Shown here piece after piece: positions 1-64,000 of a DNA stretch of 64,000 nt. The translations under genes and the position numbers were made by a program. Under the pieces are notes generated by a model. That model had not been told where the DNA came from, made no database searches, and was given only the letters and a program-made list of their open reading frames with translations. The stretch is from Oxynema aestuarii AP17 (GTDB lineage Bacteria > Cyanobacteriota > Cyanobacteriia > Cyanobacteriales > Laspinemataceae): NCBI RefSeq assembly GCF_012295525.1, contig NZ_CP051167.1:4757501-4821500 (forward strand). The letters run 5' to 3'. Within the stretch, counting starts at the first letter, position 1. Each line of letters opens with the position of its first letter.

Positions 1-65
1 AGAAATCCCCCAATTAACCCGAGTGCCATAAAAACTAAAATCAGAGTAGAACGTTTGAGTTTCAT
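1..65 (-). CDS. Start of a DUF4340-like protein (partial)
   Basis: Only the first 21 codons lie inside the window; the rest runs off the left edge. They begin MKLKRSTLIL and continue into a hydrophobic stretch that looks like an N-terminal membrane anchor. In cyanobacteria a DUF4340 protein with this kind of N-terminus often follows the GldG-like gene of the same ABC operon. The position, about 210 bp downstream of the GldG-like gene on the same strand, is the main reason for the name. The family assignment is an inference from context, because the conserved domain is not visible. Confidence 0.5.
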   Translation of the reverse strand, partial: MKLKRSTLILVFMALGLIGGF

Positions 66-246
66 AATAAAGAAGTTTAGAAGTCGAGAGTTGGGAACGA
101 AAATGGAAAAGGCAAGAGGCAAAAGGAAGTAGGCAAAAGATCGGAAAGAAAAGCGATAAAGCCTGTGGTGTGGGCATCGGATCTGAATCTTCCCCACTTC
201 CGATAAGATTTTAGAAATCAGAATTCAGTCAAAGAGCGATCGCCTC

Positions 247-272
247 TCAATCTAAAATCTAAAATCTAAAAT
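247..272. repeat. Short heptamer tandem repeat (CTAAAAT)n
   Basis: About three and a half consecutive copies of the 7-mer CTAAAAT lie just past the stop of the GldG-like gene. Similar short A/T-rich heptamer runs occur at 12532-12556, 39776-39802 and near 56610-56626. This matches the short tandemly repeated repetitive (STRR) sequences known in filamentous cyanobacteria. Confidence 0.7.
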
Positions 273-276
273 CCAA

Positions 277-2139
277 TTATCGCTGTTTCCACCATAAAAG
301 TGCGGCAGCGCTAAAGCCGATAAGCGGTAGAATTGCGATCGCCATCCATGCTAACAATCGTGCTTGTGCGGGCTGCATTTCAATCCGGCGCCGCGTTGCT
401 TCTTTCGGTCGGATGGAAAGGGTTTCTTCATTTTGTTTGCTCAACCAATTCACGGAGTTGAGAAAAACATCGCCGTTGAGTTGCAGTTCAAAGCGCCCAT
501 CTGCTGCAAATTCGGAATTCCCAATCACGACCATTCGCGCCTGTTTATCCAAATCTGGTGTTTGTTCGGCAGTTTCTTCTTCAGCTTCTGGAGATTCAGT
601 TACTTCTGGAGATTCCGTTGCTTCTGGAGATTCAGTTACTTCTGTTTCTTCTTCAGCTTCTGGAGATTCCGTTGCTTCTGGAGATTCAGTTACTTCTGGA
701 GATTCAGTTACTTCTGGAGATTCAGTTGCTTCTGGAGATTCAGTTGTTTCTGGAGATTCCGTTACTTCTGGAGATTCAGTTGCTTCTGTTTCTTCTTCAG
801 CTTCTGGAGATTCAGTTGCTTCTGGAGGGGTAGGTAATTGAGAATCGGCAGCTTCGTCTACGGTACGAGTGAGGGCGACACCCAAAGTTAACGGTCCTCT
901 TCGATCGCGTTCCGGGTCGAATTGTAGTTGTTGCTGTTCGGGATTGGTTTCGGCCCAACTTTCTTGGGCACTAATTAATAAAGGAGTTTGTTCGACGCCT
1001 TCGACTTCTTCGAGTTGTAAAGGACGGGCTAAGGGATAAAAAGAATAGCCATTACTGAAGTCTCGAACAATGGGATGATTGCCGTAGTTGGAGATAAGCG
1101 GAATCGCCGGACCGAGACCGACTAAACGCCCGCTACCGGACGCATCGATGGCTAAGGCGTCGTCGAGTTGGACGCCCCATTCTTCTAGAAGGTTACCGAG
1201 TTGGGGGTTCGTTTCGGGGTCGATCAGCAGTAAGAGACTACCGCCGCGATTGAGATAGGCTTTTAATGCCTCAATTTCGCCTTCAAATAGAGGTTGTTTG
1301 GGACCGGCGGCGACGATGACGGAAGCATTTTCGGGAATTTCGGTGCGTTCGGCGAGGTTAAGGGGTTCGGTGACGAAATTGCTTTCTTCTAAGGCTTGGA
1401 CGGCTTCGGACATCGACCCGGGGGATCCGGCTTCGAGGGGGCGTTCGCCGTGACCTTGGAGGAAGTAAACGGTGTAGGTACGATCGCTGATGAACTGCTC
1501 TAAAGTGCTGGTTAGTTTAGCTTCAGTCAGTCGCGATTGGGGATTAATTTGTTGTACGAATTGACGTTTTTCGCCATTGCGGGAATTGAGATACACTTCC
1601 CCAAAGCTTTTGACTTCAAACTGTTGGGCTAAAGAGATTTGTTGTTCCGGATCGATATAGCGAAAATCAAATTGTTGAGGGGCTTGTTGCTGATAGTTTT
1701 GTAGGAGTTCGAGATCGCTGGGATTGGGGGCGCGATCGAAAATGGTGACGGTGACGGGTTGGGGTAAATTCTTGACGATTTGCTGCGATTGGGGAGACAG
1801 AGTAAAACGCTGGCTTTCGGTGAGGTCCAATCTGACGGGATTGCGCAAGGCGATGCTGTTGAGCAATCCTAAAACGACTAGGATCGATAGGGTGGAGATC
1901 GCCGCGTTGGTGCCGACTTCGGTGGATCGCTTGTTCCAAAACCCCTCGGCAAACATCAGCGCCAGCAACAACCAGACGATAAAGACGGCAATCCCACCGA
2001 CGACCAATCCCGTGGGAATCGGTCCCCAATTTCCCGAGACCAATCCGGCTGAAAGTCCCGCGATCGCCAATAACGGCCCGATCGGAAACCCATAAGGAAT
2101 GAGTTTTGTCAACCCAGATGACTTGTTATTCTGTTGCAT
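277..2139 (-). CDS. GldG-like ABC-associated membrane protein
   Basis: This 620-residue protein has two N-terminal membrane segments (about residues 15-65), a further membrane segment near residue 85, a large extracytoplasmic GldG/ABC_transp_aux-type domain (about 95-400) and a C-terminal membrane segment just before the terminal WWKQR. The GldG family is the auxiliary subunit of ABC-2 exporters; in gliding bacteria it works with GldA and GldF, but its substrate in cyanobacteria is not established. It lies directly downstream of the matching permease and ATPase, so the three probably form one complex. Between residues about 437 and 525 the domain is interrupted by an acidic hexapeptide array (TESPEA/TESPEV), after which the fold resumes at VVIGNSEFAADGRF. 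ATG start. Confidence 0.8.
   Translation of the reverse strand: MQQNNKSSGLTKLIPYGFPIGPLLAIAGLSAGLVSGNWGPIPTGLVVGGIAVFIVWLLLALMFAEGFWNKRSTEVGTNAAISTLSILVVLGLLNSIALRNPVRLDLTESQRFTLSPQSQQIVKNLPQPVTVTIFDRAPNPSDLELLQNYQQQAPQQFDFRYIDPEQQISLAQQFEVKSFGEVYLNSRNGEKRQFVQQINPQSRLTEAKLTSTLEQFISDRTYTVYFLQGHGERPLEAGSPGSMSEAVQALEESNFVTEPLNLAERTEIPENASVIVAAGPKQPLFEGEIEALKAYLNRGGSLLLLIDPETNPQLGNLLEEWGVQLDDALAIDASGSGRLVGLGPAIPLISNYGNHPIVRDFSNGYSFYPLARPLQLEEVEGVEQTPLLISAQESWAETNPEQQQLQFDPERDRRGPLTLGVALTRTVDEAADSQLPTPPEATESPEAEEETEATESPEVTESPETTESPEATESPEVTESPEVTESPEATESPEAEEETEVTESPEATESPEVTESPEAEEETAEQTPDLDKQARMVVIGNSEFAADGRFELQLNGDVFLNSVNWLSKQNEETLSIRPKEATRRRIEMQPAQARLLAWMAIAILPLIGFSAAALLWWKQR
571..830 (-). 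repeat. 18-bp coding repeat (TESPEx hexapeptide array)
   Basis: Units of 18 bp encode the hexapeptide TESPE followed by A, V or T. Runs of them are separated by three acidic EAEEET-type spacers. The array sits inside the GldG-like gene and keeps its frame. The high similarity of the units suggests recent slippage or unequal exchange. Confidence 0.9.
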
Positions 2140-2196
2140 GGTCGGAGAAATAAAGGCGATGTGGAGAGGATTTCGTGGGGGTAAGAGTTGTGGGTG

Positions 2197-3009
2197 TTAG
2201 CTTTGTTGAAAGCGGAGGGCGTCGATCGATTGGGCGCTGAGAAAGACGCCTAAAACGATATAACTGGCAAACAAAATTAAGCTACTGAGATCGACAACCC
2301 CTTTAATCAAATTTTCGTAATGCTTTAACAGGGACAAATGGGTCAAAGCGTCGCCGACCGGACCGCCGACACTGTTCGCCAGGAGGTCGATGACCCACAA
2401 AAATAAGACTAAAGCAAAGGTGAGAATCGCCGATAAAATCGTGCTGTCGGTCAGCGACGAGATAAACATTCCCAAGGACAGGACGCTGGCGGCGAGTAAA
2501 ATTAAGCCGAGGTGACCTAAAAGCGGTACGGCAAAAGGCATCGGCGGATTAGCCGCACTCAGGGCGATCGCCTCCAACCCGAGCAAAGGGGCGACTATCG
2601 TCGCAAAAAAGGTGACCACGCCTAACAGTTTGCCCGTCGCGACGGACCAGTTCGTTATCGGTGAAGTCGCCAGCAGTTCGATGGTGCCTCGTTTGCGTTC
2701 TTCCGCGTAGAGTCCCATGGACAAGATCGGCAAAATAAATAAAGAAACCGACCCCATCACCTGCAAAAACATCTGTAAAAATTCATAGGCGACATCCACC
2801 GGGGGAACTCTAAATCCCATTTGTTGGGCTTGTGCTTCCATCATTGCGACTTGCTGGACGATTCCCTCGGGACCGAGGAGGATGGCGACGAAGAAAAAGC
2901 CGGAGAGCAACCAAAAAATCCCGGCGATCGCGTAGGCGAGGGGCGACTGAAAATAACTTTGTAACTCTTTGCGGTAAATCGCAATAATATTACCGACGAT
3001 CGTTCCCAT
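2197..3009 (-). CDS. ABC-2 type permease (GldF-like)
   Basis: This is a 270-residue integral membrane protein with about six hydrophobic segments. It starts MGTIVGNIIAIYRKELQSYF, the usual opening of ABC-2 permeases, and has the conserved EERKRGTIELL segment of GldF/NosY-like permeases. The ATG at 3009 was chosen because an AGGAG sits about 10 nt upstream and family homology begins there; the frame stays open to 3126 but that extension looks non-coding. It lies between the ATPase gene (113 bp upstream) and the GldG-like gene (57 bp downstream), consistent with one transcript. The transported substrate cannot be read from the sequence. Confidence 0.88.
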   Translation of the reverse strand: MGTIVGNIIAIYRKELQSYFQSPLAYAIAGIFWLLSGFFFVAILLGPEGIVQQVAMMEAQAQQMGFRVPPVDVAYEFLQMFLQVMGSVSLFILPILSMGLYAEERKRGTIELLATSPITNWSVATGKLLGVVTFFATIVAPLLGLEAIALSAANPPMPFAVPLLGHLGLILLAASVLSLGMFISSLTDSTILSAILTFALVLFLWVIDLLANSVGGPVGDALTHLSLLKHYENLIKGVVDLSSLILFASYIVLGVFLSAQSIDALRFQQS

Positions 3010-3122
3010 AACTCTTATTCTCCTAAACCCGGACGAGCGAGGCGATCGCGAAGGGGCGATCGCGCCAGTAGCGTAACAGAAATCGAACCCTCGGGCCTTC
3101 TCCCCTTGGGGCGATCGCCCCC

Positions 3123-4253
3123 TCACCCCTCCCGAACTTCCTCATTTTCCGGCATCTCAGCCGTTTCTGGCGCTTCCGCCTCCACCTGCGCCCCGTCGGA
3201 CTCGCTTTCTGCTTCTGGGGAAGACTCCTCTGTTTCCGCCGATTCTCGGGCCACGGTTTCGCTGTCGGTTTCCCCCGCCGCTTCCGACGCCGCCACGGTC
3301 CGATCTTCCTCGGTGGTCAACTGCAAGAACACCTCTTCCAAACTGGCCCGGTGACGTCGCATTTCGTGCAAGCGACAGCCCGCCGCATACAAAATCCCGA
3401 CTACATCGGGCCCCGGTTCTTCTCCCGATTCGGCGATGACGCGCAACTGCTGGTGAGGTTCCCCTCCTTGCGGATCGAGGGCTTGAATCTCGCTGACTCC
3501 GGGCAAGTTTTGCAACGACTCGAACAAGTTTCCCCAATCTTTCTCCGGGGGAATTTCCACTTCTAAATCGTAAGAGGTTCCCCCGGTCAACTGACTCATC
3601 AACTCTTCAATCCCGCCCGTAGCCACCATTTTGCCGCGATTGATAATTGCTACCCGGCTGCAAGTCATGCTGACTTCGGGCAAAATATGGGTCGAAAGAA
3701 TGATGGTATGTTCTCCCGCCAGACTTTTAATCAGATTGCGGACTTCAATAATTTGGCGCGGGTCTAATCCTACGGTCGGTTCGTCGAGGATAATCACCGG
3801 GGGGTCGTGAACGATCGCCTGAGCAATTCCGACACGCTGGCGAAAGCCTTTCGAGAGTTTGCCGATCGCGATGTTGCGTTTTTCTTCCAAGTTACAACGG
3901 GCGATCGCCGTGTTGACGCGATCTCGGCGATCGCCCCCCGCCACGTGCTTGATCCGCGCGACAAAATGCAAGAAACTCTCGACGGTCATATCGAGGTACA
4001 ATGGCGGCGATTCGGGCAAATATCCGATGCGCTGGCGCACCGCCATCGAGTTTTCGTGGACTTCATACCCGGCAATTTTGGCCGTTCCTTTCGTCGCAGG
4101 CAAATATCCGGCCAAAATTCGCATGGTGGTCGTTTTTCCGGCCCCATTCGGCCCTAAAAAGCCGAGGATCTCTCCCGGTTCCACCTGAAACGAGAGGTCT
4201 TCGATCGCCTTGGTCGAACCGTAAATCTTACTTAACTGCTCTACCTCGATCAT
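3123..4253 (-). CDS. ABC transporter ATPase with acidic C-terminal tail
   Basis: The nucleotide-binding subunit of the operon. Visible motifs are Walker A GPNGAGKTTT (about residues 34-43), the signature LSKGFRQRVGIAQA, Walker B VIILDEPTVGLDP and a switch histidine in ILSTH. The first 310 residues match the drug/gliding ABC ATPase subfamily. The last 50 or so residues are a disordered Glu/Ser/Ala-rich tail ending EEVREG, beyond the normal end of the family. ATG start. It is the first gene of the minus-strand operon and faces the divergent FAD oxidoreductase gene, so its promoter should lie in 4254-4562. Confidence 0.9.
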   Translation of the reverse strand: MIEVEQLSKIYGSTKAIEDLSFQVEPGEILGFLGPNGAGKTTTMRILAGYLPATKGTAKIAGYEVHENSMAVRQRIGYLPESPPLYLDMTVESFLHFVARIKHVAGGDRRDRVNTAIARCNLEEKRNIAIGKLSKGFRQRVGIAQAIVHDPPVIILDEPTVGLDPRQIIEVRNLIKSLAGEHTIILSTHILPEVSMTCSRVAIINRGKMVATGGIEELMSQLTGGTSYDLEVEIPPEKDWGNLFESLQNLPGVSEIQALDPQGGEPHQQLRVIAESGEEPGPDVVGILYAAGCRLHEMRRHRASLEEVFLQLTTEEDRTVAASEAAGETDSETVARESAETEESSPEAESESDGAQVEAEAPETAEMPENEEVREG

Positions 4254-4562
4254 GTTGTCTCAACTCAATTATTGGGTTTTCCGTTCTCATTGACCCTGTT
4301 GATTTCTGGGGTTGCCATCCTTGTGTCCATCCCTTCCGTACGATTCTCCTGGGGAGACGCCAAGCGCAAAGCGCGCAGACGAATATCAGAATAACAAGAA
4401 ATCTTGAGCTTTTCGGTTTTAGCTCCCAGATCCCCAGAGGATCGCCGATTTCGGGCCGCTCGCCCGCCATCGGGAGGCGATCGGTTTTACCCTAGATTGG
4501 GGGGCGATCGTCAGGTTGGATCTAGTTCCAAGATCTTCGAGCAACAGATACCCGCAAAGCAT
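4254..4562. other. Divergent intergenic region
   Basis: This 309-bp spacer separates the minus-strand ABC operon from the plus-strand oxidoreductase. It should hold both promoters. I could not pick out a convincing -10/-35 pair. It contains one copy of the dispersed TCTCC/GGAGA repeat listed separately. Confidence 0.5.
4341..4360. repeat. Dispersed GGAGA/TCTCC hairpin repeat, copy 1
   Basis: The core CGATTCTCC-tgg-GGAGACGC can form a short hairpin. Related cores occur at 14971-14990, 15085-15104, 25683-25702 (inside a gene) and 61923-61940. Outside the genes it is usually joined to a HIP1 octamer and a GCGAAGC stretch. Confidence 0.7.
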
Positions 4563-5714
4563 ATGCCAGAACTTTCTCAAAATCTGGTCTTCATCGGTGG
4601 CGGTCACAGTCACGCGATCGCCTTGAACTTATGGGGAAAGCAGCCTTTAGCCGATGTCAACGTTACCTTAATCAGTAATGTCCGCCATACCCCCTATTCC
4701 GGGATGCTACCGGGCTATATCGCCGGATTTTACTGTTTTGAGGAGGTCCATATCGACCTCGAACCGTTGGCGAAGTTCGCGCGATCGCGCTTCGTCCTCG
4801 ATCGCGCCGTCGGCTTGGATTTAGACAATCGTCGGGTGATTTGTGGCGATCGCCCCCCGATTCCCTTCGACGTTGTCTCCATCGATATCGGTAGCACTCC
4901 CGCCACGATCGCCACTCCCGGCGCCGCCGACTACGCCATCCCCGCCAAACCCGTACCCCAGTTACTCCACCATTGGTCCGAACTGCTCGATCGCGTCCAA
5001 GCCGAACCCAACCGACGTTGGCGTTTGGCAGTCGTCGGCGGCGGCGCCGGAGGGGTCGAGTTAATCTTATCGATGCAAGCGCGCTTGTGGCGCCTACTCC
5101 CTCCCGGCGATCGCGCTGCTCTCGAATTTCACTTATTCCAGCGCGGTTGCGAGCTTCTCCCCAGTCACAATCCCTACGTCCGCACCACGTTGACCCGCTT
5201 GTTAGGCGATCGCGGGATTCACCTCCATTTGGGCGAAACCGTGTCTGGCTTAACTCGCGAAGGGGGGGCGATCGCTCTTCAGTGCGCCTCTGGCTTCTGT
5301 GTGGCGTGCGATCGCGTCTTCTGGGTCACCCAAGCCTCGGCGCCGGAGTGGATCGCGCGATCGGGTTTGGCGACTGACGCAGCCGGGTTTATCCTCGTCG
5401 GCGATACCTTGCAATCCCTCTCTCATCCCGAAGTTTTCGCTACGGGAGATATCGCCACGATGCAGAACCATCCCCGTCCGAAAGCAGGGGTGTTCGCCGT
5501 GCGCCAGGGTCCACCCCTCGATCGCAATTTACGCCTATTTTTGCAGAATCGACCCCCGCAACCTTTCCGACCGCAAACCCAGTTCCTCACCCTGATCGGC
5601 ACGGGAACGGGACGGGCGATCGCCTCTCGTGGCGCTTTCGGCTGCGGTCCCAACCGCCTGCTGTGGCGGTGGAAGGATCGCATCGATCGCAAATTCATGC
5701 AGACTTTTCGCTAA
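4563..5714 (+). CDS. FAD-dependent NDH-2-like oxidoreductase (SelD-partner type)
   Basis: This 383-residue flavoprotein has an N-terminal FAD-binding motif of the form VFIGGGHSHAIAL, a second dinucleotide-binding motif LAVVGGGAGGVEL in the middle (about residue 160) and the late FAD-contact motif VFATGDIATM. The GGGHSH opening is typical of the NADH dehydrogenase-like domain that cyanobacteria often carry fused to selenide, water dikinase (SelD). Here the reading frame stops after FMQTFR, where the SelD half would begin, and no SelD sequence follows. The ATG at 4563 was chosen because homology starts there, although the frame is open further upstream. The substrate and acceptor are unknown; a role in quinone or thiol redox is only inferred. 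Confidence 0.8.
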   Translation: MPELSQNLVFIGGGHSHAIALNLWGKQPLADVNVTLISNVRHTPYSGMLPGYIAGFYCFEEVHIDLEPLAKFARSRFVLDRAVGLDLDNRRVICGDRPPIPFDVVSIDIGSTPATIATPGAADYAIPAKPVPQLLHHWSELLDRVQAEPNRRWRLAVVGGGAGGVELILSMQARLWRLLPPGDRAALEFHLFQRGCELLPSHNPYVRTTLTRLLGDRGIHLHLGETVSGLTREGGAIALQCASGFCVACDRVFWVTQASAPEWIARSGLATDAAGFILVGDTLQSLSHPEVFATGDIATMQNHPRPKAGVFAVRQGPPLDRNLRLFLQNRPPQPFRPQTQFLTLIGTGTGRAIASRGAFGCGPNRLLWRWKDRIDRKFMQTFR

Positions 5715-5920
5715 ATTGAGCGCGCCAAATCTCGAATTTTCTCGAATCCTGTCGCAAAAAAGAGGGAACCCTTCACCGAGATTTACTTTTCCACTAACGA
5801 GGCTTTTGTTAACATCGCCACGTAAGAAACGACCAAAGAATAAAACAGGAGTTCGATCATCATCCCAGTCCTCAAGTTATTCAAGTGTGAAACTCAATCC
5901 AGATGCAATCCCCAAATTAG

Positions 5921-6060
5921 ACTCCGTTTCGACGCCTGCGCGATCGCACGGAGGTCAACGTAGGAGGCTGGTACGTGAAGGGCCCTACAGACGCCCTAAA
6001 CTGCGGGCAATTTCCCTTCAGGAGAGTGACCGCATCCGTAAATTCACGGATGCATTCTTT
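5921..6060 (+). pseudogene. 3' end of a TnpB (IS200/IS605-type) gene and element right end
   Basis: A frame opening after the TAG at 5918 reads TEVNVGGWYVKGPTDALNC and then GQFPFRRVT. As I remember it, this matches the low-complexity C-terminus of cyanobacterial TnpB proteins, but I could not search it. There is no upstream TnpB core (RuvC or zinc-finger motifs) in 5715-5920, so only the 3' tip remains. A perfect hairpin at 6032-6053 follows, as expected at the right end of such elements. The rest of 5715-6465 holds no gene I can support. Confidence 0.5.
6032..6053 (+). other. Perfect 8-bp hairpin at presumed IS605-type right end
   Basis: GCATCCGT-aaattc-ACGGATGC is a perfect 8-bp stem with a six-base loop. 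It sits directly behind the TnpB-like C-terminal coding remnant. IS200/IS605 elements carry subterminal hairpins recognised by TnpA, and the TnpB guide RNA ends in this area, so this may be the element's right end. Confidence 0.6.
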
Positions 6061-6465
6061 CTGGATAATCTATTTTCAAGTAAAAGTCAAGTTTATTAAT
6101 CTTTTTTTAAGAATTATGCCGTCCCGAGAGGGCAAAAGGGGCATGAGTGGTGAAGGGGTAAAGGGGTAAGACCCTTTTTCTAGCTTGTTTTCGGCGATCG
6201 CCCTCCCGAGAACTCGCCGACGGGACGAGGGAACAGCGATCGCTCACCTCCAGGGGGCGGCGATCGACCGATCCGCGTTGACTTCGGTTAACCGAACCGT
6301 ATAAATACGTAAAATATACGTAAAATTCAGTCAAACATACGCAAACAATCGCAATCAAGCGCAAACAAATCGAGCAAAAATTATGGCGGTCGCAAAAAAA
6401 TAGGAATGTCCGGTGACATTCCCAAAACGCAAAAGTTCAACGGCGATTTCGTGACCTGGCGCCGT

Positions 6466-7497
6466 TTAATCTTCCGCAAAAATATAGCGGCGCAGTTCGC
6501 TCGGATCCGGTTCCGGACTGCTCTCGGCAAACTCCACCGCTTCCTCGATTTCCTGGCGAATTCGCTTCTCGATTTCGTCGAGTTCCTCTTGTCGAACTAA
6601 ATTGTGTTCTAACAAATGCGCTCCCAAACGGGCGATCGGATCGCGAGCGTGCCAAAAGTCCTTCTCTTCCTTCGATCGCAGCTCGTCGGGATCCGCCAGG
6701 GAGTGACCCCGGAAACGATAGGTCAACGCCTCGATCAACGTCGGGCCTTCTCCCGCACGGGCGCGTTCCACCGCCTCTAAGGCTGCCTCACGCACCGCCA
6801 GCACGTCCATTCCGTCCACTTCAACGCCCTTGAGACCGAAAACACTGGCTTTTTTATAAATTTCCGGTTCCGAGGTCGCCCGTTCGTGAGCCATTCCGAT
6901 CGCCCACTTATTATTCTCGACCACGTAAAGAATCGGCAGTTTCCACAGCGCCGCCATATTCAAACATTCGTAAAACTGACCGTTATTGCAAGCGCCATCC
7001 CCGAAGAAACACGCCGTCACCTGGTCCGCTTTGGGATCGCCGAGAGCATCGCGACGGTAACGACTTTGGAACGCCGCCCCCGTCGCCACCGGAATCCCTT
7101 CCGCCACGAACGCATAACCGCCGAGCAAGTTATGTTCCGCAGAAAATAAGTGCATCGAACCGCCGCGACCTTTCGAGCATCCCGTCGCCTTCCCGAACAA
7201 TTCCGCCATCACTTCGCGAGCGGGAACCCCCGCACTGAGGGCGTGAACGTGATCGCGATAGGTACTGGCGACAAAATCTTCGTCGCGACGCATGGCCCGG
7301 ATGACCCCCGTCGAAACTGCTTCCTGGCCATTGTAGAGGTGGACGAAGCCAAACATTTTGCCGCGATAGTACATTTCGGCACACTTATCTTCAAAAAAGC
7401 GGCCCAAGACCATATCTTCGTACAGCATCAATCCGTCCTCTTTCGAGATCGTTGCTGCCGTGGCCTCAAATTTCGGTAAAGTCCGTTCTTGAATCAT
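6466..7497 (-). CDS. pdhA: Pyruvate dehydrogenase E1 component, alpha subunit
   Basis: This 343-residue protein catalyses, with the beta subunit, thiamine-diphosphate-dependent decarboxylation of pyruvate in the pyruvate dehydrogenase complex. The ThDP-binding motif runs from [10 protein letters not shown] (about residue 166) to the ENNKWAIG region. The [17 protein letters not shown] and TYRDHVHAL segments and the phosphorylation-loop-like [19 protein letters not shown] are typical of the family. Its length is normal. It starts ATG at 7497. No pdhB, E2 or E3 gene lies beside it, which is usual in cyanobacteria, where these genes are scattered. Confidence 0.95.
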
Positions 7498-7849
7498 CGA
7501 TTAACTCGTTCCCTCGCAACAATACCCAGAATTGTCATCCTTCAACATATCATTGCTCCGAACCGCCGCGTTCGCCCCAATTAACAGGCTAAGCGAGAAC
7601 GGTCACCTGGAGACCCGATCGCAACCAATCCATTCGCTCTATCTCCCCGACTCGGGAGGCGGGTAAAACGCGTTCCCCTTGCCTCTGCGACTGAACGCCC
7701 ATTCGCGATCGAGTCGCTTTTGCTACTTACCAATAAAGTTTCAAACTTTTACACTAGAATCTAGAGGCTATAATTATCGCACCATTGTAGAGAGTTTTGG
7801 AGATCCTCTTGTCAGTCCGTCTGGTCGCTCACTGGTGGGGAAGTAGACA
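7498..7849. other. Divergent pdhA/ftn2 intergenic region
   Basis: This 352-bp spacer separates pdhA on the minus strand from ftn2 on the plus strand. Apart from the sigma-70-like promoter at 7747-7774 I see no further defined element and no small coding frame I can support. Confidence 0.5.
7747..7774 (+). promoter_or_regulatory. Sigma-70-like promoter of the ftn2 gene
   Basis: A TTTTAC (7747-7752) and a perfect TATAAT (7769-7774) are 16 bp apart. They lie about 75 bp upstream of the GTG start of the division gene, on the same strand. Confidence 0.55.
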
Positions 7850-10165
7850 GTGCTAGTTCCACTCGATTATTACAGGATTCTCGGCTTGCCCATACAGGCT
7901 ACTGCCGAACAATTACAGCAGGCTCATCGCGATCGCGTGCAACAACTCCCCCGTCGGGAATATTCCGAGGTGGCCACCGTGGAGCGCAAGCGGCTGATTG
8001 ACGAAGCTTACGCCGTGTTGTCCGATCCGGAAGAACGCCAAATCTACGATGCCAATTTTCTCGCCAAATCCTACGATGCCGAACGAGAAGTCGGGGATCC
8101 TTCCGGGCGAGATTTGTGGGCTAAGGGGGCGCGATCGGAATCGAGCAGTACGCCGAGCATCGAAATCGAACCGGAACAATTTGTCGGCGCTTTGTCGATT
8201 CTCCAAGAACTCGGCGAATACGAACTGGTCTTGAAGTTGGGCCTGCCAATTCTGAGTGCCAACAATATCAGCCTCAAAAACGGGCGCTTCGGAGATCCGA
8301 ACCTGGTAGTTCCCGATATCGTCTTGACCGTCGCTTTAGCCTGTTTGGAACTCGGACGGGAGCAGTGGCAGCAAAGCCAATACGAAAGTGCGGCAAAATC
8401 TTTAGAAACGGGTCAAGATCTTTTACTGACCGAGGGGCTGTTTGCCAACCTGCGCGGGGAAATGGGTTCGGATCTCTACAAACTACGTCCCTACCGGATT
8501 TTGGAGTTACTCGCCCTACCGGAAACGAAGGTCAAGGAACGGCAACGCGGGTTACGGCTGCTGCAAGAAATGCTCGAAGAACGCGGCGGCATCGACGGCA
8601 CCGGGAACGACCAATCCGGCTTGAATGTAGATGACTTTTTGCGGTTTATCCAACAACTGCGCGGCCATTTGACGGCGGCGGAACAGCAGGAATTATTTGA
8701 AGCGGAAGCGCGGCGTCCGTCGGCGGTGGCGACTTATTTAGCGGTCTACGCTTTGGTCGCGGGGGGCTTTGCCACGCGCCAACCGTCGTTGATTCGGCGG
8801 GGGAAGTTGATGCTGGCTCATTTGGGGCGGCGTCAGGACGTGCATTTGGAGCAGGCGGTTTGCGCTTTGCTGCTCGGTCAAACTGAGGAAGCGTCCCAGG
8901 TTTTGGAGTTGACGCAGGAACGGGAACCCCTGGCGTTTATCCGGGAACAGTCCCAAGATGCGCCGGATTTACTGCCGGGATTGTGCCTGTATGCGGAACG
9001 GTGGTTGCAAGGGGAGGTGTTTCCCCATTTTCGCGATTTGGCGAGCGATCTCGCCTCGTTGAAGGATTATTTTGCCGACGAACAAGTTCAGGGCTATTTG
9101 GAAGGCTTGCCGGAAACTTCTAGCCAGGAGGTGGACGAGTGGGTGCCTTTGGCTCAGTCGAATCCCCCGCTTACGGTGGGTCTGCCGGAACCCAAGCCCA
9201 GACCGGATTCGGCGGTGCGCGCTTCGTTTCGGTTGAGCGATCGCCCCACGGGAAATGCTTATTCCCCGGTGGCTTTGTCTTCGTCCGGGGAACCGTCTGC
9301 GCGACTGGCGGAGGGGAACCGAGGAAGTTCGTTGGCGTCCCTTCCCCACGCCCGACGGGATTACAATCCGGAACGAGTCGGCGATTCCCCCCGCCGCAGC
9401 TCTCCCGGCAGTGGCGCCAACCGTCCCCCGGGTTGGGAACCCCAATTACCCCTGAGAAGTGGGGAGGAGCGATCGCGTTTACCCGTGGCGACGCGGGTTC
9501 GCAGTGGCGACGGTTCCGATGGCAGTCATTCCCGTCGTACTCGTCGCGGCGCCGGACGGGGGCGATCGCTTAAAGTCAGTCGCCTGTTACTGCTCGCTGC
9601 GGCGGGAATTTTTGCCCTGCTCTTTCTCTGGTTTTTACTCGGTCTGATCTTCGGTGGCGTGCGCGCTTTGTTCGCTCGCGGTCCATCCCTGGAAGGCGAA
9701 CAGTTGAATATTCGTTTGGATCGCCCGGTGATGCTCCCGGATCGACCTAAACCGGAGGAACTCGCTCTCGGAGGTCCACTGACTGAAGATAAAGCGGCTC
9801 AGACGATCCGCCAGTGGTTCTCGGTGAAGGCTCAAGCGTTGGGTAAAGATCGCCAGGTGGATCGGCTCTCCGAGGTGCTGGTGGATCCGGCGTTGTCGTT
9901 ATGGCAGCGACGGGCCCAAGATGCTCGCCGGGACAATTGGCATTGGGAATATCAACACCAACTCGAAGAGGTCAGCCAGTTGAAGGTGAGCGAAACCGAT
10001 CCGAATCAGGCGACGGTCGAGGCGCAAGTGGTCGAATCGGGGCAGTTGTTCGAGAATGGTCAGCCGAGTCGCACCCGCGAGGATAATTTACGGATTCGCT
10101 ACCAGTTGATGCGCGACGGCGATCGCTGGAAGATCCGCGATTGGGCGATTCTCAGCGAAGGTTAG
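7850..10165 (+). CDS. ftn2: ARC6/Ftn2 (ZipN) cell-division protein
   Basis: This 771-residue bitopic membrane protein anchors and organises the FtsZ ring in cyanobacteria; its plastid descendant is ARC6. The N-terminus (about 4-70) is a DnaJ-like domain, beginning PLDYYRILGLPIQATAEQL and ending with a DPEERQIYD segment. A long helical cytoplasmic region follows, then a Ser/Pro/Arg-rich linker (about 440-570). A single membrane helix lies at about 580-605, and the C-terminal IMS-type periplasmic domain starts at LTEDKAAQTIRQWF. The HPD triplet of true J proteins is absent, as is usual for this family. It starts with GTG at 7850. A strong hairpin follows the stop, so it is probably a single-gene unit. 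Confidence 0.93.
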   Translation: MLVPLDYYRILGLPIQATAEQLQQAHRDRVQQLPRREYSEVATVERKRLIDEAYAVLSDPEERQIYDANFLAKSYDAEREVGDPSGRDLWAKGARSESSSTPSIEIEPEQFVGALSILQELGEYELVLKLGLPILSANNISLKNGRFGDPNLVVPDIVLTVALACLELGREQWQQSQYESAAKSLETGQDLLLTEGLFANLRGEMGSDLYKLRPYRILELLALPETKVKERQRGLRLLQEMLEERGGIDGTGNDQSGLNVDDFLRFIQQLRGHLTAAEQQELFEAEARRPSAVATYLAVYALVAGGFATRQPSLIRRGKLMLAHLGRRQDVHLEQAVCALLLGQTEEASQVLELTQEREPLAFIREQSQDAPDLLPGLCLYAERWLQGEVFPHFRDLASDLASLKDYFADEQVQGYLEGLPETSSQEVDEWVPLAQSNPPLTVGLPEPKPRPDSAVRASFRLSDRPTGNAYSPVALSSSGEPSARLAEGNRGSSLASLPHARRDYNPERVGDSPRRSSPGSGANRPPGWEPQLPLRSGEERSRLPVATRVRSGDGSDGSHSRRTRRGAGRGRSLKVSRLLLLAAAGIFALLFLWFLLGLIFGGVRALFARGPSLEGEQLNIRLDRPVMLPDRPKPEELALGGPLTEDKAAQTIRQWFSVKAQALGKDRQVDRLSEVLVDPALSLWQRRAQDARRDNWHWEYQHQLEEVSQLKVSETDPNQATVEAQVVESGQLFENGQPSRTREDNLRIRYQLMRDGDRWKIRDWAILSEG

Positions 10166-10209
10166 ACCGTTTCTAGGGAAGGCGCTTCCGATTATTACTC
10201 TCAATCGTT

Positions 10210-10254
10210 CGATCGCAAGGGGTCAGGTCACCACGCCTGACCCCTTTGCGATCG
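10210..10254 (+). terminator. Long hairpin downstream of ftn2
   Basis: CGATCGCAAGGGGTCAGG and its complement CCTGACCCCTTTGCGATCG form an 18-bp stem with one bulged base and an eight-base loop. It begins 45 bp past the ftn2 stop. There is no clean T-run after it, so intrinsic termination is probable but not certain. The arms carry HIP1 cores at their bases. Confidence 0.65.
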
Positions 10255-10997
10255 CGACGGCGGACGGGCGATCGCCGCTCAAAGATTAAGGAAAGTTATA
10301 TTTTTCATAAGTTTGCATGATTTGAGTTCCGGGGACTCCCGCCCCGCCCGCCACCGATCGCCCGACCCGGACTCGGCGGCTCGTGGGGATCTCAACCGGA
10401 AAGCGTCCCGAGCGCCCTTCGGGTATCAGCCGCTCAAATGCCTTATTTTTCAAGGGTTTTCACATTTTGTTATTAAATCTTGACAAATTGGACGGGCGAT
10501 CGGGAGCATTGGGGAACAAAATGTTAAAATTTGATGACATTACGATCCCCACGTTGCCTATAAATTCGTAGATCGCCGACAGAATCGACCTTTAGACCCC
10601 TTGACCCCAGCGAGAGTTTTCTGCAACATAGACTTAACAAAGCGATCCCGGCGATCCCCAGACCGCCATCTGGAATCGGACGCCAAAGCGGGCGAGGACA
10701 CTCGAAACCGCATCCGAGGGATCGACCGAACCAGACCGTACCTTTTTTGTAAATCGACGATAAAACTCCGCCTAAATCAAGCGAGGAAACTGCAAAATCG
10801 ACGAGGGTGCCACGGATGAGAACCCGACGTTGCCCTCCCTTTGAAATAACAAACTCACTGATGTCATCGAGCCTGCCGGGGAGATGCACCCGCCTCACCC
10901 CGATCGAGCATTTGGCCGCCCTTTCTCCAAACACAATCGGATCGTCAGCTCTCGGATCGCGATCGATCCGGCGCACCCAGGCGAAAAGAAGTGTCAT
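10255..10997. other. Intergenic stretch without a supported gene
   Basis: Frames of 60 to 157 codons are open here on both strands, but none shows a recognisable domain, a good ribosome binding site or protein-like composition. The stretch is broken by HIP1 cores and A/T-rich patches. It may be decayed mobile-element DNA upstream of the TnpB remnant at 10998. Confidence 0.5.
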
Positions 10998-11112
10998 TAC
11001 CTACCCTGGGGTACCGGAAAGGAACGTCTCTGGAGAGACTGACCTCGGTCTGGATGGGGAAACCCAAACAGATCGGCAGACTCGTCGAAAGAGAAAAAAT
11101 AGTGATGTTTAG
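10998..11112 (+). pseudogene. C-terminal remnant of a TnpB-type protein
   Basis: The frame ending TAG at 11112 reads PGVPERNVSGETDLGLDGET and then QTDRQTRRKRKNSDV. This resembles the C-terminal tails of cyanobacterial TnpB proteins (NxSGxxxLxLxGET followed by a basic end). The catalytic RuvC segments and the zinc ribbon are not found upstream. A hairpin typical of IS200/IS605 right ends follows at 11116. The call rests on memory of the family tail; a TnpB search would decide it. Confidence 0.5.
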
Positions 11113-11115
11113 AAT

Positions 11116-11136
11116 CCCCGTCTCTTGAGAGCGGGG
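11116..11136 (+). other. Right-end hairpin of an IS200/IS605-type element
   Basis: CCCCG-t-CTCttgaGAG-CGGGG forms a GC-rich stem with one bulge, followed by AGTACGTCAA. This arrangement, directly behind a TnpB C-terminus, is a frequent right end of IS605-type elements in cyanobacteria. Confidence 0.55.
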
Positions 11137-11233
11137 AGTACGTCAACCAAGCAGGTTGAGAAATCAAGGCGATCGCTCGCACGTCATCCCCAAATTGATT
11201 TACCTGCCGTCTAACTAACAGGAGGCCAAAGTC

Positions 11234-12472
11234 ATGGCAAAAGAACGTCCCCCTTTACAAGAGATGACATTGCGGCAACTCCGTAAAGTGGCCAGCGAAT
11301 ATGCCATCTCCCGCTACTCTCGCATGAGAAAAGCACAACTGCTCGCGGCGATCGAAGACAAGCAACGTAGCAAAACCCAAGGTCAAACTACTACTACTCT
11401 GGAGGCGCAGGAAGAAGTGGAAGCTGCAAAATTTGAACTCGGTCAAGAAGATCGTACTGGAGGGACTCTCGCCTCCGTCGATGAAGGGTTGAACGACTTA
11501 CCCGACGGCTACGGAACCAGCCGCATCGTGCTGATGCCGCGAGATCCCCAATGGTCTTACTCCTACTGGGACGTCTCCAACGAACATAAAGAAGAAATGC
11601 GCAAGCAAGGCGGTCAGCAATTAGCCTTGCGTTTGTACGACGTCACCGACATCAACCTCGAATTTCAAAGCCCCCACAGCATCCAAGAGTATCCCTGCGA
11701 CGAATTAGCTCGCGAATGGTATTTGCCGATTCCGGTGAGCGATCGCGACTACGTAGTAGATATCGGTTACCGTTGCGCGGACGGTCGCTGGCTCGTGTTG
11801 GCCCGTTCCGCCCCCGTTCACGTGCCGCCCGTCTATCCCTCCGACTGGATCGAAGACCAATTTATCACCGTCGATTGGGAAGAAGACTTGCGCGGGAAAA
11901 CCTTCGTCGAACTCGTTCCCCCGAGCAAAAAAGCGGCGGCTGGCGAAAGCCCGATCTACGACAAAATCTTCGGCATGGCCCAAGGCGCCGAAGCTCAGCG
12001 CGTCGCCGGATCCCTGTTCGGTTCCATGCAGCACGTCCCCGGTTCGATGGCACCGTCCGAATCGATCAGCTCCTACGTGTTCCCCTCCGGTGTCGGTATG
12101 TGGGCCGTTCCGAGCATGTCCGGAGTCGGCATGAATATGTCCGGAGTCGGCATGTCCGGCGTCGGTTTCTCCGCCTCCGCCCCCCCGATTCGCCCCCGTC
12201 AGTTCTGGTTAGTCGCCGATGCCGAATTGATCGTTTACGGCGCCACCGAACCCGACGCCACGGTGACGATTGGCGGACGTCCGATTAAACTCAATCCCGA
12301 CGGCACTTTCCGCTTCCAGATGTCCTTCCAAGACGGGTTAATCGACTATCCGATTATGGCGGTCGCCGCCGACGGCGAGCAAATGCGATCGATCCACATG
12401 AAGTTCAATCGCGAAACGCCTTCCCGCCATACCAACACCAAAGAAGAAGCCGTTCAAGAATGGCTTGCCTAA
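11234..12472 (+). CDS. DUF4912 protein with Rho-N/SAP-like N-terminus
   Basis: This 412-residue cyanobacterial protein is of unknown function. Residues 8-45 (MTLRQLRKVASEYAISRYSR and on) look like the Rho N-terminal/SAP-type helical motif often found in nucleic-acid binders. The DUF4912 domain occupies about 85-235 (SRIVLMPRDPQWSYSYWDVS onward), followed by a Met/Gly/Ser-rich stretch with SGVGM repeats (about 290-312) and a small C-terminal beta domain (PRQFWLVADAELIVYGATEP). A clear AGGAGG lies 10 nt before the ATG. An intrinsic terminator follows. Its cellular role is not known. Confidence 0.85.
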   Translation: MAKERPPLQEMTLRQLRKVASEYAISRYSRMRKAQLLAAIEDKQRSKTQGQTTTTLEAQEEVEAAKFELGQEDRTGGTLASVDEGLNDLPDGYGTSRIVLMPRDPQWSYSYWDVSNEHKEEMRKQGGQQLALRLYDVTDINLEFQSPHSIQEYPCDELAREWYLPIPVSDRDYVVDIGYRCADGRWLVLARSAPVHVPPVYPSDWIEDQFITVDWEEDLRGKTFVELVPPSKKAAAGESPIYDKIFGMAQGAEAQRVAGSLFGSMQHVPGSMAPSESISSYVFPSGVGMWAVPSMSGVGMNMSGVGMSGVGFSASAPPIRPRQFWLVADAELIVYGATEPDATVTIGGRPIKLNPDGTFRFQMSFQDGLIDYPIMAVAADGEQMRSIHMKFNRETPSRHTNTKEEAVQEWLA

Positions 12473-12494
12473 GTTTAAGTTAGGTCGAACTGAA

Positions 12495-12528
12495 AAAACC
12501 CCCTACCGATGCGTTGGTGGGGGGTTTT
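12495..12528 (+). terminator. Intrinsic terminator of the DUF4912 gene
   Basis: AAAACCCCCTACC-gatgcgtt-GGTGGGGGGTTTT is a 13-bp stem with one wobble pair, ending in a T-run, 22 bp past the stop codon. Confidence 0.85.
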
Positions 12529-12531
12529 GGA

Positions 12532-12556
12532 TTTGAGATTTGAGATTTGAGATTTT
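12532..12556. repeat. Heptamer tandem repeat (ATTTGAG)n
   Basis: Three copies of ATTTGAG followed by ATTTTAG lie between the terminator and the 3' end of the Uma2 gene. It is an STRR-type repeat like those at 247 and 39776. Confidence 0.7.
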
Positions 12557-13151
12557 AGGGGAATTGAGGTGATTCAGATTCTGGAGTCAGGTCGAGATTG
12601 CGATAGATTTCCTCGATGGGAAAACTTAGATTGATGCTTTTGAGTTCGATAGTGTCGCCTGCTTGGTAATTGACGATCGACCATTCGCCTGTTTCTTTTT
12701 TGTGATATAAATCGATTTCCAGGCGGGTGGAACTGACTAACAAATAGTCTTGTAGGGCTGGATTATGGCGATACATTCTAAATTTGCGGCCTCTGTCGTA
12801 GGCTTCGGTGCTCGGAGAAAGAACTTCGACGATGAGGCAGGGATAGGTAATGTATTGGGTTGTGGTTTTGTCGCGATCGTCGCAGGTGACGCTGACATCG
12901 GGATAGGTATAGTTATTTGTGCCGACAATGTTAATTCTCAGGTCTGAGTTACCAACTTCGCAGCGACTGGTTTCAAGGTGGTTGGAAAACAGGGTAATCA
13001 GTCTAACGGAAATGAGGCTATAGTTTTTACTACCACCACCCATAGCGTATACTCGATCGTCGATCAGTTCGTGTTTTTCGAGCTGCTGTTCTTCCCAAGT
13101 GAAGTATTCTTCGGGGGTTAGGGTGGGGAATTTTGCTTGGGATGCGATCGT
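12555..13151 (-). CDS. Uma2-family PD-(D/E)XK endonuclease-like protein with ACG in place of a start ATG
   Basis: The Uma2 (DUF820) fold is present: TLTPEEYFTWEEQQLEKHEL at the N-terminus, YPDVSVTCDDRD with the catalytic Asp, LIVEVLSPSTEAYDRGRKF with the EVLS and R/K residues, and a C-terminal strand. The frame is open back to TAA at 13158-13160, and family homology runs nearly to that point. No ATG, GTG or TTG occurs before the internal ATG at 13043, which would delete about 36 conserved residues. An AGGGAG lies nine bases before ACG at 13149-13151, so either ACG is used or the start was lost. Uma2 genes are abundant in cyanobacteria; their function is unclear, and many are linked to mobile DNA. 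Confidence 0.75.
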   Translation of the reverse strand, partial: TIASQAKFPTLTPEEYFTWEEQQLEKHELIDDRVYAMGGGSKNYSLISVRLITLFSNHLETSRCEVGNSDLRINIVGTNNYTYPDVSVTCDDRDKTTTQYITYPCLIVEVLSPSTEAYDRGRKFRMYRHNPALQDYLLVSSTRLEIDLYHKKETGEWSIVNYQAGDTIELKSINLSFPIEEIYRNLDLTPESESPQFP

Positions 13152-13315
13152 GGTTCGTTACTCCCTATGGGGTTGTTTGGGATCGGTTTAGCTCGCTTGT
13201 TTTTATTGTGAAGTACCGCTCTCTACTCCCTTGGAGATGGGGCAACAACTGTCAAGAACGAATGTCCTCGATTTAAAGTGTTTCAACTGTCTGCTCAGAT
13301 AACTTCTGAACTGCT

Positions 13316-13705
13316 ATGGATCTGCTCGATATTCTCAAACAAGATTACCAAAACTTCCCCGAAGATCAGACTTACGAGATTTACGCCGAAGACGTTTACT
13401 TCCAAGACCCGATGAATCGTTTTCGGGGGCGCGATCGCTACCGCCAGACCATTAATTTTATCCGAACTTGGTTTAAAGACGTGCAGCTCGACATGCACCA
13501 GATCGATCGCCGGGGAAACACCATCACCACCCGATGGACCTTGCACTGGACCACCCCCTTACCCTGGAAACCGCGCATTTCCATCCCCGGATGGAGCGAA
13601 CTCGAAGTGAATCCAGACGGTGCGATCGCCTCCCATATCGATTATTGGGACTGTTCCCGCCTCGATGTCCTCCGACAACACCTGTTCCCCAAAAAAAACC
13701 GCTAA
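13316..13705 (+). CDS. DUF2358 protein (NTF2-like fold)
   Basis: This 129-residue protein matches DUF2358, a family of cyanobacteria and plastids. It starts MDLLDILKQDYQNFPEDQTY, and the body alternates strands and helices as expected of an NTF2/SnoaL-like cone. Trp/Pro-rich segments (TLHWTTPLPWKPRISIPGWS) line the presumed pocket. No catalytic residues are established. It lies 45 bp before the ArsA-like ATPase gene on the same strand, so the two may be co-transcribed. Confidence 0.85.
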   Translation: MDLLDILKQDYQNFPEDQTYEIYAEDVYFQDPMNRFRGRDRYRQTINFIRTWFKDVQLDMHQIDRRGNTITTRWTLHWTTPLPWKPRISIPGWSELEVNPDGAIASHIDYWDCSRLDVLRQHLFPKKNR

Positions 13706-13750
13706 AGTAAAGAGATGTAAACAATTCTCAGCCAGAGGACGATTTGCAAT

Positions 13751-14938
13751 ATGCGTTTGATCTTAATGACAGGTAAAGGTGGCGTCGGTAAAACCTCCGT
13801 TGCTGCTGCAACCGGGTTACGCTGTGCCGAACTCGGTTATAAAACCCTCGTCCTCAGTACCGACCCGGCGCACTCCCTCGCCGACAGCTTCGATCTCGAA
13901 CTCGGACACGACCCGCGTCCGGTTCGCGAAAACCTGTGGGGAGCCGAACTCGATGCCTTAGTCGAACTCGAATCGAACTGGGGTTCCGTCAAGCGTTACA
14001 TCACCGAAGTCCTGCAAGCGCGCGGTTTAGAAGGGGTACAAGCCGAAGAACTGGCGATTTTACCCGGAATGGACGAAATTTTCGGACTCGTCCGCATGAA
14101 GCGCCATTACGACGAAGGCGAATATGACGTTTTGATTATCGACTCGGCGCCGACCGGAACCGCCTTGCGGCTGTTGAGTTTGCCGGAGGTCAGTGGCTGG
14201 TACATGCGCCGCTTTTACAAGCCGTTGCAAGGAATTTCCGTAGCGTTGCGTCCCTTAGTCGAACCGATTTTTAAACCGATCGCCGGATTTTCTCTCCCCG
14301 ATAAAGAGGTGATGGACGCACCTTACGAGTTTTACGAACAAATCGAAGCGCTCGAAAAGATTTTAACGGATAATGCCGTCACTTCGGTGCGCTTGGTTAC
14401 CAATCCCGAAAAAATGGTGATTAAGGAATCGTTGCGCGCTCATGCTTATTTAAGTTTGTACAATGTCGCGACGGATTTAGTGATTGCCAACCGGATTATC
14501 CCCGATGAAGTGACCGATGCCTTTTTCCAACGCTGGAAAGAGAATCAGCAAGAATATCGGCACGAAATTCACGAGAATTTCCGCCCTTTACCCGTCAAAG
14601 AGGTGCCGCTTTATTCTCAAGAAATGTGCGGGTTAGAGGCTTTAGAAACCCTCAAGCAGACCTTATATCAAGACGAAGACCCGACCCAAGTTTATTATAA
14701 AGAAACGACGGTCAGGGTATTACAAGAAAACAATCATTATAGTTTGGAACTCTACTTGCCGGGAATTCCTAAAGACGATATCAAATTAAGTAAAACGGCG
14801 GACGAGTTGAATATTCGTATCGGCAATCACCGCCGTAATTTAGTGTTGCCCCAAGCACTGGCGGCCTTGCAACCTGCGGGGGCGAAGATGGAGGAAGATT
14901 ATCTAAAAATTCGCTTTGCAGAAGCGGCCAAAGTCTAA
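13751..14938 (+). CDS. ArsA/Get3-type ATPase with Hsp20-like C-terminal domain
   Basis: This is a 395-residue single-unit ArsA/TRC40/Get3 family ATPase. The deviant Walker A is GKGGVGKTS (residues 8-16), switch I lies around [13 protein letters not shown], and the [14 protein letters not shown] segment follows. Residues about 315-393 ([20 protein letters not shown] onward) form an Hsp20/alpha-crystallin-like domain common in cyanobacterial and chloroplast ArsA homologues. No arsenic genes are nearby and the ArsA metal cysteines are not apparent, so a role in protein targeting or assembly is more likely than arsenite export. ATG start. Confidence 0.9.
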
Positions 14939-14958
14939 GGTTTTAAGTCGGAAAGCAA

Positions 14959-14993
14959 GGCGATCGCGAAGCGTCTCCAAAGGAGAATCGCCG
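14959..14993. repeat. Dispersed HIP1-GGAGA repeat, copy 2
   Basis: A HIP1 core followed by GCGAAGCGTCTCC-aaa-GGAGAATCGCC. It is nearly identical to the copy at 15072-15107, differing by one A. Both lie between the ArsA-like gene and acs. Confidence 0.8.
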
Positions 14994-15071
14994 AGGAGGC
15001 TCAATTCGATCGCCCAAGGAAAAGGTGCGTGAGGATCGTGGTTCTCAATGCACCTTTTCAATCTATTTTCC

Positions 15072-15107
15072 GGCGATCGCGAAAGCGTCTCCAAAGGAGA
15101 ATCGCCG
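15072..15107. repeat. Dispersed HIP1-GGAGA repeat, copy 3
   Basis: GGCGATCGCGAAAGCGTCTCC followed by aaa-GGAGAATCGCC. It is the second of two adjacent copies in the convergent spacer between the ArsA-like gene and acs. Confidence 0.8.
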
Positions 15108-15146
15108 TACATGTTCGCAACTGGTGACCTCTAAGTTGCTCTTGCC

Positions 15147-17114
15147 TCAAGCACCCTCGCGCAACTTATCTAAAACACTACGGTCTTGCAACGTCGAGGT
15201 ATCGCCGGAAATCTCTTCGCCGGAGGCGAGCGATCGCAACAAACGGCGCATAATCTTACCCGATCGCGTCTTCGGTAAATCGTCGGTAAAGCGAATTTCC
15301 GCCGGACGAGCCAGGGCGCCAATTTCACTGACGACATGTTCTTTAAGCTGGTTTTCCAAATCTTCGCTACCTTGGTAACCGTCTTCCAAACTCACGAAAG
15401 CGACCACCGCTTCCCCTCGCAACTCATCCGGTTTGCCCACCACTGCCGCTTCCGCCACAGAGGGGTGAGACACCAACGCCGATTCGATTTCCATCGTTCC
15501 CAAACGGTGACCAGACACGCTAATTACATCATCGACACGACCCATTACCCAATAATATCCGGTTTCGTCCCGTCGGGCGCCGTCCCCTGCAAAATAAAGG
15601 TATTGGCCGTCTTTCGGGGCAATATGTTCCCAATAAGTCCGGCGGAAGCGATCGGGGTCGCCGTAAACCGTGCGCATCATCCCGGGCCAGGGATGTTTCA
15701 CCACCAAATAACCCCCTTGATTTTCGCCGACAGAATTGCCGTCCAAATCGACGACATCGGCGAGAATTCCGGGAAAGGGCATCGTCGCGGAACCGGGTTT
15801 GGTGGGGGTCGCGCCGGGTAACGGAGTAATCATAAAACCGCCCGTTTCCGTTTGCCACCAGGTATCGACAATCGGACAGCGTTCGCCACCGATGACGCGG
15901 TGGTACCAGATCCAAGCTTCGGGGTTGATCGGTTCGCCGACAGTCCCCAACAGGCGTAGGGAGGACAGATCCCGGGCATTGGGATGGTGTTCGCCCATTT
16001 TAATAAAAGCGCGGATCGCGGTGGGGGCGGTGTAGAAGATCGTGACGCCGTATTTTTCGACCACATCCCAGAAACAGCCGGGATTGGACGATCGCGGCGC
16101 CCCTTCGTACATCACCGTCGTAGCGCCGTTGGAGAGCGGACCGTAGACGATGTAGCTATGTCCGGTAATCCAGCCGACATCGGCGGTACACCAGTAAACA
16201 TCCGTATCTTGGAGGTCGAAAGCCCACTTGTTGGTAACGTGGGTGTAAAGGTTATACCCGCCCGTGGTGTGGACGACCCCTTTCGGTTTGCCCGTGGTGC
16301 CGGAGGTGTAGAGGATGAAGAGCATGTCTTCGCTGTCCATCACTTCCGCATCGCAGTGACCGGAGACCCCTGCTTGCAGGTCGTGCCACCAGTGGTCCCG
16401 TCCGGGTTCCATGTGAGTTTTTTCGCCCGTGCGTTGGACGACGAGGACGTTATCGACGCTGGAGACGCCGTGTTCGAGGGCTTTATCGACTTGAATTTTG
16501 AGGGGGATGGCGGCATCTTTACGGAAGCCCCCGTCGGCGGTAATCACGAGTTTCGCTTCCGCATCGACGAGACGATCGCGCAGGGCTTCGGCACTGAAGC
16601 CGCCGAAAACGACAGTATGGGGGGCGCCGATGCGGGCGCAGGCGAGCATGGCGATCGCCGCTTCGGGAATCATGGGCATGTAGATGCCGACGCGATCGCC
16701 TTTTTTCACCCCGAGTTGTTTGATAACGTTCGCCATCTGGCAAACTTCCCGGTGCAGTTGGGCGTAGGTGAGGGTGCGCGAGTCGCCGGGTTCTCCTTCC
16801 CAAATCAGGGCTGCTTTATTTTTGCGCCAGGTCGTTAAGTGGCGATCGAGACAATTGTAAGAGATGTTGAGCTGTCCGCCGAGGAACCACTGAGCGTTCG
16901 GCGGTTGCCAGTCGAGGACGCGATCCCATTTTTTGAACCAATGCAGTTCGCTTTCGGCGAGTTCGGCCCAGAATTGTTCGGGGTCGGCGGCAGCGCGTTC
17001 GTACAGCTTCTGGTATTCGTCTAAATGTTTGATATGGGCGGTTTGGGAAAATTCCGCCGAGGGGGGAAACAGGCGTTTTTCTTTGAGGATGGATTCGATC
17101 GTCGGTTGTGACAT
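15147..17114 (-). CDS. acsA: Acetyl-CoA synthetase (AMP-forming)
   Basis: This 655-residue enzyme activates acetate to acetyl-CoA through an acetyl-adenylate. The adenylate-forming core motif [11 protein letters not shown] lies at about residue 270, the [10 protein letters not shown] motif and the [16 protein letters not shown] segment follow, and the catalytic lysine is in [11 protein letters not shown] near residue 620. The N-terminal ACAS domain ([18 protein letters not shown]) is complete, so this is the full-length bacterial enzyme. It starts ATG at 17114 without an obvious Shine-Dalgarno sequence. It converges with the ArsA-like gene. Confidence 0.96.
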
Positions 17115-17616
17115 TGTTTTGAGATTTGGTAACTTCGGTTACGGAATTCATTGTTTACTGTACTTCATTGGGTTGTTTGAACCCTAGAGGGACAGCCGAG
17201 TGTTTTTGTCCCCTTGGGGAGTTAGAACGAGGGGGCGATCGCGCGAGTTTGAGAGTCCCCGGGGGTCGGATTTAAAAGCGTCGAAAAAATGTCAACAAAT
17301 CGCTAAAAAATAAGGAGTGAATCGCTTTAATCGGGAGGGTTCGCATGGTAGCTTGCTCGCAACCCCCGTATCGCTGGCATCGATAGCGTCCAACCGAAAA
17401 GGCGCGCGGCGATCTCCAGGGGTAAACAGGCATCCCGGGGCAAAAATAAGGCAATGGCTAGTCAGGAATCCGTCGCAAGTGCGACACTAGAAGCGAGTAG
17501 AGCCTCGCGCGATCGCCCCGACCCCGATGGAATGGCGATCCCCGACCCGCACCTGTGGGACGCAGCGCGCGATCGCGCCCGTCGAGTCACCGCCATTGTG
17601 TTAAGGAGTTGCGAAC
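17115..17616. other. Divergent acs/ebsA intergenic region
   Basis: This 500-bp spacer separates acs (minus) from the EbsA-like gene (plus). Several HIP1 cores are present and a frame is open over part of it, but that frame overlaps the real gene out of phase and has no homology I recognise. Promoters for both neighbours must lie here; none is clear by eye. Confidence 0.5.
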
Positions 17617-17997
17617 ATGGCAACCAACTTAGAAAACCTACAGCCTGCCGACAATCGCGAAGTCGGCGTTTACATGCCTTATTACCAAGGCAACAAACGG
17701 GCCGTTTTACCTCGGGCGATCGGTCTGTATCGTCAGGGAAGTTTGGAAGGCGAGCGCAAAATCGAAAATGGCGAAGACGTTCCCTTCGTCGCCAGTTGGC
17801 ACGTTTCCACCCTCCCGGCAGACCTGACGCGCTGTCGCCTCCAGTTCGACGGTAATGCGGAACTCAGTTATGAAATTACGATGGCGAATTTCGAGTTTAT
17901 CGATTTCTTGATCGACGTGATCGTCGGCTTCAAGCGCTATCAAATTGTCGATTTTTCCAAACCTTTCTACCGCAAACTCTTACAGATGGATGCTTAG
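17617..17997 (+). CDS. ebsA: EbsA-like protein (type IV pilus / biofilm self-suppression)
   Basis: This 126-residue soluble protein resembles EbsA of Synechococcus elongatus, which associates with the type IV pilus assembly system and is needed for biofilm self-suppression. Typical segments are VYMPYYQGNKRAVLPRAIGL near the N-terminus and FEFIDFLIDVIVGFKRY towards the C-terminus. A good AAGGAG lies 9 nt before the ATG. It appears monocistronic. The name rests on recalled similarity, so I am fairly but not fully sure. Confidence 0.75.
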   Translation: MATNLENLQPADNREVGVYMPYYQGNKRAVLPRAIGLYRQGSLEGERKIENGEDVPFVASWHVSTLPADLTRCRLQFDGNAELSYEITMANFEFIDFLIDVIVGFKRYQIVDFSKPFYRKLLQMDA

Positions 17998-18190
17998 AAT
18001 AGAGACTCGCCCGAGTTGACCGATCGCCGCGCAGTTTTTTGTCGAAAGCGAGGGGCTTCGGACGGTTCCAGGGCGATCGTAGTACCAGAAGGCGGGGAAA
18101 TCCGGTTCTCGAACGGCGAACCTCTTTTCCCCGCAACTTGTGGATAACTTTTACATTGATGCAATAGCTCGTAGTTGATGGAGAGACGGC

Positions 18191-19300
18191 GTGCCAAAAT
18201 TGGGTGAAACAACTGGATACAGTCGGCCAAAATATCTGATCGTCGGGTCGAGCGAACCGTATAGCGGCAAGACCTCGACGATATTGGGTTTGGCGGAGAA
18301 ATTACAGACGAGAGGGTTAAACATTGGCTATAGCAAACCTTTGGGAACCTGTCTCAATGCGACAGAAAAAGATGGAATTGATGAAGATGTTCGTTTTTTA
18401 GGCAAAACCTTAGATTTGCCCCAAAATAACCTGGGAGAAACTCTTTTATTTCTCGAACCCGACACGATCGCCAAACAACTCCAAGGACACGACCGACGGG
18501 ATTATCCCGAGAGCTTTGTGCAATCGCTGCAGGGTTTGCAAGGCGATCTGGTGTTAGTCGAAGGACCGTCTACCCTCGATCGCGGGCGCTTGTTCGATCT
18601 GTCGGTCCCGCAAATGAGCGCCTTACTCGAATCCCCGGTTTTACTGGTCACGCGCTTTCATTCGGTTCTCGATACCGCCGCACTGATCTGCGTCAAAGAA
18701 CGACTCGGCGATCGCCTCTTGGGCATCGTTTTGACCGACATTCCCGCAGACGAGTGGGAACGGGCCTCTCATGTGGTCGCTCCCTTTCTCGAAGGTCGGG
18801 GAATCCCGGTGTTCGGCTTGTTACCGATGAGCAATCTGCTCCATAGCGTCTCGGTGGCAGAGTTGGTGCGCCGTCTCAAGGCTGAGGTGCTCTGCTGTCA
18901 CGATCGCCTCGATTTGATGGTCGAAACTCTCCGCATCGGCGCGATGAATGTCAATTCGGCGTTGAAATATTTCTCCGCCGCCGACAATATGGCCGTGATT
19001 ACCGGGGGCGATCGGACCGACATCCAACTCGCCGCCTTGGAAACCGCCACCAACTGCCTGATCCTCACCGGACATCTACCGCCGACGCCGATGATTATCA
19101 GCCGCGCCGAAGAACTCGAAATCCCCGTGTTGTCCGTGGATCTCGATACCTTGACGACGGTGGAAATTATCGAACAAACCCTCGGACACGTCCGCCTGTA
19201 CGAACCGATTAAGGTCGAATACATCAAACACGCGATCGCCGAGCATTTCGCCCTCGATCGCCTCTTGGATGCCCTCGGTTTGGATCCCGTCGCGGTCTGA
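18191..19300 (+). CDS. Phosphotransacetylase-family protein (BioD-like and DRTGG domains)
   Basis: This 369-residue protein has an N-terminal BioD-like P-loop domain (GSSEPYSGKTSTILGLAEKL, residues about 18-37) and a DRTGG domain in the C-terminal half (AMNVNSALKYFSAADNMAVI to GHLPPTPMIISRAEELEIPV). This is the N-terminal portion found in long Pta enzymes, but the catalytic PTA_PTB domain is absent. Cyanobacteria commonly carry it as a stand-alone gene, often labelled phosphotransacetylase family; its activity is not established. It starts GTG at 18191. It could sense nucleotides rather than make acetyl phosphate. Confidence 0.85.
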   Translation: MPKLGETTGYSRPKYLIVGSSEPYSGKTSTILGLAEKLQTRGLNIGYSKPLGTCLNATEKDGIDEDVRFLGKTLDLPQNNLGETLLFLEPDTIAKQLQGHDRRDYPESFVQSLQGLQGDLVLVEGPSTLDRGRLFDLSVPQMSALLESPVLLVTRFHSVLDTAALICVKERLGDRLLGIVLTDIPADEWERASHVVAPFLEGRGIPVFGLLPMSNLLHSVSVAELVRRLKAEVLCCHDRLDLMVETLRIGAMNVNSALKYFSAADNMAVITGGDRTDIQLAALETATNCLILTGHLPPTPMIISRAEELEIPVLSVDLDTLTTVEIIEQTLGHVRLYEPIKVEYIKHAIAEHFALDRLLDALGLDPVAV

Positions 19301-19546
19301 GTGACTCGGTCGATCTCGATCGCCCGCGATCGCCCCCTTTCCTTAATTCGGGGGCGATCGTCGTCTGTTTTCCCCGACTCGCCACAGGGCCACCCCCCAA
19401 GGGTGAGAGGTTTCAACCCCTCTCCAATTCCCCCACCGATCTGCAAATATTTCAAAAAATCTGTACCCTTATCGCTCAAATACAGATTTAAGGGGGATTG
19501 GGTTTGGTAGAATAGCTGGGTTGTCCTGTTTAGCTCTATAGCCTCT

Positions 19547-20047
19547 TTGACTCAATCGGTAGACATCTCCATAGATACGTTGGCGCAAGAACTGGCGACG
19601 ATCCAGCAAACGGGCTCTAAGAGAATCGCTCTCTTGGGGTCGCGTCACGTTCCCATTACCCATCAGATCCTGATCGAGATGATGAGTTACGCGCTCGTCC
19701 TCTCTGGAAATCGTCTGATCACCTCCGGTGCGACGGGTACGAATTCGGCAGCAATTCGAGGTGCCATGCGGGCGGATCCCAACATGCTCACCGTTATTCT
19801 GCCGCAAAGCCTGGATCGTCAACCTCGCGAATCTCGCGAGCAACTCAGTAACGTGATGCATTTGGTGGAAAATCACAACAATAACCACCTGTCCCTGGCA
19901 GAAGCCAGTGCGATTTGCAACCGGGAAATTGTATCTCGATGCCAGCAGTTAATCTGCTTTGCGTTCCACGACAGTCATACTCTGCTCGAAACTTGTCGGG
20001 ATGCAGAAGAACAACGCCGTGTGGTGACGTTGTTTTATTTTGATTGA
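19547..20047 (+). CDS. DprA-like DNA recombination-mediator protein (short form)
   Basis: This 166-residue protein has a Rossmann-like SLOG fold related to DprA/Smf. Key segments are KRIALLGSRHVPITHQ and the glycine turn LITSGATGTNSAAIRGAM, followed by NMLTVILPQSLDRQP. It lacks the SAM and winged-helix domains of full DprA. Cyanobacterial genomes often carry this short form, annotated as DNA recombination-mediator protein A. Its role in transformation is not demonstrated. A TTG at 19547 is the likely start, since no ATG precedes the conserved region. Confidence 0.75.
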   Translation: MTQSVDISIDTLAQELATIQQTGSKRIALLGSRHVPITHQILIEMMSYALVLSGNRLITSGATGTNSAAIRGAMRADPNMLTVILPQSLDRQPRESREQLSNVMHLVENHNNNHLSLAEASAICNREIVSRCQQLICFAFHDSHTLLETCRDAEEQRRVVTLFYFD

Positions 20048-20273
20048 TTCGGACTCGTCTCGATCGCCTCTGTGCGTTCGCGAAGGAGTGCGAGTCAAGT
20101 TCGGCGAATGCCGAGTGTCGTCGCGCCATTCACCTCCCCGAATCTAGCGTTTACCGGGAGGGGGGACAGTGACCCGACGCCTATGGGAAGCGTCGATCTT
20201 CGGTGTAGTAGACCCGGATTCATTCTCAGCCTCACTGGCAGTAGTTGCTCGGACACCACTTAACCAAGGATTC

Positions 20274-20765
20274 ATGGCTTCTACCTATTCTTTTGATATC
20301 GTCAGCGATTTCGACCGTCAAGAATTAGTCAACGCGATCGATCAAACCCAACGGGAAGTTAAAACCCGTTACGATTTGAAAACGACCGACACCGAAATCG
20401 AACTCGGTGAAGACAATATCACCATCAATACCGATAGTGAATTTACGTTGCAAACGGTTCATACGGTTCTGCAACAAAAAGCCGTCAAGCGCAATTTATC
20501 CCTCAAGATTTTCGACTACGGCAAAATTGAATCGGCGAGTGGTTCGCGAGTCCGTCAAGTCATTACCTTGAAAAAAGGGATTAGCAAAGAAATCGGCAAG
20601 GACATTACTAAGTTATTGCGCGACGAACTCAAAAAAGTTCAAGGATCCATTCAAGGGGATGCGGTGCGCGTGTCGAGTAAGTCCAAAGATGACTTGCAAG
20701 AGGCGATCGCCCTGATTAAAAACCAAGATTGGCCCGTCGCCCTCCAATTTACCAACTATCGCTGA
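20274..20765 (+). CDS. yajQ: YajQ-family nucleotide-binding protein
   Basis: This 163-residue protein starts [20 protein letters not shown], the hallmark of the YajQ family, and contains two ferredoxin-like subdomains with the [19 protein letters not shown] segment. Members bind nucleotides, and some bind cyclic di-GMP and act with transcription factors. The ATG at 20274 has an AAGGA just upstream and matches the family N-terminus; the frame is open further upstream but without homology. A weak hairpin follows. Confidence 0.93.
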
Positions 20766-20808
20766 AAACGATCGCCGCAACGATCGCCCGGAGTTCCGAT
20801 TGAGTGCG

Positions 20809-20833
20809 AGTCCGCTTCCGATGGGGGCGGACT
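20809..20833 (+). terminator. Possible bidirectional terminator hairpin
   Basis: AGTCCGC and GCGGACT form a 7-bp stem around an 11-base loop, 44 bp past the yajQ stop and just before the convergent TPR gene ends. There is no strong T-run. Confidence 0.35.
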
Positions 20834-20859
20834 TCTGCTGTTGGGGGGGGCGATCGCCT

Positions 20860-22062
20860 CTACTCCTGCATTCCAGACTCTCTTTCTCGTTCCAAGTCCT
20901 CTCGCTGTTGGCGGATCTGGCGATCGTCGGGATCGAGTTCTAAAGCGCGGTCGTAAGCGGCGATCGCCTCGTCAAACCGTTCGAGATCGCGCAGGATATC
21001 CCCACGCAACCCCCACATCAGTGCGTCGTTCGGTCGCCGTTTGACCACGCGATCGAACGCCGCCAACGCCCCGTCTAAATCTCCGTTTAAATATAAATCC
21101 GTTCCCTCGCGTCCCCACTGTTGCGCTTCTAAGATCTCGATTAACTCCTGCGGATTTGTACTGTCCACTTGCAAGCGATCGGCAATTTGACGCACTAAGT
21201 CCGGATCTTGCTGCATCAAATCCCATAATTCCTCCAAACTGACCGCTTTGACCCCCGGATTGTCCGGCAATTCCAACCCTTCAAATACGGGTAAGCCTGT
21301 AGGGGGACTCGTGGGGGTAGGGCTGTGGGCGATCGCGTCGCGAGTCGGTCGGAGCATCGCCGCGTCCAAATCCGGACTCGTGGGGGGATGGGTGGCCCTT
21401 TGGCGCACGCCGTCGGCCATTTGACCCAGGCGATCGGACAATTCCCCCTCGGTCAACTCGCTCAACCGCTCGATCGCCTCGCTGACCTCTCCTTCTCCCT
21501 CACTCGCCGTCAACCACTGCTCTCCCGTCCGGTCCAACCAGGCGATCCAATCTCCAACCGTCCCCCGCGATTCTAATCCTTGCAAAAATTGGCGGACTTG
21601 CGGTTGTTCCCAGCCGAGATTGACTTTTTCTAAAAGATATTCCCATAAAATTTGATAATCGCGATCGCTCAACGGCTGTGAGGAGCGATCGCGCAACTGC
21701 AGCGCAATCCCTGCAGCGATTTCGCCAAGCTTCCCCCCCTCGCTCTGTCCGAATTGTTCTAATTTCACCGTTAATTCCGGTTGCGGTAAGGGCGAATCGA
21801 TCGACTTCTGCCCGAAACGACGCAACCACGAATGGAAAAAGCGATCGTCCGCACGCCGTTCTAACAAGGCGGATAACTCCTCTGGGGAAGCCCCCGCCGC
21901 CGCGCGATCGAGCAATCGCATGAAGAGGGATTCGTAACTGGCATCGCTGAGGGGTTTAACGGTCGGTGCTGGGGGTTGGGCAATCGGGTCGCGACTCCGC
22001 CGGAGGATCGCCGTTTCCGGATTGGCAAACCAACGTCTCACCCACTGCCATATTTTGGCCAA
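20860..22062 (-). CDS. TPR-repeat protein, cyanobacterial, function unknown
   Basis: This 400-residue protein begins MAKIWQWVRRWFANPE. A helical N-terminal region (about 40-240) has two similar segments, LSDASYESLFMRLLDRAAAG and LSDRDYQILWEYLLEKVNLG, which look like an internal duplication. A Pro-rich linker follows, and two to three tetratricopeptide repeats lie at the C-terminus (about 325-390: GTDLYLNGDLDGALAAFDRV, then LWGLRGDILRDLERFDEAIA). There is no signal peptide. TPRs mediate protein contacts; the partner is unknown. It diverges from the kinase gene at 22151 across an 88-bp spacer. Confidence 0.75.
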   Translation of the reverse strand: MAKIWQWVRRWFANPETAILRRSRDPIAQPPAPTVKPLSDASYESLFMRLLDRAAAGASPEELSALLERRADDRFFHSWLRRFGQKSIDSPLPQPELTVKLEQFGQSEGGKLGEIAAGIALQLRDRSSQPLSDRDYQILWEYLLEKVNLGWEQPQVRQFLQGLESRGTVGDWIAWLDRTGEQWLTASEGEGEVSEAIERLSELTEGELSDRLGQMADGVRQRATHPPTSPDLDAAMLRPTRDAIAHSPTPTSPPTGLPVFEGLELPDNPGVKAVSLEELWDLMQQDPDLVRQIADRLQVDSTNPQELIEILEAQQWGREGTDLYLNGDLDGALAAFDRVVKRRPNDALMWGLRGDILRDLERFDEAIAAYDRALELDPDDRQIRQQREDLERERESGMQE

Positions 22063-22150
22063 CCATTGTTTAAGTAAAACCGAATCAGCCTCAACTCAAC
22101 CTACAATAAAAGTTTAGACGATTTTTCTGCAAATCCAGTCAATCGGTGAG

Positions 22151-23404
22151 ATGGTTTTCGATCTCGGTTTTGATTTTGGCACGTCCGGGGCGCGCGCGAT
22201 CGCGATCGATCGTTCGGGGACGATCCGCGCTAGGGCGCAAACTCCGTTAAGCGCCCAAACTCCCGAAGTTTGGCGGGATGCTTTATTTTTTCTACTGGAA
22301 CAAATACCGATCGCCGTGCGGTCTCACGTCCGGGCGATCGCGATCGATGGCACGTCTTCGACCGGTTTGGCGTGCGATCGCGCCGGAACGGCGATCGCGC
22401 CGCCGATTTTATATAACGACCGTCGAGCTGCGGCGATCTTAGATCGATTGCGGGCGATCGCACCGCCGAACCATCTCACGATCTCCGCCAGTTCCAGTTT
22501 GGCCAAACTGTTATGGGCGTGCCATTCGGGATATTTTGCACAAAACACGCCGCTTTATTTTCTCCATCAAGCCGATTGGATTGCCTTTCTCCTCCACGGA
22601 CAACTGGCGATCGGCGACTATCACAATGCCTTAAAACTCGGCTACGACCCGGAAACTCTATGTTATCCGGATTGGCTATTCGATGCGGTTCCCGCCGCCA
22701 TCCAGTTGCCGGAGATCGTAGCTCCGGGGACAAAAATTGCAACGATTCGTAAAAACATCGGCGATCGCTTCCGCTTGCCGCCGGATTGCGCGATCGTCGC
22801 GGGAACCACCGACAGTATCGCCGCCTTTCTCGCCAGTCCCGCGCGCCAACCCGGGGAAGCGGTGACCTCCCTCGGGTCTACCCTCGTTCTCAAATTACTC
22901 AGCCGTACCCGCATCGACGACGCCCATTTCGGGATTTACAGCCACCGTTTCGGGGATTTATGGCTGGCGGGAGGGGCCTCGAATGCCGGGGGCGCCGTGT
23001 TGCGGCAGTTTTTCGGCGATCGCCAACTCGCCGAACTCAGCGAACAAATCGACCCCAACAGCGCCAGTCCTCTCGACTACTATCCCCTCCTCGAACCGGG
23101 GGAACGCTTTCCGGTCAACGACCCCGAGTTAGCGCCGCGACTGGCGCCGCGTCCGGAGAGTGACGTTGAATTTCTGCACGGGTTGCTCGAAAGTCTCGCC
23201 CGGATCGAAGGGCGAGGTTACCAGTGCTTGCAAACCTCCGGCGCCACGCCCCTCACTCGGGTCTACAGCGCCGGGGGGGGCGCCCAAAACCGAACCTGGA
23301 GCGCGATTCGGCAGCGCTGTCTCGGCGTCGAGGTGGTGGCGTCCCCGCAGACGGAAGCGGCTTACGGGACGGCGTTATTAGCCGCGAGTGGCGCCGGATC
23401 CTAA
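22151..23404 (+). CDS. FGGY-family sugar kinase, D-ribulose kinase-like
   Basis: This 417-residue kinase begins with a phosphate-binding loop of the form DFGFDFGTSGARAIAID. It has AIDGTSSTGLACDRAG, the catalytic-site segment VAGTTDSIAAFLAS with the conserved Asp, and GSTLVLKLLS. The pattern follows the S. elongatus/Arabidopsis XK-1 group, which was characterised as a D-ribulose kinase rather than a xylulokinase. It would phosphorylate D-ribulose with ATP in the cytoplasm. Its last four bases overlap the 3' end of the convergent SUI1 gene. ATG start. Confidence 0.85.
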   Translation: MVFDLGFDFGTSGARAIAIDRSGTIRARAQTPLSAQTPEVWRDALFFLLEQIPIAVRSHVRAIAIDGTSSTGLACDRAGTAIAPPILYNDRRAAAILDRLRAIAPPNHLTISASSSLAKLLWACHSGYFAQNTPLYFLHQADWIAFLLHGQLAIGDYHNALKLGYDPETLCYPDWLFDAVPAAIQLPEIVAPGTKIATIRKNIGDRFRLPPDCAIVAGTTDSIAAFLASPARQPGEAVTSLGSTLVLKLLSRTRIDDAHFGIYSHRFGDLWLAGGASNAGGAVLRQFFGDRQLAELSEQIDPNSASPLDYYPLLEPGERFPVNDPELAPRLAPRPESDVEFLHGLLESLARIEGRGYQCLQTSGATPLTRVYSAGGGAQNRTWSAIRQRCLGVEVVASPQTEAAYGTALLAASGAGS

Positions 23405-23751
23405 CCGCCGCTAATTTTGGCTTGATAGCCGAGTTGGGTGAGGATTTCGAGGATTTTTTGTTTGTGTTCCCCTTGAATCTCGATCGTACTTTCTTTGACC
23501 GTTCCTCCGGTGCCACATTGCGCTTTTAACTGTTTGCTGATGCTGGCGAGGGTGTCGGGTTTACACTGAAAGCCCGTAATTTCGGTGACGGTTTTACCTT
23601 TACGCCCTTTACGAGAAGCTTGGATGCGGATTTGTTGCTGGTTGGGGGGCAGTTCTTGAATCGGTCGTGCGGTGGCGTCTGCATTGGGCGAGTTGCCAAA
23701 TTCTCGGTAAACGACGCCGTCGCTCTTGGATTTGCGTTTGGAAGCGGCCAT
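23401..23751 (-). CDS. eIF1/SUI1-like translation factor (YciH family)
   Basis: This 116-residue protein has a basic N-terminus and a SUI1 domain: QIRIQASRKGRKGKTVTEIT, TLASISKQLKAQCGTGGTVK and IEIQGEHKQKILEILTQLGY. Bacterial SUI1/YciH proteins can influence start-codon selection on the ribosome, but they are non-essential and their role in cyanobacteria is not settled. ATG start at 23751. It may be relevant that this window holds genes with unusual start codons. Confidence 0.92.
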   Translation of the reverse strand: MAASKRKSKSDGVVYREFGNSPNADATARPIQELPPNQQQIRIQASRKGRKGKTVTEITGFQCKPDTLASISKQLKAQCGTGGTVKESTIEIQGEHKQKILEILTQLGYQAKISGG

Positions 23752-24041
23752 CAGTTTTCTCTGGGGTGAGCTGCAAAGGGTTGTGGAGATTCGGATCGTG
23801 AGGGCGATCGCTTCGACGCGCGCGATCGCCCGTCGCTCTCTAGATTAACAATTTTTGAACTTTTTTGATGAAATTTTTCACGATTTTGAGGAATTCTAGA
23901 TAAAAAGGATCGATTTTCAACGGTCGTTCGATCTCTATTGAACGGATACGAACTGCGAGAGTTTAGATAAATGAGAAAGACCAACCATGAGGATCGCCAA
24001 AAGAACTGAGGAATGTTCGTCTCCAAGGGAATTGTATTGCA

Positions 24042-24206
24042 ATGACAGTCAATTTCTTGATGTTTTTGGGAAAATCAACCTCGATTTTGCCTCTTAATGT
24101 TACTATTTTGATGTTTTTGGGAAAATCAACCTCGATTTTGCCTCTTAATGTTACTATTTTGAAGTCCCGAGCCAGTCCCTCGACGAGAACGACTCAACGA
24201 AGGTAA
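24042..24206 (+). CDS. 54-codon ORF made mostly of two identical 17-residue repeats
   Basis: Starting ATG at 24042, the frame reads MTVNF, then two identical copies of LMFLGKSTSILPLNVTI, then a basic tail LKSRASPSTRTTQRR. The repeat is hydrophobic enough for a short membrane segment. An AAGGGA lies about 11 nt upstream of the ATG. No homologue is recognised, and it could equally be a chance frame over a 51-bp DNA duplication. Confidence 0.25.
   Translation: MTVNFLMFLGKSTSILPLNVTILMFLGKSTSILPLNVTILKSRASPSTRTTQRR
24057..24162. repeat. 51-bp perfect tandem duplication
   Basis: Two adjacent identical 51-bp copies (24057-24107 and 24108-24158), with four further matching bases. The unit length is a multiple of three and keeps the frame of the small ORF above. 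Confidence 0.95.
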
Positions 24207-24439
24207 AAATTAGGGGAATTTTTACGATAAGGCAGGCTTGGGCAAGCCACGGCGATCGCCTGAAGGGGAGTCAGGAGATCCCACGACGCAGAATAACGAT
24301 GAGAACGATCCCTGTCGCCAGCCGTCCCCTAGGGGGCGATTGTCATACCCGATCTGTTCTGGAAGGCGATCGCAATCAAAGATAACTTTGTCTGTAGAAA
24401 TTCGATCGTCAAGTTAGAATAGATTTAGGAAATGACACG

Positions 24440-24814
24440 AGAATTTCGCACAAATTGGGTTTTCTAAGAAGTGGTAAAAGCCATAGAGTGGGCAAGGGAG
24501 TGAGTCTCCCTTATCCGATGGTTTAACCATGGAATTGTAGGCTGAATCAACAAATTGATCCAGGATTCGTCCAATCTATCAAAGCGATTGAGAGAAGAGT
24601 CAACAACCGTCCCCTCAATAGAGGGCGCGGCTTGTAGGAGGGGATCCTACAAGTCAAGTGCTGACTAGGCCATCGAGATCCAATTGAGCACGGACTTCCG
24701 GATGCTTCCCCTGTCTGGACGATCTCCAAGCTTGGAAGCTGCAAGGGATCTGGGAAAGGACATCTTAATTGCATTCGCCGAGGGGAGTAACACTCCATCT
24801 TGGAGAACGATCTT
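24440..24814 (+). ncRNA. Hairpin-rich leader of the IscB-like gene, candidate omega-RNA
   Basis: Directly upstream of the IscB-like frame lie several stable hairpins: AAGGGAG/CTCCCTT (24494-24512), ATGGT/ACCAT (24518-24530), CCCTC/GAGGG (24612-24625) and a perfect 9-bp CTTGTAGGA/TCCTACAAG (24631-24653). IscB nucleases are known to use an omega (HEARO) RNA encoded immediately upstream of their gene, so a degenerate omega-RNA is the natural reading. The boundaries are approximate and I could not match it to the HEARO covariance model. The rest of 23752-24440 holds only the tandem duplication listed above and HIP1 cores. Confidence 0.4.
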
Positions 24815-25231
24815 ATCCGAGTACCTGTCGTTTCAAAAGAAGGAAAACTACTGATGCCAACTCAGCCGAGTTGGGCCAGACATTGGCTTAAAGAAGGTAA
24901 AGCAGTTAAGCGGCGATCGGATGTTGGTATGTTCTACAGACAGTTAATCGTAGAGGGAGGAGAAGCTACCCAACTCATCGCTGTCCGAGTTGACCCCGGA
25001 AAAAAGTGTTTGGGGATAGCTATTCGACGCCTGAGGGCCACTCTATTTCAAGCCGACCTCATTTTATGTTTCGACAGGGTTCGCTTTTCGATGAAACAGC
25101 GCCGGATAATACACAGATGGGGTCAGTTTTTGGCGGGTAAGGTTTTTTTGATGGCCAGAAACAGGGGTTTGCTGATTTCGGACTCAAGACCTTCCCTTAC
25201 CTGTCCCGAGGTGGGGCTGTCTTGGAGGTGA
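24815..25231 (+). pseudogene. Truncated IscB/IsrB-like RRXRR nuclease gene, start ATG mutated
   Basis: The frame encodes the PLMP/RRXRR N-terminus of IscB-type RNA-guided nucleases (VPVVSKEGKLLMPTQPSWAR then HWLKEGKAV). The RuvC-I segment VRVDPGKKCLGIAI with its catalytic Asp and the start of the arginine-rich bridge helix (SMKQRRIIHRW) follow. After about residue 100 the similarity ends; the HNH, RuvC-II and RuvC-III parts are missing (138 codons against about 400-500 in IscB). The expected first codon, before RVPVV, is ATC at 24815, with GGAG nine bases upstream, so ATG has become ATC. TTG at 24800 is the only other in-frame start. The histidine kinase gene begins 4 bp past the stop. Confidence 0.75.
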
Positions 25232-25235
25232 TTTG

Positions 25236-28200
25236 ATGAAAAACTTGCGACTTTTGCTCGTCGCTTCCGAGCTGAGCACGTACAATGCGATCCGCCAGTT
25301 ACTACCAAAGATCGAACTTTTTTCCGTCGAACTGGGGTGGGTTCGCAGCGATCGCGCCATGAGGGAAAAGTGGCTCGGTCGAGAGGAGATCGATATCTAC
25401 CTGATCGCGGCAACTCTCGGGGAAGCGCACGATTACTGGAGTTTACTCTCCCTTCCCGGTCGTGAGGGCGCGATCGCCCCGGGAGTGGTGGTGGTGGTTG
25501 AAACAGCTTCCCAGGGACGGGCCTTGTTGAGCCGAGGCGCCGCCGATTATTTAGCGATCGACGAACTGAGTGCGCCTGTTTTAGAACGATCGCTGCGCTT
25601 GGGAATGAGCGCTCGCGTCACGGGCGCTCGGCGATCGCGAACCCCGGTCGTGCGCGATCGTTCCTCCGTGGGCGTTCGCGAAGCATCTCCCCAGGAGAAT
25701 CGTGCTCGTCGTCCCATTTCAGCCGGGGTCGGCGACGGGCGCTCGAACTTAAAACAGAGTTGGCCCCCCCTGCACTGGTTCAAACCCCGCGATCGCGAAG
25801 GATATCTTCTCAGCCAGCAAAGCGCTTCAGAACTGCTGCGCGAACATTCGCTGACCGAAGACATGTTCGATCGCGCCGCCTTCGGGCTGTTTATTTTAGA
25901 CGCCAGTTTTCGCGTCGTCTGGATGAATCGAACCCTGGAACAGTTTTTCGGATTACCCCGCGAAGCGGCGATCGGACGGGATAAGCGACGCTTAATCCGC
26001 GATCGCATCGCCCACATTTTTGAAAACGGCGCCGCATTTGCCGAAAAAGTGTTCAAAACCTATAGCGACAATAGCTATATCGAACAATTTGAATGTCACG
26101 TGCTTCCCGGAGAAAACCGAGCCGAACGCTGGCTGCAACATTGGAGTCAGCCGATCGCAGAAGGACTGTATGCCGGAGGTCGGATCGAATACTATACCGA
26201 CATCACCGCTTGCAAGCGCGCCGAAGCGCAGTTACGCGCCAGTCAGTGCTTTGTCGATCGCATGACCCAAGCGCTGCCCAACATTGTCTATATTTACGAC
26301 CTCGACGCTCGCCGCAATATCTACAGCAATCACCGGATCTTGGATGTTTTAGGCTATACCCCCGAACAAATACAAGCAGGTGGGGAGCAGTGGATTTGGG
26401 ACACGGTTCATCCCGACGATCGCCCGATGTTGCTCGACTTGCACCAGCGTTGTCTTCAACTCAAAGATGGAGAAGTTTTAGAAAACAAAATCCGCTACAA
26501 ACACGCCAACGGTCAATATCGAACCTTAATTTGTCGCAGCGTCGTCTTTGCGCGCGACGAGAGCGGACGACCGACCCAAGTGCTCGGAAGTGCCGAAGAT
26601 CTTACCGAACAGCAATCGATCGCCACCCAGCTTTGGGAAAGTGAAAGCCGCTTGCAGACGATCGTCAACAATACCTCCGATGGAATCGCGATCGTCGATT
26701 TGCGCGGGAAAATTCGGTTTATCAATCCGGCAGCAGCGCGCTTGTTCGGGCGAGGATTAGATAAAATGGTCGATCTCGAATTCGGCATTCCGATTTCCGA
26801 AGGCGTCTGCGAAATCGGCATTTTGCGCGATCGCGGCGAAGTCTGCATGACCGAAATGACCGTCGCGCGCACGGAATGGTCCGGAGAATCCGTCTCTATC
26901 GTGTGCTTGCGCGATATCAGCGAACGCCATCGCGCCGAAACCGCCTTGCGCGAGAGTGAGGAGCGCTTTCGCCAGCTCGCCGACAATTTGCAAAGTGTTT
27001 TTTGGCTGATGTCCCCCAATTGGGATACCCTGTTTTACCTCAGTCCCGCTTACGAGAAGATATGGGGGCGATCGCTGGCGGCGCTCTACGAACGACCCGA
27101 ACGATGGGTCGAAAGCGTGCATCCCGACGATCTCCACTTGTTGTCCGACCTGATTGCAGAGCATTGGTTGGGGAGATCGACCATCTGCGAGTATCGCATC
27201 GTCCGTCCCGATGGTGAAATACGCTGGATTTTGGCGCGCACCGTGCCGATTGCCGACGAACGCGGCGAAATTACCCAAGTGGCGGGAATTGCCGAAGATA
27301 TTACCGATCGCAAACAAGCGGAACGACAGCTTAAATATCGGCTGTCTTTAGAAACGGTCTTGGCGGACATCTCCCGAGAGCTGGCGACCAGCGAAGCCGT
27401 GGATTTCGTCGATCTGTTCCGGCGCTTGGGCGAAGTCATGGGCGCCGATCGCGTCGAATTGCAGCAGCAAGTGCACGGGGGCGAGTCGCTCCGTGTCGCC
27501 TCCTGGCAGAATAGTAGCTCCCCGCAGGACGATTCCGCCCTCGCTGAAAGTGCGACTCCGGCGGTTGCAAGTGAGGAAGTGAGGGACAAACTGCTCGTTC
27601 CCATCCGCGATCGCCTCGGTCGGATGTGGGGCGAAATTGGCGTTTACCACCGTCGGAACCATTGGCAAGCTTGGTCTGAAGAAGACAGTCAGTTATTGCG
27701 CGTGTTAGGCGATACGATTTATACTTACGACGCCCGTCGCCAAACCCAAGAACAGTTACGCGCCAGTGAGGAACTTTATGCGGGGATCTTCCAGCATTCG
27801 GCGGCCCGTATTTTTCTGTTAAAACTCAGTGGCGAGGGCCATTGGGTTTACGAAACGGTCAATGAGGTGGATGAAAAAGCGATTGGCTCGAGCGTCAAAG
27901 CGTTGCAGGGAAAACGCCCCCGCGCGGTTTTGCCGAAAGATGTGGCTATGATTTTAGAACGCAACTGCCGGGTTTGTCAGGAACGGGGAACCCCGACGAC
28001 CTACGAAGAAACGTTGACGACCAGTGGCAAATTGCAAATGTGGCGCACGACCTTAGTGCCGATTCGCGATCGCTCCGGGGCGATCGTTCAGGTGCAAGGG
28101 TCGTCTTATGACGTGACCGAAGAGAAACAGGCGATCGCCGAACAACTGCGCCAAACCCGCTACTATCACCTCCTCAGTTCCCTCAGTCTCAAAATTCGCC

Positions 28201-29414
28201 AGTCGTTGCAAATCGAGGAAATTTTGGCGATCGCCGTGCGCGAACTGCAGCACACCCTACACGGCGATCGCGTGGTCTTCTATCGGATCGAAGAAGACGA
28301 AAGCGCTAGCGTCCTTCACGAAGCCATTCGTCCCGGGTGGCCCGCCATGTTGGGCAACGCCAAGCTCACCCCCCAGTGGATTTCCCAATACTTGCGTCGT
28401 GCCAGCGATCGCGGGATTTATGCCTGTTCCGATATCGCTACAGCTCCCCTCTTACCCGCCCATCGCAACTTATTGGATCGATATCGAGTACGCGCCTATA
28501 TCGTCGTCCCCATCCTCCTCAATCCCTTACCCGGTAGCGAAAGCGAAATATCGGAAGATTCCGGTCCGACCACTTATTTATGGGGGCTACTGTGCGTCCA
28601 TCAGTGCGAGCAAACTCGCGAGTGGACGACCTTTGAAATTGAGTTATTGCAACAGTTAGGCAACCAACTGAGTATTGCTTTATATCAAGCGCAGTTACTC
28701 GCCCACGAGATCCGACAGCGACAAGAATTAACCCGGTCGAATAGCGAACTCGAACAATTTGCCTATATCGCCTCTCACGACTTGCAAGAACCCTTGCGAA
28801 CGATCGCCAGCTTTACCCAGTTACTGGCGCGTCGCTATCACGACCGTCTCGACGCTAAAGCCGAACGCTATATCAATCACATTGTCGATGGGAGTTTGCG
28901 AATGCAAACGTTAATCGAGGATTTATTGCAATATTCCCGGGTGAGAACCCGCGCCAAACCGTTTGAGGAGATCGAGACCGACCAGGTTTTAGAAATTGCT
29001 CTGGCGAATCTGCAAAGTGCGATTGAAAGCAATCAGGCGACGATTTCCGCCTCGACATTACCCTCGGTCAAAGGCGATCGCGCCCAATTAGTGCAGTTAT
29101 TCCAAAATTTAATTGGAAATGCGATTAAATATCGCCGTCAAGATCCGCCAGAGATCGCGATCGATGCTAAACGCGAAGGCGATCGCTATCGATTTTGTAT
29201 TGAAGATAATGGCATCGGGATCGATCCGAAACACCGCGATCGCATTTTCCAGATCTTTCAGCGTCTCCACACGATTCAAGAATATCCCGGGACGGGCATC
29301 GGTCTGGCGGTCTGTCAGAAAATCGTTCAGCGTCACGGCGGTCGCATTTGGGTCGAGTCCGAACTCGGTCGCGGGTCGAAGTTCTATTTCACGTTAGCGG
29401 TTCCCTCAATCTAA
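25236..29414 (+). CDS. Multi-PAS/GAF sensor histidine kinase
   Basis: This 1392-residue cytoplasmic kinase has no obvious membrane segment. Domains in order: a receiver-like N-terminus (about 1-115) lacking the phospho-acceptor context, a basic linker, PAS domains at about 205-330, 340-460, 472-565 and 578-700, a GAF-like domain (about 700-850), another PAS (850-965), a second GAF (975-1155), HisKA (about 1165-1240, with phospho-acceptor His in YIASHDLQEPLRT) and HATPase_c (1280-1390, with NLIGNAIKYR and DNGIGIDPKHRDRIF). The HisKA/HATPase pair is of the phytochrome-kinase type. No conserved bilin Cys is evident. The ATG at 25236 has GGAGG seven bases upstream. No response-regulator gene is adjacent. 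Its 3' end overlaps the convergent gene by 9 bp. The signal is unknown. Confidence 0.88.
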   Translation: MKNLRLLLVASELSTYNAIRQLLPKIELFSVELGWVRSDRAMREKWLGREEIDIYLIAATLGEAHDYWSLLSLPGREGAIAPGVVVVVETASQGRALLSRGAADYLAIDELSAPVLERSLRLGMSARVTGARRSRTPVVRDRSSVGVREASPQENRARRPISAGVGDGRSNLKQSWPPLHWFKPRDREGYLLSQQSASELLREHSLTEDMFDRAAFGLFILDASFRVVWMNRTLEQFFGLPREAAIGRDKRRLIRDRIAHIFENGAAFAEKVFKTYSDNSYIEQFECHVLPGENRAERWLQHWSQPIAEGLYAGGRIEYYTDITACKRAEAQLRASQCFVDRMTQALPNIVYIYDLDARRNIYSNHRILDVLGYTPEQIQAGGEQWIWDTVHPDDRPMLLDLHQRCLQLKDGEVLENKIRYKHANGQYRTLICRSVVFARDESGRPTQVLGSAEDLTEQQSIATQLWESESRLQTIVNNTSDGIAIVDLRGKIRFINPAAARLFGRGLDKMVDLEFGIPISEGVCEIGILRDRGEVCMTEMTVARTEWSGESVSIVCLRDISERHRAETALRESEERFRQLADNLQSVFWLMSPNWDTLFYLSPAYEKIWGRSLAALYERPERWVESVHPDDLHLLSDLIAEHWLGRSTICEYRIVRPDGEIRWILARTVPIADERGEITQVAGIAEDITDRKQAERQLKYRLSLETVLADISRELATSEAVDFVDLFRRLGEVMGADRVELQQQVHGGESLRVASWQNSSSPQDDSALAESATPAVASEEVRDKLLVPIRDRLGRMWGEIGVYHRRNHWQAWSEEDSQLLRVLGDTIYTYDARRQTQEQLRASEELYAGIFQHSAARIFLLKLSGEGHWVYETVNEVDEKAIGSSVKALQGKRPRAVLPKDVAMILERNCRVCQERGTPTTYEETLTTSGKLQMWRTTLVPIRDRSGAIVQVQGSSYDVTEEKQAIAEQLRQTRYYHLLSSLSLKIRQSLQIEEILAIAVRELQHTLHGDRVVFYRIEEDESASVLHEAIRPGWPAMLGNAKLTPQWISQYLRRASDRGIYACSDIATAPLLPAHRNLLDRYRVRAYIVVPILLNPLPGSESEISEDSGPTTYLWGLLCVHQCEQTREWTTFEIELLQQLGNQLSIALYQAQLLAHEIRQRQELTRSNSELEQFAYIASHDLQEPLRTIASFTQLLARRYHDRLDAKAERYINHIVDGSLRMQTLIEDLLQYSRVRTRAKPFEEIETDQVLEIALANLQSAIESNQATISASTLPSVKGDRAQLVQLFQNLIGNAIKYRRQDPPEIAIDAKREGDRYRFCIEDNGIGIDPKHRDRIFQIFQRLHTIQEYPGTGIGLAVCQKIVQRHGGRIWVESELGRGSKFYFTLAVPSI

Positions 29415-30761
29415 ATAGGTCCGATGTTGACCCAGTTTTTTCACGGCGATCACCAACGGGACGATATCTTGTTTCGTGACATATTTAAAATCGGTTCCTT
29501 TTAAGGAGGCGATCGCCGCTCTCAATTCTTCGATTTGTTGTTGCAAACTGGGATGAGATTCGGAAGGGAGTTCGCCGATTTGGGTTTGCAATTGCGTGAC
29601 GGTATCGCTGACTTGTCCCAGTTCCAGTTGTAAATGTTTGACTTTCGTCGCGGGGGGCAAATGTTCGAGGCGATCGCGCAAATTGAGGACGGACGCCAAC
29701 AGACTGTCGTACAGATCTTGCAAGGTCGAAATGGTGGTAGAATTCAGTTCTAGCCCTCGATTGAGACGGGTGAGATCGACGTCTTGCAAGGTATTGAAAC
29801 GGCGCTGCATTTGACTGTTGAGTAACGTCACTTCTTTAGACAGTTTCTCGATTTCGGCTTCGAGAGTCCGATAGCTTCGCGACGCCTCCGGCGTATCGCG
29901 CGCCGGATCGCTGGGGGTTGCCCCACTGTCCAATCGCCGTTCCAGTTCGTTGAGTTGAGTCCGTAGGCCGTCTAATTCGTTGCGGACGGAGGCGATCGCT
30001 TCGTCGGATAAGGGGATGCTGGCGTCTTGATTGAGGCGGTTGAGTTTAGTTTTTAAACTGGCGAGGGATTCACTTTTTTCTAATTTTTTGAGAGACTGGC
30101 TCAAGCGTTTCAAATAGGGTTTGACGATTTCTTTATTTTGCTGTTCGAGATTTTTAATTCGTTGGAATAAGGGTTGATTGTGCGCGACGATCGCCCGAAT
30201 TTCGGTTTGCATTTTAGTGAAGTCCGCAGAGATCGAAGCGACTTCCCGATGCCATTCATCTTCGATCGATTCTGGAAGGGTATCGTCTCCTTCATTGTCG
30301 CGATCGATGGTATCTTCCAAACGGGCGATCGCCTCGTTCATTAACGACAAGCGGACGTTGAGAACCCCCCAATCTTCCTCGGTCAGGGCTGTGCGATTGA
30401 GGCGATCGGTCACGTGTTGTAATTGAGCTAAAGCGGTTTTAATTGCTTCGATATCGACGGCGTTGGGATGGCGTTCTTGTTGTTGGAAAGACCCATGAAG
30501 GGTTTCGACGACTTGGCGGACGTCGGCGATCGCGGCTTGAGCTTGTTGGCGGGTTTGGCGGTCGAAGCGGCTGCGATTGGCGAGGTTGAGGGACAGGGCC
30601 ACGGTTAACGGGGCTGCCGCATAAAGCAACTGACCGGAGAAAGCGGCGGCGACGGTCCCGACAGCCGATCCGGCGACGCTCGCGTATTCGGCCCATTCGC
30701 GCCAGGGGAACTGTTTGAGGATGGGGGTGACCCGTTCGCGTCTCGGTTCGATAGTTTCCAT
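29406..30761 (-). CDS. Membrane-anchored coiled-coil protein, function unknown
   Basis: This 451-residue protein has a short basic N-terminus, a hydrophobic hairpin (about 25-65: EYASVAGSAVGTVAAAFSGQ through ALSLNLANR) and then a nearly continuous helical coiled-coil region to residue about 430. The N-terminal 60 residues closely resemble those of the larger protein at 31380-34943, which is encoded upstream on the same strand. No enzymatic motif is visible. It probably forms an oligomeric membrane-tethered rod. ATG start at 30761. Confidence 0.65.
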   Translation of the reverse strand: METIEPRRERVTPILKQFPWREWAEYASVAGSAVGTVAAAFSGQLLYAAAPLTVALSLNLANRSRFDRQTRQQAQAAIADVRQVVETLHGSFQQQERHPNAVDIEAIKTALAQLQHVTDRLNRTALTEEDWGVLNVRLSLMNEAIARLEDTIDRDNEGDDTLPESIEDEWHREVASISADFTKMQTEIRAIVAHNQPLFQRIKNLEQQNKEIVKPYLKRLSQSLKKLEKSESLASLKTKLNRLNQDASIPLSDEAIASVRNELDGLRTQLNELERRLDSGATPSDPARDTPEASRSYRTLEAEIEKLSKEVTLLNSQMQRRFNTLQDVDLTRLNRGLELNSTTISTLQDLYDSLLASVLNLRDRLEHLPPATKVKHLQLELGQVSDTVTQLQTQIGELPSESHPSLQQQIEELRAAIASLKGTDFKYVTKQDIVPLVIAVKKLGQHRTYLD

Positions 30762-31379
30762 GATTCTTGGTAGAATGCCCTTCGATTGACGACAGAAACC
30801 CTTAGCGGCGCTCTGGCCGATTTGGGGGAGCGTTTGGCGATCGATGGTTAAAAGTTAAGCCTGTTATGAGATCGGGGCGATCGCACGGACAAGCAGTCGT
30901 TTTTATGGTTAAATTCGCTTATTTTTACTGTAAATTAGCACGGGCGATCGCGGTCTGGACTTGGGGGCGATCGCTCGGGGAAAATTCCCGCAGATCTTGC
31001 CCCTCGATCTTTAAAAAAAAGGGCGACCGACGGCTGATGAGAATGGCAGTTACATTCTATCCTATTTTTAACTTCAAAAGTGAAAATTGAGGCGATCGCG
31101 ATCGCGCTTTCAATGGCGATGGAATCGGTATAATTCGAGTCAAGGAAACTTGGCAGAATATCGAAGATCGGCCATCGGGGAAACGAGCGGCGATCGCCCC
31201 CGATCCGTCGGGGTTCGGCGCGTCCGGGTCAAGAACTGCCGATAAAAATCTGCAAGAGGGACGGCACAAAAGAATTGAAATTCTTCGAGTTTTTTCCTCT
31301 TGCAGATAGAAATCCCGGGCAGAACCCGGGAGAAATTGAACAATTTAGAAGCAATTTAGACAGTGCCAACGACGCGGCT
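30762..31379. other. Spacer between the two coiled-coil genes
   Basis: This 618-bp spacer lies between the two related minus-strand genes. It contains HIP1 cores, a run of eight A at about 31012 and the hairpin at 31313-31331. No coding frame has support. It should contain the promoter of the 451-residue protein. Confidence 0.5.
31313..31331 (-). terminator. Hairpin downstream of the TPR/PLD-like gene
   Basis: TCCCGGG-cagaa-CCCGGGA is a perfect 7-bp GC-rich stem, 49 bp past the stop of the minus-strand gene that ends at 31380. The T-run is weak. Confidence 0.5.
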
Positions 31380-34300
31380 TTAATTGTTGGTACTTCTAAG
31401 TTTGTGCAGGGCTTCTAAAGCTTGACGTTCGTTCGAGCGATCGCCTTGAGTGGCAAACAGTTCGGCAGCGCGTTGCAAGTCGGCGATCGCCCCTTGCAAG
31501 TCGCCAATTTCCGACCGGGCCAAACCGCGATTGTTATAGGCGCCCGCATAGTCGGGATGGACGCTCAAGGCGCGATCGAAATCTTCGATCGCCGCGCGAT
31601 AGTCGGAAATCGCCGATCGCGCGACCCCGCGATTGGAGTACGCCACCGCGTCGTCCGGGTTGAGGCGGATCGCCTGGGTGTAATCGTCGATCGCCCCGGG
31701 ATAGTCCCCTTGGTTGTAGCGGGCCAGTCCTCGGTTGTTGTACGCCACCGCATCGGTCGGCGCCAGACGGATCGCCTCGCTGTAGTCGGCGATCGCCCGT
31801 TGGTGTTCCCCGAGTTGGTTGTACGCTTCGCCTCGGTAGAAATAAGCCCCCGTGACTTCCGGCGCCAAGCGCAAGGCATTGTTGTAATCGGCGATCGCCG
31901 CTTCGTAGTCGCCGCGATTGAAATAGGCAAATCCCCGATTGAAATAAACCACCGACTCGTTGGGATTGAGTTCGAGAGAAGCGCTGTAATCGGCGATCGC
32001 CCCGTCCAACTCCCCGAGGTGGAAGTGAGCCAAACCGCGATTGTTATACGCCGTCGCCTGTTGGGGGTCGAGTTCGAGTGCCTCGGTGTAATCCTCCACG
32101 GCGCCGCGATAATCGCCCATATCCAAGCGCTCGAAACCGCGATTGTAATAAGCTTGCGGGTTCCCCGGTGCCAGGATCGGCTCGTAGAAGCGCTCCACCA
32201 GTCCGGCGAGAATTTCCGGATCGGTAGTTTTCAAACCCACTTCCCGTTCCGGGAGCTCGGCGCTGGCGCTGAGAAAATGATCGCTCGCCAACAGTGCAAA
32301 GCCTTGGGGTTTATCGCTTCCCTCCGACGATCCGTCGCAGACCAAGAAATTCTCGTGAGTCCCGAGAATCTTTAACTCGAACTGTTCCGGATAGCGGCGT
32401 CGCAAGGCTTCGAGGTCGTTGAGGGCGTCGTACAAACCGCGTTTGTCCGTCGGATCGCTTTGCCATTGCTGGTTGACGTGGACGGGGAATTCGCCGCGAT
32501 CGATGTCGCGCAAGTGGCCCCACCCGATGCAGATTTTGACGCCGCGATCGAGGGCCGCCTCGAATTTTTGCAGTAAGGACGCATCCAAACTGGCGCGACT
32601 GACCCAGGGACAGACTAAGATCAGACGATCGCGCGCGGTATCGAGGGCTTCTTCTAAAATCGCGCGGATGTTGGGGCGATCGAACGCCAATTGATAGCGA
32701 TAGGGTTGAATCGCTTGCAGGCGCTGGTTGATTTCGCCGACGTGACGTTCGATACTTTCGGCGATTAACTGCTGCACGTCGAGGTCGTCCCCGGCGGCGA
32801 TCGCCGCGCCCTCGTTGCGGGCTAGCATTAAGATCTCCCGGGACAGGTGTTCGATTTGACCTTGAACTGCCGCGCGATCGCGCCCTTTGGCGAGTTCGTC
32901 GAGTTTCGCTTGCACCTGCACTAACGCCCCTTCCAGGCGATCGACCCGACCCGGCGAGTTCGCGGACAGGGTTTCGACGCGATCGCTCAACTGGGCCACC
33001 GTCGAATGCAGTTCGGCGATCTGCGATCGCATCGGATCGAGCTGTTCGCCGGAGAACGATTCCCCTTGCAACTGATTCAACCGGGCTTCCACCGCCGCCA
33101 CGCTCACCGAGAGGCTTTCGAGGGCCGCATCGATGCCGCCGCGTTCCGGGGGATCGCCGTCCGGGTCGCTTCCCCGCTCTAAGGTGGCAATTTCCAGGCG
33201 TTGGTGAACTTCGCTAATGCTCTGCATCAGCCCCTGGATTTGGTCGAGTTCCGGGCGGCTGTCGAACTTCTGGGCGATCTCGCCGATCTCACTTTCGAGC
33301 GCTTGGAGATGTTGCGGGTTCGGCAAGCTGCGGGCGAGGGTTTCGAGATGTTCGCGCAAGGTATGAACTTCTTCGACCACGGGCCGTCCGCCATTGCCGA
33401 GGGCTTTTTGGGTCCCTTCGCGAACCTCGACACTCAGGGCTCGTAATTCGGCGAGTTTTTCGTAAACCTCCTGTTTGGGGGCGAGACTTTGGGTGGCCAT
33501 TTCCAAGGCGGCGACGGCTTCGGCAACTTGAGATAACTCTTGTTGGAGTTGTTCGATTCTCGCTTCCGAAACCACGGCGGTGGGGGTCGTTTCTCCCTCC
33601 TCGGGGGTTGCCCCGGATGGCGCCATCAGCCGTTCTTGGATGTGTACGATCGCCGTTTCCATGCGATCGAGGGTGGCGGGAGACAAATCGATCGCCCAAT
33701 CTTCCAGGGTGTCATCGACCACGGCGAGGGATTGGCGCAACTGCACGCACTGTTCGCGCAATTCGGCGATCGCCGCCCCTTGACCGGAGAGTTGTTCCCG
33801 GACCGCCGCCAGATCGACGGCTTCCAACGGACTCAAGCGGCGGTTCATTTCATCGAGCACTTCGCCTACGGATTCGGAAATCTTGGCCAAAGCCCGGTCT
33901 ACGCCTTGCAGGTCTTCGATCTCGGAGAACGCCGCCTCGTCGCTCTCGTCCCCCGCAGGGACGGCGAACTCGCCGCGTTCGAGACGCTCGTTGATGTCGG
34001 CGATCGCCCCGAGGGCGTCGGCGAGGGAGCTTCTCAGTTCTTCGATTTGCGCCCGTTCCGGCTGGCGTTCCCACTGTTGTGAGATCGCTTCGATCTGGGG
34101 TGCGACCGCCAGGAGTGGCGCCAGACGGCGATCGAGTTCGCCTTGCTGGCGTTGGAGGTCTTCGATCTGGGCGTCGAGAGCACTGAGATCGCCTCCGGAC
34201 TCTTGCGGCGCGCGATCGCGCAATTGCTCGAATCCGGCGCGCAGTTCGTCGAGTTGCTGCTCGAAACTGCCGCCAGAGGTACTTTCGATGCTTTGCAAGC

Positions 34301-34943
34301 GTCTTTCGAGCTGTTCGAGTTGGGCACTCAAGGCCGCGCGATCGCCGTTTTCCGGCACGCTGTCGAGTTTTTGCAGTTTCGCTTGCACTTGGGCGATTTT
34401 GCCCTGAACTTGGGCGATCGCACTTTCCAAGCGTTCCACTTTCGCCGGGGCGACGGCGACGCCCCCTTCACCTTCGACGCGATCGAGCCGTCGGCCCAAC
34501 TGGGCGAGGGCATCTTGGAACGTCGTGCAATGCTCGCGCAAAACTGAAAGATCTTGCCGGATCGGATTGAGTTCGACGCCCTGCACCAGCGATTGGGCGT
34601 TTTGAACTTGATGCTGTACTCTCGCCAACTCTTCCGACAGTTTCGCCACCGATGCCAGAACTTGATTTAATTCCGTATCGTCGGGCATTCCCTGAATTCG
34701 CTCGCGCAAGGCGGCCAATTCGTCGGTCATTTGTTGTTTGAGTTGCACGATTTCCGTGGCGGCAGCAGGTTGCGAAAGCTGCAGTCTGCGCCGATTGGCC
34801 AGATTGAGAATCAGCGAAAGCGAGATCGGGGCTGCTGCCGCGAAGAGGACGGTTTGCTGTGACGCCACAGCGACGCCGGAACCGACGACGGATCCGGCTA
34901 CAGATAAATATTCTGCAATGTCTAGCCAACTTCGCTTATTCAA
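31380..34943 (-). CDS. Membrane-anchored coiled-coil / PLD-like / TPR fusion protein
   Basis: This 1187-residue protein has four parts. First, a hydrophobic hairpin (about 8-52: EYLSVAGSVVGSGVAVASQQ through LSLILNLANRRRLQ). Second, a very long coiled-coil region (about 60-740). Third, a phospholipase-D-like fold at about 750-928 (LILVCPWVSRASLDASLLQK, GVKICIGWG, LKILGTHENFLVCDGSS), in which the HxK catalytic lysine is Asn (THENF), so it is probably inactive or non-canonical. Fourth, seven TPRs (about 930-1187; AYNNRG signatures), mostly of the regular 34-residue type. The N-terminus is shared with the 451-residue protein downstream. Its function is unknown; it looks like a membrane scaffold with a binding module. 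Confidence 0.75.
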   Translation of the reverse strand: MNKRSWLDIAEYLSVAGSVVGSGVAVASQQTVLFAAAAPISLSLILNLANRRRLQLSQPAAATEIVQLKQQMTDELAALRERIQGMPDDTELNQVLASVAKLSEELARVQHQVQNAQSLVQGVELNPIRQDLSVLREHCTTFQDALAQLGRRLDRVEGEGGVAVAPAKVERLESAIAQVQGKIAQVQAKLQKLDSVPENGDRAALSAQLEQLERRLQSIESTSGGSFEQQLDELRAGFEQLRDRAPQESGGDLSALDAQIEDLQRQQGELDRRLAPLLAVAPQIEAISQQWERQPERAQIEELRSSLADALGAIADINERLERGEFAVPAGDESDEAAFSEIEDLQGVDRALAKISESVGEVLDEMNRRLSPLEAVDLAAVREQLSGQGAAIAELREQCVQLRQSLAVVDDTLEDWAIDLSPATLDRMETAIVHIQERLMAPSGATPEEGETTPTAVVSEARIEQLQQELSQVAEAVAALEMATQSLAPKQEVYEKLAELRALSVEVREGTQKALGNGGRPVVEEVHTLREHLETLARSLPNPQHLQALESEIGEIAQKFDSRPELDQIQGLMQSISEVHQRLEIATLERGSDPDGDPPERGGIDAALESLSVSVAAVEARLNQLQGESFSGEQLDPMRSQIAELHSTVAQLSDRVETLSANSPGRVDRLEGALVQVQAKLDELAKGRDRAAVQGQIEHLSREILMLARNEGAAIAAGDDLDVQQLIAESIERHVGEINQRLQAIQPYRYQLAFDRPNIRAILEEALDTARDRLILVCPWVSRASLDASLLQKFEAALDRGVKICIGWGHLRDIDRGEFPVHVNQQWQSDPTDKRGLYDALNDLEALRRRYPEQFELKILGTHENFLVCDGSSEGSDKPQGFALLASDHFLSASAELPEREVGLKTTDPEILAGLVERFYEPILAPGNPQAYYNRGFERLDMGDYRGAVEDYTEALELDPQQATAYNNRGLAHFHLGELDGAIADYSASLELNPNESVVYFNRGFAYFNRGDYEAAIADYNNALRLAPEVTGAYFYRGEAYNQLGEHQRAIADYSEAIRLAPTDAVAYNNRGLARYNQGDYPGAIDDYTQAIRLNPDDAVAYSNRGVARSAISDYRAAIEDFDRALSVHPDYAGAYNNRGLARSEIGDLQGAIADLQRAAELFATQGDRSNERQALEALHKLRSTNN

Positions 34944-35433
34944 GGTTTTAACTCTTCTAGATATTCAGATGGCTGTTTCTGTTTGTGTTGCTCCACCCAA
35001 AGGGTAGGACAACTGGGTTCTCCCGGCAATCCAAACGGTTGAGGACTGCACTGGGATCGGGGTATTTTTTCTATGGAAATGTAGCTCTGACTTGACTAAG
35101 GGAGTGGGTTCAATTTTAGCGTGGGTTTCCGACAATCGGATTGACTGTTCGGATTGACTGTATTGACCCGATCGCGAAGCGACGGTTGCCGACTCTCCCC
35201 CAGGTTTCCCCCTTACGACTCGACGAAAATCACGATCGATAATAAAGACGATAATAAAACAAAAGATAAAATAATCGTCAATCCCCCTAAAAAAAGCACC
35301 TAGAGCATCGTTCGATCCTCCAGGCGAATTTCGATGGGACGCGACGATCGCGATCGCCAGTTATCCGATCTTTCGATAACATCAGACCGTTCGATCCGGT
35401 ACGGGGGACTCGGGGCGATCGCTCGCCCCTATT
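34944..35433. other. Intergenic region upstream of the coiled-coil/TPR gene
   Basis: This 490-bp spacer should hold the promoter of the minus-strand fusion gene. It includes a 28-codon hydrophobic frame on the minus strand (35213-35299, GTG start), which I report only as a weak observation. No other structure is clear. Confidence 0.45.
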
Positions 35434-35688
35434 TTATAAACTCGAAGAACTATCCGGCGCAATTTCAATCCCCGCCCCTTTTTTAATTTGTTGGCGATCG
35501 GTGATTAAATCTCCCAAACTGTCAATTTCAATGCCAATTTTTTGACAAGCTTTTATCAATTCCGCCTCGAACGCTTCCGTATTCTCTCCATAACCGCATT
35601 GGCGTGCGGCAGTGGCCAGACCTTGATTGGCGCTAGCTTTCGCACAATCGATCAGTTCGAGTCCTTCTAATTTTTGAGGTACAGTCAT
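35434..35688 (-). CDS. Small conserved cyanobacterial protein of unknown function
   Basis: This 84-residue, mostly helical protein starts MTVPQKLEGLELIDCAKASA and continues NQGLATAARQCGYGENTEAF. I recall closely similar small proteins in many cyanobacteria, without a known function. Two conserved-looking cysteines (in DCAKA and RQCGYG) could bind metal or be redox-active, but that is inference. The ATG at 35688 was preferred over the in-frame start at 35745 because the family-like sequence begins there. Confidence 0.65.
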   Translation of the reverse strand: MTVPQKLEGLELIDCAKASANQGLATAARQCGYGENTEAFEAELIKACQKIGIEIDSLGDLITDRQQIKKGAGIEIAPDSSSSL

Positions 35689-35808
35689 ATCATTCCACCC
35701 GATTGTTTTGGTTGGACCTGCTCCCACTCTAGCAAATTGGGGCATTGACGCCGATTTTTTCCCCGAGAAACCGTGGCGATCCTCGTACGCAGTCGCGACC
35801 CGATCGCG

Positions 35809-36999
35809 TCAATCTTCGTCGGCGAGGGTTTGCCAATACTTGTACGCCGCACTCGCCAGGGTCACCACCCCAGTGACGATCGCCGACTCGTCGATCTCGA
35901 ATTGGGGATGATGTAAGGGATAGTTGGTTCGATCCGGATGACCGACTCCGAGACGAAACATAGTTCCCGGGGCCCGTTCCAGATACACCGAGAAATCCTC
36001 CGCCCCTAACGACGGTTCCGCCAAATAGACGACGCGATCGCTCCCGAAACTTTCCTGGGCCGCCAATTCGACAATTTGGGTCAGCATCGGGTCATTGTGC
36101 ACCGACGGTACCCCACGCTGATAATTCATCTCGTAGCGGGCGCCGTAAGTCGCACAAATATGGGCGACAATATTTTCGATCCACTGGGGCAGATTGGCGT
36201 GAGTGTCGGGATAGAGCGATCGCACCGTTCCCACTAACTTGACGCAATCGGCGATCGCGTTGGGCGCCCGTCCCCCACTAATTTTCCCGATCGTCAACAC
36301 CACTGGATGCAGGGGATTGTGAGTCCGGGCGATCGCCTGTTGCAAACTCGTCACCACCTGCGCCGCCACCCAAATCGCATCGATCGCCTCGTGAGGGCGC
36401 GCCCCGTGACCGGATTCGCCTAAAATCGTAATCTCCAAATGATCCGCCGCCGCCGTCAATACCCCGTGGCGGATCCCCACCGATCCGGCGGGAATCGTCG
36501 GGAACACGTGAACCCCCAAAATCCCCGTCACTCCTTCCATCACCCCGTCGGCGACCATCCAACCCGCCCCCTGGGCGATTTCTTCCGCAGGTTGGAACAA
36601 AAAGCGCACCGTTCCGGGCAATTTTTCACTCAATCCCGACAATACCATCGCCGTACCCAAACCCAGGGTCGCGTGCAAGTCGTGACCGCAAGCGTGCATC
36701 ACCCCGTCATTGCGCGAGGCGTATTCCAACCCCGTCCGTTCCGGAATCGGTAAGGCGTCCATATCCGTGCGAATGGCTAACAGGTGGCGATCGCCGCCCT
36801 CCCCGGGCAGATCCCCCACGACCCCCGTTTTCCCGATTCCTTCGCGAACCTGCAGCCCGCAAGAGGAGAGCACCCCCGCAATATAAGCCGCCGTCTGATA
36901 TTCCTCGCCACTGAGTTCGGGATGGGCGTGAAAATGACGGCGAATTTCGATCAAACGCGGTGCTAATTTATCGGCTAATTCTCGGATCTCGCAGAGCAT
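35809..36999 (-). CDS. M20-family amidohydrolase (N-acyl amino acid / hippurate hydrolase type)
   Basis: This 396-residue metallopeptidase of the M20D group has HACGHDLHATLG (metal ligands His and Asp region), PAEEIAQGAGWM with the catalytic Glu pair, GVHVFPTIPAGSVG, a lid-domain segment SGHGARPHEAIDAIWVA and a C-terminal ligand segment SLGAEDFSVYL. It should hydrolyse N-acyl amino acids or aromatic amide conjugates in the cytoplasm. Length is normal. ATG at 36999. It is divergent from argS, but functional linkage to arginine metabolism is not shown. Confidence 0.92.
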   Translation of the reverse strand: MLCEIRELADKLAPRLIEIRRHFHAHPELSGEEYQTAAYIAGVLSSCGLQVREGIGKTGVVGDLPGEGGDRHLLAIRTDMDALPIPERTGLEYASRNDGVMHACGHDLHATLGLGTAMVLSGLSEKLPGTVRFLFQPAEEIAQGAGWMVADGVMEGVTGILGVHVFPTIPAGSVGIRHGVLTAAADHLEITILGESGHGARPHEAIDAIWVAAQVVTSLQQAIARTHNPLHPVVLTIGKISGGRAPNAIADCVKLVGTVRSLYPDTHANLPQWIENIVAHICATYGARYEMNYQRGVPSVHNDPMLTQIVELAAQESFGSDRVVYLAEPSLGAEDFSVYLERAPGTMFRLGVGHPDRTNYPLHHPQFEIDESAIVTGVVTLASAAYKYWQTLADED

Positions 37000-37201
37000 A
37001 TTTTCGATCGCTGTTACTTGGATAGTCGCGCTTTCATTATAAAGAGCGGCGATCGCGCACCAGTCCGTAAAAACCGACTCTCGATCGCCATTCCCCCCAA
37101 TTCCTCTAACTCGTCAACTAGGATCGAAGCCTTCGAATTGCTAAAGTAAATAGGCAATCGGGTTTCTCTGCCCTTCTTATCGGTCGGTTGACTTCTTCTG
37201 T

Positions 37202-38959
37202 ATGAAAGCTACTATCGAACAACTCAAAAAGCGCGTCAGTGCTGCATTAGTCGCAGCCTTTGGTGACGAGTTAGCCGAAACCGACCCGTTGTTGGTTCCG
37301 GCGAGTAATCCTAAATTTGGCGATTATCAAGCCAACGTGGCGATGTCCCTGGCGAAACCCCTCAAGCAACAACCCCGGGCGATCGCCGAGCAAATTGTCG
37401 CCAACTTGGATGTCTCCGACTTTTGCGAACCGCCCCAAATTGCCGGACCGGGCTTTATTAACTTCACCCTGACCCACGCTTACATCGAATCCCAACTCAG
37501 TTCCATTATCGGTTTCGCCCGTCTCGGGGTCGAAAAAATCGACAATCCCCAGCGTGTCGTCGTGGACTTCTCCAGTCCCAACATTGCTAAAGAAATGCAC
37601 GTCGGACACCTGCGATCGACCATTATCGGCGACTCGATCGCCCGCATCCTCGAATTCCTCGGTCACGACGTCCTCCGACTCAACCACGTCGGCGACTGGG
37701 GAACCCAATTCGGGATGTTAATTACCTACCTGCGCGAAGCCTACCCCGACGCCCTCACCACCGCCGACGCCCTCGATATCGGCGATTTAGTCGCATTTTA
37801 TAAAAAAGCCAAACAGCGTTTCGACGAAGACGAGCAATTTCGCGAAGCCTCTCGCCAAGAAGTCGTCCAACTGCAAGCTAAATCTGAGGATACCCTTCAA
37901 GCGTGGCAACTGCTGTGCGAACAGTCCCGGCGGGAGTTTCAGAAAATTTACGACCTGCTCGACATTCACCTCAACGAACGGGGCGAATCGTTCTACAATG
38001 CTTATCTGCCCGAAGTCGTCGCCGATCTCGATAAGTTAGGCTTACTCGAAGAAGACCAAGGGGCGCAATGCGTCTTTTTAGAAGGATTTACCAATAAATC
38101 CGGCGACCCCCAACCGCTTATCGTCCAGAAGTCCGACGGCGGTTATAATTACGCCACCACCGATTTAGCCGCCCTGCGCTACCGGATCGACAAAGATGGG
38201 GCCGATCGCATTATCTACGTCACCGATATGGGTCAGGCGACTCACTTCGCCCAAGTCTTTCAAGTGGCGACCCGCGCCGGATGGATTCCGGAAACAGTCG
38301 AAGTGGTTCACGTTCCCTTCGGTTTGGTGCAAGGGGAAGACGGGAAAAAGCTCAAAACCCGTTCTGGCGAAACGGTTCGCCTGCGCGATTTACTCGACGA
38401 AGCGGTAGGACGGGCTCGCGCCGATTTGGAACAACGCCTCCACGACGAAAGCCGTCACGAAAGTGAGGAGTTTATCGATCGCGTCGCCGAAGTCGTCGGG
38501 ATTGGCGCGGTCAAATATGCCGACCTCAGCCAAAATCGCACTAGCAGTTATATCTTCAGTTACGATAAAATGCTGGCCCTGCAAGGGAATACGGCCCCTT
38601 ATTTGCTTTACGCTTACGTGCGCATTCAGGGAATCAGTCGCAAAGGGGATGTCGATTTCGGTCATATCGGCGCCGGGGCTCAACTCAAGTTCCGCGAAGA
38701 AACTGAGTTGGCGTTAGCGAAGCACATTCTCAGTTTGGGCGAAACTATCGGCGCGGTGGAAGCGGATTTACTGCCGAATCGCTTGTGTCAGTACCTGTTC
38801 GAACTGAGTCAGAAGTTCAACCAGTTTTACGATCGCTGCCCGGTCTTGCAAGCGAAAGAACCGGAACGCACGTCTCGCTTGGTGTTGTGTGACTTCACCG
38901 CCCGCACGTTAAAATTGGGTCTATCTTTGTTGGGGATTCCCGTTCTCGAACGGATGTAG
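37202..38959 (+). CDS. argS: Arginyl-tRNA synthetase
   Basis: This 585-residue class I aminoacyl-tRNA synthetase begins with the Add-1 domain that recognises the tRNA D-loop. The HIGH motif is [13 protein letters not shown] (about residue 134). The KMSKS position is occupied by the [17 protein letters not shown] segment, as in many ArgRS enzymes that lack a canonical KMSKS. The DALR-type anticodon-binding domain closes the protein ([12 protein letters not shown]). It is full length. It charges tRNA-Arg in the cytoplasm. ATG at 37202. Confidence 0.97.
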
Positions 38960-38974
38960 TTTAAATGTGAGAAA

Positions 38975-39787
38975 ATGCCGGAACTGACAACCGAATTCAC
39001 CTTATTTTGCTTCGGTATTGTCATCGGCGCGATCGGCGCCATGTTCGGTCTCGGTGGCGGTTTTTTAATCGTTCCCCTGCTCTCTGTTTGGGGGATTTCC
39101 GTGGTTGAAGCCGCCGCCACGAGTTTAGTGGGCGTGTTCCTCACTTCGGTTTCCGGGACTGTGCGAAATTGGTGGCAGGGGGACGTTGACGGGCGATCGT
39201 GCTTCCAATTGGCTCTTTTTGGCATTCCGACGGCACAATTGGGGGCTTGGTTGGGCGATCGCCTCCCGGATCGGATACTCAGTATCGGATTTGCTCTCTT
39301 TTTGTTCGTCTCCTTGTTTTTACTGCACTGGCGACAGCAAAAATTGGCCGGAGTGGAACTCCCGGAGGCGATCGCGACGGACCGAGAAGGGGAAATAAGC
39401 GACAGTTGGGGCGATCGCCTGGGTCAATTTGCTCAAATTGGCGCGATCGCGGGCATTCTCGCCGGATTGTTCGGCGTCGGTGGTGGAATCGTCATCGTTC
39501 CTTTATTGTTACTGTTAACGCGGGCAACCCTGCGATCGGCGGCGGCTATCAGTTTGGGGGCGATCGTTCCTATTTCCGCCTCCGCCTTGACCCTGCACGC
39601 CTTCAACGGGAATATCTTGTGGCTTCCCGGGGTCTGTCTCGGACTCGGCGGCATTTTCGGCGCCCAATTCGGCATCGCCTTAATGCCCTATTTACCCGCA
39701 AAACTACTCGATCGCACTTTCCAATTCTTATTATTGGCCCTTGCTTTATATATGTCTAGACCGGTGTTTTTAGAGTTTAGATTTTAG
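38975..39787 (+). CDS. TauE/SafE-family membrane permease 1
   Basis: This 270-residue membrane protein has eight predicted helices and the duplicated TauE/SafE architecture: GAIGAMFGLGGGFLIVPLL in the first half and GILAGLFGVGGGIVIVPLLL in the second. The family moves sulfite, sulfoacetate or related organic anions out of the cell; the substrate is not readable here. It starts ATG at 38975, 15 bp past argS, so it may be read through from argS. A paralogue follows 70 bp downstream. Confidence 0.88.
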   Translation: MPELTTEFTLFCFGIVIGAIGAMFGLGGGFLIVPLLSVWGISVVEAAATSLVGVFLTSVSGTVRNWWQGDVDGRSCFQLALFGIPTAQLGAWLGDRLPDRILSIGFALFLFVSLFLLHWRQQKLAGVELPEAIATDREGEISDSWGDRLGQFAQIGAIAGILAGLFGVGGGIVIVPLLLLLTRATLRSAAAISLGAIVPISASALTLHAFNGNILWLPGVCLGLGGIFGAQFGIALMPYLPAKLLDRTFQFLLLALALYMSRPVFLEFRF

Positions 39788-39802
39788 AGTTTAGATTTTA
39801 GA
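39776..39802. repeat. Heptamer-type repeat at the end of TauE 1
   Basis: GAGTTTAGATTTTA is repeated in tandem and straddles the stop codon of the first TauE gene. It resembles the STRR repeats elsewhere in the window, and shows such repeats extending into a coding end. Confidence 0.65.
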
Positions 39803-39857
39803 TCGACCCTCTCGAAGCAGACCCCATATCTGTCCCAACCCTAACTCACTCAATCCA

Positions 39858-40637
39858 GTGTCTACGATCCCTCCCTTTGCCCTCATTTTCCTCGGAACCG
39901 TCACCGGAATTGCCTCCGGTATTTTGGGAATTGGCGGCGGGTTGCTGATGGTTCCCGTGTTGACTCTCACTCACGCTACCGTTTTGCAAGCTACCGCCAC
40001 CAGTTTAGTCGGGGTTTTCCTCAGCGCCATTTCCGGGAGTTTCCGCAACTGGCGCGCCAATCAACTCAATCTCTGGGAACCCCTCGGTTTAGCCCTCGGC
40101 GGGATTCCCACCGCACAATTGGGCGCCTGGTTAGGCGATCGCCTCCCCGATTCTCACTTGGGGATTGCTTTTGCCGTGCTTTTACTGGTTTCGATGTACC
40201 TCATCGGTTTGCGGCGTCAGTTACAACAGCCAGATGCTGCGCAATCGCCGGAAATCAGCTCGAATAGGCGATCGATCGCCCTTCCCCTCCTCGGAATCGG
40301 CACGATCGCCGGATTCCTCTCCGGTTTATTCGGTGTCGGCGGTGGAGTCGTGATGGTTCCGTTGCAAATGGTAGGGTTGAAAACGGCGATCAAACCTGCG
40401 GTTCGTAATAGTTTAGGGGCGATCGCGCCCATTTCCGCATCCGCTTTATTCCGCCACGCCGACCAGGGTAACGTTCTCTGGGTCAGTGGTTTATGTTTGG
40501 GTCTCGGCTGTCTCCTCGGCGCCCAAATCGGTACTCGTCTGTTACACCGTTTGCCCTCTCAACTCGTCACTTTATTATTTAAAATCCTGTTAGTTTCTTT
40601 AGCGGCTTATATGTTGTGGGAAGCCCTCAATTCTTAG
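39858..40637 (+). CDS. TauE/SafE-family membrane permease 2
   Basis: This 259-residue paralogue of the preceding gene has the same two glycine-rich motifs (GIASGILGIGGGLLMVPVLT and GFLSGLFGVGGGVVMVPLQM) and eight predicted helices. It begins GTG at 39858 (valine codon followed by STIPPFALIFLG). Two adjacent related genes suggest a tandem duplication, perhaps a heteromeric or two-substrate exporter. No regulator or sulfur-metabolism gene is next to it. Confidence 0.88.
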   Translation: MSTIPPFALIFLGTVTGIASGILGIGGGLLMVPVLTLTHATVLQATATSLVGVFLSAISGSFRNWRANQLNLWEPLGLALGGIPTAQLGAWLGDRLPDSHLGIAFAVLLLVSMYLIGLRRQLQQPDAAQSPEISSNRRSIALPLLGIGTIAGFLSGLFGVGGGVVMVPLQMVGLKTAIKPAVRNSLGAIAPISASALFRHADQGNVLWVSGLCLGLGCLLGAQIGTRLLHRLPSQLVTLLFKILLVSLAAYMLWEALNS

Positions 40638-40983
40638 TTCGGGCGATCGCGTTCCTCAATCGACATCCACCCACAAAACTCCGACTTAACCGACGGTAAA
40701 ATCGGTTTGCAGTTCTATCTCTTTGTGTTTTTAAGTATTTTTAATAATTTAGAAACTGTCGATCTAATAAACATTAAAAACCTTATTTGACAGCAGGTGA
40801 TTCCTGGAGAATCCAACGAAAAATGGCGGCGATCGGGTGATTTCTAAACACCCTACGAGAGAGTTTGATATTTTCTCGATCGACAGTCTTTTCCGGTTAT
40901 CCACCTGAAATCCTTGGAAGGGGGAGCATCCTTCGGCGACGATCGTAACAATTTTATAAAACCTCAATCGAGATAGATCGCCT

Positions 40984-41008
40984 GTAGGGACACGGCAACG
41001 CCGTATCC
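40984..41008. repeat. Palindromic GGGACACGGCA repeat, copy 1
   Basis: GTAGGGACACGGC-aac-GCCGTATCC forms an imperfect hairpin. The same element occurs at 41104-41128, and this type of GTAGGGACACGGCA palindrome is common in cyanobacterial intergenic DNA. Confidence 0.75.
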
Positions 41009-41103
41009 TTATCCTCATTATCTCACATTATTTTTGAAACCCGGTATTACCAATCATTGAGGACAAATAACAATCCTCAATCTTGTTGTAAAATTCATCG
41101 GTT

Positions 41104-41128
41104 ATAGGGATACGGCATTGCCGCGTCC
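41104..41128. repeat. Palindromic GGGATACGGCA repeat, copy 2
   Basis: ATAGGGATACGGC-att-GCCGCGTCC is the second copy, 120 bp after the first and about 60 bp before the likely start of the STAND gene. It could act on expression of the downstream gene pair as a hairpin in the leader. Confidence 0.75.
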
Positions 41129-41189
41129 TGACGGGGAGTTGTATCATGAAATATCATCAAATATCCTCCCTCCAACCCAAGCCGCGACC

Positions 41190-43142
41190 ATGGACCCCAA
41201 GCAACTGCTGCGACTCAATCAAGGACTTCTCGCCGAAACTGCCCTCCTCGGCTTAGGTTCCATCGTCACCGGGGGGTTAGCGGGTTCGGCGGCGGGGTTA
41301 GCGGTTCCCGTGGTCGCTGGATTTTCTAACTTTTTTGCCGGGATGACCGGGAATAATTTAGGCACATTAATTGAGCGATTCCGCAACAGCAGCGATGTGC
41401 TACGCAATGAAGATCTCGCCAAAGCCGCCGGACGCACTGTAGCGAAAGCCTTGATCGAAAAAATCAGCCCCAACTATTCCGACCAGGAATCCTTAGACCA
41501 ATTGGGCGATAAAATCGAGGAATATTGGGTGGAACAAGCCAAAACCCTCAACCTGTTTGAAACCCTTCAAGAAGACCGACTCTATCAGATTTTCAGCCAA
41601 CCACCGGAACAGTTTACCGAGTATCAGGTGTTACCCGAACCGGAATGGCGGGAAGTGGTCACCTGGTTATTTCAACAGGGATGCGAGAGGGGGGTCTTGG
41701 GGGATAACCTGGAGAATTATCAAGATGTCATCGGGGATTTGGCGGCGGAATTAGCCACGAACTTTAATAAACACCTGCGCCAAGTCCTCAAAGATGATGC
41801 CAACAACGGAGGTCAAGCCTTTGTGGGGATGTTATTTGACCTGCATGGGGCGACTTTGGCACAAATTGCCGAGATTCGGGATTATTTACCCGAAATCGCC
41901 ACTCGTGACGATATTTGTCGGCTGTTGCAGCAGTTAGATACAGACATTCGCGATGAACTGGTGGAAATTCGCCAGACATTGCAGCAATATTTCGACCTGA
42001 CCAAACCCCGCTTACCCATTCCTCAAAATTGTGAAACGATTATTGCCGATAAAGTTCAAGACTTTGTGGGACGGCGTTATGTGTTTGAGAAAATTCGCGA
42101 CTGTTTACAGGACAACCCCAAAGGCTATTTCATCTTAGAAGCCGACCCTGGTGTAGGCAAAAGTGCGATTCTGGCCAAATTAGTCAATATATCCGCAGGG
42201 CATTGTCTCGCCCATTTTAATAGTCGAGGTTCGGGCATTGTCAGCGCGGCTCAATTCCTGGAAAATATCTGCACCCAACTGATTCAGGGCTATAAGCTGA
42301 ACTATGACCGTCTGCCACCGAATACCAACCAAGATGGCAATGTGTTCGCCGAGTTGTTGGCAGAAGCCAGCAAAACCCTGCTACTGGGACAAAAGTTAGT
42401 CATCGTGGTGGATGCCTTGGATGAGGTGGATTTATCCCAGCAAAGCAAAGGCAGTAATGTGCTGTATTTGCCCGATAATTTGCCGGATAACGTCTATTTC
42501 ATCTTGTCTAAACGCCCCAAACAACTGCCTTTACCTCTGAATGACTACTGCACCACTTTTGATTTAATGCAATATCCGGCAGAAAGTGCCCGGGATGCTT
42601 ATCGTTATGTGGAGAAACGCTGGCAAGAAAGTCTCCAGATTCAGGAGTGGGTATCGACGCGCAACTCCACCCCAGAGCAGTTTTTTACTGAACTGGTGGT
42701 CAAAAGTGAAAATAACTTTATGTATTTGCGCTATGTGTTAAATGATATCCGCGAGGGTTTGTATCGGAACGAAACCATCGATAGTTTGCCAATGGGTCTG
42801 CGGAAATATTATCAAAAGCATTGGCTAATTATGGGCATGAATGATGACCCGCTTCCCGTTGAGAAAATCCGCATCATTTATGTCCTTTCGGAAGCGCGAG
42901 AACCTGTTTCCCGGCGGTTGCTGGCTAAGTTCACGGGGATGGCGGAATATACATTACCGCCTGTGTTGAAACTATGGGAGCAGTTTTTGCGGTTACAAAA
43001 CACTCAGGGAGAAACCCGTTACAGCGTCTATCATACCTCGTTTAGGGACTTTCTCAACGAGCAAGCCAAAGATGCAGGGGTTGATCTAGAAGATATTAAC
43101 CGCCGCATGGGTGACAATCTAGCCGATGGAGCGCCCCTATGA
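41190..43142 (+). CDS. STAND (NACHT-like) NTPase with glycine-rich N-terminus
   Basis: This 650-residue protein opens with a hydrophobic, Gly/Ala-rich stretch (about 15-60: GLGSIVTGGLAGSAAGLAVP, then VVAGFSNFFAGMTGN) that could insert in a membrane. A helical region follows, then a P-loop NTPase with Walker A ADPGVGKSAIL (about 318-328) and Walker B LVIVVDALDEV (about 403-413), and a winged-helix/helical region to the C-terminus. The pattern is that of NLR-like STAND ATPases. The ATG at 41190 was chosen because the upstream in-frame TTG lies inside a palindromic repeat. Its stop overlaps the start of the WD40 gene (ATGA), so the two are translationally coupled and together make up what is usually one polypeptide. 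Confidence 0.82.
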   Translation: MDPKQLLRLNQGLLAETALLGLGSIVTGGLAGSAAGLAVPVVAGFSNFFAGMTGNNLGTLIERFRNSSDVLRNEDLAKAAGRTVAKALIEKISPNYSDQESLDQLGDKIEEYWVEQAKTLNLFETLQEDRLYQIFSQPPEQFTEYQVLPEPEWREVVTWLFQQGCERGVLGDNLENYQDVIGDLAAELATNFNKHLRQVLKDDANNGGQAFVGMLFDLHGATLAQIAEIRDYLPEIATRDDICRLLQQLDTDIRDELVEIRQTLQQYFDLTKPRLPIPQNCETIIADKVQDFVGRRYVFEKIRDCLQDNPKGYFILEADPGVGKSAILAKLVNISAGHCLAHFNSRGSGIVSAAQFLENICTQLIQGYKLNYDRLPPNTNQDGNVFAELLAEASKTLLLGQKLVIVVDALDEVDLSQQSKGSNVLYLPDNLPDNVYFILSKRPKQLPLPLNDYCTTFDLMQYPAESARDAYRYVEKRWQESLQIQEWVSTRNSTPEQFFTELVVKSENNFMYLRYVLNDIREGLYRNETIDSLPMGLRKYYQKHWLIMGMNDDPLPVEKIRIIYVLSEAREPVSRRLLAKFTGMAEYTLPPVLKLWEQFLRLQNTQGETRYSVYHTSFRDFLNEQAKDAGVDLEDINRRMGDNLADGAPL

Positions 43143-44947
43143 CCACAAAATTAGGAGATTGGATTCAGCAACAGTTACCGGAAGACCGCCTGCACCTGCT
43201 ACGACATCAACCCAGTTATTTTGCTAAAGGGGGACAGGTGCAGCGGTTGGTCGCTTGGCTGACGGATTTTGGCTTTTTGCAGCAGAAGTTAGAGGCGGTG
43301 GGGATAAACCCCTTAATTGATGATTATGATTTGGCTCTGCCGTTGGTGTCGGAAGAGGAGCAACGGATCTTAAAGCTGATTCAAGGGGCGTTGCGGCTAT
43401 CGGCGCATATTTTAGCATCGGATAAAACTCAACTAACGGGACAACTTTGGGGGCGGTTGCTGTCCTTTGAGAATCCAGAGATTGTGACTTTACTGGAACA
43501 GGCAAAACAAGCTCAGAAACAACCCTGGCTTCGTCCCCTCACCGCCAACCTCACCCCTCCCGGCGGGGCACTGATTCGCACCCTCACAGGGCATAGTGAC
43601 TCGGTAAATGCAGTCGCGATCGCCCCGGACGGGAAACGAGCGGTCTCGGCATCTTTGGATAACACCCTGAAACTGTGGGATTTGGAGACCGGGACGCAAC
43701 GCACCTTCCCTGGGCATAGTAGCTGGGTAAATGCAGTCGCGATCGCCCCGGACGGGAAACGAGCGGTCTCGGCATCGGACGATCGCACCCTGAAACTGTG
43801 GGATTTGGAGACCGGGACGCAACGCACCTTCCCTGGGCATAGTGACTCGGTAAATGCAGTCGCGATCGCCCCGGACGGGAAACGAGCGGTCTCGGCATCG
43901 GCTGATCGCACCCTGAAACTGTGGGATTTGGAGACGGGGGATGTGTTAGCCACCTTCACAGGGCATAGTGACTCGGTAAATGCAGTCGCGATCGCCCCGG
44001 ACGGGAAACGAGCGGTCTCGGCATCGGCTGATCGCACCCTGAAACTGTGGGATTTGGAGACGGGGGATGTGTTAGCCACCTTCACAGGGCATAGTAGCTG
44101 GGTAAATGCAGTCGCGATCGCCCCGGACGGGAAACGAGCGGTCTCGGCATCGGCTGATCGCACCCTGAAACTGTGGGATTTGGAGACGGAGGATGTGTTA
44201 GCCACCTTCACAGGGCATAGTAGCTGGGTAAATGCAGTCGCGATCGCCCCGGACGGGAAACGAGCGGTCTCGGCATCGGCTGATCGCACCCTGAAACTGT
44301 GGGATTTGGAGACCAGGACGCAACGCACCTTCCCTGGGCATAGTGACTCGGTAAATGCAGTCGCGATCGCCCCGGACGGGAAACGAGCGGTCTCGGCATC
44401 GGCTGATAACACTCTGAAACTGTGGGATTTGGAGACCGGGACGCAACGCACCTTCCCTGGGCATAGTGATTCGGTAAATGCAGTCGCGATCGCCCCGGAC
44501 GGGAAACGAGCGGTCTCGGCATCGGCTGATCGCACCCTGAAACTGTGGGATTTGGAGACGGGGGATGTGTTAGCCATTTTCACAGGGCATAGTGACTCGG
44601 TAAATGCAGTCGCGATCGCCCCGGACGGGAAACGAGCGGTCTCGACATCGCATGATAATACCCTGAAACTGTGGGATTTGGACACGGGGACGGAACGGGA
44701 CACCTTACCTGGGCATAGTGATTCGGTAAATGCAGTCGCGATCGCCCCGGACGGGAAACGAGCGGTCTCGGCATCAGACGATCGCACCGTGAAACTGTGG
44801 GATTTGGACACGGGGGATGTGTTAGCCACCTTTACCGGGGATGGTGCGATGAATTCCTGTGCCGTTGCACCAGATGGGGTGACGGTGGTGGCGGGGGACG
44901 GGTCGGGGCGGGTGCATTTTCTGCGGTTGGAGGGGTTGGGGGGTTGA
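43139..44947 (+). CDS. WD40-repeat protein, ten near-identical blades, partner of the STAND NTPase
   Basis: This 602-residue protein has a helical N-terminal domain (about 1-145: LGDWIQQQLPEDRLHLLRHQ) of the type that lies between the NTPase and WD40 parts in cyanobacterial NLR-like proteins. About ten WD40 repeats of 41-42 residues follow, all with VNAVAIAPDGKRAVS and LKLWDL, plus one degenerate final repeat. They differ mainly after GHS (DS or SW), in the A/L/D-D-(R/N)-T turn and in the linker (TQRTFP or DVLATFT). Such high identity suggests recent amplification. Each blade carries a HIP1 octamer within the codons for VAIAP. It starts at ATG 43139, overlapping the STAND gene by 4 bp. Confidence 0.9.
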   Translation: MTTKLGDWIQQQLPEDRLHLLRHQPSYFAKGGQVQRLVAWLTDFGFLQQKLEAVGINPLIDDYDLALPLVSEEEQRILKLIQGALRLSAHILASDKTQLTGQLWGRLLSFENPEIVTLLEQAKQAQKQPWLRPLTANLTPPGGALIRTLTGHSDSVNAVAIAPDGKRAVSASLDNTLKLWDLETGTQRTFPGHSSWVNAVAIAPDGKRAVSASDDRTLKLWDLETGTQRTFPGHSDSVNAVAIAPDGKRAVSASADRTLKLWDLETGDVLATFTGHSDSVNAVAIAPDGKRAVSASADRTLKLWDLETGDVLATFTGHSSWVNAVAIAPDGKRAVSASADRTLKLWDLETEDVLATFTGHSSWVNAVAIAPDGKRAVSASADRTLKLWDLETRTQRTFPGHSDSVNAVAIAPDGKRAVSASADNTLKLWDLETGTQRTFPGHSDSVNAVAIAPDGKRAVSASADRTLKLWDLETGDVLAIFTGHSDSVNAVAIAPDGKRAVSTSHDNTLKLWDLDTGTERDTLPGHSDSVNAVAIAPDGKRAVSASDDRTVKLWDLDTGDVLATFTGDGAMNSCAVAPDGVTVVAGDGSGRVHFLRLEGLGG

Positions 44948-44993
44948 GAAACGGGGTTGCTTAGCCCGATTGGGGTGAGGCGGCAAAGGTTAT

Positions 44994-45012
44994 GGCAGAA
45001 ACCGGGTTTCTT
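44994..45012. repeat. AGAAACCGGGTTTCT palindrome
   Basis: AGAAACC-g-GGTTTCT is a perfect inverted repeat in the spacer behind the WD40 gene. A partial copy (ACCCGGTTTCGGGAG) lies at 45057-45071. This palindrome is frequent in cyanobacterial intergenic DNA. Confidence 0.6.
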
Positions 45013-45077
45013 TCCCTGCATCCGAATCACCGACCCTACAGCTATAATGGCGAGCAACCCGGTTTCGGGAGAACGCG

Positions 45078-45236
45078 ATCCAAATTACCTTAAACAAGCA
45101 ACAAGAGGAGTTTATCGCTGCCCAGTTAGCCCAGGGCAATTTTAGCCATCCTGATGAAGTGGTGAATGCCGCGTTTAAATTGCTAGAAAAATTGCAAACT
45201 GAATACCAAAACTGGCTCACTGAAACCCCAGGGTAA
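45078..45236 (+). pseudogene. ParD/CopG-type antitoxin-like gene with ATC at the start position
   Basis: The frame reads (I)QITLNKQQEEFIAAQLAQGN and FSHPDEVVNAAFKLLEKLQT, a clear ParD-like ribbon-helix-helix antitoxin with the usual helical C-terminus. In the position of the expected start ATG (before QITL) is ATC at 45078, preceded by GGGAG with a 6-base spacer. No other start lies between the upstream TAA at 45045 and the coding start. The last residues before TAA at 45234 coincide with the presumed left end of the ISAs1 element, so the C-terminus may be truncated. No ParE-type toxin gene follows. It is either a decayed antitoxin or translated from AUC. Confidence 0.6.
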
Positions 45237-46131
45237 ACGCATCAAATTAGGAGGGAGAATACGATCGGGGGTGAGAAAGAGAAGCAGCGAGAATTTCGAG
45301 CAGAAAATTAGGATCGAGACCCGCGCGATAACGCTTCATTTTCAAGCTCCCCTTCCCAGGATGGCGCCGCAACAGATTCAATGCCAATCGCCTCAAAATA
45401 CTGAGGTTACGCGCCCCCTGCTCGCTATCAACAGCCAGAGAACTGAGAAAAAAGCGGGTTTGACAAGTAGTCTGGTTCCACAACTGAGGTTGAGAGCGAA
45501 TCACCACCACAGATTTGAGTCCGAGCCAACCCTGACTAACCGAGGCTCCAAAAACGTCTGAAGCTCGGAAGACCCAGCAAGAGCGACTCTCAATCCGGTG
45601 ATGTCCACTCTCTACCAAATGGCAGTGGTCAACCATCCATTCGTCAGGACAGTCTTGTTGCTCAAAATCCTCAAACCAAGCACCAGCTAGAGTATGTAGA
45701 TTCCCCTGATTACCTTTGAGAGCCAAAATATAATCGGCATCAGCGTCCTGAATTTGTTGGGCAATAGCCGTTTGAGTACCCATGGCATCAATGGCGATCG
45801 TAGTTCCGGCTAAGTCTAGTTGTTCTAGGAGGAGAGGAATTGCTGTAATTTCATTAGATTTTGAATCCACGGGGATTTGACCTAAAACCAATCGGTGTTC
45901 TGTACACCAAGCACTGACGAGTTGTAAGGCTTTGAGGCGATCCTTTCGGTCATAGGAACCACGCAGGGTTTTGCCATCAATAGCGACTACAGTTGTGCCC
46001 AGTATTTCGAGCAGATTACCAATCCAATTCTGAAAGCGAGCTTCAAGTTGGGTGGGGTCAAGTCGAGAGCAAACCCGCCGGAAAGTATCATGGGAGGGAA
46101 TTCCGTTAGGTAGGGAGAGAAAGGTAGTTAA
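45229..46131 (-). mobile_element. 5'-truncated ISAs1-family insertion sequence
   Basis: The element carries the ISAs1-type transposase described below. Its presumed left end starts CAGGGTAAACGCATC at 45229; the CAGGG terminus is plausible for the family but was not matched to a reference. On the other side the homology stops abruptly at about 46122-46131, where unrelated DNA begins, so the terminal part carrying the transposase N-terminus has been lost. Confidence 0.55.
45247..46131 (-). pseudogene. ISAs1-family transposase lacking its N-terminus
   Basis: The coding part begins at FLSLPNGIPSHDTFRRVCSR (about 46122) and runs to the stop at 45247. DDE-type motifs are visible: VVAIDGKTLRGSYDR, TTIAIDAMGTQTAIAQQI and a HRIESRS segment. 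The N-terminal domain of about 80-90 residues found in full ISAs1 transposases is missing. The frame stays open upstream to 46251, but that part is translated from unrelated DNA and from the edge of the IS4 element. It is unlikely to be active. Confidence 0.8.
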
Positions 46132-46186
46132 CCTTACGATCCGGATTACGACGATGCTCAAGATGGGAAGGAGAAAGGCTGAAAAG
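46132..46186 (+). pseudogene. Fragment of an unknown gene cut by the IS4 element (5' part)
   Basis: If the IS4 element and one target-site copy are removed, a frame reads MLKMGRRKAEKLLEKQKEER and then EKGADF before a TAG at 47417-47419. The charged helical tail resembles the ends of several families, including Uma2 proteins, but is too short to name. The ISAs1 fragment removed the 5' part and IS4 then split what remained. Confidence 0.4.
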
Positions 46187-47362
46187 CAGAAGTGTTGAAT
46201 GTTAAGAGAAATTTGACAAAAAAAGTCCCTAATCAAGTAAAATAGGGGCAATATTTCGATAAATACTTAACAATGATTGTATCAAACTTTCCTGAAATTC
46301 TCCAAAAACATCTAAGTCATCTGCCCCAAGACGATTATCCAGTACTAGACACTTTCAAGTTTGTCTCAATTTGGCTAAATTTCATTTTAGACCAGAGTCA
46401 AACAACGATGAGAAGTTTGTTTAAAAGACTAAATATTCGCGGAGAATCCGTAGATATATCAACCTTCTCAAAAGCCAGTAAAACTCGTAGTCCAGAAGTT
46501 TTTCATCGATTGTGGGATGAATTGAAAAAAGAAGTAGCCAAAAAATCCCAAAATTCAGATAAAGAGTTGATGATATTTCCTTTAGATTCAACCATTATCA
46601 CTTTGACGAGTAAACTCTTATGGCATCAAGGATATCACCAATTGAAACTGTTTAGTGGCATTAACTTAGTGACAGGAAACCCAGGAGGAATATCAATTCA
46701 TTTGGGTCAAGGACACGATAGCAAATATGGAAATGAAACGATAGAAGCCACGCCGGAAAACGGAGTCGCCGTAATGGATAGAGGTTTTTGCAGCTTAGAA
46801 AGAATTGCCCAACTTCAAGCTCAAAAAAATCGCTACTTCGTCTTGAGAATCCGAAAAAACATTAAATTAGAAATGTTAGAGAATGGGGAATATTTAATGG
46901 GGACAGGAACAGCACAAGTACAAGGAAGAGTAGTAATGTTTTGCGACCGGGAAGAAAAAACTGAATTTCGCTTAGTGACGAATTTGCCAGAGACAGGAGA
47001 AGGAGGAATAAGTAACGAAGAAATTGGTGAATTTTATCGACTACGCTGGCAAATTGAATTGCTGTGGAAGTTCTTGAAAATGCACTTAAAGTTGGATAAA
47101 TTTATCACGAAAAATGTGAATGGAATGGAAATCCAGATTTATTGCTGTTTAATCGGATATCTAATTTTAAAATTAGTAAAAATTAACCAAGAATGGGGTT
47201 CATCATTATTAGATAAGTTGCGATATTTACAGGCTTTTATGTGTGAAAAGATTAGTTATGTCCACTGGTTTAGAGAGCTAGTTTTCCATCACTGAAATCA
47301 GCTTTTCATAGGATTCTTGTATCTATTTTATGCTAATTCATTAGTACCGTTCAACACTTCTG
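46187..47362 (+). mobile_element. Complete IS4-type insertion sequence with 9-bp target duplication
   Basis: The terminal inverted repeats are CAGAAGTGTTGAA (46187-46199) and its complement TTCAACACTTCTG (47350-47362). The element is 1176 bp long. It is flanked by identical 9-bp copies of GCTGAAAAG (46178-46186 and 47363-47371), showing a recent, complete insertion. It contains no HIP1 octamer and is more A/T-rich than its surroundings. Confidence 0.92.
46273..47295 (+). CDS. IS4-family transposase
   Basis: This 340-residue DDE transposase has Asp in FPLDSTIITL, Asp in VAVMDRGFCSLE and the YREK signature in YRLRWQIELLWKFLK, which marks the IS4 family. The frame is intact and fills most of the element. 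It cuts and pastes the element by recognising the 13-bp terminal repeats. ATG at 46273. It is probably functional. Confidence 0.92.
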   Translation: MIVSNFPEILQKHLSHLPQDDYPVLDTFKFVSIWLNFILDQSQTTMRSLFKRLNIRGESVDISTFSKASKTRSPEVFHRLWDELKKEVAKKSQNSDKELMIFPLDSTIITLTSKLLWHQGYHQLKLFSGINLVTGNPGGISIHLGQGHDSKYGNETIEATPENGVAVMDRGFCSLERIAQLQAQKNRYFVLRIRKNIKLEMLENGEYLMGTGTAQVQGRVVMFCDREEKTEFRLVTNLPETGEGGISNEEIGEFYRLRWQIELLWKFLKMHLKLDKFITKNVNGMEIQIYCCLIGYLILKLVKINQEWGSSLLDKLRYLQAFMCEKISYVHWFRELVFHH

Positions 47363-47371
47363 GCTGAAAAG

Positions 47372-47419
47372 TTGTTAGAAAAACAGAAGGAGGAACGGGA
47401 AAAGGGCGCTGATTTTTAG
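47372..47419 (+). pseudogene. 3' part of the gene cut by the IS4 element
   Basis: The frame TTGTTAGAAAAACAG continues the fragment at 46132-46186 and stops TAG at 47417-47419. See that entry for the joined reading. Confidence 0.4.
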
Positions 47420-47498
47420 TTCGATATCGGGTCGATCGTTCTAATGATGGATTGCGAGTTCTTAATGTCGTTAATTGTCTTAATCGATGTGAATTTTC

Positions 47499-47615
47499 TT
47501 AATTGTTGGAACTCATAAAAATACAGGCCATGATAAACAGGGTAAAGCTGATATACCCGGTGACGGCGAACCAATCGAACCAACTGCCGGATAAGGTTGA
47601 AAATTGAGAGGTCAT
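47499..47615 (-). CDS. 38-residue single-span membrane micro-protein
   Basis: The frame from ATG at 47615 reads MTSQFSTLSGSWFDWFAVTG and continues into a hydrophobic stretch, YISFTLFIMACIFMSSNN. This gives a short polar N-terminus, one membrane helix and a short tail. A well-spaced sigma-70 promoter lies about 30 bp upstream on the same strand. There is no obvious Shine-Dalgarno sequence. Many cyanobacterial photosynthetic and NDH-1 subunits are membrane peptides of this size, but I could not match it to one. It may be a new small subunit. Confidence 0.5.
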   Translation of the reverse strand: MTSQFSTLSGSWFDWFAVTGYISFTLFIMACIFMSSNN

Positions 47616-47645
47616 GGGATGAGAAGACAGGAGACTATATAAGAA

Positions 47646-47675
47646 ATTATAAATGAGGTTTAAGAAATTTGTAAA
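47646..47675 (-). promoter_or_regulatory. Promoter of the 38-residue micro-protein
   Basis: On the minus strand a perfect -35-like TTTACA (47670-47675) and a perfect -10 TATAAT (47646-47651) are separated by 18 bp. The ATG follows 30 bp after the -10. Confidence 0.6.
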
Positions 47676-47781
47676 TTTTTTTACGACAGGGAGACTTTAG
47701 AGCATCATGTCGATCTACAATGACGATGAGCTCAGAAAAGGAAAAGATACTTGTTTCAGCGCTCCACAATTGCCTAATTGC

Positions 47782-50700
47782 CTAAAATGATAAACTTAAT
47801 TGGGATCCCTTCTCGGTTTTGCGAACTTCGATGCGCGATTGAAAGGCTTCTTTAAATTGGGGCATGTGGGTGACGGCGAGGATGCAGGCAAATTCGGGGG
47901 CGATCGCGTTGATGGCGGCAATGAGGCGATCGCATCCTTGGTTATCTTGGGTTCCGAATCCTTCATCGACGATCAGCATTTGTAAGGCCGTTCCGGATCG
48001 TTGGGCGAGTAAGCGGGCTAATGCCAAACGGATCGAAAAATTAATTCTAAATGCTTCGCCGCCGGAATAGGTTTCGTAGGGGCGGGTGCCTCGGGCGTCG
48101 GCAATTAAAATATCTAAGGTGTCGATTAATTTGGGATTTTTCTTAGCCGATTTTCTCCGGCTTTTGCCCACTCGTTGGGTGACGAATTGGACGTGAAGTT
48201 GATTGCCACTGAGTCGGGCGAGAATTTGATTGGTTTCTGCTTCTAATTGGGGTAAAACGTTTTCGATAGTGAGGGCTTGGATGCCATTTTTACCGAAGGC
48301 GGTGGCGAGTTCTTGGTAAACCCGAAGTTGGCGTTTGGCGTCGGCGAGGTCTCGTTGTTTTTGTTCGTAAGTTTGTTGGAGGCGATCGAGGTGTTGTTGC
48401 TGTTGTTGGAGGCGTCCTTGGGTGCCGAATTGTTGTTGCAATTGGGCATTCGATCGCTCGATCTGCCTGGAAATGTTGTCGATTTCCTCGGTGGCGTCGG
48501 GGGTTTCGGCGAGTTGGTGCTGGAGTTGTTCGATCTGGGCGACGATCGCCTGACGATCGCGCGATCGCCCCTGGAGGCGTTCGGAGAGTTCGCGCGATCG
48601 ATCGGCCAATTCGGGCTGGCGCTGTCGGGCTTGTTGCAATTGAGCCATGCGCGGTTCCCAGAGGCGGGCTTGTTGGAGGGCTTCGCGTAGGGCTTGGTGT
48701 TCGCGGCGATCGTAAGCAATGGCGGCGATCGATCGCTCTAGCTGCTGCAGTTCGCGATCGAGGTCGGAGTCCTCCCGTTCGCGGGTTAAGGCGGTTTCGA
48801 GTTCGGCAATTTGGCGCTGCAGTTCGGGTTGGCGCTGTTGCAAGTTCTCTAACTCCCGGCGCGCTTGTTGTAATTGACCCTGTTTGATTTCGGCCCAGCG
48901 CCAGCGCTTTTCTTCGTTGAAAGCGAGGGCGTGGTCGCGATCGTTGTAATTCAGTTGGGCGATCGCGCGATCGAGTTGCTCCAATTCGAGGGTCAATTCG
49001 CCGCCGTAGTCTCCGGAGGCGATCGATCGCTCTAACTGCTGTCGTTCGATTTCGAGTTGTTCGAGTCGGGATCGGCGATCGTCGGCTTGTTCTAATTGAG
49101 CTTGTAGGGAACCGCGCCGTTCGCGCAGGCGGTCGTAATCGGCGAGTTGGCGGTCGAGTTGGCGGTATTCGTCTCGTAAAATCTGGATTTCGCGATCGGA
49201 GACGGCGAGTTGTTCGCGAATCACCCAGAGGCGATCGATAATTTCTTGCTGTTCTTTGCCGTGTTTGTGGACGACCAAATCCCAGTGGTGTTCGTCCAAG
49301 GGGCGATCGCACAAGGGACAGATGGCGTCGGGAACTTGCAACATCTCGATTTTGCGGTCTAACTCGGCCAGTTGGGTTTCGTAGTCGCGCTGGTGAGCTT
49401 GCAAGCGTTCCATAAAATGGCGGCGTTCGAGTCCTTTTTCGCGGACGCGCTGCTGGTAGACTCGTTTTTTTTCCAATTCTTCGATTTGGTAGCCGACTTC
49501 GAGGGCGGTTTCTCGTAAAACTTGGCTGGTTTGGACTTCCGATTGCAGGCGGTGGATTTGGCCGCTAATTTCTTCCAACCGCGCCGTCAGACGGGCTTGC
49601 AGGCGATCGAGTTGGGTTTGTAATTCTTGTCGTCGGGCGATCGCGGGGGTGACCCGTTCTTTGAGCTCGTCGAGGGTGGCGAGGCGATCGCGCGCGGCTT
49701 GCAGTTGGGCGATCGCGCTTTCGACTTCGGGGAGACGGTCGAGGGATTCGTGCAGTTCGGCTTTTCGTTCTTCGAGGCTGTCGTAATTGGCGCGGGCTGA
49801 GGCGAGTTGGGTTTCTAACGAAGATAAATAATCGCGCAGTTCTTGTTGTAGTTGCGAGCGACGGTGTTGGGCGTCTTGGTAGGCGTGGAACTTGGCGGCT
49901 TCGCTTTCCTCGCGCTTTTGCAGTTGCTCGAATTCGGCATATCCGGCGCTAATCTCGTCGGCTTGTTGCAATAAGGCGTCGAGTTCGTGCAAGCGTCGTT
50001 CGGTCAGGGAAAGGTCCCCTTGGAGGCGATCGCAGTCTCCGGCGAGTTGGTGGTCGCGTTGGCGGCAATTTTTTAACTGATTTTGCCAGTTTTGACGTTG
50101 AAGTTGCCGGGTTTGCAACTGGGCGAGGCGATCGCGATCGCGCTGCTGCGCGGCTTGCGCTTCGGCGATTTGGGCTTCTACCTGGGCGAGGCGATCGCCG
50201 ATCTCGGCCCGATCTTGCAACTGATGGGCGATCGCTTCCAAACTCTGTTCGAGTACCTGCTCGTTGGCTTTCGCCTGGCGCGATCGCTCTTTCGATCGCT
50301 CCGAGAGTTCGTCGTAGCGATCGAGGCGTAACAGGCGCGCTAACACTTGCTTGCGTTCGCTAGGACGCTTGAGCATGAACTCGTCGGCCCGTCCCTGACG
50401 CAAGTAGGAGGAGTTGACAAAGGTATCGTAATCGAGTTTGACGTGTTCGATAATTTTCTCTTGGGTCGCGCGCACGCCGCGTTCGGTCAGCGATCGAAAG
50501 GCGAGGCGATCGACGAGATCCCTTGCCGTATAATTGTCCGGCATTTCTGACGTGGCCATTTGAAATTCGAGGGCGGCGGATTGGCCCCGTTGGCGCGATC
50601 GAATGACGCGATAAATGTGTTGGTTGGTTTGAAAAATAAAATCGACCCGGGCTTCTTTTTCTCCGGCGCGAATGATGTCATCTTCGGTGGCGACGCGGCT

Positions 50701-50853
50701 ATTTCCCCAGATCGACCAGGCGATCGCCTCTAGCAGGGAAGATTTCCCGGCTCCGTTCGGTCCGCAAATACAAGCGGTATGCAACCCCTGAAAGTTTAAG
50801 GTGGCTTCGCGGTAGCTGAGGAAATTTTTCAGAGTGAGTTGGTGGGGAATCAT
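47782..50853 (-). CDS. sbcC: SbcC (Rad50-like) exonuclease subunit
   Basis: This 1023-residue SMC-like ATPase pairs with SbcD to process hairpins and DNA ends. Walker A is CGPNGAGKSSLLEAIAW (about residues 30-46), followed by Q-loop sequences. The long coiled coil is broken by a zinc hook with CPLCDRPLD at about residue 513. The signature TYSGGEAFRINFSIRLALARLL lies near residue 930, and Walker B MLIVDEGFGTQD near 960. All parts are present. ATG at 50853. No sbcD gene is in the window. Confidence 0.95.
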   Translation of the reverse strand: MIPHQLTLKNFLSYREATLNFQGLHTACICGPNGAGKSSLLEAIAWSIWGNSRVATEDDIIRAGEKEARVDFIFQTNQHIYRVIRSRQRGQSAALEFQMATSEMPDNYTARDLVDRLAFRSLTERGVRATQEKIIEHVKLDYDTFVNSSYLRQGRADEFMLKRPSERKQVLARLLRLDRYDELSERSKERSRQAKANEQVLEQSLEAIAHQLQDRAEIGDRLAQVEAQIAEAQAAQQRDRDRLAQLQTRQLQRQNWQNQLKNCRQRDHQLAGDCDRLQGDLSLTERRLHELDALLQQADEISAGYAEFEQLQKREESEAAKFHAYQDAQHRRSQLQQELRDYLSSLETQLASARANYDSLEERKAELHESLDRLPEVESAIAQLQAARDRLATLDELKERVTPAIARRQELQTQLDRLQARLTARLEEISGQIHRLQSEVQTSQVLRETALEVGYQIEELEKKRVYQQRVREKGLERRHFMERLQAHQRDYETQLAELDRKIEMLQVPDAICPLCDRPLDEHHWDLVVHKHGKEQQEIIDRLWVIREQLAVSDREIQILRDEYRQLDRQLADYDRLRERRGSLQAQLEQADDRRSRLEQLEIERQQLERSIASGDYGGELTLELEQLDRAIAQLNYNDRDHALAFNEEKRWRWAEIKQGQLQQARRELENLQQRQPELQRQIAELETALTREREDSDLDRELQQLERSIAAIAYDRREHQALREALQQARLWEPRMAQLQQARQRQPELADRSRELSERLQGRSRDRQAIVAQIEQLQHQLAETPDATEEIDNISRQIERSNAQLQQQFGTQGRLQQQQQHLDRLQQTYEQKQRDLADAKRQLRVYQELATAFGKNGIQALTIENVLPQLEAETNQILARLSGNQLHVQFVTQRVGKSRRKSAKKNPKLIDTLDILIADARGTRPYETYSGGEAFRINFSIRLALARLLAQRSGTALQMLIVDEGFGTQDNQGCDRLIAAINAIAPEFACILAVTHMPQFKEAFQSRIEVRKTEKGSQLSLSF

Positions 50854-51121
50854 CGGCCCTAAGTCAGGAGTCAGGAGGGGGAAAAGGCAACAGGCTAGAT
50901 GGCAAAAGTTGGAAGCCAGGAGAGGGAGAATTTTTTAACTCCATTGGCGTCAATTGCCGAACTTTATACAGGTTAACCGATCTGGCGTGAACTGGGCGAT
51001 CGCGCGGCTTTGAATTTTGTTGGAATTTGAGTCTGAATTTAACCGAATCGCGGCAGAAGCTAGGGCCGATCTCCTACAATCTGAAATCTGGAAATCGCAG
51101 AGATCTCGAAGATTTGGAATC

Positions 51122-51709
51122 ATGAGTCAAAACGCTTTACCTCAACCGATCGCCGAGAGGAAATCCCAATTGCGGCGATCGCTGCTCGACCGACGACGAT
51201 CGATCGACCGCCAGCAGTGGCGCGATCGCAGCGAACTCCTGTGCGATCGTCTGGCGCGCTCTCCCGTCTTCGCCGAAGCTCGGACGGTTCTGGGCTATTT
51301 CAGCTTTCGCCAAGAACCGGATTTAAGCCCCCTGTTTGCCGATCGGGGGCGGCGCTGGGGCTTTCCGCGCTGCGTGGGGCGATCGCTCCACTGGCACCAC
51401 TACCAACCGGGCGATCGGCTCGATCGCGGCGCTTACGGCATTCTCGAACCTTCCGCCGAGGCGGCGGCGATCGCCCCGGAAGAGGTGGATCTGATTTTGG
51501 TTCCGGCGGTGGCCTGCGACGAACGCGGTTATCGCTTGGGATATGGCGGCGGTTTTTACGATCGCTTGCTCGCCGATCCTCGATGGCAACAAAAACCGAC
51601 GATCGCGATCGTCTTCGATTTCGCTATTTTTCCCGAGTTACCGATAGAAGCTTGGGATCTTCCCCTCCAGGGGGTTTGTAGCGAGAAGCAGTTCCGGGGC
51701 ATCGGCTAG
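51122..51709 (+). CDS. 5-formyltetrahydrofolate cyclo-ligase
   Basis: This 195-residue enzyme converts 5-formyl-THF to 5,10-methenyl-THF with ATP. The N-terminal basic helix KSQLRRSLLDRRRSIDRQQW, the FSFRQEPDLSP segment and the family hallmark RLGYGGGFYDRLLAD (about residue 150) are present. The ATG at 51122 is chosen because the family starts there, although the frame is open to 51017. A strong hairpin follows. Residues 1-10 are variable. Confidence 0.93.
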   Translation: MSQNALPQPIAERKSQLRRSLLDRRRSIDRQQWRDRSELLCDRLARSPVFAEARTVLGYFSFRQEPDLSPLFADRGRRWGFPRCVGRSLHWHHYQPGDRLDRGAYGILEPSAEAAAIAPEEVDLILVPAVACDERGYRLGYGGGFYDRLLADPRWQQKPTIAIVFDFAIFPELPIEAWDLPLQGVCSEKQFRGIG

Positions 51710-51734
51710 ATTCCCGATCTACCCCCCGATCGCC

Positions 51735-51760
51735 GCGCGACGGACTATTGTCCGTCGCGC
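51735..51760 (+). terminator. Terminator hairpin of the cyclo-ligase gene
   Basis: GCGCGACGGAC-tatt-GTCCGTCGCGC is a perfect 11-bp stem with a four-base loop, 26 bp past the stop. Confidence 0.75.
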
Positions 51761-52043
51761 CTCAACTCCCATGAAACATAGGAATCAAGAGAAAAAAATA
51801 CAATTACTATAATAAAGGAAAAATTCGTCAGTGCAATACCTTTTTAACATTTATTTACATAAAAACTGAAGTAAAGAATGCGATCGTTAAGTGAATGAAT
51901 AGAGACTCAAAACGCGATCGATCGCGCCAGTTACGGAGGCGATCGATCGTGAAATCCAAGCCCGGGGCGGCGGGAAGCGGCCCAGGGGCGATCGAAACAG
52001 GCTAGGATCCGATCCGACCGGATAGTTGTTCCCGTTACTGTCT
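51761..52043. other. Spacer before the sugar permease
   Basis: An A/T-rich patch (51775-51880) is followed by HIP1-rich DNA. No gene or clear promoter is evident. Confidence 0.45.
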
Positions 52044-52889
52044 ATGACCCGATCCAAAGTGAGCGCCAAAAGCAAATGGCAAATCCTCGGAACTTACGCG
52101 CTTCTGAGCGCGATCGCGATCGTGATGTTACTCCCCTTGCTGTGGCTGCTGAGTACCGCCCTCAAATCGCCGAGTGAAAATATCTTTGCATTTCCGCCGC
52201 AACTGATTCCCGAACAGCCGACCTTGGCGAATTTCGTCAAAGTCTGGCAGACCCATCCCTTCGGGCGCTACCTGCTCAACAGCACGATCGTCGCGGTGCT
52301 GACCGTGAGCTTGAATCTCTTATTTTGCTCCTTAGCGGCATATCCCCTAGCGCGCTTGCAATTTCGGGGACGGCAAGCCATTTTCAGCGCGATCGTGGCC
52401 ACGATCGCCATTCCCTTTCAAATTTCAATGATTCCCTTATATATCTTGACCGTACAACTCGGCTTGAAAAACACCTATTTAGGAATCATTTTCCCGTCCC
52501 TAGCGTCGGCGTTCGGGATTTTCCTGTTGCGACAAGCCTTTCAAGGAGTTCCCGAAGAGTTAGAAGAAGCGGCGCGGATCGACGGCTGTTCCGAATTAGG
52601 GATTTGGTGGCATATCATGCTGCCTGCGGTACGTCCGGCGCTGGTCACCCTGGGACTATTCGTATTTATCGGGTCGTGGAGTGATTTTCTATGGCCGTTA
52701 ATCGTCATTGATGCCGAAGAATTCTACACCCTCCCCCTGGGAGTAGCGAAATTAGAAGGGACATTTTCCCTAGATTGGCGGGCGATCGCGGCGGGATCGA
52801 TCCTGTCCGTCGCACCCGTTTTCGCGATCTTTGTAGGGTTACAGCGTTATATCGTCACCACCGATGTCGGCAGTGGGGTGAAGGGATGA
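52044..52889 (+). CDS. Carbohydrate ABC transporter permease (MalG-like)
   Basis: This 281-residue inner-membrane permease of the MalG/UgpE group has six helices and the cytoplasmic EAA loop EELEEAARIDGCSELGIWWH (about 175-195). The ATG at 52044 is chosen because the typical start MTRSKVSAKS precedes the first helix; the in-frame TTG at 52026 is an alternative. The partner MalF-like permease, ATPase and binding protein are not adjacent. Cyanobacterial glucosylglycerol- or trehalose-type transporters can be scattered like this. The substrate cannot be inferred. Confidence 0.85.
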   Translation: MTRSKVSAKSKWQILGTYALLSAIAIVMLLPLLWLLSTALKSPSENIFAFPPQLIPEQPTLANFVKVWQTHPFGRYLLNSTIVAVLTVSLNLLFCSLAAYPLARLQFRGRQAIFSAIVATIAIPFQISMIPLYILTVQLGLKNTYLGIIFPSLASAFGIFLLRQAFQGVPEELEEAARIDGCSELGIWWHIMLPAVRPALVTLGLFVFIGSWSDFLWPLIVIDAEEFYTLPLGVAKLEGTFSLDWRAIAAGSILSVAPVFAIFVGLQRYIVTTDVGSGVKG

Positions 52890-52909
52890 CTGGAAGAGAC
52901 TCTTTTCGC

Positions 52910-55498
52910 TCAAGTTCTTTTCCCAGAGGCGATCGCCGCCTTCGGATAAGCAATCCGTTTGTGATTGTACTGCTGCCAGACCCGCACGAAGATTTCGGCA
53001 ATTTTGGGCATTTCCTCGCGAGTGAGACCGGAATCGACCAATTGATCGTCATTCCAACGAGCTTTAAGAATCTTATTGACCATATTCAAAGCTTGTTCGG
53101 GAGTCGCCTCGTCGAGGGATCGCAAAGCCGCTTCGCAGGAATCGGCGAGCATGACGATCCCGGTTTCGCGAGATTGAGGGATCGGACCGTCGTAGCGAAA
53201 CGCTTGTTCGCCGACCGGGGGTAACCCCTGTTGTTCGGCGCGTTGTTTGGCTTGGTGATAGAAATAGGCGATCGCCATCGTCCCTTGATGTTCGGGAATA
53301 AACGCTTGAATCGCTTTGGGCAAACGGCACTTGCGCGCCATCACCAATCCTTCGGTCACGTGCTTCTTAATAATCTCGGCACTGATCCAAGGGTCGTTAA
53401 TTTCGTCGTGTTTGTTCGGTCCGCCCATTTGGTTTTCGATAAAGCCGAGGGCGTCGTGCATTTTGCCGATATCGTGATAGAGGGTTCCGGTGCGGACCAG
53501 TTCGACATTGCAGCCGAGTTCTTTCGCTGCGGCTTCGGCGAGGGTAGCGACGAACATGGTGTGTTGGAACGTACCGGGGGCTTCAGCCGCCAATCGTTTT
53601 AATAGGGGGCGGTTGGGGTTGGCCAGTTCGGCGAGGCGGATCGGAGTAATCAGGTCGAAAACATGTTCGAGATAGGGACTCAAGCCGAGGGCGACGATAC
53701 TCCAGGCGACGCCGGAGAGGGCTTGCAGTCCGGCTTCGCCGAGAATTGCGTAACCGACCGGCCCAGTAGAGGCGGTGAGGATGAGGGTGACGATCGGGTA
53801 GACCAAGCCCTGGGTGAGGCCGACGAAACCGCCTAAGAGGGCGAGTTCTTCGCGCGATCGCAGTCTTCCGGCGGCGATCGCGCCGACCACGCCTCCGGCG
53901 CCACTGGCAATCAAGTGAGTCAAAGGGATGGCGGTTCCGATGGGTAAGAGGACCGAGAGCAACGTGACGGTGGTAGCGCCCAAACGAGAACCGTAGAAAC
54001 TGCCTAACAGCAAGCCGATCGCGCTCAAGCTCGTAAACGGAATTCCCAATAAGATCAAACTCGGGGCGGTGAGACTGAGTAAGAGAACCAAGACGCGATC
54101 GCGCCGTCTCAACTTCGGTTGGGAGCGTCGTTCGACGAGCCAAAACAGGGCTACGGCGATACTGACCGCCAGACCGAAGCCCGCGAGTCCGGATCGGTCA
54201 ATTTCGCGGCGACTGAGATCGAAGCGATCGAGCAGGATAAATTGAGCGTGAGAAATCACTTCTCCCTCGCGGACGATAACATCCCCTTGGTTGACAGTGA
54301 CGAAAACGGGTTTCACTTCTTGAGCCGCCCGTTCGGCGTGTTTTTGGGTGCGTTCGCGGTCTTCCTTGAGGTTGGGTTGAACGACGGCGAGGAGGAGATC
54401 GGTGGCCAACGGTTCGGCCTTTTGGGGAACCACGCTTTTAACTTGCATGGCCACGGCGTTTTGCAGTAAGTTTTTCGGCAATCCCGGGGGGATTCCTTGA
54501 GCGAGCATTCGCCGCAAGGCGATTTTAATGCTTTCCTTAGTAGCCTCCCAGGTGCGATCGTCGAGTTGGAACAAGCTCGGATCGTAAATACCGTGCAAGG
54601 AAGAATTGGAGTCTTTGACTAAGGCGCCGATCGCCGTGGCGTAGGCTTGGCGGGCGTCGGCGATCGCCTCGACCAGGGCGGAAAACGCTTCGGGGCTGTT
54701 ATTTTCGCGATACTGCTGGACTTCGGCGACGGCTTGCTGACCTTGGGGGGTTAACAAGCCCCGTTCGACGGCCCAAACGGCGCGGGGGGGGTCGCTGGCG
54801 CCGGGGGTCTGAGTCGGGACGGGTTCCGGAGACGGGGCGATCGCGCTGCCGACTGCCGGGGGCAGATTGTCGAGGGGTTGCCCTTCGGCGGCGGCGGCCA
54901 AAACCGCCCGCAATTCCCAGGCTTGAGCTTCTCTGAGATATTGCTGTACCGTGGGGGATAAAATCTCCGGATCGAGGAAGGGAAAGCCGCCGGAGAGTTC
55001 GCGCAGGCGATCGCCGTGAGCCAAAACGCCGTCTAAAACTTTCTCGATCTGCTGGTTGACCGGGCGATCGATGGTCAAGATCGCCGTGGCGCCACTGCGA
55101 GCGGCTTCTCGATTTTTTTGAGTGGTTTGGGTATCCTCGACGCGGGCCGCTTCTGGAGCGACAAAGGTTTGGGGAGCGACGGTCCCGACATCGAGTTGGG
55201 GTTGATTGTAAAAACGATGGCCGAAAACCGCCGTCAAACAGGCGACCGCCAACACCATCGACAGTGGAGAGTGTCCCGTGCGGTTGAGGCGACGTCCCAT
55301 TCTTTGCTTCCACAGGGGAGACTCGGTGGCGGACGTCAGGGAGGGGTCGGGGGCGATCGTCCCCCGCTCGAGGGTCGAACCTTCTCGATTCGATCCCGTT
55401 TCCCTACCGCGCAGACTGGATAGAGCGTGCCTAGCATTAGCGGACAACCCTCGCCGCCATTGTTCGAGTTGCCGTGTCAGCGAGTGAATAGATTTCAT
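52910..55498 (-). CDS. 7TM-HD phosphohydrolase (PgpH-like)
   Basis: This 862-residue membrane protein has an N-terminal membrane helix (about 80-95), an extracytoplasmic 7TMR-HDED domain (about 100-430), seven membrane helices (about 440-640) and a C-terminal HD domain with LYHDIGKMHD near residue 674 and metal-binding H/D residues in EINDPW and later. PgpH-type enzymes hydrolyse cyclic di-AMP, so this is the likely signalling phosphodiesterase. An Arg/Ser/Gly-rich N-terminal segment precedes the first helix. ATG at 55498. It ends 20 bp from the convergent permease gene. Confidence 0.9.
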   Translation of the reverse strand: MKSIHSLTRQLEQWRRGLSANARHALSSLRGRETGSNREGSTLERGTIAPDPSLTSATESPLWKQRMGRRLNRTGHSPLSMVLAVACLTAVFGHRFYNQPQLDVGTVAPQTFVAPEAARVEDTQTTQKNREAARSGATAILTIDRPVNQQIEKVLDGVLAHGDRLRELSGGFPFLDPEILSPTVQQYLREAQAWELRAVLAAAAEGQPLDNLPPAVGSAIAPSPEPVPTQTPGASDPPRAVWAVERGLLTPQGQQAVAEVQQYRENNSPEAFSALVEAIADARQAYATAIGALVKDSNSSLHGIYDPSLFQLDDRTWEATKESIKIALRRMLAQGIPPGLPKNLLQNAVAMQVKSVVPQKAEPLATDLLLAVVQPNLKEDRERTQKHAERAAQEVKPVFVTVNQGDVIVREGEVISHAQFILLDRFDLSRREIDRSGLAGFGLAVSIAVALFWLVERRSQPKLRRRDRVLVLLLSLTAPSLILLGIPFTSLSAIGLLLGSFYGSRLGATTVTLLSVLLPIGTAIPLTHLIASGAGGVVGAIAAGRLRSREELALLGGFVGLTQGLVYPIVTLILTASTGPVGYAILGEAGLQALSGVAWSIVALGLSPYLEHVFDLITPIRLAELANPNRPLLKRLAAEAPGTFQHTMFVATLAEAAAKELGCNVELVRTGTLYHDIGKMHDALGFIENQMGGPNKHDEINDPWISAEIIKKHVTEGLVMARKCRLPKAIQAFIPEHQGTMAIAYFYHQAKQRAEQQGLPPVGEQAFRYDGPIPQSRETGIVMLADSCEAALRSLDEATPEQALNMVNKILKARWNDDQLVDSGLTREEMPKIAEIFVRVWQQYNHKRIAYPKAAIASGKRT

Positions 55499-55681
55499 CC
55501 GTCGTGCCTATTACAGACTAAATGAACGGTGCTTGAGAAGGCATGGCCAACATAGGCACCATTATAGAAGGTGGGTCAAACCCCCAACCCCCCCGATCGC
55601 TTTACGCGGGGATCGCCGATCGCCTGGGGGTTTGGAGCAAAAACTCGGGGGTCAACGTTTCGTGCTGCTGCCAACGACGAG

Positions 55682-56563
55682 TTAACGGGGTCGAAGACCC
55701 TTCGGGGGCGCCACTGCCAGAAAAGCGCCTGCGGTTTTGGGGGTCTGTTGTAGATCGTAAACCCCAGACCAAGCTTCTAACAACTCGCGGGCGCAGGATT
55801 TGAGGTCGAGAAAACCGTCCCCTCCTAGGGGGTCGCCGGGGCGTTGCCATCCCAGGGGAATGCCTTCGCTGCCGTTGTAAGCTCCGGAGAGACTCCCCGC
55901 AATAAAGGCGGTCAAAACCGGGTCTTGTGGCGATCGCGCCGCCCGTAACAGCGACAGTCGCAGATCTTGGGGCGTGCTGCAAAAACAGAACCAGGCTCGG
56001 GCGATCGCCCGCAGTACCCGATTCTCCTCGGACGTTGGCAAAGCGGGCCATCCAGACATTTGCCGTTGGCAGCTCTCCCAACTGGCGCCCTTCCTCGACG
56101 CTGCAACCACCCCCTCAAACCCCGCAGCGATCGCCCCATCGCCGTCGTCACCATCGCCGAACGGGTCGCCGAGCTCCCGGTCGAGATCGAGCGGTTCTCG
56201 CAACCCACGGGCGATCGCGCGCGCCACCCCTGCCAACCCACTCGCGATCGTCGGAGGGATTGACAAAATATCAATAATATGATATAAAGCCCGATTCAAT
56301 AAGAGATCGTCTTCGTGAAAATAGAGCGAGAGGGGAACGAAGGAGGCGATCGCGAGGGAAGAGGGAGGGCGATCGAACGAAGCGATCTCGCGTTCCCAGG
56401 ATTCCAAATTCAAGCCCCCTTCACGAATCAAATGCCGCGTTGTCGCTACAGCCATTTCGCTGAAATGCTGACGAGCACAACTGCCACCAGTGCGAGCCAA
56501 TTGCTCTCCAAAACGGGCGGCGAGTAGAGTACCTTCAAAGTGGCCGAGCAGAGAATAGTGCAT
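55682..56563 (-). CDS. ADP-ribosylglycohydrolase-like protein, probably catalytically degenerate
   Basis: This 293-residue, mostly helical protein starts MHYSLLGHFEGTLLAARFGE. Its C-terminal part FIAGSLSGAYNGSEGIPLGW matches the AGxLxGAYxG region of the ADP_ribosyl_GH fold. Active ADP-ribosylhydrolases have an Asp-rich metal site just before this (DTDTxGA); here the residues are DPVLTA, and no N-terminal GDALG/DDT metal motif is seen. It may have lost catalysis or bind ADP-ribose without cleaving it. It is a single full-length frame, not a pseudogene. It sits 71 bp downstream of the twin ATPase genes on the same strand. Confidence 0.65.
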   Translation of the reverse strand: MHYSLLGHFEGTLLAARFGEQLARTGGSCARQHFSEMAVATTRHLIREGGLNLESWEREIASFDRPPSSLAIASFVPLSLYFHEDDLLLNRALYHIIDILSIPPTIASGLAGVARAIARGLREPLDLDRELGDPFGDGDDGDGAIAAGFEGVVAASRKGASWESCQRQMSGWPALPTSEENRVLRAIARAWFCFCSTPQDLRLSLLRAARSPQDPVLTAFIAGSLSGAYNGSEGIPLGWQRPGDPLGGDGFLDLKSCARELLEAWSGVYDLQQTPKTAGAFLAVAPPKGLRPR

Positions 56564-56634
56564 CGAGGTAGGGAAAAGTCAAGAGTCGAAAGTCGCGAGA
56601 AATTAATCAGAAATCTAAAATCTAAAAGCGATAT

Positions 56635-58707
56635 CTATCGTTTAAAAACATCTAAAACACAGAGGAGTTGAGCGCGCGGGGGGACACTTTCATCTAAGAT
56701 TAAAACTTCATTCTCGCGACACAATTGCTCGATCGAGCGATCCACCCGATATTCGTCAGCTTCCGGGAACTGATCCAGCGCATTTTGCAACAGAATATGA
56801 CGTCCCATAATTTGCTGAGTTTTCACCAACGCCAGTAAAAACTCTTTCACTTGGCGATCGAGTTTTCGATCTTGTTCTGGAGTCCCCAACTGCTTGTGAG
56901 GCATTCCCGTAACGCCGATGATGCGGGTATATCCAGCAAACAGACCGAGGGTTTGTAATAACGGACATTCCTGCAAAGCTTGCGACTCGCGGACGAGGGC
57001 TTGTAATTGGCGTAAATTAGGAGTGCGATCGCCGACGACCAACTCCCCGGCGCAAGCGGCATTCACCAAACTATGATAAGTCGCCAAATAATGAACCGAG
57101 AGCATATCCGTCAAAATATGACGGTGGGGATATCCGGTAAAAATCTGACTGTAGAGCTTATTTCCTTGATTTTTGCGAGTTCCCAAACGTTCGGCGCGCA
57201 CTAAATACAACGTTTTGCACCTTCCTTGCTTGAGGGCTTTTTCGCAAGCTTTCATCACGTGAAAAAAGCCGATTAAATTGGGGTCTTCCGTCCAGACCAA
57301 CCCGATGCGACCGAGTTGTTCCGGGAGATGATAGCTGAGGGAATAACTCGCATAAGTCGGACTCGGCAATAACTTCGTTTGAATACCACGAATTTGAAGA
57401 GCTTCCATCGCTTCGCGCAACATTTGGATGAGTTCGGGGGCGGCAAATTGGCGGACGCGGGTAATTTTCGATCGCGTTTTATCGAATTCGCGCAACCAGA
57501 CTAATTTAAAAGCGGCGAGGGGGTCGGAGGAAGTAGAAACCGGGGGCGATTCGACCGTTTTCCGGCGATCGCGGCGAGAATTCTGTCGAGAGGGGCGATC
57601 GCAGTTTTTCGCCGCTTGAAAGCGATCGCGACCCAACATTAAAGCAAATCGAGGTAATGTTTTCCCCCCGGGAAACTTCGCCTCCAAATCTTCTCTTAAA
57701 ATCGGATAAATCGGCGATTGCGGTCGATCTTCAACCTGGGCGTGCAGCGATCGCAAACGCATTGCCAACAGGGCTTCTGCTTGGTCGAGGTCGATCGGTC
57801 GCAAGCGTAATTTAACATCGATCCGAGCCAGATCCGCCGCTTGCACTCGCTTAGAATGCTGTTTCCAAGTATTGGTAATAATACTAATAACAATCAAAAA
57901 ATTATTTAACTTTTGATTGTGGACGATCGAATTAACATTAAATAATGCCTGTAAATTAATAAATCCATCTAAAGCGCGATCGATATTATCCAAATTATCA
58001 AAACACAGAACGATCGGCTGAGTGGCTGCAGCAATTTTACCAAAATTAGCGAGCATTTTCTGAGCTGCATCTTCCGTATCGATCGCCCGTTTTACCCGAA
58101 GCGCTTTCAAACTTTCCTCATCGAGGTCGTCCCCTTTCAACCACTCGCAGGCAATCGGATACAGTTCGGGATCGGTCAAGTCGTAGAGAACGCCAAAAAA
58201 CTCATTCGCATTATAAATCCCCGAAGGATACATCCCCTTTAACTGGTGAATAAATAACTTGCGTTCCCCAAACACTTGTTTCATCAAGCCTTGAGACTTA
58301 AACGCCGGAAGTCGTTCGATCCAAAGTAACAATTGAGATTGTTTTTCCCCTTCAGGAACGAACATCAAACTATCGACCGTATTGCGTAACGTATGACGCC
58401 AGATAAAATCACTTTCGGGCCACGGACCGACATAGCTAAAAAACGCCTTCCGATTGAAGCGCCGTTTAATACGACCGAGGAGATAACTTTTCCCCGAACC
58501 GGAATCCCCGGCTAACAGTAACGTGCGAGTTCGGCGGTCGCGAACGACGCAATCGAGGCAGTTTTCGACCTCTAGAAGGATGTCGCAATGAATGGAATCG
58601 ACATCGAATTGAGGGTCTTGTTCTTCCTGCCAAAAATTACCCGGTCTGAAGGTGGTCGAATCGAAAGGATTGACAGCTTCTTTAATAATGCGATCGATAG
58701 ATACCAC
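56635..58707 (-). CDS. P-loop ATPase A of a twin-ATPase cluster, function unknown
   Basis: This 690-residue protein has an N-terminal motif NPFDSTTFRPGNFWQEEQ, a P-loop AAA-type core with Walker A LLAGDSGSGKSYLLGRI (about 65-80) and Walker B IVLCFDNLDNID (about 230-241) followed by a sensor-like IVISIIT. A poorly conserved, basic linker (about 365-400) follows, then an alpha/beta domain (about 405-620; RIGLVWTEDPNLIGFFHV, LYLVRAERLG) and a C-terminal winged-helix-like end (QNALDQF to AQLLCVLDVF). It has the same length and layout as the gene upstream at 58808-60880. The Orc1/Cdc6-like order (AAA core plus winged helix) suggests DNA or partner loading; this is inference. ATG at 58707. Confidence 0.75.
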   Translation of the reverse strand: MVSIDRIIKEAVNPFDSTTFRPGNFWQEEQDPQFDVDSIHCDILLEVENCLDCVVRDRRTRTLLLAGDSGSGKSYLLGRIKRRFNRKAFFSYVGPWPESDFIWRHTLRNTVDSLMFVPEGEKQSQLLLWIERLPAFKSQGLMKQVFGERKLFIHQLKGMYPSGIYNANEFFGVLYDLTDPELYPIACEWLKGDDLDEESLKALRVKRAIDTEDAAQKMLANFGKIAAATQPIVLCFDNLDNIDRALDGFINLQALFNVNSIVHNQKLNNFLIVISIITNTWKQHSKRVQAADLARIDVKLRLRPIDLDQAEALLAMRLRSLHAQVEDRPQSPIYPILREDLEAKFPGGKTLPRFALMLGRDRFQAAKNCDRPSRQNSRRDRRKTVESPPVSTSSDPLAAFKLVWLREFDKTRSKITRVRQFAAPELIQMLREAMEALQIRGIQTKLLPSPTYASYSLSYHLPEQLGRIGLVWTEDPNLIGFFHVMKACEKALKQGRCKTLYLVRAERLGTRKNQGNKLYSQIFTGYPHRHILTDMLSVHYLATYHSLVNAACAGELVVGDRTPNLRQLQALVRESQALQECPLLQTLGLFAGYTRIIGVTGMPHKQLGTPEQDRKLDRQVKEFLLALVKTQQIMGRHILLQNALDQFPEADEYRVDRSIEQLCRENEVLILDESVPPRAQLLCVLDVFKR

Positions 58708-58807
58708 GGCAATGCCTCGGGTTCGGGAGTCGGGATCGAAAGTTCGGAGGTGACCGATTATTGGGAGAATTCGGGGAAAGATCGAGAAAGGGAAGGTTTA
58801 ATCTTTC

Positions 58808-60880
58808 TCAATCGCGGATAACATAAACGAGTTGGTCGTCTAATTTAGCTTGGGGATTGAGTATGGCAATCGGATTTTGGCGATCGCACAACTGTTCGAT
58901 TAACTGATTAATTTGTGCTTCGTCAATGCGGCTAAATTGGCCGAGGGCTTCTTGTAAAAGACGCTGACGCGCCATACACTGCTGGTCGATCGCGCGATTG
59001 AGTAAAAAGTCTTCTATCGGTTGCCATTCGTGTTTATTTTCCTCAGTTAAAAGAGGGCGACGAACGGCACCCAATGCATCGAGTAAGGGGCAATCGACCA
59101 AGAGATTTGAAGTCTGAATCAGTTGTTTGAGTTCGTCGATATTGGGGGTGCGATCGCCGACGACCAAATCCCCAGAATAAGCATCGTTCACCAAGCCGTG
59201 ATAGGTGGCGAGATAGTGAACCGAGTCGAGGTCGGGGACGAGATGGTGGTGAGCGGGATCGGCGAAAATTTGGGCGTGAATTTTATAGCCCATATTATTA
59301 GGATTGCCGATTTGTTCCGCACGAATGAGGTAGAGAGAATCGCAGTGTTTTTGTTCGATCGCTTCCTGACAGAGTTTCATCAAATTACAAAACTTAGTCA
59401 AGTTAAGATCTTCACTCCAAACGACGCCAACGCGACGATCGCCGCGAGGATCGAGATAACTGAGGGAATAACTGGCATAAGTGCGACTGTCCAACAATCG
59501 CGGTCGAACTTCGGCGATATTGAGGGCATCTAAAGTTTCGGCCAGCATCGCCATCAGTTCGGGGGAAGAGAACTGACGGATCCGGGTAATTCGACTTTCG
59601 GTTTGCTTAAACTTTTTCAACCAAACTAATTTAAACGTAGCGATCGCGTCGATACTCGGAAGCGAAGAAACTTGGGAATCATCGCGGTCGGAGTCCGGCT
59701 CACTCGTGCTTGGAGCCAAAGCCGAAATCGAGGCGATCGCCGTCCCGTCGGCGGCGGCGTCTTGCCGCATAAATTCTAACTTTCGATCCTGAAATAGTTG
59801 GCGACCCAAAATGAGTACATTTCTCGGTCTAGTTTTACCGCCGGGAAACTTTTCTTCTAAGATTTCGCGATCGAGGGGATATAAATTCGTCGGGGGTTGG
59901 GTCGCCGATTTGCGGTGTAAGGCATAGAGGCGGCTGGCCCACAAGGACTCGGCTTGATAGAGATTAATTTGTTTGAGTTGAATTTCGCGATCGAGGCGAT
60001 CGCGGTCGGTGGCTTGAATGCGAAATGCATTTTGCCGCCAGGTATCGGTAATAATACTAATTAAAACTAAAAAGTTTTTAAACTTTTGATTGTGAATCGC
60101 CGAATTGACACTGAATAAACTTTGCAAGTCGATCGCGCCGTCATTCAAGCGAGCGATATTATCTAATTGGTCGAAACAGAGAACGATCGGCTTAGTTTCG
60201 GCGGAAATTCTGCCGAAGTTCGCCATAATTTTCTGGGCGGCATCTTCGGTATCGATCGAATGTTGGACGCGCAGGATTTTCAAACTTTCCTCGTCGAGGT
60301 CGTCGCCGCGCAACCACTCGCAGGCGAGTCGGGACAGTTTGGGATTAGTGAGGTCGTAGAGGACGCCAAAAAACTCGTTGGCGTTATAAATTCCGGTGGA
60401 GTAAGTATCGCGCAGGTGACGGATGAAAAGCTGGCGATCGCCGCGAATCAAATCTAAAATACTGCGATGCTCGAAATGAGACAATCCCTTCAACCAAATC
60501 AGCAATTGAGAGTCTTCTTCCCCTTCGGGAACTTCGAGCAAGCTATCGACGGTGTAGCGTAAAATATGCCGCCAAATATATTCGCTGGCGGTAAACGGTT
60601 CGACGTAAACGAAAAAGGCTTTATGGTTGAGAAATCGTTTGAGGCGACCGAGGAGATAGGTTTTCCCCGAGCCAGTTTCTCCTTCGAGCAAAATGGTACG
60701 AGTGCGACGATCTTGGGCAATTAAATGAATCAATTGGTCGATCGCCTCCACCGCTTCTTGATGGATGGATTCGACGGTAAAAGTCGGATTTTGTTTTTCT
60801 TGCCAAAAATTACCGGACCAAAAGGTTTCCGCGTCGAAGGGATTGGTTTCGCGTTGAATAACTTGTTCGATGGATGCCAC
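58808..60880 (-). CDS. P-loop ATPase B of a twin-ATPase cluster, function unknown
   Basis: This 690-residue paralogue of the downstream gene has Walker A LLEGETGSGKTYLLGRL, Walker B IVLCFDQLDNIA and a sensor-like VLISIIT. Shared stretches include GIYNANEFFGVLYDLT, GDDLDEESLK and the C-terminal VVGDRTPN. It differs mostly in the mid-protein linker (about 370-415; Ala/Ser/Asp-rich) and at the C-terminus. Both ATPases keep intact Walker motifs, so both are probably active and may form a hetero-oligomer. ATG at 60880; 100 bp to the next gene. Confidence 0.75.
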   Translation of the reverse strand: MASIEQVIQRETNPFDAETFWSGNFWQEKQNPTFTVESIHQEAVEAIDQLIHLIAQDRRTRTILLEGETGSGKTYLLGRLKRFLNHKAFFVYVEPFTASEYIWRHILRYTVDSLLEVPEGEEDSQLLIWLKGLSHFEHRSILDLIRGDRQLFIRHLRDTYSTGIYNANEFFGVLYDLTNPKLSRLACEWLRGDDLDEESLKILRVQHSIDTEDAAQKIMANFGRISAETKPIVLCFDQLDNIARLNDGAIDLQSLFSVNSAIHNQKFKNFLVLISIITDTWRQNAFRIQATDRDRLDREIQLKQINLYQAESLWASRLYALHRKSATQPPTNLYPLDREILEEKFPGGKTRPRNVLILGRQLFQDRKLEFMRQDAAADGTAIASISALAPSTSEPDSDRDDSQVSSLPSIDAIATFKLVWLKKFKQTESRITRIRQFSSPELMAMLAETLDALNIAEVRPRLLDSRTYASYSLSYLDPRGDRRVGVVWSEDLNLTKFCNLMKLCQEAIEQKHCDSLYLIRAEQIGNPNNMGYKIHAQIFADPAHHHLVPDLDSVHYLATYHGLVNDAYSGDLVVGDRTPNIDELKQLIQTSNLLVDCPLLDALGAVRRPLLTEENKHEWQPIEDFLLNRAIDQQCMARQRLLQEALGQFSRIDEAQINQLIEQLCDRQNPIAILNPQAKLDDQLVYVIRD

Positions 60881-61032
60881 GCTTGCAGACCTCTAGTTTC
60901 TAGAATTTAGATCGAGGGGTTTGACTTAGGTTCGGGGGGAAAACGGCGATCGCGACGGGGAACAGACCGACGTTGCTTGAAGGAGTGACTGTCACGATCT
61001 CCGGGTTCGTGAGACGGAGGCACCCGATCGCT

Positions 61033-61884
61033 TCAGCCGTTGACGATAATAAAAAAGAGCGGTCCGCCGATATCTTGGGCGATCCCGCCTTCGATTTGTT
61101 CGGGGGTGTAGGAACTGGCTTCTTGTAAAGAACTCAGTTCGATGCGATCGCTACGTTGGAGGCGATAGAGGGCGCCGTCGAAGGCTTCGCGAGAGAGGGG
61201 GGGTTGTAAGTGCTGGCGCAATTGAAAAATTGGCAGATAATTTTCCGTTCCTAATTCGCGATCTAAGGTTCGAATCCAGCGCAAAATCTCGTCATCGGTG
61301 AGGGCTTCCGCCGATAAGGGTGGGGAAGCGCTTGCCGTAGCGAGGGGGAGGTCGCCGGGAGTGGCGATCGCGCCGGACGCCCCGAGAGATTTTCGCATAA
61401 AACGCAAATAGTTAGCCAGCAAATCGAGGCTGAGAACCGGGGTATTGCCACTGGGAGTATATTCTTCGCGCAAATACTCTTCCCCGCGCCGGGTGAGCCA
61501 GACCTGCTTGATTTGTGTTTTTTCTGCCTGAATCAAACCGCGATCGAGCAAACTTTGAATCACCGACTCACGGCGGTCGAGGGCCAATCCAGTTTGAGCG
61601 GGGGTAATGCCGTGTTCGGCGCAGGCTTGCAGCAGTTGCACTTCTGCTTCGGAGATCGGCAGGATCTGGGTATCGAGCTGCAAGAGGGATTTTCCGGGGG
61701 GAGCGATCGCGAATTTAAGAATTTCTTCGTGATAATCGATCAGATCGCGATCGCGCAACTGGCGGGCGATCCGATCGCGTTGGGGGGCTTTCGTTTCTGG
61801 ATTCGGTTTGAGTTTCGCGATGGGCGCGCGAGCGTCGGTAAACCCGATTAACTTCAGTAAAAATTTCAGTTCCTGCACGTCCAT
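61033..61884 (-). CDS. Winged-helix protein upstream of the twin ATPases
   Basis: This 283-residue protein starts MDVQELKFLLKLIGFTDARA. It contains at least two winged-helix-like segments: about 95-150 (ISEAEVQLLQACAEHGITPA, LTRRGEEYLREE) and about 220-283 (LPIFQLRQHLQPPLSREAFD to IGGPLFFIIVNG). The closing strand resembles the C-terminal ends of the two ATPases, hinting at a common interface. ATG at 61884; the frame extends to 61974 through a dispersed repeat, which argues against that longer start. It is the first gene of the cluster, 152 bp before ATPase B. Its function is unknown; it may be an adaptor or regulator. Confidence 0.7.
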   Translation of the reverse strand: MDVQELKFLLKLIGFTDARAPIAKLKPNPETKAPQRDRIARQLRDRDLIDYHEEILKFAIAPPGKSLLQLDTQILPISEAEVQLLQACAEHGITPAQTGLALDRRESVIQSLLDRGLIQAEKTQIKQVWLTRRGEEYLREEYTPSGNTPVLSLDLLANYLRFMRKSLGASGAIATPGDLPLATASASPPLSAEALTDDEILRWIRTLDRELGTENYLPIFQLRQHLQPPLSREAFDGALYRLQRSDRIELSSLQEASSYTPEQIEGGIAQDIGGPLFFIIVNG

Positions 61885-61922
61885 GAATTCGACTCGATCC
61901 CACTGCCAACAATACAACCGGG

Positions 61923-61980
61923 CGATTCTCCTTTGGAGACGGGACCCGTTCGCGAAGCGGCTCCCTTGGAGCATCGCCCA
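61923..61980. repeat. Dispersed GGAGA repeat, copy 5 with a second hairpin
   Basis: CGATTCTCC-ttt-GGAGAC (61923-61940), then a GTTCGCGAAGC segment and CTCCCTTGGAGC. It is related to the copies at 4341, 14971, 15085 and 25683, here just upstream of the winged-helix gene. Confidence 0.65.
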
Positions 61981-62155
61981 TATCTAGTTTAGAGGGAGGC
62001 GAGACGATTGAGAAAATTTTAGAGTCGAGCTTTTAGAGTTTAGATTTCACTTCCAGCACGTAGAAAAGAGCGAACCGGAGACCTTCGACGAGGTTCGATG
62101 TAGTCCTGGAAAAGAAAAAAGCGGCGACCGGAACTTCAAAAAGATTCCCATCGAT

Positions 62156-64000
62156 CTAAGCCTCCGGGGGGCGATCGCGCGGTTTCGGTTGTAAAGGAAT
62201 TTCGATCCTAAATGCGGTTCCCCGACCCGGTTGCGAGTCGCAGGTGAGCCGACCGCCGTGGAGATCGACAATAATCTGATAACTCGTAGACAGTCCCAAC
62301 CCGGTTCCCGAACCGACGGGTTTCGTAGTAAAAAACGGGTCGAAAATACGATTGAGAATCTCCGGGGTCATTCCCGGTCCGTTGTCGGCGATCGTAATCC
62401 CGACCGATTCCTCGTCGGCGCATTCCGTCGCGATCCGAATCTGGGGAAATCGGGCGTCCGTCTCGGGTAAATCGAGTAAAGGACAATTCGTTCCGAGTAA
62501 ATCCAACGCATCGATCGCGTTATTCAAAATATTGAGAAACACTTGATTGACTTGGGACGCATGACAGGTCACCTTGGGGAGGCGATCGCAGTAATCCCGT
62601 TCCACCACGACCTCGCCGCGATGGCGGTTGGCGTGCAAGCGCGATTGCAGCACCAACAAGGTACTCTCGATCCCCTCGTGCAAATCCACCAACTTAACAT
62701 TCGATTCGTCGAGTCGGGCGAAACTACGCAGACCTAAAATAATATTGCGAATCCGTTCGGCGCCCGATTTCATCGAAGCAATCAAGTTTTGCAAATCTTC
62801 CACCACAAAATCGAGGTCGATCTCCTCAATTTTTTCTGCTATTTCCGGCTTCGGTTTGGGATAGTATTTTTGGTACAAATGGATCAATTCGACCAAATTG
62901 GCAATATAGTCGCGAGCGGGGTTCACATTGCCGTAAATAAACCCGATCGGATTGTTAATTTCGTGGGCGACCCCGGCGATCATCTGTCCCAAACTGGACA
63001 TTTTTTCCGTTTGAATCAGTTGGGCTTGAGTGCGTTTGAGTTCTTCCAACATTTGAGACAGACGCAAGTTTTTCTCGTTAATTTCTTGAGTGCGTTCTTG
63101 AACTTTTTCTTCTAAATTGGCATAGAGCAAGGCATTGTCGATCGAGATGGCGGCTTGACCGGAGAGCAGGCGCAAGACTTCGAGGCGGTCCGGGGTAAAG
63201 GCGCCTGCAGTCAAGTTATTTTCTAAGTAGAGAATGGCGATCGCCCGTCCTCCATTGACGATCGGGGTACATAAGACCGATTTGAGTTCGCACGCGGCGA
63301 TATAGGGATCCCCAGTAAATTGTCCGTCCCGACTTGCATCGCTCAAGACGACATCGGACAGAGTGCGTTCGACGTAGTGAATCACACTCAGGGGGAGATG
63401 GTCGGCGCGATCGATCGCACTAGAGGGGTGAACCCTGACGCCGTCGAAGTCGATCGCGCATTCGGCGGCGAGGAACAAGCCATCCTCGCGACATAAAATC
63501 AGACAGCCTTTACGGGCTCCGGCATTTTCGAGCAAACTCTGCATTAATTTGGCGAGCAGCTTGTCGAGGACGATCTCGCTCGAAATGGCTTGGGAGACTT
63601 TAATAACGGTAGTTAAATCGAGGGAGGTTTCGCCGCCAAAGCGCAGGGTGGCGGGAGGGGTCGGGCCGACAGGGAAAGTGTCGTCTAACTCGCGGACTTT
63701 GCGAGTGGCGCCCCAGCGTTGGTAATAGGAGCGGGCTTGTTCGCGATAGGTGGCGGCGAACAGTTCGCGATCGAGATCGCCGTAAAATTCGGCAGCCCGT
63801 TCGTAGGCGAGGGCGACATCTTGGGGATAATCGTGGGTTTTAGCGAGGGCGATCGCCCGTTCGTAGGCTTCGATCGCCTCGAAAGGACGACCGAGGATCC
63901 GGTGGCGTTCGGCTTCGACGAGGTGGTACTGATGGGCAAAATTGGCGCCGTTGTGTTGGGTCCAACGGTAGAGTTGCCGTTGGTTGGCGCTCACCCGGCG
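62156..64000 (-). CDS. C-terminal part of a multidomain GAF/histidine kinase (partial)
   Basis: The frame is open across the right edge of the window, so only the last ~615 residues are seen. They contain TPR-like helices (first ~110; EAIEAYERAIALAKTHDYPQ), a GAF domain (about 130-295), a long coiled coil and HisKA (phospho-acceptor His in GVAHEINNPIGFIYGN), and HATPase_c (about 460-600; LNILNNAIDALD, GTGLGLSTSY). This arrangement is the usual C-terminus of the large cyanobacterial Ser/Thr kinase-AAA-TPR-GAF-histidine kinases. The upstream kinase and AAA domains are not visible. No signal is known. Confidence 0.85.
   Translation of the reverse strand, partial: RRVSANQRQLYRWTQHNGANFAHQYHLVEAERHRILGRPFEAIEAYERAIALAKTHDYPQDVALAYERAAEFYGDLDRELFAATYREQARSYYQRWGATRKVRELDDTFPVGPTPPATLRFGGETSLDLTTVIKVSQAISSEIVLDKLLAKLMQSLLENAGARKGCLILCREDGLFLAAECAIDFDGVRVHPSSAIDRADHLPLSVIHYVERTLSDVVLSDASRDGQFTGDPYIAACELKSVLCTPIVNGGRAIAILYLENNLTAGAFTPDRLEVLRLLSGQAAISIDNALLYANLEEKVQERTQEINEKNLRLSQMLEELKRTQAQLIQTEKMSSLGQMIAGVAHEINNPIGFIYGNVNPARDYIANLVELIHLYQKYYPKPKPEIAEKIEEIDLDFVVEDLQNLIASMKSGAERIRNIILGLRSFARLDESNVKLVDLHEGIESTLLVLQSRLHANRHRGEVVVERDYCDRLPKVTCHASQVNQVFLNILNNAIDALDLLGTNCPLLDLPETDARFPQIRIATECADEESVGITIADNGPGMTPEILNRIFDPFFTTKPVGSGTGLGLSTSYQIIVDLHGGRLTCDSQPGRGTAFRIEIPLQPKPRDRPPEA

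What the first reader, a model, noticed from the sequence alone, without database searches (positions are those of the whole stretch)
56635..61884. Twin 690-residue ATPases plus winged-helix protein: candidate undescribed system
Three minus-strand genes in a row encode a protein with at least two winged-helix-like segments and two paralogous P-loop ATPases of identical length (690 residues each). Both ATPases keep Walker A and B motifs, share long identical blocks (for example GIYNANEFFGVLYDLT), and end in a winged-helix-like tail whose last strand resembles the end of the upstream protein. The mid-protein linkers diverge sharply. I recognise no characterised family. The order recalls AAA-plus-winged-helix loaders such as Orc1/Cdc6-type or defence-associated ATPases, but that is inference.
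Basis: partly seen in the sequence, partly recalled or inferred. Interest (0 to 1): 0.7.

Follow-up and report, generated by a model that had tools for sequence, protein, structure and literature searches.

The report
Nuclease-less Orc/Cdc6-like ATPase pair
Two sister ATPases and a three-winged-helix protein form a long-conserved cyanobacterial trio that appears to descend from a predicted anti-invader DNA-cutting system but here has no cutting or DNA-pumping partner, so it is a variant of a described but untested kind rather than an unknown one.

Summary
The trio is real: W (three predicted winged helices), A and B (690-aa paralogues, 50% identical). A models as an Orc/Cdc6/TnsC-like AAA+ protein with an alpha/beta insert and a winged-helix-like tail. 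In related cyanobacteria the usual unit is W-ATPase-X, where X fuses a PD-(D/E)xK nuclease with four cysteines to FtsK-alpha and an FtsK translocase, usually behind an RNase D-like exonuclease. X occurs in 37 of 386 sampled genomes, all 37 among the 47 with the ATPase; 33 adjacent. This matches the 'HerA/FtsK capture' systems with Orc/CDC6 ATPases predicted by Rakesh et al. 2024 (PMC10853773): the kind is described, though I found no test of it. New here: A and B are two old paralogue clades, side by side in 14 of 14 family members, B never directly followed by X (0 of 25 visible), with dN/dS two to three times lower than their X-linked cousins. The window genome has no X and no FtsK domain. 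83 of 86 family members lack the usual Walker B glutamate (A: Gln, B: Asn, fixed), suggesting ATP-holding clamps rather than motors. Best reading: a DNA-recognition core split off from an anti-invader nuclease machine. Function is inferred.

The parts
61033..61884 (-). W: 283-aa protein with three predicted winged helices (about 61702-61878, 61462-61650, 61042-61296)
   Evidence: AlphaFold pLDDT 86.7, my reading of its secondary structure; MarR-type winged-helix matches Z 9-11 over about 65-95 residues within residues 21-183 of the 313-aa frame, though Foldseek alone gave none at E<=0.001; 42-row alignment; start by conserved Met
58808..60880 (-). A: 690-aa Orc/Cdc6/TnsC-like AAA+ ATPase, first of the pair
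   Evidence: clade of 12 of 12 first-of-pair rows, SH-aLRT 100
59741..60880 (-). A, AAA+ domain (about residues 1-380); Walker A 60659-60682, Walker B with Gln 60167-60187
59045..59668 (-). A, alpha/beta insert (about residues 405-612): possibly an inactive restriction-endonuclease-like domain
   Evidence: order of helices and strands in the model; no D...ExK among the conserved columns; identity as an REase fold not shown
58811..59044 (-). A, C-terminal winged-helix-like tail (residues 613-690)
   Evidence: helix-helix-helix-strand-strand in the model
56635..58707 (-). B: 690-aa paralogue, second of the pair; Walker A 58486-58509, Walker B with Asn 57994-58014
   Evidence: clade of 13 second-of-pair rows plus 2 single rows, SH-aLRT 99

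Best explanation
W-A-B is the DNA-recognition and ATP-switch core of an Orc/Cdc6-type 'HerA/FtsK capture' anti-invader system, duplicated long ago and kept without its effector. In the parent system (W-ATPase-X) W binds DNA through winged helices, the ATPase assembles on DNA in its ATP form, and X is recruited to pump the DNA through its FtsK ring while its Cas4-like nuclease and exonuclease degrade it. In the window's lineage the ATPase exists as a fixed pair, A and B, which I infer forms a hetero-oligomer with W on DNA. Because the usual catalytic Glu is Gln (A) or Asn (B), I infer slow hydrolysis and a long-lived ATP-bound clamp. With no X and no FtsK domain in this genome, the trio would act by occupying or marking foreign or unusual DNA, or by handing it to another host nuclease. 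Shown: gene composition, homology, linkage, conservation, absence of X. Inferred: DNA binding, oligomer, slow ATPase, anti-invader role.
For: A models as Orc/Cdc6/TnsC-like AAA+. W reads as three winged helices. Parent unit W-ATPase-X: X (nuclease plus FtsK) in 37 of 386 genomes, all 37 among the 47 with the ATPase at E<1e-30 (hand counts); ATPase and X adjacent in 33 (W beside them in 32; the G220 contig starts inside the ATPase), in one cluster but not adjacent in G144, elsewhere in the same genome in G064, G114, G245. Pfam on three X proteins: FtsK_SpoIIIE and FtsK_alpha in 3 of 3, PDDEXK_1 and DNA_pol_A_exo1 in 2 of 3; the third still matches Cas4 models. Nuclease Asp and Lys 57 of 57, Glu 56 of 57, four Cys 57 of 57. 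X matches PADLOC SspH at 4e-63 to 4e-68 and mad8 at 2e-27 to 9e-29 over the FtsK part. 9 of 57 ATPases match the NCBIfam model DS41_1 'anti-phage protein', far below its cut-off. A W-A-X unit sits on a conjugative plasmid. A and B are separate clades, each with its own fixed Walker B residue, with low dN/dS that does not rise in genomes without X.
Against: I found no experiment on any member. The chromosomal place of many copies looks vertically inherited (the same glycosyltransferase and ParA neighbours in distant genomes), and A and B are as constrained as neighbouring metabolic genes, which is not typical of defence genes. The insert of A was not shown to be a restriction-endonuclease fold. 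W shows no detectable homology to SspG/DndG. RdrA, a plant NLR and BrxC score within 1-3 Z of the best Orc rows, and A narrowly passes the Pfam cut-off for KAP_NTPase (22.4 against 20), so the Orc/Cdc6 placing inside this AAA+/STAND-like group is not exclusive. Three of 46 X-linked ATPases carry Glu in Walker B. No relative in viral contigs or phages.
Confidence: 0.55

Rival explanations
1. W-A-B has been domesticated for a chromosomal job (DNA compaction, replication control or segregation) and no longer takes part in defence.
For: A and B present in 14 of 14 family genomes, the window's included, while X is in 9 of 14; median dN/dS of A and B 0.062 and 0.072 against 0.173 and 0.131 for the X-linked ATPase and X, inside the range 0.044-0.144 of four neighbouring genes; A and B each one old lineage.
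Against: DnaA is present in 14 of 14, so it is not the sole initiator. The family is absent from most of the phylum sample (found in 47 of 386), so the job is not general. No expression or phenotype data.
Confidence: 0.25
2. W-A-B is still a restriction system whose nuclease acts in trans, for example the DUF1802/restriction-endonuclease-like protein of the second, distantly homologous W'-A'-nuclease locus in the same genome.
For: Own genome holds W' (E 3.2e-6 to the W profile) and A' beside a 493-aa DUF1802 protein; A and A' match by profile at 99.2%, W and W' at 94.8%. G064, G114 and G245 keep W-A and X apart in one genome.
Against: The second locus already has its own W' and A', only 26% identical to A. 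Whether this nuclease follows W-A-B across genomes was not tested.
Confidence: 0.12
3. W-A-B is a decaying remnant left after X was lost.
For: No X and no FtsK_SpoIIIE domain in the window genome.
Against: Open frames full length; dN/dS of A 0.056-0.095 and B 0.041-0.078 among three X-less relatives, against 0.051-0.093 and 0.053-0.072 among three X-bearing ones; where both occur, X stands with its own W and ATPase.
Confidence: 0.04

Closest known systems
Orc/CDC6-coupled 'HerA/FtsK capture' systems (Rakesh, Aravind, Krishnan, NAR 2024, PMC10853773)
   Same: Orc/CDC6 AAA+ with a domain between AAA+ and C-terminal winged helix, a separate multi-winged-helix protein, and in relatives an active nuclease plus FtsK-alpha/FtsK, sometimes with a 3'-5' exonuclease (text read; domains).
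   Different: The window locus has no nuclease or FtsK; it has two ATPase paralogues with Walker B Gln and Asn. The paper mentions a second Orc/CDC6 with disrupted Walker B beside a KAP NTPase; no separate KAP gene was seen beside this trio, though A itself scores just over the KAP_NTPase cut-off. The word cyanobacteria does not occur in its main text.
DndFGH / SspFGH restriction modules
   Same: Three-gene logic; the FtsK part of X matches SspH; multi-winged-helix partner.
   Different: A matches SspF only over the P-loop; W does not match SspG; X matches only about positions 1362-1741 of the 1766-position SspH profile.
Archaeal and eukaryotic Orc1/Cdc6, and TnsC
   Same: AAA+ fold, best rows Z 12-14, typically about 230-260 residues at 3.5-4.5 A.
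   Different: Extra insert of about 200 residues, missing Walker B Glu, winged-helix partner gene, no origin role shown; DnaA present.
RADAR RdrA, BREX BrxC and STAND ATPases (plant NLR)
   Same: Related AAA+ fold: RdrA Z 13.0, NLR 12.3, BrxC 11.3; RdrA and the NLR are tied with Orc rows or nearly so.
   Different: No partner gene of RADAR or BREX was recognised beside the trio: the two flanking genes are ADP_ribosyl_GH-like and a histidine kinase.
DS-41 (DefensePredictor, PMC13092281)
   Same: NCBIfam model DS41_1_antiphage matches 9 of 57 ATPases, one seen in detail at 3.6e-9 over residues 55-255; the paper names DS-41 among 31 validated systems (passage). That the model and the paper mean the same system is inferred from the name.
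   Different: 36 bits against a cut-off of 370; A and B of the window do not match.

Membership tests
Orc/CDC6-coupled HerA/FtsK capture system | Orc/CDC6-clade AAA+ ATPase | tested here: met
   A model: top Foldseek and VIA-align matches are mostly Orc/Cdc6 and TnsC, Z 12-14; Arg at the sensor-2-like position 57 of 57. Not exclusive: RdrA and an NLR score nearly as high, and KAP_NTPase is narrowly passed by A
Orc/CDC6-coupled HerA/FtsK capture system | inactive restriction-endonuclease domain between AAA+ and the C-terminal winged helix | tested here: inconclusive
   An alpha/beta insert sits there with no conserved D...ExK, but it was not folded alone and does not match the X nuclease profile
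Orc/CDC6-coupled HerA/FtsK capture system | C-terminal winged helix on the ATPase | tested here: met
   Three helices and two strands at residues 616-687, pLDDT mostly 80-90; judged from secondary structure, not by a search with the tail alone
Orc/CDC6-coupled HerA/FtsK capture system | partner protein with 2-4 winged helices | tested here: met
   Three winged helices read in the W model; MarR-type matches in its first part
Orc/CDC6-coupled HerA/FtsK capture system | active nuclease and HerA/FtsK translocase in the same locus | tested here: not met
   Window genome: X search finds only an RNase D-like match; FtsK_SpoIIIE 0 matches while the control rings in 10 of 14 genomes. In relatives: ATPase and X adjacent in 33 of 37 genomes with X
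KAP P-loop NTPases (Pfam PF07693) | score over the Pfam cut-off of 20 bits | tested here: inconclusive
   A 22.4 bits (over), B 17.2 bits (under)
DndFGH / SspFGH | DndF/SspF P-loop subunit | tested here: not met
   Profile comparison A against 6 SspF rows: probability 5.9, P-loop only
DndFGH / SspFGH | DndG/SspG subunit | tested here: inconclusive
   W against a profile of 7 SspG rows: probability 0.1; such proteins evolve fast
DndFGH / SspFGH | DndH/SspH with C-terminal FtsK | tested here: not met
   No FtsK_SpoIIIE match in the window genome
Orc1/Cdc6 replication initiator | binds and opens a replication origin | not testable with these tools
   DnaA present in 14 of 14 family genomes
DS-41 anti-phage protein (NCBIfam NF053860) | score over the model's cut-off of 370 bits | tested here: not met
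   36 bits for L085:10001-12076; 9 of 57 members match at 0.001

The most novel reading that the evidence does not exclude
A bacterial, nuclease-free Orc-like complex: two Orc/Cdc6-clade subunits with distinct, fixed Walker B substitutions (Gln and Asn) plus a triple winged-helix protein form an ATP-locked clamp that recognises DNA and blocks or marks it without cutting, having been split from a restriction machine and kept across at least two cyanobacterial families.
Probability: 0.3. Interest if true: 0.75.

Novelty: new variant of a known kind. Interest (0 to 1): 0.5.

Why it matters
The parent class has been predicted but, in what I could search, not tested. This family gives natural experiments: the same ATPase and winged-helix module with an FtsK-nuclease (W-ATPase-X), with a different nuclease (second locus), and with none (W-A-B). 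If the X-less trio still protects cells, defence by DNA clamping without cutting would be shown; if it serves the chromosome, it would be a case of an immune machine turned into a cellular DNA-binding complex.

Tried and rejected
Family libraries on the three window proteins: only generic P-loop models pass a cut-off (AAA_16 for B; AAA_22 and KAP_NTPase, narrowly, for A); nothing passes for W, and no NCBIfam model passes; PADLOC gives only weak matches (A1 and A2 members). No PDB sequence relative of A. No relative in viral contigs or phages. Replacement replication initiator: disfavoured by DnaA in 14 of 14. Homology of the tail of A to the end of W: not supported. Homology of the A insert to the X nuclease: not supported. 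DndFGH membership: not supported. Promoters and terminators: no more than in shuffles. Sll1717-family ATPase: 32 of 57 members match at 0.001, best 6.6e-13; the three matches seen in detail are under its 75-bit cut-off; a paper search for Sll1717 found nothing. Literature searches for the trio or for Orc/FtsK capture systems; nothing closer than PMC10853773 (PMC12839542 describes a BREX-related HerA/FtsK system with an Orc/Cdc6 protein, passages). Papers: PMC10853773 outline, passages and sections 19, 22, 26 read; PMC12839542 and PMC13092281 passages only; all others search listing only. Supplements were not seen, so the cyanobacterial trio may be listed there.

What the counts leave out: one search scored at most 3 first-look candidates per genome; 29 further genomes of its 76 match only weakly (distant relatives) and are not in the 47. 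G397 counts among the 47 though its ATPase and X are broken. Of the 37 X genomes, G317 has an interrupted X, G380 one in-frame stop in the match, and G114, G134, G172 and G290 lack all or most of the exonuclease. G212 (exonuclease only, 186 aa) and G332 (nuclease only, 301 aa) count as lacking X; G055 and G037 hold FtsK fragments of X without a close ATPase. The tree used 86 of 127 sequences after removing those 88% or more identical, plus 2 outgroups, by the quick method. Alignment A1 used 57 of the 59 non-redundant ATPases (L003 and L090 left out), A2 42 of 44 W rows (L069 and L017 left out). dN/dS pairs with dS outside 0.05-1.5 were dropped (ParB gene: 11 of 21 pairs used); some frames carry a mechanical upstream extension. 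One planned control gene was not computed.
Full report
What is there. Three minus-strand genes lie in order W, A, B with gaps of 152 bases (W-A) and 100 bases (A-B). A and B are both 690 aa and 50% identical; equal length is a coincidence, since other A copies run from 674 to 736 aa and B copies from 669 to 725. W starts best at the Met conserved in relatives, so it spans 61033-61884. Only generic P-loop models pass a Pfam cut-off: AAA_16 for B, AAA_22 and, narrowly, KAP_NTPase for A. Downstream of B, 71 bases away, is an ADP-ribosylglycohydrolase-like gene, and upstream of W a GAF-histidine kinase. BLAST with both against the ORFs of the fetched loci found the first only in the window genome itself, and kinase relatives in L068, L070, L082 and L092, none adjacent to the trio.

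Anatomy. The AlphaFold model of A (57 homologues, pLDDT 87.8) has an AAA+ domain, a disordered linker, an alpha/beta insert at about 405-612 and a C-terminal helix-helix-helix-strand-strand tail. Best structural matches are mostly Orc/Cdc6 and TnsC, Z 12-14, typically 230-260 residues at 3.5-4.5 A, with RdrA (13.0), a plant NLR (12.3) and BrxC (11.3) close behind; rows within 1 of each other are tied, and Foldseek E-values are modest (best 1.2e-4). So A belongs in the Orc/Cdc6/TnsC/STAND-like AAA+ group rather than to one named member. I read three winged helices in W; MarR-type domains match within its residues 21-183 (313-aa frame) at Z 9-11 over about 65-95 residues, while Foldseek alone found nothing at E<=0.001.

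An unusual active site. Across 57 non-redundant members the Walker A Lys, the Walker B Asp and an Arg at the sensor-2-like position are invariant, but the position after the Asp is Gln 32, Asn 24, His 1, never Glu. In the wider set of 86 it is Gln in 12 of 12 A rows, Asn in 13 of 13 B rows, Gln 30, Asn 12, Glu 3, His 1 among 46 X-linked rows, and Gln 8, Asn 7 among 15 single rows. That this position equals the catalytic Glu of Orc/Cdc6 is read from the motif (recalled), and slow hydrolysis is inference; the Asp three residues on is kept in all 25 A and B rows and might serve instead. In the second locus of the genome the residue is Arg, and in its relative in L181 it is Glu.

Relatives and gene order. 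A matches at E<1e-30 in 47 of 386 genomes drawn across the phylum, all from the window genome's own order (hand count). Its usual partner is X, taken here as nuclease plus FtsK parts. X is found in 37 of 386 genomes (hand count), all 37 among the 47; chance would be about 8e-43 if genomes were independent, which they are not. Gene order was mapped for all 37: ATPase and X adjacent in 33, with W beside them in 32 (the G220 contig starts inside the ATPase); in G144 X lies in the same cluster, parted from the ATPase by a small gene and with an extra nuclease-like copy; in G064, G114 and G245 it lies elsewhere in the genome. The ten without X are G000 (the window genome), G085, G122, G131, G132, G212, G243, G318, G332 and G397. 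A W-ATPase-X unit also lies on the conjugative plasmid NC_019690.1 of Pseudanabaena PCC 7367, the only one of 72,556 plasmid records with a match to A.

What X is. Pfam on three X proteins gives FtsK_SpoIIIE and FtsK_alpha in all three, PDDEXK_1 and DNA_pol_A_exo1 in two; the third still matches Cas4 models. In an alignment of 57 X proteins the nuclease Asp and Lys are in 57 of 57, Glu in 56 of 57, the four Cys in 57 of 57, and the FtsK Walker residues in every row that reaches them; the exonuclease acidic residues and Tyr are in every row that covers them, 7 rows lacking the domain. The FtsK part matches PADLOC SspH and mad8. X is therefore a probable translocating nuclease; activity is untested.

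The kind is known. PMC10853773 (sections 22 and 26) predicts anti-invader operons with an Orc/CDC6 ATPase, an inactive REase between its AAA+ and winged helix, an active REase, HerA/FtsK (some with FtsK-alpha), sometimes a 3'-5' exonuclease, and sometimes a separate protein with 2-4 winged helices. W-ATPase-X fits this description, except that I could not show that the insert is an REase fold. W is not detectably homologous to SspG, and A matches SspF only at the P-loop.

What differs here. In the window genome X is absent and so is any FtsK_SpoIIIE match; the cyanobacterium Synechococcus elongatus, one of the 14 control genomes, does not ring either, so lack of that domain is not odd in itself. 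A and B form two clades, A with all 12 first-of-pair rows (SH-aLRT 100) and B with all 13 second-of-pair rows plus two single ones (99); both nest beside X-linked rows, and whether A and B are sisters is not resolved. B is never directly followed by X: 0 of 25 with a visible neighbour, 2 more at contig ends. Within the family, A and B are in 14 of 14 genomes, the window's included (two B copies cut by contig ends), and X in 9 of 14 (the copy in G013 shows no exonuclease match). In loci of seven genomes of one genus (g3) the median dN/dS is 0.062 for A, 0.072 for B and 0.142 for W, against 0.173 for the X-linked ATPase, 0.131 for X and 0.201 for its W, the last three from 4 genomes. Neighbouring genes as controls gave 0.044, 0.066, 0.144 and 0.142. 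A and B are no less constrained in three genomes without X than in three with it. So the trio is kept for something it does without X.

A second locus. The window genome holds a distant relative at G000:C1 about 4.36 Mb (L182): W' (245 aa), A' (599 aa) and a 493-aa DUF1802 protein whose second half reads by eye like an active restriction endonuclease. Profiles match: A to A' 99.2%, W to W' 94.8%, with only two rows on the second side. The W-ATPase module thus appears with at least two kinds of nuclease and, as W-A-B, with none.

Mechanism. I read W-A-B as the recognition core of an anti-invader machine: W and the ATPase pair bind DNA, ATP holds them there, and in the parent system X is called in to pump and cut. 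Without X the trio would clamp, mark or hand over DNA. Shown: composition, homology, linkage, conservation, absence of X. Inferred: DNA binding, A-B pairing, slow hydrolysis, target, anti-invader role. The main rival is a chromosomal role, favoured by the low dN/dS and fixed presence; DnaA in 14 of 14 genomes makes a replacement initiator unlikely.

Verdict. A real, conserved unit under purifying selection; not an unknown system but an effector-less variant of a predicted and, in what I could search, untested class. Interest 0.5; the nuclease-free Orc-like clamp, if true, would deserve 0.75.

Noticed in passing
L182:5796-13832 (G000:C1, about 4.358-4.366 Mb, own genome): Second, distant W'-A'-nuclease locus: W' 245 aa, A' 599 aa, DUF1802 protein 493 aa with an endonuclease-like second half (read by eye), and a further AAA-type ATPase of 685 aa upstream.
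   Followed up: partly
window 55682-56563 and L182:4545-5477: An ADP-ribosylglycohydrolase-like gene lies just downstream of B (only the last part of the Pfam model matches) and a full-length one lies beside the second locus. Coincidence or link not tested.
   Followed up: no
L183:12090-14359, L117:6746-8859, L119:11356-13523 and others: A gene fusing an HSDR_N-like domain to a ParA ATPase, with a ParB_N gene next to it, sits convergent to the ATPase genes in many relatives; dN/dS about 0.24-0.27. The window genome has a copy elsewhere, at G000:C1:5237606.
   Followed up: partly
L083:14759-15655 and many others: A ParA-like ATPase of about 294-309 aa follows X in many genomes; where X is apart from W-A it is near X in L126 but not seen in L124 or L163.
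   Followed up: no
own genome G000: No FtsK_SpoIIIE (PF01580) match anywhere in a single-contig genome rated 100% complete; the control rings in 10 of 14 known genomes, Synechococcus elongatus not among them.
   Followed up: no
L109:1-10762: SspFGH locus in a member of the same phylum in which SspF is fused behind two protein-kinase domains.
   Followed up: no
L121:8135-8695, L122:8309-9214, L178: Genomes with X reduced to the exonuclease alone, to the nuclease alone, or to fragments beside a broken ATPase.
   Followed up: no
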